From a virus, in the IMG/VR virus record IMGVR_UViG_3300007363_000144, positions 1 to 20,254 of that record: DNA of 20,254 nt; one strand, given 5' to 3'. The number at the start of each line of letters is the position of its first letter. Position 1 is the stretch's first letter. The notes below the pieces were generated by a model. That model was not told where the DNA came from and searched no databases. It saw only the letters and a program-made list of their open reading frames with translations. Positions 1 to 20,254 of the stretch are shown piece by piece. The position numbers were made by a program, and so were the translations under genes.

Positions 1-312
1 GCCATCGGCCGGTTCGTGAACCTGGCCGACCGGCGGTGGCCTGCACAGTCCGAACAGATCCTGACGCCGCTCTTTGCGGAGGAGATCCACAACCGGCGTG
101 CCGAGATCGTCACGTACTTGCCGGAAGAAGGCGACGTGCTGATCTGGCACGGGCGGCTCCTTCACCGTGGCAGCCTTGCACGGCAGCCAGGCTTGGAACG
201 TCGTGCGCTCATCGCTCACTACAGCGGCATCCACCACCGGCCCGACATGCCCGAGTCGGTGCAGCACGGCCTCGGCGGTTACTACTTCCCGATCGTGACC
301 AGGCCACGATGA
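1..312 (+). CDS. Phytanoyl-CoA dioxygenase (PhyH)-like Fe(II)/2-oxoglutarate oxygenase, C-terminal part
   Basis: The reading frame is open from base 1, so the start lies outside the window and only about 103 C-terminal residues are visible. They contain DVLIWHGRLLHRGS followed by an Arg-Arg-Ala-Leu-Ile-Ala-His-Tyr strand. This matches the last part of the PhyH double-stranded beta-helix, where the distal His binds iron and a downstream Arg binds the 2-oxoglutarate carboxylate. The proximal HxD motif would be upstream and cannot be seen. Such enzymes hydroxylate small molecules, sugars or modified side chains and are common cargo genes in phages of aquatic and soil bacteria. The stop overlaps the next start as ATGA, so the gene is co-translated with the methyltransferase. 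The fold call is good; the substrate is unknown. Confidence 0.7.
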   Translation, partial: AIGRFVNLADRRWPAQSEQILTPLFAEEIHNRRAEIVTYLPEEGDVLIWHGRLLHRGSLARQPGLERRALIAHYSGIHHRPDMPESVQHGLGGYYFPIVTRPR

Positions 313-842
313 ACGTGAACCTGGGCTGCGGGCCGTTCCTCGCACCGAAGCCGTGGGTGAACGTAGACGTGATCTACATTCCGAAGGTCATCACGCCTTC
401 AGTCGTCGTGAAGCCCGGCGAGCCGTTGCCGTGGAACGACGAGGTAGCCGACAGGGTGTATCTCGGCCACATGCTGGAACACGTCGAGTGGGCCGACGTT
501 TCTGCCCTGCTCGCCGACGTGCGACGCATCTTGTGCGAAGGCGGCGAAGTGTGCGTGGTCGGCCCTGACGTGAACCGGACGCTGCAACGCTGGCACGATG
601 GCGACGAGAACTGGCAGCAAGTGCTCGGCGTTATCGAAGACGACCTGCACTACCAAGAAGCGCAAGCGGAGTGGGCGGGCGCTCGCCACGCCTGGAACTG
701 CAACGAAGGCCGCGTCATGCGCGCCCTTACTGCCGCGGGGTTCCGCGACGTGCAGCCGTTGCCGATCACCGAGGAAGCGCTCGCCGAGTGGCCCGTTGTG
801 GCGTTCACGCAGCACCAATGCGCCGTGCGCGCCGTGCGTTGA
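309..842 (+). CDS. Small class I SAM-dependent methyltransferase
   Basis: The product has 177 residues. It begins MNVNLGCGPF, where the LGCG loop is motif I of class I methyltransferases, unusually close to the N terminus as in short COG4627-type enzymes. An acidic VDV near residue 18 would bind the SAM ribose, and a GHMLEHV segment near residue 52 matches the post-motif helix of this group. A segment resembling an RILCEGGEVCVVGPD strand follows. The start is fixed by the ATGA overlap with the oxygenase stop. The acceptor is unknown; related enzymes often act in glycan or nucleotide-sugar pathways. Placement beside an oxygenase and near a glycosyltransferase makes a sugar or virion substrate plausible, but this is inferred. 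Confidence 0.75.
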   Translation: MNVNLGCGPFLAPKPWVNVDVIYIPKVITPSVVVKPGEPLPWNDEVADRVYLGHMLEHVEWADVSALLADVRRILCEGGEVCVVGPDVNRTLQRWHDGDENWQQVLGVIEDDLHYQEAQAEWAGARHAWNCNEGRVMRALTAAGFRDVQPLPITEEALAEWPVVAFTQHQCAVRAVR

Positions 843-844
843 TC

Positions 845-850
845 TAGGCT
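845..850 (+). promoter_or_regulatory. Putative -10 box (TAGGCT) ahead of the capsid gene
   Basis: TAGGCT lies just after the methyltransferase stop and fits the TANNNT -10 consensus of actinobacterial housekeeping sigma factors. I see no good TTGACA-like -35 at the usual spacing. Transcription from here would give a leader of about 60 bases containing the stem-loop at 864-890. Similar boxes recur in other gaps of this window. Confidence 0.35.
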
Positions 851-863
851 TCCCGGCAACGTT

Positions 864-890
864 GTCTCGGCGGTGCTGACCGGGCGAGAC
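864..890 (+). promoter_or_regulatory. Stem-loop in the leader of the major capsid gene
   Basis: GTCTCG (864-869) pairs with CGAGAC (885-890), and inside it CGGT (871-874) pairs with ACCG (879-882) around a GCTG loop. Only a G against GG is unpaired, giving ten pairs in 27 bases. A weakly T-rich stretch, GCTTATTGCTT, follows, then the GAAGGAG ribosome site at 902-908. It could be a weak terminator that ends the upstream cargo transcript, an RNA processing site, or a stabilising leader for the highly expressed capsid mRNA. The pairing is seen directly; the role is inferred. Confidence 0.5.
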
Positions 891-918
891 GCTTATTGCT
901 TGAAGGAGCAGCACGGTC

Positions 919-2235
919 ATGCACAAGTCACAGCAACTGAAGGACTCCGTCAAGGAGATGCGCGGCGAACTCGCTTCGCTGGTCGAGCGCAACGAGGAGA
1001 TCATCGGCCTCGTCGGCGGCGACACCAACGACGGCAACGTCAACATTGAGATCCAGCCCGGCCAGAAAGAAGCCTTCCAGGCGAACCTCGGCCGCATCAA
1101 GGAACTCCGCACGCTGATCGAGGGAGCCGAGGCGACCCTCGACGGCAAGGACTTCCTGTCTGGCCCGGCGCACGCGTCGGCCGCAGTGGCGTCGGCGGCA
1201 ACTGCCGCGACGTTCCCGCAGCACAAGAGCATCGGCCAGATGTTCTTGGAAAGCGACGAGTTCAAGGCGCTCGGCGGCGGTACTGCCGGGTACACGATGC
1301 GGACTCCGTGGAACGCCAAGATGGCCGACTTCGCAGGCCGCGGCTACAAGGCGTCAAGCGACATCTACACGACCCTGCCGACCGGCACGCCCGGCGACTT
1401 CGGCATGGTGATGCGCGAGGCGATGGTCGGTCAGCCGCACCGGCAGTGGCGTGTTCGTGACCTGTTCCCGGTCGTGACGACCGACGCACGGGTCATCGAA
1501 TACTTCCGCGTGTCGGGCTTCACGAACGCCGCCAGCGGCGTCGCGGAGCGGTCGGGTACCGACTTCGGGTCTGCCGTGCAGTCGGCGCTGACGTTCGTAG
1601 GTGAGCAGTCCACGGTTCGCACCATCGCGCACTACGTGGCGGTGCACCGGAACACGCTTGCCGACGAGCCGCAGCTTCAGGCGGTCATCGACAACGAACT
1701 CCTCTATGGACTCCAGCTTCGTGAGGACCAGCAGATCCTCAAGGGTGCAGGGACCAGCGAGGACTTGCTTGGCATCTTCAACGTGTCGGGCATCAACACG
1801 CACGACGCGAACGCGGCCACGCCAGACGACACCAACGAGGAAGCCATCCGCAAGGCGATTACCACGGTGGCGCTCTCGGAGTACGAGGCGACCGGTGTCG
1901 TGATGCACCCGTCCAACTGGCAGACCATCGAACTGCTCAAGGACGCCAACGGCCAGTACGTCAACGCCGTGGTGGCAGGCATCGCTTCGGGTGCCGAGCC
2001 GCGGGTGTGGCGTCTGCCGGTCGTCGTCTCGCAGGCCATCGACGCCGACACGGCGCTCGTTGGTGCGTTCGGCTTGGGTGCCACGCTGTACGACCGGGCC
2101 GAGGCGAGCATCCGCATCGCAGAGCAGCACGACGACTTCTTCATCAAGAACGCCGTCGCCGTGCTCGCCGAGCAGCGGGTGGCTCTCACGGTGCAGCGCC
2201 CCGAGGCGTTCTGCAAGGTGACCAATCTCGACTGA
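919..2235 (+). CDS. Major capsid protein, HK97 fold
   Basis: The product has 438 residues, a usual length for an HK97-family capsid precursor. Residues 1 to about 75 are charged and helical (coiled-coil-like), matching the scaffolding delta domain. An Ala-rich linker of about 25 residues follows, then the mature fold. Family hallmarks are the DLFPVVTTDARVIEYFRVS region, the ALTFVGEQSTVRTIAHYVAVHR segment of the E-loop/P-domain, the ADEPQLQAVIDNELLYGLQLRED spine helix and GTSEDLLGIFN. A near-consensus ribosome site GAAGGAG sits 10 bases before the ATG. No protease gene is visible, so cleavage of the N-terminal domain is likely but not shown here. The gene is bracketed by a stem-loop and a strong terminator, suggesting it is expressed as a separate high-output unit. 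Confidence 0.93.
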   Translation: MHKSQQLKDSVKEMRGELASLVERNEEIIGLVGGDTNDGNVNIEIQPGQKEAFQANLGRIKELRTLIEGAEATLDGKDFLSGPAHASAAVASAATAATFPQHKSIGQMFLESDEFKALGGGTAGYTMRTPWNAKMADFAGRGYKASSDIYTTLPTGTPGDFGMVMREAMVGQPHRQWRVRDLFPVVTTDARVIEYFRVSGFTNAASGVAERSGTDFGSAVQSALTFVGEQSTVRTIAHYVAVHRNTLADEPQLQAVIDNELLYGLQLREDQQILKGAGTSEDLLGIFNVSGINTHDANAATPDDTNEEAIRKAITTVALSEYEATGVVMHPSNWQTIELLKDANGQYVNAVVAGIASGAEPRVWRLPVVVSQAIDADTALVGAFGLGATLYDRAEASIRIAEQHDDFFIKNAVAVLAEQRVALTVQRPEAFCKVTNLD

Positions 2236-2267
2236 GATTGGCCGGTTCCCCTGCCCTGGGGATTCAG

Positions 2268-2306
2268 AAGGAGGGACGGCGGCACCCCGCACCGCCGTCC
2301 CTCTTT
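2268..2306 (+). terminator. Strong intrinsic terminator after the capsid gene
   Basis: The 12-base arm GAGGGACGGCGG (2271-2282) pairs perfectly with CCGCCGTCCCTC (2292-2303) around a 9-base loop. The pairing extends through flanking AAG and TTT. It lies 35 bases after the capsid stop and ends in TCTTTC. This is the clearest terminator in the window and implies that genes downstream need read-through or their own promoter. Confidence 0.85.
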
Positions 2307-2316
2307 CGCGCTCGGC

Positions 2317-2322
2317 TACAGT
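2317..2322 (+). promoter_or_regulatory. Putative leaderless promoter -10 box (TACAGT)
   Basis: TACAGT ends exactly 7 bases before the GTG at 2330, so transcription would begin at the start codon itself, as in leaderless actinobacterial mRNAs. It sits directly behind the capsid terminator, where a new promoter is expected. No -35 box is evident. Confidence 0.4.
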
Positions 2323-2329
2323 CGCAGGC

Positions 2330-2536
2330 GTGGATCGCTCAGGGCACGTGGCAAAGGCCGAACAGACGGCGGCACGTTCCGTAGTCGTCGCAGAAACCGT
2401 CGAAGTCGGCCGACAAGTTCTGTATGCGGGAACGCTTGTGCGTCTCGACTTCGCGTTAGCGAATGGCGTGCCTTATCGGGCCATAAAGACCGTCACACTT
2501 GGAGACACTCATGCGGATCGGATATGCGACAGTTGA
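2330..2536 (+). CDS. Small hypothetical protein between capsid and glycosyltransferase
   Basis: The product has 68 residues from the GTG at 2330; a second GTG at 2348 would give 62. The middle reads as a plausible small beta-rich protein (ETVEVGRQVLYAGTLVRLD then YRAIKTVTLGD), like the short uncharacterised proteins that follow capsid genes in many siphoviruses. There is no ribosome site; a TACAGT box 7 bases upstream suggests leaderless translation. Its end overlaps the glycosyltransferase start by 26 bases. I do not recognise a family. It could be a minor head protein, but no function is claimed. Confidence 0.5.
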   Translation: MDRSGHVAKAEQTAARSVVVAETVEVGRQVLYAGTLVRLDFALANGVPYRAIKTVTLGDTHADRICDS

Positions 2537-3647
2537 CTTCTCGCGCACGTATCGACTGCCGAACGGCGCACCGCCACTCGGGGGTGCAGGCCACTACCGA
2601 GTAGGAATCCCAGCCCGAGCGTTAGCCGAACACGGCCACGACGTGACAGTCGGCCTGCTTACATCGCATCGCAAGAGCGGCGAGTTCGGCATCCTGCCGT
2701 TGGATTGCATCGACCTCGACGGCAACGACCGAGATGCCCGCATCGAATGGGGTTTCGACATCATCGTCATGCAGCGATGGATGCATCGCGACGTGTCCGC
2801 TGACATCGGCCGTGCACGTGCGGCGGGGCAAGTGATCGTCAACGACATTGACGACCACTTCGACGCGATCCCGCCCACGAATCAAGCGTTTCATGCGACG
2901 CACCCGGCCAGGAACGCAGACGAGAACGTGGCGCACTATCGGGAGATTCTGCGCCACTCCGATCTCATCACTTGCTCGACGCCGTTTATTGCTCGCTGGT
3001 ACGAACGGTATGCGCCGACGTGCGTGATCCGTAACGCGGTCGACATGCGCGAATGGGAGACGCACCCGCATCGGGAGCCGCCGGTGCTCGGCTGGGTGGG
3101 CGCGACAGCGTTCCGAGGCGGCGACTTGGAAGTCGCCGCGGGTGCCATTGCTGAGACGTTGGCGACCGGGCTGTACGCGCCGCAGTTCCACCATGCGGGC
3201 GATCATTCGTCGCACAAGCCTGCACACTCGTTGCTCGGCTTGCCTGCTGCGTCGGTGACGACGACGCCGATGGCACCCATTCATAAGTACCCGGCGTTGT
3301 TGCAGTCCATCGACGTGGGAATCGTGCCGCTCAATCTCATCTCGTTCAACGAGGCGAAGTCGGCCATCAAGGGCATGGAGTACGCCGCCGCTGGCATCCC
3401 GTTCGCAGCGACCGAGACGCCCGAGTACGCATGGTTGCGAGACACGCACGGTGTGGGCGTAACGGTGCGTCAGAACCGGCAGCGGTCGTGGGTTGGTGCC
3501 CTGCGGCAGCTTGCCGACCCCGAGGTGCGTGCAGCCGAAGCAGCCCGGCAACGCGAGGCCATTGCGGCGCTGGACATCGGGCAGCACTGGCGCGAGTGGG
3601 AGCAGGCCTACCAGTCGCTCCTCCCGGCGGGTGTGGCTGCACGATAG
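2511..3647 (+). CDS. GT-B fold glycosyltransferase (GT4-like)
   Basis: The product has 378 residues. The start is the ATG at 2511 with GGAG at 2501-2504, preferred over a TTG at 2499. The N-terminal Rossmann domain has a Gly-rich GGAGHYR loop (residues 24-30), then HDVTVGLL, DIIVMQRW and VNDIDDHFD (residues 110-118). The linker has CVIRNAVDM (171-179), like the N-G/A-V-D of GT4 enzymes. The second domain has LGWVGA (193-198), HKYPALLQSIDVGIVPL (258-273) and FNEAKSAIKGMEYAAAGIP (279-297), which correspond to the nucleotide-sugar site. It would transfer a sugar from an activated donor. Lying between capsid and connector genes, it may glycosylate the virion, as seen in some mycobacteriophages. 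The acceptor is not known. Confidence 0.85.
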   Translation: MRIGYATVDFSRTYRLPNGAPPLGGAGHYRVGIPARALAEHGHDVTVGLLTSHRKSGEFGILPLDCIDLDGNDRDARIEWGFDIIVMQRWMHRDVSADIGRARAAGQVIVNDIDDHFDAIPPTNQAFHATHPARNADENVAHYREILRHSDLITCSTPFIARWYERYAPTCVIRNAVDMREWETHPHREPPVLGWVGATAFRGGDLEVAAGAIAETLATGLYAPQFHHAGDHSSHKPAHSLLGLPAASVTTTPMAPIHKYPALLQSIDVGIVPLNLISFNEAKSAIKGMEYAAAGIPFAATETPEYAWLRDTHGVGVTVRQNRQRSWVGALRQLADPEVRAAEAARQREAIAALDIGQHWREWEQAYQSLLPAGVAAR

Positions 3648-3650
3648 GCT
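3645..3650 (+). promoter_or_regulatory. Putative leaderless promoter -10 box (TAGGCT) at the glycosyltransferase stop
   Basis: TAGGCT includes the TAG stop of the glycosyltransferase and ends exactly 7 bases before the GTG at 3658, the same spacing as the TACAGT-GTG pair at 2317/2330. No ribosome site lies between. Because the TAG is also a stop codon, chance cannot be excluded. Confidence 0.35.
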
Positions 3651-3657
3651 CGGTGTT

Positions 3658-4068
3658 GTGTTGATCGACCACCGCAACATCGAAGCCATCCTCGGCGTCG
3701 ACCTGACAGCCGACGAGGTTGCTGCTCTGAACCAGTGGCTGATCCCGATGGCCGAGGGCGAGCTTGTGGTCTATTGGGGCAGGTCGGTGTCTGCCGTGTC
3801 TGCGCTGGCCGAGGCAAACGACCTGTCTTTGGACGGTGTTCGCTCGATCCTGGCGGCACGGGTGGCCCGCGACTTCCGCATCCGTCGGTCGTTCGCTGCG
3901 CGGTCGGGTACCACGATGGAGGGCCTGAGCGCCATGTCTGTCGAGGGGTACAGCGTGCAGTTCGACGCGGGCGGCGACAGCGTGTTGGTCGAACTACAGA
4001 AGGCGGGCCGATACTCGCCTGCCGATCAGGCGATCCTTGACCGGTTCAAGGCGCGGGTCGTTCGTTGA
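3658..4068 (+). CDS. Head-tail connector (adaptor) protein
   Basis: The product has 136 residues from GTG 3658; TTG 3661 is an alternative. The pattern fits the helical head-tail adaptors of siphoviruses (HK97 gp6/SPP1 gp15 type, often called Ad1 in actinophages). It starts with a short N-terminal segment ILGVDLTADEVAALNQWL. A helix, SILAARVARDFRIRRSF, follows, then a loop with EGLSAMSVEGYSVQF and a final YSPADQAILDRFK helix. These proteins form a ring under the portal. Gene position after the capsid and before the head closure gene supports this. There is no ribosome site, so translation is either leaderless or coupled to the preceding stop 10 bases upstream. The stop overlaps the next TTG start. 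Confidence 0.7.
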   Translation: MLIDHRNIEAILGVDLTADEVAALNQWLIPMAEGELVVYWGRSVSAVSALAEANDLSLDGVRSILAARVARDFRIRRSFAARSGTTMEGLSAMSVEGYSVQFDAGGDSVLVELQKAGRYSPADQAILDRFKARVVR

Positions 4069-4391
4069 GTGCGCCCGGCTTTGATCATGCGCTGACGCTG
4101 CGGTCGCCGACTGCCGCCGTGACGGACAGCGAAGGCCGCACGACGTATCAGTACGTGACGACGCAGTTTATGGGCCGCGTGGCGATGTTGAACTTCGCCG
4201 AGCATGAACGTGCGGCCGTTGCGTCGCAGCAGTACGACGCGGTCGTGCTGGTCCCGCACGGTGTGACCGTGCCGCTCGGCGCGCAGATGTTCGTTGAAGA
4301 CATCGACCCGCTGCTTGACGGCACTTACGAAGTGGCGTCCGTCCGATACACGGTGCCGCATCAGCGCGTGTTCTGCCGTAGGTGGGCGTAA
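4065..4391 (+). CDS. Head closure (stopper) protein, head-tail joining family
   Basis: The product has 108 residues from TTG 4065, which overlaps the connector stop as TTGA. It is a small beta-barrel-like protein: LTLRSPTAAVTDSEGRTTYQYV, a GRVAML strand, the ERAAVASQQYDAVVLVPHGV segment, then MFVEDIDPLLDGTYEVASVRY. This order matches phage head-tail joining proteins (SPP1 gp16 / HK97 gp7 type, Phage_H_T_join), in which a turn of the form dG-x-Y-x-V precedes the last strand. They plug the connector channel after DNA packaging. Length and position between the adaptor and the gp10-like protein agree. The end overlaps the next ATG by one base. Confidence 0.7.
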   Translation: MSAPGFDHALTLRSPTAAVTDSEGRTTYQYVTTQFMGRVAMLNFAEHERAAVASQQYDAVVLVPHGVTVPLGAQMFVEDIDPLLDGTYEVASVRYTVPHQRVFCRRWA

Positions 4392-4885
4392 TGGCAAAGA
4401 AAGCGAAAGCAGAAGGCGACGACTTGTCGCAAGCATCGGACCGGCTTGCTGCCGTTGTGCGTGCCGTGTACGACGAAGCCGAGAACAAGCGGCCAGTGCT
4501 CAAGGCCATCGGCGTAGGAGTGCAGCGCACGATGCGCGACCTGATGAAGAACAGTCCTCGGAGCGGGAACGTCTACTCGCGTGGCGTCACGGTAAGCCAC
4601 AAGGCGTCAGGGCCGGGCGAGCCGCCCGCACCAGACACCAGCAACTTGCGCCGTTCAGTTATGTACGGCGTTGGCGACGACTACGTGGACGTAGGAGCCA
4701 ACGCTGAATACGCGCCATATCTGGAGTTTGGCACTCGGCACATGAGCGCGCGTCCGTTCTTGCGTCCCGCCATCGACCAATCGGTCGACGCCATCAGCAA
4801 AGAGTTCCAGAAGCACTTTGAGCGTGAAGCGGCGAAGGCGGCAAAGAAGGCAGAGGCAGCTAAGACTCCGAAAGGCAAGAAGTGA
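4391..4885 (+). CDS. HK97 gp10-like neck/tail protein
   Basis: The product has 164 residues. The ATG overlaps the previous TAA by one base. An N-terminal helical region leads to a central beta domain with LRRSVMYGVGDDYVDVGANAEYAPYLEFGTRHMSARPFLRPA. The NAEYAPYLEFGT...RPFLRPA signature is highly characteristic of the HK97 gp10 family. The C terminus is a Lys/Ala-rich helix, likely flexible. Family members act at the head-tail joint or in tail completion. It is followed by a GTGA-coupled tail terminator gene, as is usual in this module. Confidence 0.88.
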   Translation: MAKKAKAEGDDLSQASDRLAAVVRAVYDEAENKRPVLKAIGVGVQRTMRDLMKNSPRSGNVYSRGVTVSHKASGPGEPPAPDTSNLRRSVMYGVGDDYVDVGANAEYAPYLEFGTRHMSARPFLRPAIDQSVDAISKEFQKHFEREAAKAAKKAEAAKTPKGKK

Positions 4886-5256
4886 CGGTCACTGCGCACT
4901 TGAAAGACGCCGTAGATGCGCTCGTCGGCGACCGGGTGTATCGGGACGAGGCGCCCGAGTTCCCTGACGGCGGTCCCACGTTGCCGTTCATCACGATCCA
5001 GCCTGACCTCTCGCGCTCGGCTGGCCTCTCCGGCGACGGCCGTACGGTCGCTACTTCGGAGTTGTTCCAGGTCGATCTGTGGCAGGCGCAAGACGCCGAG
5101 GACGACAACCTCATCGGAGCAGTCATTGACGCGCTCGACTCCGTGCAGCTGCCCGCCCCACACGTCCGTGCCCGTGTGAACAGCACGGTCAGGCTGGTGG
5201 AGCCAGGCGGCATCATCCACTACGCCGTCACCGTCCGTACCGTGTCCATCGCTTAG
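4882..5256 (+). CDS. Tail terminator / tail completion protein (DUF3168-like)
   Basis: The product has 124 residues from GTG 4882, which overlaps the previous TGA as GTGA. GAAAGG about 7 bases upstream can serve as ribosome site. The sequence is HLKDAVDALVGDRVYRDEAPEFPDGGPTLPFITIQ, then a strand FQVDLWQAQDAEDDNLIGAVIDAL, and a C-terminal strand HYAVTVRTVSI. This is the alpha/beta pattern of DUF3168/lambda gpU-like tail terminators: an N-terminal helix, an LPFITI strand, a VDLWA strand, and a long helix. Such proteins form a hexameric ring that stops tail tube growth and joins tail to head. Position directly before the major tail protein agrees. Confidence 0.78.
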   Translation: MTVTAHLKDAVDALVGDRVYRDEAPEFPDGGPTLPFITIQPDLSRSAGLSGDGRTVATSELFQVDLWQAQDAEDDNLIGAVIDALDSVQLPAPHVRARVNSTVRLVEPGGIIHYAVTVRTVSIA

Positions 5257-5259
5257 ACT
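5254..5259 (+). promoter_or_regulatory. Putative -10 box (TAGACT) ahead of the major tail protein
   Basis: TAGACT lies over the stop of the tail terminator gene and fits TANNNT. Transcription would start near 5267 and give a short leader carrying GGAGG (5282-5286) before the ATG at 5295. A separate promoter for the abundant tail tube protein makes sense but is not proven. Confidence 0.3.
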
Positions 5260-5294
5260 GCCTGCCAGAATCCCGTTCACCGGAGGACCAAGAC

Positions 5295-5852
5295 ATGGCC
5301 ATCAATCACAACTCCGTCGTCTTCGACGTGACCGACTTCAAGGTGTACCCGCTGGTCTCCGACTCGGGTCAGGCGTCGCCGACGTACAACACCGGCATCG
5401 ACGTGCCGGGCATCGCCAGCGTCTCGCTGTCGCCCGAGTACGTCAGCGCCACCCTCAAGGGCGACGCGAAAGTCATCGCTACCAAGGCGCGCATCGACTC
5501 GTTCACGATGTCGGCGCAGTACGGCCGCGTCGACCTCGACGTAATGAAGACGATCATGGGCGGTACGGTCACCGACGCCGGAAGCGGCACGACCGAGACG
5601 GCCACTTATGGCGTCACGGGCGGGCAACAGGCTCCGTACTTCAAGGTCGCCGCCATGATCGACGACACCGAACTCAGCGGCGGTGCCATCGTCATCGTCG
5701 CCTACAAGTGCATGCTGAGCGCGGCAACCGTGCTGGACCAGTCGTCCGAGTCGTTCGGTCAGCCGACGATGGATATCACGGCCATCCAGCCGTTGCACAC
5801 CGACACGAACATGGTCGAGGTCATCTTCTACGAGACGGCTCCGACGCTGTAG
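5295..5852 (+). CDS. Major tail tube protein
   Basis: The product has 185 residues behind a strong CGGAGGA ribosome site. The sequence is rich in beta strands and short turns: VVFDVTDFKVYPLVSD, GIDVPGIASVSLSPEYVSATLKGD, IDSFTMSAQYGRVDLDVMKTIMGG, APYFKVAAMIDDTELSGGAIVIVAYKC and a final MVEVIFYETAP strand. This is typical of actinophage major tail proteins, where an L-K-G-D turn and a long hairpin mediate ring stacking. The gene lies between the tail terminator and the tail assembly chaperone, the standard place for the tube protein. It sits in its own 38- and 31-base gaps rather than in overlaps, in line with a higher expression level. Confidence 0.88.
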   Translation: MAINHNSVVFDVTDFKVYPLVSDSGQASPTYNTGIDVPGIASVSLSPEYVSATLKGDAKVIATKARIDSFTMSAQYGRVDLDVMKTIMGGTVTDAGSGTTETATYGVTGGQQAPYFKVAAMIDDTELSGGAIVIVAYKCMLSAATVLDQSSESFGQPTMDITAIQPLHTDTNMVEVIFYETAPTL

Positions 5853-5883
5853 CCGCAGACTCAGGGCAGGGGAGAAACACACG

Positions 5884-6363
5884 ATGGCAGACACGCCGAC
5901 CGTTGCGTTGCGCGGTAAGACGGTCACGATCCCGCTACGCACGTCCGCTACCGACGAAACGGTCAGGGACGTGCCGTTGCTGTTCACGGCGAACTCGCTA
6001 TGCGAGATCGAAGAAACGTGGGGCAACATCGACGCCTGGTCGAAGGCGTTGGAGACGAAGCCGTTCACGACGTTGCGTGCCACGCTGTCGATCGCCACCG
6101 GGATGCCCGCCGAGGAAGTCGGCGCGTGCATGATCGTGGAGCGTCTCGACGTATACGGCGCCGGTATCGGTGCCGCGTTCGCGATTGCGAACGGCGTGGA
6201 CCCTACGCAGGCGATGGCGGCAAGCACGCAGAGGATGGCCGAAGCGCAGGAAGCGCGAGCCGTCGTCGCCGAGGCGCTAGAGACGACGACCGCTACGACT
6301 GGCACGGATGGTTCCGAGCCTGGTGCAGCGCAGGTCGTGGCGTTGACGAGTTCTGGCGACTGA
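5884..6363 (+). CDS. Tail assembly chaperone, short form (gpG-like)
   Basis: The product has 159 residues with an AGGGGAG site 9 bases before the ATG. It starts with beta strands (VALRGKTVTIPLRT, RDVPLLFTANSLCEIEETWG). Helices follow, including PFTTLRATLSIATGMPAEEVGACMI, then an Ala/Thr-rich C-terminal tail. The pattern (N-terminal strands, the EIEE motif, a helical body) matches tail assembly chaperones. These coat the tape measure protein during tail assembly and are not kept in the virion. Position between the tube and tape measure genes is diagnostic. The last 30 residues (TTTATTGTDGSEP...) are low complexity and overlap a second frame that continues to 6500. Confidence 0.8.
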   Translation: MADTPTVALRGKTVTIPLRTSATDETVRDVPLLFTANSLCEIEETWGNIDAWSKALETKPFTTLRATLSIATGMPAEEVGACMIVERLDVYGAGIGAAFAIANGVDPTQAMAASTQRMAEAQEARAVVAEALETTTATTGTDGSEPGAAQVVALTSSGD

Positions 6364-6500
6364 CTCCAGCGCAGATCGTCGCCGTGCTGGAAGCAGTCGG
6401 AGCGATCCGCAAGACCGGCGGCGCACGCGAGTTGCTGTCCATCATGGGCAACCGTCCGGGCGTAGGCGTCAAGACGGTGCAGGGCGAGCCAGTAATCTAG
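5884..6500 (+). CDS. Tail assembly chaperone, long form by probable -1 frameshift (gpGT-like)
   Basis: The -1 frame relative to the short chaperone is open from 6000 to the TAG at 6498-6500. It contains DWHGWFRAWCSAGRGVDEFWRLTPAQ followed by IVAVLEAVGAIRKTGGARELLSIMG; the FWRLTPAQ-type motif is typical of the T domain of chaperone fusions. No ATG, GTG or TTG occurs in that frame between about 6240 and 6390, so the segment is best explained by a frameshift. The fused product would be about 205 residues. The switch most likely lies near 6255-6290, where the -1 frame changes from Arg-rich shadow to protein-like sequence. I find no canonical X-XXY-YYZ heptamer there. The extension is well supported, the exact slip site is not. 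Confidence 0.62.
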
Positions 6501-6530
6501 GCGGCTAGACGGCCGAACGAGGAGTGACGT

Positions 6531-9281
6531 GTGGCTGGATCTGTGTCGCTGCCTGATCTCGTTCAACGCATTCAGATTGACACGTCGAGTGTCGGCGGTT
6601 CGCTAGAGAGCCTGAAGAAGTTTGGGACTTCGGCGGCTGGCGTCGCTACGGCTGGCGTGGCTATCGGCGTCGCGGTCGCTGGCGGGCTTTACAAGGTCGG
6701 TGAAGCGTTCGACGGCGCCTACGACAAGATCCGAGTCGGCACGGGTGCAACCGGCAGTCAACTTGAGAGTCTGAAAGGCTCGTTCAAGAGCGTGGTGCAG
6801 GAGGTGCCTGCGTCGTTTGACGATGCGAGCACCGCCATTGCCGACATCAACACACGCCTCGGCTTGACCGGCGCACCGTTGGAGTCGCTGTCCGCGCAGT
6901 TCTTGGAACTGTCTCGCATTACCGGTACTGACGTATCCGGCAACATCGAAGCAGTTACTGGACTGTTCAATAACTTTGGCATCTCGGCCGAAGATCAAGG
7001 GCCGCGACTTGATCAACTATTCCGAGCGTCGCAAGCGACCGGCATCAGCGTGCAAGACCTGGCGAGCAAGATGTCGTCGGGCGGTGTGGCGTTGCGTGCG
7101 GTCGGCATGGACTTTGAGCAGTCGGCGGCGCTGATCGCCGGGCTGAGTAAGGCAGGCCTCGACGCTAGTGACGTGATGCCCGCGCTGAACAAGTCGCTGG
7201 CTGCCGCAGCCAGGGAAGGCAAGAGCGCCAACGAAGTCTTCAACGACACGATGACACGCATCAAGGGTGCAGGCAGCGAAGCCGAAGCGAGCGCCATTGC
7301 TATGGAGACGTTCGGCGCGAAAGGCGGGCCGAAACTGGCGGCGCTGATTCGTGAGGGCAAGTTGTCAATGGACGACCTCGTCAACACGATCGCAAACGGC
7401 ACCGACACAGTTCGCGGCGCTGGCGAAGACACAGCCGACTTCGGCGAGAAGTGGCAGATGATCAAGAACAAGGTGCTGGTCGCCTTGGAGCCGATCGCTA
7501 TGCGGGTGTTTGACGGCATCGGGCAAGCGATGGACAAGTTGCCTGGCATTCTTGACGCCATCGGCGGCGCGTTTGAGCCGCTGCGTCCTATCTTCAGCTT
7601 CATCGGAGACAACATCGTGCCGATCCTGGGCGCCATCGGTGTTGCACTCGCAGCCGTTGCTGGCCCGGCAATCATCGGCGCGATCGGTTCGCTTGGCGGC
7701 GTATTCGCCGCCATTGGCGGCACGCTCGCTGCGTTGTTCTCGCCCGTCGTGCTCATCGTCGGCGCTATCGCCGCGCTCGTCGCCGGTCTGATTTACGCCT
7801 ACCAACACTTTGAGGGTTTCCGCAACGTGGTTGACAGCGTGATCGGGTTCATCGTTGACACGATCTGGCCTGCAATCAAGCAGTTTGCCTCGTGGCTGAT
7901 GGACGGCCTTGGCGTTGCGGTAAAGGCCATCGGCGAAGTCATCAGCGACGTATGGAAGTCGATCTCCGACTGGACGAAAGAACACTGGCCGCAGATTCAA
8001 GAGGCGGTCACGCACGTCTGGAATGTCATTTCGACAGTCGTAAGCACGTACATCACGATCATCATGACCGTTATCAAGATCGGGTTCGAGATCATCAAGA
8101 CCATCGTGACGACGGTCCTCGACTTCATCCAGTCGTTCTGGTCCGAGTGGGGCGACACAATCATGACCGTCGTGTCTGCGATATGGGACTCCATCCGCGC
8201 CTACATTGAAATGGTCATCAACATCATTAGCGGCATCATCGAGTTCGTCCTCGCGATTATCAACGGCGACTGGGGCGCTGCTTGGGAGGCGATCAAAGGC
8301 ATCCTCGTCGCCGTCTGGGACTTCATGAAAGCGGCGCTAGTTGCGGCCTGGGACATCATCAAGGCGCTGTTCTCGGCTGCTATCGACTTCGTCAAGTCGT
8401 TGTGGGAGAACGGCTGGGAATACATCAAGACGGCGCTCGGACTGGTGTGGGATGGCATCAAGGCGCTGGTAGGCCTCGCGATTGACTGGGTGAAGGAGCA
8501 GATCTCTAACTGGCTGGAGGCTCTCAAGTTCTTGTGGGACAACAAGTGGGAGCTCATCAAGCTTGGCTTGCAAGCCATATGGGACGGCATCAAGTCGCTC
8601 GTAGGGTTGGCCATCGACTTCGTGAAGGGCATCATCTCCGCAGCGCTTGACACCATCAAAGCGATTTGGGACGGCGCATGGGACACGATCAAGAACGCTG
8701 CCTCAAACGCATGGAATGCCATCAAGGACGGCGTTACTAACGGAATCAACGCGGTCATTGACATCATCCGAGGGTTGCCAGGCCGCATCCGCGACTTTGT
8801 CGGCGATGTACTGAGTGCAGGCGCGGCCGTTGGTGGTGCGCTTCTTGACGGCGTGAAGAACGCGATTACGGGTGCGGTCGGTCTTGCTGGCGACTTAGCA
8901 AACGGAATCGTGAACGCCGTAAAGAGCGCGTGGAACGCGGTCGCAGACATGATCAACGGGTTCGTGCCCGACGAGATCGGCTGGGGTCGGTTCTCACTTG
9001 ACCTACCGGATAACCCGATCCCGAAGTTCTATGCGCGAGGCGGCATCGTTACGCAGGCCACGCAAGCCATCGTCGGTGAGGCCGGGCCGGAAGCAATCAT
9101 CCCGCTTACCGACCTGCGCCGCGCACGCGCAGTCATGCGGCAGGCGGGCGTCGGGGACCTCCTCGGCGGGCCGGGCGACACGACGACGAACTACACGGTG
9201 AACGTCTACCCGGCGCAAGCGACCGTGGACGAGGCGTACCTGGAGCGGCTGCTGCGCCGCCGGGAGGTGTTGGCTCGATGA
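6531..9281 (+). CDS. Tail tape measure protein
   Basis: The product has 916 residues from GTG 6531, with CGAGGAG at 6518-6524. Residues 1-100 hold a Gly/Ala hydrophobic segment. Residues about 60-330 resemble the TP901-type tape measure core (LGLTGAPLESLSAQFLELSRITGTD, GISVQDLASKMSSGGVALRAVGMDFEQ, AIAMETFGAKGGPKLAALI). Residues about 350-425 form very hydrophobic, probably membrane-active segments. Residues 431-804 are unbroken 11-residue repeats. The C terminus has YARGGIVTQATQAIVGEAGPEAIIPL, the usual end of this family. The protein sets tail length and helps DNA entry. At the often-used 1.5 angstrom per residue it would span roughly 135 nm. It ends in an ATGA overlap with the distal tail gene. 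Confidence 0.95.
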   Translation: MAGSVSLPDLVQRIQIDTSSVGGSLESLKKFGTSAAGVATAGVAIGVAVAGGLYKVGEAFDGAYDKIRVGTGATGSQLESLKGSFKSVVQEVPASFDDASTAIADINTRLGLTGAPLESLSAQFLELSRITGTDVSGNIEAVTGLFNNFGISAEDQGPRLDQLFRASQATGISVQDLASKMSSGGVALRAVGMDFEQSAALIAGLSKAGLDASDVMPALNKSLAAAAREGKSANEVFNDTMTRIKGAGSEAEASAIAMETFGAKGGPKLAALIREGKLSMDDLVNTIANGTDTVRGAGEDTADFGEKWQMIKNKVLVALEPIAMRVFDGIGQAMDKLPGILDAIGGAFEPLRPIFSFIGDNIVPILGAIGVALAAVAGPAIIGAIGSLGGVFAAIGGTLAALFSPVVLIVGAIAALVAGLIYAYQHFEGFRNVVDSVIGFIVDTIWPAIKQFASWLMDGLGVAVKAIGEVISDVWKSISDWTKEHWPQIQEAVTHVWNVISTVVSTYITIIMTVIKIGFEIIKTIVTTVLDFIQSFWSEWGDTIMTVVSAIWDSIRAYIEMVINIISGIIEFVLAIINGDWGAAWEAIKGILVAVWDFMKAALVAAWDIIKALFSAAIDFVKSLWENGWEYIKTALGLVWDGIKALVGLAIDWVKEQISNWLEALKFLWDNKWELIKLGLQAIWDGIKSLVGLAIDFVKGIISAALDTIKAIWDGAWDTIKNAASNAWNAIKDGVTNGINAVIDIIRGLPGRIRDFVGDVLSAGAAVGGALLDGVKNAITGAVGLAGDLANGIVNAVKSAWNAVADMINGFVPDEIGWGRFSLDLPDNPIPKFYARGGIVTQATQAIVGEAGPEAIIPLTDLRRARAVMRQAGVGDLLGGPGDTTTNYTVNVYPAQATVDEAYLERLLRRREVLAR
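7821..8942 (+). repeat. About 34 consecutive 11-residue (hendecad) repeats in the tape measure gene
   Basis: From residue 431 to 804 the protein divides into 11-residue units with no phase break. The best ones follow (W/I/L)-(D/E)-x-(I/V/M)-K-x6, for example WDFMKAALVAA, WDIIKALFSAA, IDFVKSLWENG, WEYIKTALGLV, WDGIKALVGLA and WDGIKSLVGLA. Groups of four units form a 44-residue (132-base) higher repeat: the Trp codons at 8448 and 8580 begin near-identical WDGIK(A/S)LVGLAID segments. Tape measure proteins with aromatic residues every 11 positions are known in lactococcal phages such as TP901-1. Here the unit predicts a long helical bundle. Confidence 0.85.
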
Positions 9282-10180
9282 GCGACTACACGGTGACGTT
9301 CACGAACGCGAACGGCATCACGATCAACTTTGACGACGTGAACGCCGGGCACGCTCTGCTCGGTCCCGTTATCGACACGCATATGCCGGGGGTGCAGCAC
9401 ACGTCTAAGCCTGCGTTCGGAGAGCAGGGCGCAGTCCGCATCCATACCCGCATTGAAACGCGAGAAGTGACTGTGCCAGTCGCCGTGTTTGGCGTGCAGG
9501 GCACGACGTTCCATTCGCGGATGCGGACCATCGCTTCGATCCTTGACCCGACTATCGGCGACGGCACCCTCACCGTGGAGCGTAACGGCCTAGGCCGGTC
9601 GTTGACGTGCCGGTTCCAAGACGGTTTCGGCGGCGAACTACACCCGAACGACAGCGGCCCGACCGACTGGTGGCAAGGCGCAATCACGTTCGTAGCGTTC
9701 GACCCGTACTGGCTTGACTCCGACTGGAACGAAACCGAGTTCCGAGCCGCAAGTAACACGGCTTTCTTTACGCAGCCGTTCTTGCCGCTCGACCGCCTGA
9801 ACGTCGGCAGCACGTTCGCGAACCTCACCGTGTCGGTCGCTGGTGACGCGCCGACGTGGCCGCTATGGACCGTGACTGGCCCGGCAACGAACCCGGCGAT
9901 TACCGACTTGACGACCGGCAAGAAGTTGAACTTCTCCGATTCCGGCGGGATGACTCTTGCAGACAGCACAGAGACGCTGGTCGTTGACACGTCGCCGGGC
10001 GTCAAGACAGCGACGCGCCATTACGGCGGCACGGCTTACAACGTGTTCAGCTCATTGACGAGCGACTCGTCGTTGTTCTCGCTTACGCCAGGCAATCACA
10101 CCATCCGTTTCGCCGCAACGTCTCCAGCAGGCACGACCGGCCTGCTCATCCGTTACAAGCAGCGATACTTGGCTCCATGA
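9278..10180 (+). CDS. Distal tail protein (Dit-like, Sipho_tail family)
   Basis: The product has 300 residues; the ATG overlaps the tape measure stop, with GGGAGG about 10 bases upstream. The N-terminal half carries the Sipho_tail pattern: TINFDDVNAGHALLGPVIDTHMPGVQH, ETREVTVPVAVFG, FHSRMRTIASILDP, GDGTLTVE and a WWQGAITFVAFDPYWLDSD ending, where the FxAxDPYW motif is characteristic. The C-terminal half (FANLTVSVAGDAPTWPLWTVTGPATNP, then NHTIRFAAT) is a beta-sandwich of the kind that ends Dit proteins. Dit forms a hexameric ring at the tail tip that links tube to hub. Gene order tape measure, Dit, hub is standard. Confidence 0.88.
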   Translation: MSDYTVTFTNANGITINFDDVNAGHALLGPVIDTHMPGVQHTSKPAFGEQGAVRIHTRIETREVTVPVAVFGVQGTTFHSRMRTIASILDPTIGDGTLTVERNGLGRSLTCRFQDGFGGELHPNDSGPTDWWQGAITFVAFDPYWLDSDWNETEFRAASNTAFFTQPFLPLDRLNVGSTFANLTVSVAGDAPTWPLWTVTGPATNPAITDLTTGKKLNFSDSGGMTLADSTETLVVDTSPGVKTATRHYGGTAYNVFSSLTSDSSLFSLTPGNHTIRFAATSPAGTTGLLIRYKQRYLAP

Positions 10181-12063
10181 AACGCACCGGCTACGTCGAA
10201 ACGACAGGCGCTAGCGAAAGTTACGCCTGGGCAGCGACCAACGTCGATGCTGCCACTAGCCAGATCGACATTGCGGTACGGGTCGCGTTCAACGACTGGA
10301 CGGCAGGCGTCATTCAAGCCATCGCCGCGCAATGGGACACGACGACTGGAGAGCGTTGGCTCTTTCGCATGAACGGATCGAACCGGTTGCAGTTGTACCT
10401 GTGGGATACGGCGGCTCGGTTCGTGACGGCGTCGGTGGCGTTGCCTGCATGGACGGACGGGACGCCGCACTGGCTGCGCGTCACATGGGAAACGACGGGC
10501 AACGCCTGCACGTTCTATACCTGCCCGTCTGAAGACGGCGAAACGTGGGTGCCGTTAGCCGCAGCGCAGACGCTAACGGCAGACAACATTCAGACGGGCA
10601 AGACCTCTCGGGTGACGATTGGCGCACGGGACGACAGCGGCACCTTTGAGATGCTCGCCGGGCGCGTCTATGCGCTGCAAGTACGTGACACTATCGGCGG
10701 CAGCCTGCTCGTAGATGTCAACTTCGGGGACGATGCCTGGACTTCGGGCGACACGACCGGCCGTGATCGCCTCGGCGTTACGTGGACGATCAGCGACTTA
10801 GCGTACCTGTCCGCATCGTCGCCATACCCGGTCGATGAAGTCGACCGGTGGACGGTGTACGCCCGCCGTGCAGTCGGTACCGGCAAAGGCTTGAGACCGC
10901 CGTTTTTGCGCATGGCGCAGATCACACAATGGGATACGTTTGAGTTCCGGCTGCGCTTCAACGACATTGGCACGTGGTCGATGTCGTTGCCGTACGACAA
11001 CCCGGCAGTCAAGTGGTTGACGTTAGACGGCGGCGGCATCACCGTGCAGTATGACGAACAGACTGTGTTCTCCGGCAACGTGGCGCAATGGGAACACGAA
11101 TGGTCGAGCACCGATAACTCGCTGACAGTTTCAGGCACGACCGACGAGGATTTCCTCGCGTGGCGTATGGCGCACATGGAGCCGACGACGTATGCCGAAG
11201 CGTCGCCCGGCCTAGAACAGTTGACGCAATACAGCACGCATGCGTACGACGTGAAGACCGGCAAGGCCGAAGACGTGCTGATCTACTACGTCAGCTACAA
11301 CGTCGGCCCGTCGGCGCTCGCCGAACGTCGGCTAGTTGGCGAGAACCCGCAATCGCTATCACGCGGCAACACGGTGACAGGTCGAGCGCGGATGCAGCCG
11401 CTGCTTGAGATCCTTCAAGAGTTGGCGCACGCCGGCGGCGACCTCGGCTTCCGCATGTACGTGCCGGGCAATAACGCGTCGCCAGTGTTTGAGGTGTACC
11501 AACCGCGCGACCGCAGCAAGACAACAGTCTTCTCACCGGAGCGAGGCAACCTCGTCAGCTACAAGTTCTCGACCGCAGCACCGCAGGCCAACTTCGTATA
11601 CCTCGGCACAAGCGGCGAGGGCACCGCCCGCTACTTCCTCCTCGACGCCGACGACGAGTCGGACAGCATCACGCTATGGGGCAGGCGTGAACGGTTCGTA
11701 GACGCCCGCGACATTCAAGGCACGCCGCCGACGTTGTCGGAGGTGCAGGAACGGGCGGTCGCCAACTTGGCCGAAACGACCGAGCAGCTGTCTATCACTG
11801 CCACCATCCTTGGCGATCTGCCCGGCTCACGGTTCCCGATCGACTGGTATCTGGGCGACAAGGTCGGCATTTACGTGACCGAACACAGCCAACTAGCAAG
11901 CGAGCCGGTGCGGACGGTCGTAGTGAAACTGACGCCTACAGGCGTCGAGGTCGAAGCCGAGGTCGGCACCGAAGGCATCGTGGGCCGGTCGTTGACCGAG
12001 TCGCAGTTAGGTCCAGCGTTGCGGAAGTTGGAAACCCGTATCCTGAGAGTTGAGCGAAGGTAG
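10177..12063 (+). CDS. Tail hub protein: N-terminal LamG/ConA-like domain fused to a ReqiPepy6 Gp37-like domain
   Basis: The product has 628 residues; the ATG overlaps the Dit stop as ATGA. Residues about 8-215 look like a concanavalin/LamG jelly roll (IDIAVRVAFNDW, ERWLFRMNGSNRLQLYLWD, HWLRVTWETTGNACTFYTC, SRVTIGARDD, FEMLAGRVYALQVRD). Residues about 245-600 match the Gp37-like hub family: FRLRFNDIGTWSMSLPYDNPAVKWL, GGITVQYDEQTVFSGNVAQWEHEW, then FLAWRMAHMEP, and late strands with AEVGTEGIVGRSL. Hub proteins close the tail tip and support fibres. The attached LamG domain could bind a cell-wall sugar. The C terminus ends in a basic helix, LRKLETRILRVERR. Confidence 0.82.
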   Translation: MKRTGYVETTGASESYAWAATNVDAATSQIDIAVRVAFNDWTAGVIQAIAAQWDTTTGERWLFRMNGSNRLQLYLWDTAARFVTASVALPAWTDGTPHWLRVTWETTGNACTFYTCPSEDGETWVPLAAAQTLTADNIQTGKTSRVTIGARDDSGTFEMLAGRVYALQVRDTIGGSLLVDVNFGDDAWTSGDTTGRDRLGVTWTISDLAYLSASSPYPVDEVDRWTVYARRAVGTGKGLRPPFLRMAQITQWDTFEFRLRFNDIGTWSMSLPYDNPAVKWLTLDGGGITVQYDEQTVFSGNVAQWEHEWSSTDNSLTVSGTTDEDFLAWRMAHMEPTTYAEASPGLEQLTQYSTHAYDVKTGKAEDVLIYYVSYNVGPSALAERRLVGENPQSLSRGNTVTGRARMQPLLEILQELAHAGGDLGFRMYVPGNNASPVFEVYQPRDRSKTTVFSPERGNLVSYKFSTAAPQANFVYLGTSGEGTARYFLLDADDESDSITLWGRRERFVDARDIQGTPPTLSEVQERAVANLAETTEQLSITATILGDLPGSRFPIDWYLGDKVGIYVTEHSQLASEPVRTVVVKLTPTGVEVEAEVGTEGIVGRSLTESQLGPALRKLETRILRVERR

Positions 12064-12072
12064 GAACACCCG

Positions 12073-13266
12073 ATGGCAGAGCAGTATTACCCGTTCGATG
12101 CTGGTGCAGGCAGCGCCGTCTACGAGGCTGACTGGACGAAGATCCACGCGACGCTCGGGTACGGCGTCGCGAACGGCGAGGACAACGAACTCCTTGTGAC
12201 GACCGGCACGGGTATGCAGGCCGTGGTCCGGTCAGGGAAAGCGTTCTGCCGCGGGCACGCCTACGTCAACACGTCGGACAAGACGTTGACGATTGACAGT
12301 AACGCCAGCACGGGCACGACCCGTTACGACGTGATCGCGGCCGAGTGGGACTTCTCGGCGAACACGGCTACCGCTGTCGTCGTCAAGGGCACGGCAGCAG
12401 TGACACCGACGGTGCCGACATTGACGCAGAACTTCACGTCGAAGTTTCAACTGCCGCTCGCCGTTATTTCTGTCGCGGCGGGCGATACATCCATCGACTC
12501 GGGCGACATTCACGTGGCGAAAGATCGCTGGTGGCGGTCCACGAAAGCGCTGGACTCACCGCTTGGCGTCATTCTTCCGTTCGCTTTATACGACGTTCAT
12601 GTGCCAGACGGGTGGGAGATCTGCGACGGCCGTACGCTCGACGCGCTGAGTTACCTTTCAGCGCGCAGCAAGTTGGTGGCGTACGTTTCGGGCCGTGCAG
12701 GGTACGACGAAACGAATGAACTGATCTACTTGCCTGATATGCGCGGGCGAGTGCCAGTCGGCCGAGACAACCTCGGCGGTACGGACAGCGGCACCATCAC
12801 AACGACAAACGCGTTCGGCATCACCGGCGGGGCGCAGACTGTCGGGTTGTCAAGCGCGAACCTTCCGGCGCACACTCACGACCTGACGCACACCCACTCG
12901 CTGCAATCTCACACGCACACCATCGCTCACACGCACACGGGCACGACCGCTGCCGCCGGATCGCACACACACCGCGTCCCCGAACGTGGCGACTGGAATG
13001 GGCCCGCAACAAACGACTACAACGCTGCGAACTCGTTCACTGCACAATGGATCGGCGCTTACGGCATCACGACCGAAGCAGCGGCGAATCACACGCACAC
13101 ATTCACGACTGACGCATCATCAGCGGCGAACTCGGGCGGGCCAAGTACCGCCAGCACAGGCGCATCATCAGCGGCGAACACGGGCAGCGTCGGCTCGGGC
13201 ACAGCGATCGACAACATGCAGCCGTTTACCATCGTCACTAACTACATCATCAAGATGTTCGGCTAA
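12073..13266 (+). CDS. Tail fibre / tail collar domain protein with HxH metal-binding repeats
   Basis: The product has 397 residues, nine bases after the hub stop. Residues 1-165 are a fibre-like beta region. Residues about 168-240 carry the phage tail collar fold (SPLGVILPFALYDVHVPDGWEICDGRTLD, LIYLPDMRGRVPVGRDNLGG). The next segment has many HxH pairs (LPAHTHDLTHTHSL, SHTHTIAHTHTG, GSHTHR, later ANHTHTF), as in fibres where paired His residues on a trimer bind metal ions, for example T4 gp12. A Ser/Ala/Gly-rich stretch with a 16-residue duplication follows. It ends NMQPFTIVTNYIIKMFG, the usual collar end. It is probably the receptor-contacting trimer. The ribosome site, GAAGG 12 bases upstream, is weak. 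Confidence 0.87.
   Translation: MAEQYYPFDAGAGSAVYEADWTKIHATLGYGVANGEDNELLVTTGTGMQAVVRSGKAFCRGHAYVNTSDKTLTIDSNASTGTTRYDVIAAEWDFSANTATAVVVKGTAAVTPTVPTLTQNFTSKFQLPLAVISVAAGDTSIDSGDIHVAKDRWWRSTKALDSPLGVILPFALYDVHVPDGWEICDGRTLDALSYLSARSKLVAYVSGRAGYDETNELIYLPDMRGRVPVGRDNLGGTDSGTITTTNAFGITGGAQTVGLSSANLPAHTHDLTHTHSLQSHTHTIAHTHTGTTAAAGSHTHRVPERGDWNGPATNDYNAANSFTAQWIGAYGITTEAAANHTHTFTTDASSAANSGGPSTASTGASSAANTGSVGSGTAIDNMQPFTIVTNYIIKMFG
13113..13179 (+). repeat. Duplicated 16-residue segment in the fibre gene
   Basis: The 19-base CGCATCATCAGCGGCGAAC occurs at 13113-13131 and again at 13161-13179, 48 bases apart and in frame. It encodes two copies of (D/G)ASSAAN(S/T)G. This is a recent in-frame duplication in the low-complexity C-terminal region. 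Confidence 0.8.
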
Positions 13267-13276
13267 GAGGAGCATC

Positions 13277-14035
13277 ATGCAGTTCGTCACAAGAGCCGAA
13301 TGGGGTGCCCGCGCACCGAAGGGTGCGTGGACATCGTGGAGTGTTGGGCAGCCGTCCGGTGTCGCTGTGCATTGGGAGGGCAGCGGAGGACAGCCCGACC
13401 ATGCGAACTGCGCCGCCGAAGTGCGCTCCATCCAGGCGTTCCACATGGGCAAGGACTACATCGACATCGCCTACAACGCGTGCGTCTGCCAGCACGGCGT
13501 CGTCTACGAAGGCCGGCCGGTCGGCTACAAATCGGCGGCGCAGAACACGGCGAACGGAACGCACGTCGCGATCTGTTTCCTGGGCGGGCCGGGCCGTCCG
13601 TTTACTGACGCTGCGAAGCAGGCGGTGAACGCGTGGATCGCTGCGGTCGTGCCCGCGCAAGCGCGTGGCGTCGTGCAGGGCCACCGAGAGACGCCAGGCA
13701 ATGCGACAGCCTGTCCCGGTGACGAGATCACCGCATGGCTGCACGCTGAACGTCCAACCGGCACGGGTACGCCGCCTGCGACGTTCCCGCCTGCACCGCC
13801 CGCCGTGAAGCCGTTGCTGCGGCGCGGCAGCCGCGGCCCGGCGGTCATGGAACTGCAACGGAAACTGAACGGCGTAAGTGGCGCCGGGCTTGTCGTCGAT
13901 GGCGATTTCGGGCCGCGTACCGAACAGGCCGTCCGCAACTTCCAGGCGTTCTTCAAGTTGGGCACTGATGGGATCGTGGGCCCCAAGACATGGGGCATGC
14001 TCGATTACTGCGCGGCACTCCGAGGCATTCGGTGA
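13277..14035 (+). CDS. Endolysin: N-acetylmuramoyl-L-alanine amidase with C-terminal peptidoglycan-binding domain
   Basis: The product has 252 residues. The ATG at 13277 follows an AGAGGAG site. Residues 1-158 are a type 2 amidase/PGRP fold: RAEWGARAP at the start, His32 in VAVHWEG, Tyr66 in DIAYN, His136 in GHRE and Cys146 in ACPG. The two His and the Cys are the expected zinc ligands. A Pro-rich linker spans about 160-178. Residues 180-245 form a PG_binding_1 domain (LRRGSRGPAVMELQRKLN, DGDFGPRTEQAVRNFQ, DGIVGPKTWGML). It cuts the bond between muramic acid and L-alanine at the end of the lytic cycle. No signal peptide is seen, so export needs a holin. Two small membrane protein genes follow directly. 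Confidence 0.95.
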   Translation: MQFVTRAEWGARAPKGAWTSWSVGQPSGVAVHWEGSGGQPDHANCAAEVRSIQAFHMGKDYIDIAYNACVCQHGVVYEGRPVGYKSAAQNTANGTHVAICFLGGPGRPFTDAAKQAVNAWIAAVVPAQARGVVQGHRETPGNATACPGDEITAWLHAERPTGTGTPPATFPPAPPAVKPLLRRGSRGPAVMELQRKLNGVSGAGLVVDGDFGPRTEQAVRNFQAFFKLGTDGIVGPKTWGMLDYCAALRGIR

Positions 14036-14039
14036 CTCC

Positions 14040-14276
14040 ATGCTCGCCGCCGAAATCAACGACAACCTGCTAGTCGGCGTCCTGCTCGCCTTCATTCCGC
14101 TCGGCGCAGCGTTCCTGGCCTGGGTTGTGCGCGAACTTGCACGCATCACCGAGAACAACGGGCGCACCGCCGAGAAACTTGCGCACATGGGCGAACGGCT
14201 GGAACGGCTAGAGGACGCCGTGTGGCGCACCGCTTGGACTAACGCCAGCACAATCACTCCGAAGGAGAAGCCATGA
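14040..14276 (+). CDS. Small membrane protein with one TM segment and coiled coil, holin candidate
   Basis: The product has 78 residues from the ATG at 14040, four bases after the endolysin stop. A hydrophobic segment, LLVGVLLAFIPLGAAFLAWVV (about residues 9-29), is followed by a charged amphipathic helix, ELARITENNGRTAEKLAHMGERLERLED, likely a coiled coil. One TM segment plus a charged C-terminal tail beside a lysin gene fits small holins or their partners in actinophages. There is no clear ribosome site, so translation is probably coupled to the endolysin. The stop overlaps the next ATG as ATGA. Membrane topology is convincing; the holin role rests on context only. Confidence 0.7.
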   Translation: MLAAEINDNLLVGVLLAFIPLGAAFLAWVVRELARITENNGRTAEKLAHMGERLERLEDAVWRTAWTNASTITPKEKP

Positions 14277-14425
14277 ACGGTACGAACGTGCAGAGCATCA
14301 TCGTCACGGTAGGCGTGGCAGCGGCGGGCATTATCGCTCTGCTGCTCAAGCAGAACGACATCGCGCTCATGTGTCTAGGCGCTGAGGTCGGGCTGATCGC
14401 GCCTTCCCCTATCGTCGCACGGTAA
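14273..14425 (+). CDS. 50-residue membrane protein, second holin-like candidate
   Basis: ATG at 14273 overlaps the preceding stop (ATGA) and has an excellent AAGGAG site at 14262-14267, five bases upstream. The frame runs to TAA at 14423-14425. The product starts MNGTNVQSIIVTVGVAAAGI; residues about 8-24 are strongly hydrophobic, followed by KQNDIALM and a second hydrophobic stretch to residue 47. This fits a tiny two-segment hairpin membrane protein with almost no soluble part. The strong ribosome site and the coupling are the best arguments that it is real. It could be the holin itself or a helper of the 78-residue protein. It is easily missed by size cut-offs. Confidence 0.72.
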   Translation: MNGTNVQSIIVTVGVAAAGIIALLLKQNDIALMCLGAEVGLIAPSPIVAR

Positions 14426-14434
14426 GGCGCACGC

Positions 14435-15766
14435 GTGCCGAAGGGCGGGACGTGCACGTTCTGCGCGCTGCCCGATGACGCGAAAGCGGCTGCGCTTGCA
14501 GCGTGGCGTTCCGGCGCTTCGTACGCCAAGATGCGGACGTTGCTACGCGACCTCGGCCACGACATAACGCTTGCAGCATTGCAGCATTGCCCTATCCGTA
14601 GCGGCCATCACGGCACGCGAGACGACGCCATCCCGGCGGGCGTGTCAACCGACCGGCTCGGACGCATCGCCGATCTGTTGGAACGGTCAGGCGTGGACCC
14701 TGCCGATGTCGGCAGGATCACGTCGGTGCGTCTGTCCGAGTGGGAAGGTCTCAGCAAGAACGAGGACGGCGAGGCGGTCGTGACGCCGCTGTCGGGTGCG
14801 AGCATCATCTTGACGCCCGCCTGGGAAGATGGCCCGCAATGGCCGGTCGTTGACCGGGCTGCACAAGTGCCCGTCAAGTTGCCGCTGCCCGCACCGCGCA
14901 AGCGTTCTAAGTGGAAGACCGCGGTGGTCTTGCCCGACGTGCAGATCGGGTTTCGGCGTGACATCGACACGGCGACGTTAGAGCCGTTCCACGATGAGGC
15001 GGCGATGGCTGCCGCCCTCAAGGTTGTGCGTGCCGTGGACCCTGACCTAGTCGTCCACTTGGGTGACTTCTTGGACTTCGCCAACTTCGGAACGTACGAA
15101 CAGGAGCCGGGTTTCGCGCTGTGCGTCCAGCCCGCTATAGATCGCAGCCACCGGTTCTTAGTTGAAGTGCAGGCGGCGGCGCCTCGGGCGAAGCAGGTGC
15201 TCCTCGAAGGGAACCACGACCGGCGATTACAGAAGGCGATCGTACGGAACGCGTTGGCGGCGTTCGGGATCCGGCGGGCCGAAGCACCCGACGAATGGCC
15301 CGTGCTCTCCGTCCCGTACCTCCTGCGTTTGGGTGAGGTCGGCGACGGCGTCGAATATGTGGGCGGCTATCCGGCGGGCATCTACTGGCTGTCTGATCGG
15401 CTGGCGTGCATTCACGGCCATAAGGTCCGGTCAAACGGCAGCACAGCGGCGGCGGTGCTGGACGATGAAACGGTGAGCCTGCTGTTCGGACACGTGCACC
15501 GTATCGAAATGTCGTACCGGACGCGTCGCGTGCGGGCCGGGGCTCGCACGTCGTTGGCGGCGTCGCCGGGCTGTTTGTGCCGCCTGGACGGCGTAGTGCC
15601 GTCAGTGAAAGGCAGCACCGACCCGATGGGCAGACCCGTGCCTGCTGTCGAGAACTGGCAGCATGGTTGTGCCGTCGTCACATACCAAGAAGGCGACGGG
15701 CCGTTCCACCTTGAGTTAGTGCCTATTCATGACGGCGAAGTCATGTTCCGAGGGGAGGCGCTGTGA
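14435..15766 (+). CDS. Calcineurin-like metallophosphoesterase with N-terminal Cys/His-containing region
   Basis: The product has 443 residues from GTG 14435, with AAGG 7 bases upstream. Residues 1-60 carry CTFC and HCPIRSGHH around helices (AAALAAWRSGASYAKMRTLLRDLG), perhaps a small zinc-stabilised or helix-turn-helix region. The catalytic domain follows: VVLPDVQIG (Asp168), LGDFLDF (Asp211), EGNHDRR (Asn260, His261), CIHGHK (His327/329) and FGHVHR (His353, His355). These are the metal-binding motifs of the metallophosphoesterase superfamily. The usual first His is replaced by Gln170. Such phage enzymes may act on DNA, RNA or phosphoesters; the substrate is unclear. It is unusual among tail and lysis genes. 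It ends in a GTGA overlap with the next gene. Confidence 0.85.
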   Translation: MPKGGTCTFCALPDDAKAAALAAWRSGASYAKMRTLLRDLGHDITLAALQHCPIRSGHHGTRDDAIPAGVSTDRLGRIADLLERSGVDPADVGRITSVRLSEWEGLSKNEDGEAVVTPLSGASIILTPAWEDGPQWPVVDRAAQVPVKLPLPAPRKRSKWKTAVVLPDVQIGFRRDIDTATLEPFHDEAAMAAALKVVRAVDPDLVVHLGDFLDFANFGTYEQEPGFALCVQPAIDRSHRFLVEVQAAAPRAKQVLLEGNHDRRLQKAIVRNALAAFGIRRAEAPDEWPVLSVPYLLRLGEVGDGVEYVGGYPAGIYWLSDRLACIHGHKVRSNGSTAAAVLDDETVSLLFGHVHRIEMSYRTRRVRAGARTSLAASPGCLCRLDGVVPSVKGSTDPMGRPVPAVENWQHGCAVVTYQEGDGPFHLELVPIHDGEVMFRGEAL

Positions 15767-15990
15767 GCGATGAGCCTGCAGCGGACGGATTCGATGAACT
15801 GGTCGAGATGGCGGGCGTGGACGTGCGGACGGTCACCATCATCTGGACGAGCGACGATGACGTACCCGAGATCGAATGGTCGGGCTGTTCGTCGTATGAA
15901 GCCGAGGGGCTGTGCCAAGCGGCGGGCCGGTGGTTTGCGCGCGTGAACTACATTCCCGACGATGACGACGACGACGATGACGAGGACTAG
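15763..15990 (+). CDS. Small acidic hypothetical protein
   Basis: The product has 75 residues from GTG 15763, overlapping the phosphoesterase stop, with GAGGGGAGG upstream. The middle (VDVRTVTIIWTSDDDVPEIEWSGCSSYEAEGLCQAAGRWF) looks like a small strand-strand-helix fold. The C terminus is PDDDDDDDDED, an almost pure acidic tail. Good ribosome site and coupling support a real gene. I do not recognise a family. Acidic tails of this kind can bind basic partners or metals, or mimic nucleic acid, but there is no direct evidence for any of these here. Confidence 0.65.
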   Translation: MSDEPAADGFDELVEMAGVDVRTVTIIWTSDDDVPEIEWSGCSSYEAEGLCQAAGRWFARVNYIPDDDDDDDDED

Positions 15991-16173
15991 ATGTCGCAGG
16001 GCAGGCAGCAGGCGATCGAGCGCGAAGCGCGCCGCTTGCGGGATGAGTTACAGGTTGGGCGCAGGGCGTTGCTTGCGACGAGCGACGAGCCGTTCCGGCG
16101 CGACGTGCTAGTGCGTCTTGAGCAACTGTTGGCGGGCGATGAGTTGCCGCGGTTTGAGAATCCGGACGACTGA
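15991..16173 (+). CDS. Small hypothetical helical protein
   Basis: The product has 60 residues; its ATG directly follows the previous TAG with no gap, and its TGA overlaps the next ATG. The sequence is charged and predicted helical: RQQAIEREARRLRDELQVGRRALL, then FRRDVLVRLEQLLAGDELP. It resembles a short coiled coil. No family is recognised. Tight coupling on both sides and high third-position GC support it as coding. Confidence 0.6.
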   Translation: MSQGRQQAIEREARRLRDELQVGRRALLATSDEPFRRDVLVRLEQLLAGDELPRFENPDD

Positions 16174-16355
16174 TGACGGTGAACCTGATGTCGTTGCGGC
16201 TGATCGCGTTGCATGGCTGCACGCTGGTCGAACGTGACGTGGTGCAGATCGGCCCGTTCGGCTACCGGGTCATCGGCTGGGATTACGTGAACCGGGCGCT
16301 CAAGCTGGAGCCTGCGCCCGATTATGACAAGGAACCTGCGCCGCCTTTGGATTGA
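16173..16355 (+). CDS. Small hypothetical protein
   Basis: The product has 60 residues from the ATG at 16173, overlapping the previous stop by one base. It reads MTVNLMSLRLIALHGCTLVE then RDVVQIGPFGYRVIGWDYVNRALKLEPAP, probably a small beta-rich domain, with a Pro-rich end. No family is recognised. Its last 34 bases overlap the end of the convergent minus-strand gene. It is the last gene of the plus-strand run that starts at 14435. Confidence 0.55.
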   Translation: MTVNLMSLRLIALHGCTLVERDVVQIGPFGYRVIGWDYVNRALKLEPAPDYDKEPAPPLD

Positions 16356-16789
16356 TGCCATTGCACGTCGGCGTTGTCGGCGTACACGGCGGGCAGCTGC
16401 GCGAAGCGGGCCTGGAGTGCAGGGTCGCCAACAACGCCGTGAATGATCGGCCAGCGGGCTGTCATGTGCGTCTGCAAGACGGCGGCGACTTGTTGCCAGC
16501 GGGCCGGGTCGGCGGGTGCGAGCGCCCACAGAATGCGGCATACGCCGTCTCTGCTGGAGCGGGCGATGATGAGGCCCTCGACGGCAGGCGGGCGGTAGGG
16601 CGGCTCGTAAGCGACGAGGACGTGCCGGTTGGTGCGGTCGGCTCGCATGTACCCGCGGATGACTTCCTGCGGCGGGTGATCGTTGAACGGCGAGCAAGGC
16701 GCTGACTCTTGCGCGAGGCGACGCGCGGTGACCATGAACGTGGCAGCGTCCCGATGGCTGCCTGTCAGTTCGCGCACTTGGAGAGCCAT
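16322..16789 (-). CDS. GNAT-like protein (possible N-acetyltransferase), only minus-strand gene
   Basis: The product has 155 residues. It has strand-helix order suggestive of a GNAT fold: an N-terminal helix RDAATFMVTARRLAQES, RHVLVAYEPPYRPPAVEGLIIAR as two central strands, CRILWALAPAD, a helix WQQVAAVLQTHMTARW and the strand IIHGVV. No classical acetyl-CoA R/Q-x-x-G-x-G/A loop is obvious, so activity is uncertain. Codon use has high third-position GC on the minus strand. A TATCGT box six bases upstream of the ATG suggests a leaderless promoter of its own. It faces the end of the upstream small genes and diverges from the Gp80-like gene, a typical arrangement for an independently expressed cargo gene. 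It resembles the product of 17251-17709 in layout. Confidence 0.62.
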   Translation of the reverse strand: MALQVRELTGSHRDAATFMVTARRLAQESAPCSPFNDHPPQEVIRGYMRADRTNRHVLVAYEPPYRPPAVEGLIIARSSRDGVCRILWALAPADPARWQQVAAVLQTHMTARWPIIHGVVGDPALQARFAQLPAVYADNADVQWHQSKGGAGSLS

Positions 16790-16795
16790 GCGAGA

Positions 16796-16801
16796 ACGAT
16801 A
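16796..16801 (-). promoter_or_regulatory. Putative leaderless -10 box (TATCGT) for the minus-strand gene
   Basis: On the minus strand TATCGT is followed by six bases and the ATG at 16789, the spacing expected for transcription starting at the start codon. There is no ribosome site upstream of this ATG. Confidence 0.35.
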
Positions 16802-16809
16802 GCCCCGGC

Positions 16810-16815
16810 TAGGCT
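16810..16815 (+). promoter_or_regulatory. Putative -10 box (TAGGCT) for the Gp80-like gene
   Basis: TAGGCT lies in the 65-base gap between the divergent genes, back to back with the minus-strand TATCGT box. A transcript from about 16823 would carry GAAAGG (16840-16845) nine bases before the ATG at 16855. No -35 element is evident. A plus-strand promoter is expected here because the preceding gene is on the other strand. Confidence 0.42.
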
Positions 16816-16854
16816 TACCGCCACGTTCCTCACCGATATGAAAGGCACGCCAGC

Positions 16855-17238
16855 ATGAGCGCGAGCGATTACTTGGAGAACAAGCTGCTGGACTTGGTGT
16901 TCAACGCCACCGCCTACTCGGGTCAGTCCACCGTGTATGTGAAACTGCACAAGGACGCGTCGACCAATGAGACAGGCACGACGAACGCAGCGGCGAACAC
17001 GACGCGTGCGGCGGTGACGTTCGGCGCGTCGTCGTCGGGCACGGTCACGTCCGACTCGGATGCGACGTGGACGAACGTGAGCACGACTGAGGTGTACTAC
17101 GCGATCAGCCTGTGGGACGCGCAGACGAACGGCACGGGCAACTGCCTGTGGACGGGTGACCTCACGCAGAGCAAGTCGGTCACTGCGGGCGACACGTTCA
17201 CCATCCCGAGCGGCTCATTGACCGTAAGCCTCGACTAG
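16855..17238 (+). CDS. Gp80-like small phage tail fibre/decoration protein
   Basis: The product has 127 residues behind a GAAAGG site. It begins SASDYLENKLLDLVFNATAYSGQSTVYVKLHKD, continues with NTTRAAVTFGASSSGTVTSDSDATWTNVSTTEVYYAISLWDAQTNG, and ends LWTGDLTQSKSVTAGDTFTIPSGSLTVSLD. This succession (DYxENKLLDxxF, xVYVxLH, TRAAVTF, GNxLWxGxL, GDTFxIPSGxLxVxLD) is the hallmark of a widespread small all-beta actinophage family, annotated as tail fibre or Gp80-like, in which the final xLD is nearly always present. It is probably a virion surface component. A position after the lysis genes and before a large repeat protein suggests it belongs to the distal tail. Confidence 0.75.
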   Translation: MSASDYLENKLLDLVFNATAYSGQSTVYVKLHKDASTNETGTTNAAANTTRAAVTFGASSSGTVTSDSDATWTNVSTTEVYYAISLWDAQTNGTGNCLWTGDLTQSKSVTAGDTFTIPSGSLTVSLD

Positions 17239-17250
17239 CGACGGTGCGCT

Positions 17251-17709
17251 GTGCCGCAGCAGTACGTCGTCACGACCGCGACCGCTGCCGACGTTGACGC
17301 GCTTATCGCTGATTACGAGACGTTCATTGCCACTGAGCAGGTGATCGCCTGCGTAATGGACGGCCAACTGCGCCTGCCGTCTCCGGCGAAAGTCCGCTAT
17401 TACGTCGACGACCCTGACGGCTACGGCCACTTCGCAATCGTCGCACGGGACACGAGCGGGCTTCTAGCGTCGGTGGCTCTCTGCCAACCGCAGGGCAACG
17501 ACGCGGTCCACTTGTCGTATTGGGTGCTGATCGACTCTGCCGCAGACTTCAACGCCATCGCTTTGGCTGGCGCTGAACATTTAGCAAGCCTCGGTTTCGG
17601 TGCGCTCTCGGGTGTTGCGGGTGGCGAGATGGCGCAACGCGTGGAACGCGTGCCGATCGTTGAACAACTCGGTCCAGACGTTCTCGGCGCAGACCTGTTG
17701 GGGCTATGA
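17251..17709 (+). CDS. Second GNAT-like hypothetical protein
   Basis: The product has 152 residues from GTG 17251, 12 bases after the Gp80-like stop with no ribosome site. It shows TAADVDALIADYETFIATEQ (helix), a KVRYYVDDPDGYGHFAIVAR strand, LLASVALCQ, VHLSYWVLID, a helix FNAIALAGAEHLASLG and FGALSGVAGG. This is the strand-helix order of a GNAT fold. It parallels the minus-strand protein of 16322-16789: VIRGYM...RHVLVAYE against VRYYV...GHFAIVAR, and similar helices and strands after it. Function is not known; it may modify a fibre or host surface molecule. The stop overlaps the next ATG as ATGA, so it is made together with the large repeat protein. Confidence 0.65.
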   Translation: MPQQYVVTTATAADVDALIADYETFIATEQVIACVMDGQLRLPSPAKVRYYVDDPDGYGHFAIVARDTSGLLASVALCQPQGNDAVHLSYWVLIDSAADFNAIALAGAEHLASLGFGALSGVAGGEMAQRVERVPIVEQLGPDVLGADLLGL

Positions 17710-20254
17710 CAACCGAGACTCCGCAACTCAATGAAGTTGATCTCGGCCTTGCCGAGGTTGACGTTGACGGCAACGGCGTCACCTACGCGAAAGTCACGTC
17801 GCCGTCGTACGGCGGCGGCAGCCTAACGTGGGTCAGCGGAGGTTCCGCAGGTGCGGTGAGCGGCCTGGCGCACGTCAAGACCTCCTCTGGGTCTGTTCTT
17901 TCCAAGAACAACGAAGTGCATGTCGTGATGTCGGCGCCGACCGGCACCAACGCGCGGGGTGGCCCGATCCTTCGTGGCGCGAATCCGACCGGCACGAAGT
18001 GGTCTGGCTACTACGTTCGCGAAACAACCGCCGGGAATGCGACATCGTGGGAGATCGTCCGGTGGGACGGCACCAGCGTGACTGCGACGCTAGCGACGCT
18101 CAGTCCAGCCGGAGTGACCGGCTACCCGGTTGCAATCAAGTTCGCAGCGATTGGCGACCTGCTCATGCTCAAGGTGTGGGCGTCTGGCGCATCCGAGCCG
18201 GATTGGGGAAGCACGACGAACGTCGTGACCGTCACCGACACGACGTACACCGGCGCCGAGGCGGGCATGGCCGCATGGGGCTTGACCGCCTCAGGCAACA
18301 AAGTTGAGTGGTCGAGCCTCAAGCTGCGCCCGACTTCGCAGATCGCGTTCACGAACGTCGCGAGCGTCGCTGACACGGCGTCTAATACGAACAGTTACAG
18401 CCTGTCAAATGTCGAGTTCGTCAAGAACACGCCGCACATCATCTTCGTCTACAACCAGGCGGGCGCAACGGCGAACGCTCCGACCGTCACCGTGCCATCC
18501 GGCGTGACGTTGTCATCAGCCAAGACAAGTTCAGCGTTCTCCGGCACGAACCTGCGGCGCTATGCGCTCTACACGGCGCAAGCCGACGGCACCACACGCA
18601 CGGGAACAGTCACGGCGTCGTTCAGCACGCAGAATCAGACCGGTTGCAGCATCGCCGTGATCCGCGTCTGGAATGGTGACCCGTCCTCATCGAACGGCAG
18701 CGCGATTCTCGGCACGGGCAGCGCCTACGACGTAGACGACCCGAACACTACGGGTACGAGCATTTCTTCTTCGTTGACGTTCGTGAACCCGGTCGGCACT
18801 TCCGGCACGTTCTTCGTCGCTGCGACCGCCGTCAACGCGATCATTTCGCTTCAGAACGGCACCAGCATCGCGAGCGGCAACTACGCGAACCCGGCAACGG
18901 CATATAACTTCGGAGTCTCGGTCGGGAATGCGACAGCGCCGAGCGGATCGTGGACCGGCACAACGCCTGACCGGATCAGCATCGGCGGCGAGGTCGCTCT
19001 TTCCGACTGGTACAAGTCGGAGTGGCAATCCAAGACGGGCGCGGCGACCTTGTCGGCAACCGGCTCGCAAACAGCCGCGGGCGTTCGCAAGCGTCTCGGT
19101 GCAGCCGCCTTGACGGCAACTGGTTCGCAGACAGCGGCGGGCACGGTCACGACAGGCAGTCAGACCGTCACCGGCGCCGCTGCGCTAACTGCCGCCGGAT
19201 CGCAGACGGCAGCGGGCACGGTCACGCGTCTCGGTGCGGCTGCCTTGACGGCGGCAGGTACGCAGACAGCGGCAGGCGTCAGAACGACTGCGGGTGCGGC
19301 AGCACTAACGGCTACCGGCACGGCAGCTGCGGCAGGCGTGTGCACAAGGCAGGCTGCGGCCACCCTGTCGGCGACCGGTGCGTCAACCGTCGTTGGTGTG
19401 CGGACTTGTTTCGGTGCGGCGTCGCTCGCCGGTGCAGCGACACTGACCGGCGCAGGCGCGCGCACCGGCATCGGTGCGGCAGCCCTGGCGGGCACAGGAA
19501 CGCAAACCGCGACGGGGGTACGGACTTGTTTCGGTGCGGCCAGCCTGTCGGCAGCCGGGACGTTGTCGGCCTCGGGCACGGTCACAACAGGCGCACAGAC
19601 AGTCACGGGTGCAGCAGTCCTAACGGCCGTAAGCACGCAGACTGTTGCTGGTGTCCGAACGCGTTTCGCTGCGGCCGCGTTGTCAGCGACGAGTGCGGCG
19701 ACAGCAGCGGGCACGCGAACGATCACGGGTGCAGCGACGCTGTCGGCTGCGGGTTCGTTGTCGGCTACTGGCGGGCGTTTGTTTGTGGGTGCTGCGACGC
19801 TTGTATCTGCCGGGTCGCTATCGGCGGCGGGCGTTCGCGCCCGACTTGGTGGTGCTGCGCTGTCGTCTTCGACAGGATTGCAGGCGGCTGGGACACGCAG
19901 CGCGCTCGGTGCGGCGGCGTTGTCAGGCCAGGCTGCTCTGTCGGCGGTAGCGGTTCGTATTGCGTTCGCTGTCGGCTCCCTACAAGCGGCAGGGGTCCTC
20001 GACGCTACAGGTGTTCGCACGCGTCTGACGGCGGCGGCGTTGTTGGCTGTTGGGTCGTTGACCGCACAGGGGCGTGGCTACCCGCCGGAGGTAACGCGGC
20101 AGCGTGGTCCGTTGACGGCTACGTCAACAGGCCAGCGGGCGCGGACGGTGACGGTTGGTGCAGGTGGGTCGTCGGCACGAACGATCGGCGTGCGCTCGCC
20201 GGTCGTTAGCGTGGACGCTGACCGGGATGCAGTATCGGTTCCGTCGTCGCCGTC
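17706..20254 (+). CDS. Large repeat-containing minor tail/adhesin-like protein, C-terminally open
   Basis: The frame opens at ATG 17706 (ATGA overlap) and has no stop to the window end, giving 849 visible residues. Residues about 15-205 look like a concanavalin/LamG-type beta sandwich (LTWVSGGSAGAVSGLAHVKT, WSGYYVRETTAGNATSWEIVRWDG, IKFAAIGDLLMLKVWASG, WSSLKLRP). Residues about 207-440 form a second beta-rich domain (HIIFVYNQAG, GCSIAVIRVWNGD, TFFVAATAVNAIISLQNGT, DRISIGGEVALSDWYKSEW), a pattern common in phage surface proteins. Residues 445-774 are sixteen Ala/Gly/Thr-rich repeats. A basic, Thr/Val-rich segment follows. No catalytic motif is seen. It is probably a long tail fibre or minor tail protein that binds the host surface, with the repeats as stalk. 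The gene may be very long. Confidence 0.75.
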   Translation, partial: MTTETPQLNEVDLGLAEVDVDGNGVTYAKVTSPSYGGGSLTWVSGGSAGAVSGLAHVKTSSGSVLSKNNEVHVVMSAPTGTNARGGPILRGANPTGTKWSGYYVRETTAGNATSWEIVRWDGTSVTATLATLSPAGVTGYPVAIKFAAIGDLLMLKVWASGASEPDWGSTTNVVTVTDTTYTGAEAGMAAWGLTASGNKVEWSSLKLRPTSQIAFTNVASVADTASNTNSYSLSNVEFVKNTPHIIFVYNQAGATANAPTVTVPSGVTLSSAKTSSAFSGTNLRRYALYTAQADGTTRTGTVTASFSTQNQTGCSIAVIRVWNGDPSSSNGSAILGTGSAYDVDDPNTTGTSISSSLTFVNPVGTSGTFFVAATAVNAIISLQNGTSIASGNYANPATAYNFGVSVGNATAPSGSWTGTTPDRISIGGEVALSDWYKSEWQSKTGAATLSATGSQTAAGVRKRLGAAALTATGSQTAAGTVTTGSQTVTGAAALTAAGSQTAAGTVTRLGAAALTAAGTQTAAGVRTTAGAAALTATGTAAAAGVCTRQAAATLSATGASTVVGVRTCFGAASLAGAATLTGAGARTGIGAAALAGTGTQTATGVRTCFGAASLSAAGTLSASGTVTTGAQTVTGAAVLTAVSTQTVAGVRTRFAAAALSATSAATAAGTRTITGAATLSAAGSLSATGGRLFVGAATLVSAGSLSAAGVRARLGGAALSSSTGLQAAGTRSALGAAALSGQAALSAVAVRIAFAVGSLQAAGVLDATGVRTRLTAAALLAVGSLTAQGRGYPPEVTRQRGPLTATSTGQRARTVTVGAGGSSARTIGVRSPVVSVDADRDAVSVPSSP
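19038..20027 (+). repeat. Sixteen degenerate 60/75-base tandem repeats coding 20/25-residue units
   Basis: Units follow GAA(A/T/S)L(T/S)A(T/A)G(S/T)-(Q/L)(T/S)AAG(V/T)RTRL. Fourteen units have 20 residues. Units 2 (19098-19172) and 9 (19533-19607) have 25, with an added TTG(S/A)QTVT end. The lengths sum exactly to 330 residues. A partial seventeenth unit, TAAALLAVGSLTAQG, follows. Exact DNA matches are short, for example a 20-base match at 19401-19420 and 19521-19540, so the repeats are old and diverged mostly at third positions. Each unit could be one rung of a beta-solenoid or a pair of strands. Confidence 0.88.

What the first reader, a model, noticed from the sequence alone, without database searches (positions are those of the whole stretch)
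17706..20254. Very long open frame with two beta-sandwich-like domains and a 16-unit repeat stalk, unterminated in the window
The frame stays open for 849 codons with a clean domain order: lectin-like sandwich, second sandwich, repeat stalk, basic Thr/Val-rich segment. It is coupled to the gene before it. Methods that need a stop codon miss it and report shadow frames instead. Its placement after a Gp80-like protein suggests a host-contacting fibre whose reach is set by repeat number.
Basis: partly seen in the sequence, partly recalled or inferred. Interest (0 to 1): 0.75.

Follow-up and report, generated by a model that had tools for sequence, protein, structure and literature searches.

The report
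Phage adhesin-plus-rope fibre protein (probable)
A phage gene cut off by the end of its contig is in fact complete (855 residues) and most likely makes a fibre in which an adhesive head is fused to a 17-fold, 20-residue-repeat 'rope' for the bead protein (Gp80) encoded just upstream, a gene pairing that recurs in many unrelated phages but had not been explained.

Summary
The reading frame is real. A near-identical contig carries it on to a stop six codons past the window: 855 aa, complete. The C-terminal half is 17 units of 20 residues (two with 5-residue inserts). Synonymous sites are randomised while the protein pattern is kept, so it is under selection. The two 'sandwich' domains have no relatives in any library searched and an uninformative fold prediction; lectin-like is unproven.

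The main result is the neighbourhood. The upstream Gp80-like protein (PF23140) belongs to the bead family of podophage GP4 fibre I, where (literature recalled, paper not held) gp80 dimers are strung on a 'rope'. Twenty-residue-repeat proteins sit beside Gp80-like genes in GP4-type podophages, mycobacteriophages, Bacillota, Alishewanella and marine phages. A reciprocal search from one such protein found Gp80 upstream in 24 of 25 long contigs (mostly one lineage). Best reading: the 'stalk' is the rope, fused to adhesin domains; repeat number would set bead number.

Rope-bead contact is inferred. GP4's adaptor homologue was not found here, and in JC1 virions the rope was not detected although bead and adaptor were. 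A 2026 paper reports the same kind of module and leaves this region unexplained.

The parts
16855..17238 (+). Gp80-like protein, 127 aa; proposed bead of the fibre
   Evidence: Pfam PF23140 E 2.8e-26, phrog_240 E 4.5e-25, PDB 8jou_a E 8.3e-7
17251..17709 (+). 152-aa protein of unknown function, GTG start, stop overlaps the next start (ATGA)
   Evidence: no family match
17706..20254 (+). First 849 codons of the 855-aa adhesin-rope protein; the stop lies six codons beyond the window
17706..18344 (+).
   Evidence: no relative; AF2 pLDDT 38
18345..19031 (+). Domain 2 (residues 214-442), unassigned, beta-rich in a low-confidence model
   Evidence: no relative
19035..20084 (+). Rope: 17 tandem 20-residue units (consensus about LGAAALTATGTQTAAGVRTR), 5-residue inserts after units 2 and 9
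20085..20254 (+). Basic Thr/Val-rich C-terminal tail with short repeated motifs (ARTVTV, ARTIGV), possible anchor
   Evidence: sequence inspection; inference

Best explanation
The gene encodes a complete 855-aa virion fibre protein. Its N-terminal ~440 residues are a payload, probably for binding the host surface. Its C-terminal half is a 20-residue-repeat 'rope' on which copies of the Gp80-like protein encoded just upstream are strung like beads, as gp80 dimers are on the rope of podophage GP4 fibre I. A short basic C-terminal tail, and/or the small protein encoded next, would fix the fibre to the neck or head-tail region. The number of units would set the number of beads and so the length. 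Shown: complete frame, period, selection on the protein pattern, Gp80 family membership, recurring adjacency of 20-residue-repeat genes and Gp80-like genes. Inferred: physical binding of Gp80 to the repeat, adhesion by domains 1 and 2, attachment site, units-per-bead ratio.
For: Complete ORF in a second contig. Period 20 far above chance. Synonymous saturation with the protein pattern kept. Gp80 identity. 20-residue-repeat genes beside Gp80-like genes in IMG/VR loci L005, L011, L019, L023, L074 and L172-L175 and in BcepIL02, BcepMigl, PBC5, POI1126, Itty13, PVJ1, ct2t2046, ctjtQ328, C72C1, Bernardo, DuncansLeg. Genes at +-1 of Gp80: 9/40 with period 20/21 against 6/189 elsewhere, Fisher p 1.5e-4; other periods 1/40 against 14/189. 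Reciprocal search: Gp80 upstream in 24/25 loci with 6.3 kb or more of upstream sequence. Window unit aligns in register with Gp80-adjacent repeats of L172 (prob 86, E 5e-6), L019 and ct2t2046, above column-permuted controls. Same kinds of three genes in Slicko01 and, by published account, in LSH1, where all three proteins were found in virions (PMC13243795).
Against: No direct evidence of Gp80-repeat binding in any phage. The GP4-type adaptor homologue is absent from the window and its continuation by profile search. In JC1 virions the Gp80-like gp53 and adaptor gp55 were detected but the repeat protein gp54 was not listed (PMC9144972); in phiM5 the Gp80-like protein is marked as detected in particles but its neighbour is not. 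Some Gp80 loci show no clear repeat gene (Mvi-JY20, Atu_ph08). Most of the 25 reciprocal loci are one lineage. GP4's rope sequence could not be examined. Period 20 also occurs in unrelated proteins such as portal C-termini.
Confidence: 0.55

Rival explanations
1. One reading: a classical trimeric side or tail fibre whose repeats fold by themselves into a rigid beta-solenoid or beta-prism stalk carrying lectin-like domains; Gp80 is merely a neighbour.
For: Regular strand pairs per 20 residues in the low-confidence AF2 model; long repeat shafts are common in phage fibres (general knowledge).
Against: Model pLDDT 57, pTM 0.46, best Foldseek E 3.3. LSH1's authors obtained a similarly poor beta helix for the corresponding region and no oligomer. 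It does not explain why such repeats keep occurring beside Gp80-like genes.
Confidence: 0.2
2. The repeats are a flexible low-complexity spacer with no specific partner, kept only for composition and length.
For: Ala/Gly/Thr-rich composition; profile scores against reversed sequences show that composition and periodicity explain part of the similarity.
Against: A 20-residue register is held over 17 units with nearly invariant A4, L6 and G16 despite synonymous saturation, and the same period is held in phages of very different base composition.
Confidence: 0.13
3. Modular payload model: Gp80 forms the fibril on its own and the repeat protein only caps its end as an adhesin, the repeats being a connector.
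For: Working model proposed for LSH1 gp34-36 in PMC13243795; Anabaena A-1(L) has a bead-chain neck fibre made of repeated globular subunits without a rope.
Against: It gives no role to a long periodic chain; my recollection of the GP4 paper is of a rope linking gp80 dimers; in podophages the repeat protein has no large payload.
Confidence: 0.1

Closest known systems
Podophage GP4 fibre I (gp80 dimers on a rope; PDB 8JOU, PF23140) and the matching gene order in Bcep22-like phages (gp80, 20-residue-repeat gene phrog_19041, 92-93 aa adaptor)
   Same: Gp80-like bead gene; 20-residue-repeat gene in the same operon; small protein gene next
   Different: Here the repeat is fused behind two large N-terminal domains, has 17 units, a 152-aa gene lies between bead and rope, and the next small protein has no detectable similarity to the GP4 adaptor
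LSH1 gp34-gp35-gp36 module and Slicko01 WGH49683 (PMC13243795)
   Same: Payload domain fused to a 20-residue-repeat region (Slicko01), a Gp80-like protein and a small beta protein
   Different: Payload is a lyase-like beta helix, gene order differs, repeat units not similar in sequence to those here
Mycobacteriophage minor tail protein phrog_416 (Bernardo gp33) beside its Gp80-like gp34
   Same: 20-residue repeats fused to a likely adhesive domain (PF21722 Gly-rich), adjacent to Gp80
   Different: Repeats are N-terminal and the domain C-terminal; gene lies upstream of Gp80
Neck fibre of Anabaena phage A-1(L) (gp82-gp81-gp80)
   Same: Extended bead-chain fibre of repeated subunits at the neck with a distal binding module
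   Different: Beads are trimers that self-assemble without a rope; its gp80 is a different protein despite the number

Membership tests
GP4-type fibre I | Gp80-family bead protein | tested here: met
   PF23140 E 2.8e-26; 8jou_a E 8.3e-7
GP4-type fibre I | 20-residue-repeat protein encoded beside Gp80 | tested here: met
   17 units, two genes downstream; same arrangement in relatives
GP4-type fibre I | Homologue of the 93-aa fibre-tail adaptor (8jou_D) | tested here: not met
   Profile of six adaptors finds none in the window or its continuation; the 115-aa next gene is not detectably related
GP4-type fibre I | Gp80 dimers bound along the rope in the virion | not testable with these tools
   needs co-expression or cryo-EM
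Concanavalin-like lectin domains (residues 1-442) | Family profile match or confident sandwich fold | tested here: not met
   No profile match, no PDB sequence match; fold model unusable, pLDDT 38
Self-folding beta-solenoid fibre shaft | Confident solenoid fold of the repeats | tested here: inconclusive
   Monomer pLDDT 57, pTM 0.46; best Foldseek E 3.3; trimer prediction not available here

The most novel reading that the evidence does not exclude
A widespread, unrecognised class of phage appendage: a single-chain 20-residue-repeat rope that threads Gp80-family beads, found in podo-, sipho- and myoviruses of many hosts, with interchangeable payloads fused at either end or encoded alongside. 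Bead number and fibre reach are set by repeat count, a molecular ruler analogous to the tail tape measure. The window protein is a long adhesin-fused version.
Probability: 0.45. Interest if true: 0.8.

Novelty: new variant of a known kind. Interest (0 to 1): 0.62.

Why it matters
Gp80-like proteins are annotated as head, tail or hypothetical proteins in hundreds of phages (556 records, mostly mycobacteriophages), and their repeat partners as almost anything (serine-rich adhesin, HERC6 ligase, portal protein, hypothetical). A 2026 paper states that it does not know why the adhesin of this module always comes with a region that cannot be predicted. If that region is a rope for Gp80 beads, one repeat-count rule explains it, gives a way to annotate a whole class of appendages, and makes bead number per fibre directly testable, including in Mycobacterium smegmatis phages.

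Tried and rejected
tblastn of the protein and its parts against 50,697 phage records found nothing; BLAST masks low-complexity sequence, so the blank for the repeat is uninformative. Pattern scans of viral and bacterial contigs with domains 1 and 2 found only the same virus. Pfam, PHROGs, NCBIfam and PDB gave nothing significant for domains 1 and 2. Single-sequence AF2 of residues 1-442 was uninformative, so I did not fold-search it. hhalign of domains 1 and 2 against sandwich-like proteins in L005, L011, L019, L023, L074 found nothing. Homology of the next small gene to the GP4 adaptor, to L019's next gene and to Slicko01's was not detected. My six-frame ORF picker chose shadow frames in GC-rich loci and diluted the first positional test (8/114 near against 13/271 other), so I repeated it on annotated genes. 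Bernardo gp42's period 20 was set aside as a different type of repeat. Portal C-termini in several Gp80 loci also score at period 20-21, so period alone is not proof.

Full report
The window is the whole of a 20,254-base virus contig from a phage of siphovirus type: major capsid protein, tail completion, major tail, tape measure, Dit, Gp37-like hub, collar protein, an endolysin with a peptidoglycan-binding domain, metallophosphoesterase, then the cluster at issue. Its capsid protein is closest to Gordonia and Brevibacterium phages, about 40-48% identity, so an actinobacterial host is likely but not shown.

Observation. The frame 17706-20254 is open for 849 codons and begins at an ATG that overlaps the stop of the preceding 152-aa gene (ATGA). 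A pattern scan found a second contig, IMGVR_UViG_3300025635_001387, whose end overlaps the window by 5.5 kb with one substitution and one 6-base indel. The gene is identical there over all 2,549 bases and stops six codons later. The protein is therefore complete at 855 aa, and 'unterminated' is a property of the contig. A 115-aa gene follows (L002:5538-5885), and then a block whose long frames lie on the opposite strand.

The repeat. Autocorrelation gives exactly 20 residues. Seventeen units can be listed; columns 4, 6 and 16 are nearly invariant (A, L, G), and two units are followed by a 5-residue insert. DNA identity between units averages 54%, and identical residues use the same codon hardly more often than codon bias predicts (0.349 against 0.317). 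This is an old repeat held at the protein level, not recent slippage, and it is strong evidence that this frame and not a shadow frame is coding.

The neighbour. The 127-aa protein upstream is a Gp80 (PF23140) and matches PDB 8jou_a, gp80 of Ralstonia podophage GP4, present in 10 chains. From my knowledge of Zheng et al. 2023 (doi 10.1016/j.jmb.2023.168258, not held), GP4 fibre I consists of five gp80 dimers linked by an elongated rope protein. The entry's 10 gp80 chains and 3 adaptor chains fit that description under fivefold symmetry. No PDB chain corresponding to the rope was found by sequence; chains made only of unknown residues are not in that library.

What sits beside Gp80 elsewhere. 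Among 80 IMG/VR loci with a Gp80-like gene, several GC-rich ones carry a 20-residue-repeat gene one to four genes downstream (L005, L011, L019, L023, L074), and two bacterial-genome loci carry repeat genes of period 20-21 directly after Gp80 (L084 Streptomyces, L085). In GP4-type podophages the gene directly after gp80 has period 20: BcepIL02 gp56, BcepMigl gp28, PBC5 gp13, POI1126 gp16, Itty13. The GP4 adaptor homologue follows it, in BcepMigl after one further gene. BcepIL02 gp56 is phrog_19041 ('virion structural protein'), and the repeat of L019, a GC-rich contig of another kind, matches that family at E 9.6e-8. Mycobacteriophages Bernardo and DuncansLeg have a minor tail protein with 20-residue repeats directly upstream of Gp80; Bernardo's is fused to a PF21722 domain. 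In PVJ1 and Lietuvens the neighbouring protein (annotated DUF2313 in Lietuvens) begins with such repeats.

Tests of association. In 20 annotated genomes, genes immediately beside Gp80 have a significant 20/21-residue period in 9 of 40 cases, other genes in 6 of 189 (Fisher p 1.5e-4); other periods show no such excess (1/40 against 14/189). Related genomes are among the 20, so the p-value is optimistic. Reciprocally, a search from Venkman gp51, a repeat protein, returned 79 loci. Of the 25 with enough upstream sequence, 24 have a Gp80-like gene upstream on the same strand (exception L118), and in seven other, more divergent hits (L156-158, L172-175; L172 is also one of the 25) it is within about 115 nt. 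Most of the 25 are one lineage, so the effective number is small. Profile comparison aligns the window's unit in register with L172's (prob 86, E 5e-6), L019's (54) and ct2t2046's (49); permuted-column controls never exceed 17. BcepIL02 is only slightly above its controls and Slicko01 is not similar. I chose the registers by eye.

An independent puzzle. The 2026 description of Alishewanella phage LSH1 (PMC13243795) reports a three-protein virion module: gp34 (lyase-like domain plus a C-terminal region with unusable predictions), gp35 (dimer, HHpred match to 8JOU_g) and gp36 (Ig-like). The authors write that they do not know why the unpredictable region accompanies the domain. Slicko01, a phage they cite as having homologous domains, carries a 1,843-aa protein whose C-terminal part has a 20/40-residue repeat (z 26), followed by a 107-aa small protein and a Gp80-like gene (E 5e-6). 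That this is the protein they refer to is my inference from its size and position. The window has the same three kinds of gene in a different order.

Mechanism. I therefore read the stalk as the rope: an extended chain with one binding site per unit (or per two units) for Gp80, carrying N-terminal payload domains. The short-motif tail after the repeats (ARTVTV...ARTIGV here; RVMRV...RRLQV...RRMRV in PBC5; ETWT...STTWT in L172) may be the anchor; that is inference from inspection. How many units serve one Gp80 dimer cannot be told: by eye PBC5 has about 5 units, BcepIL02 about 11, the window 17.

Weak points. No binding data exist for any such pair. The GP4-type adaptor has no detectable homologue here, so this is not filed as a member of GP4-type fibre I; the claim is that it works like one. 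In JC1 virions bead and adaptor were detected but the repeat gene product gp54 was not listed (PMC9144972); low copy number could explain this but that is not shown. Domains 1 and 2 remain unassigned: AF2 without relatives gave pLDDT 38. The stalk model (pLDDT 57) looks like stacked strands but has no PDB match and resembles the poor beta helix described for LSH1.

Verdict. The better-supported account is an adhesin-rope fusion working with Gp80 beads. It is a new variant of a known but barely described appendage, and the recurring Gp80-repeat pairing is the part a specialist would want to test.

Noticed in passing
L088-L095, L178-L182 (annotated phages): Repeat proteins and Gp80-like proteins carry unrelated labels: 'serine-rich adhesin' (ct2t2046), 'putative E3 ubiquitin-protein ligase HERC6' (Venkman gp51), 'putative portal protein' (PVJ1), 'major capsid protein' and 'tail tube B' for Gp80-like genes.
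   Followed up: partly
L183:4539-4835: Mycobacteriophage Aegeus encodes a clear homologue of the GP4 15-mer adaptor two genes before its Gp80-like gene, so GP4-type neck appendages may exist in mycobacteriophages.
   Followed up: partly
L089:7902-8192: PBC5 has an unannotated adaptor homologue (E 2.4e-31) directly after its repeat gene.
   Followed up: yes
L074:7312-8400 and L019:7312-9321: Genes between Gp80 and the repeat gene look like enzymes by inspection (glycoside-hydrolase-like, pectate-lyase-like), suggesting swappable depolymerase payloads.
   Followed up: no
L060:2591-4282, L005:1881-3644: Portal-like proteins upstream of Gp80 in these contigs carry C-terminal repeats such as VNVAAPNVTVE.
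   Followed up: no
window 15852 region: The two near-identical contigs differ by a 6-base indel in a CGA microsatellite, the only gap in 5.5 kb.
   Followed up: yes
window 19095-19169 and 19530-19604: The two repeat units with a 5-residue insert (GSQTV, GAQTV) are exactly seven units apart; whether they mark a hinge or a larger period is unknown.
   Followed up: no
window 2499-3647 and 14435-15766: A glycosyltransferase (phrog_7162) and a metallophosphoesterase (phrog_20266) are embedded among the structural genes.
   Followed up: no
window 16322-16789 (-): A 155-aa frame on the minus strand in the gap before Gp80, with no family match; coding status unknown.
   Followed up: no
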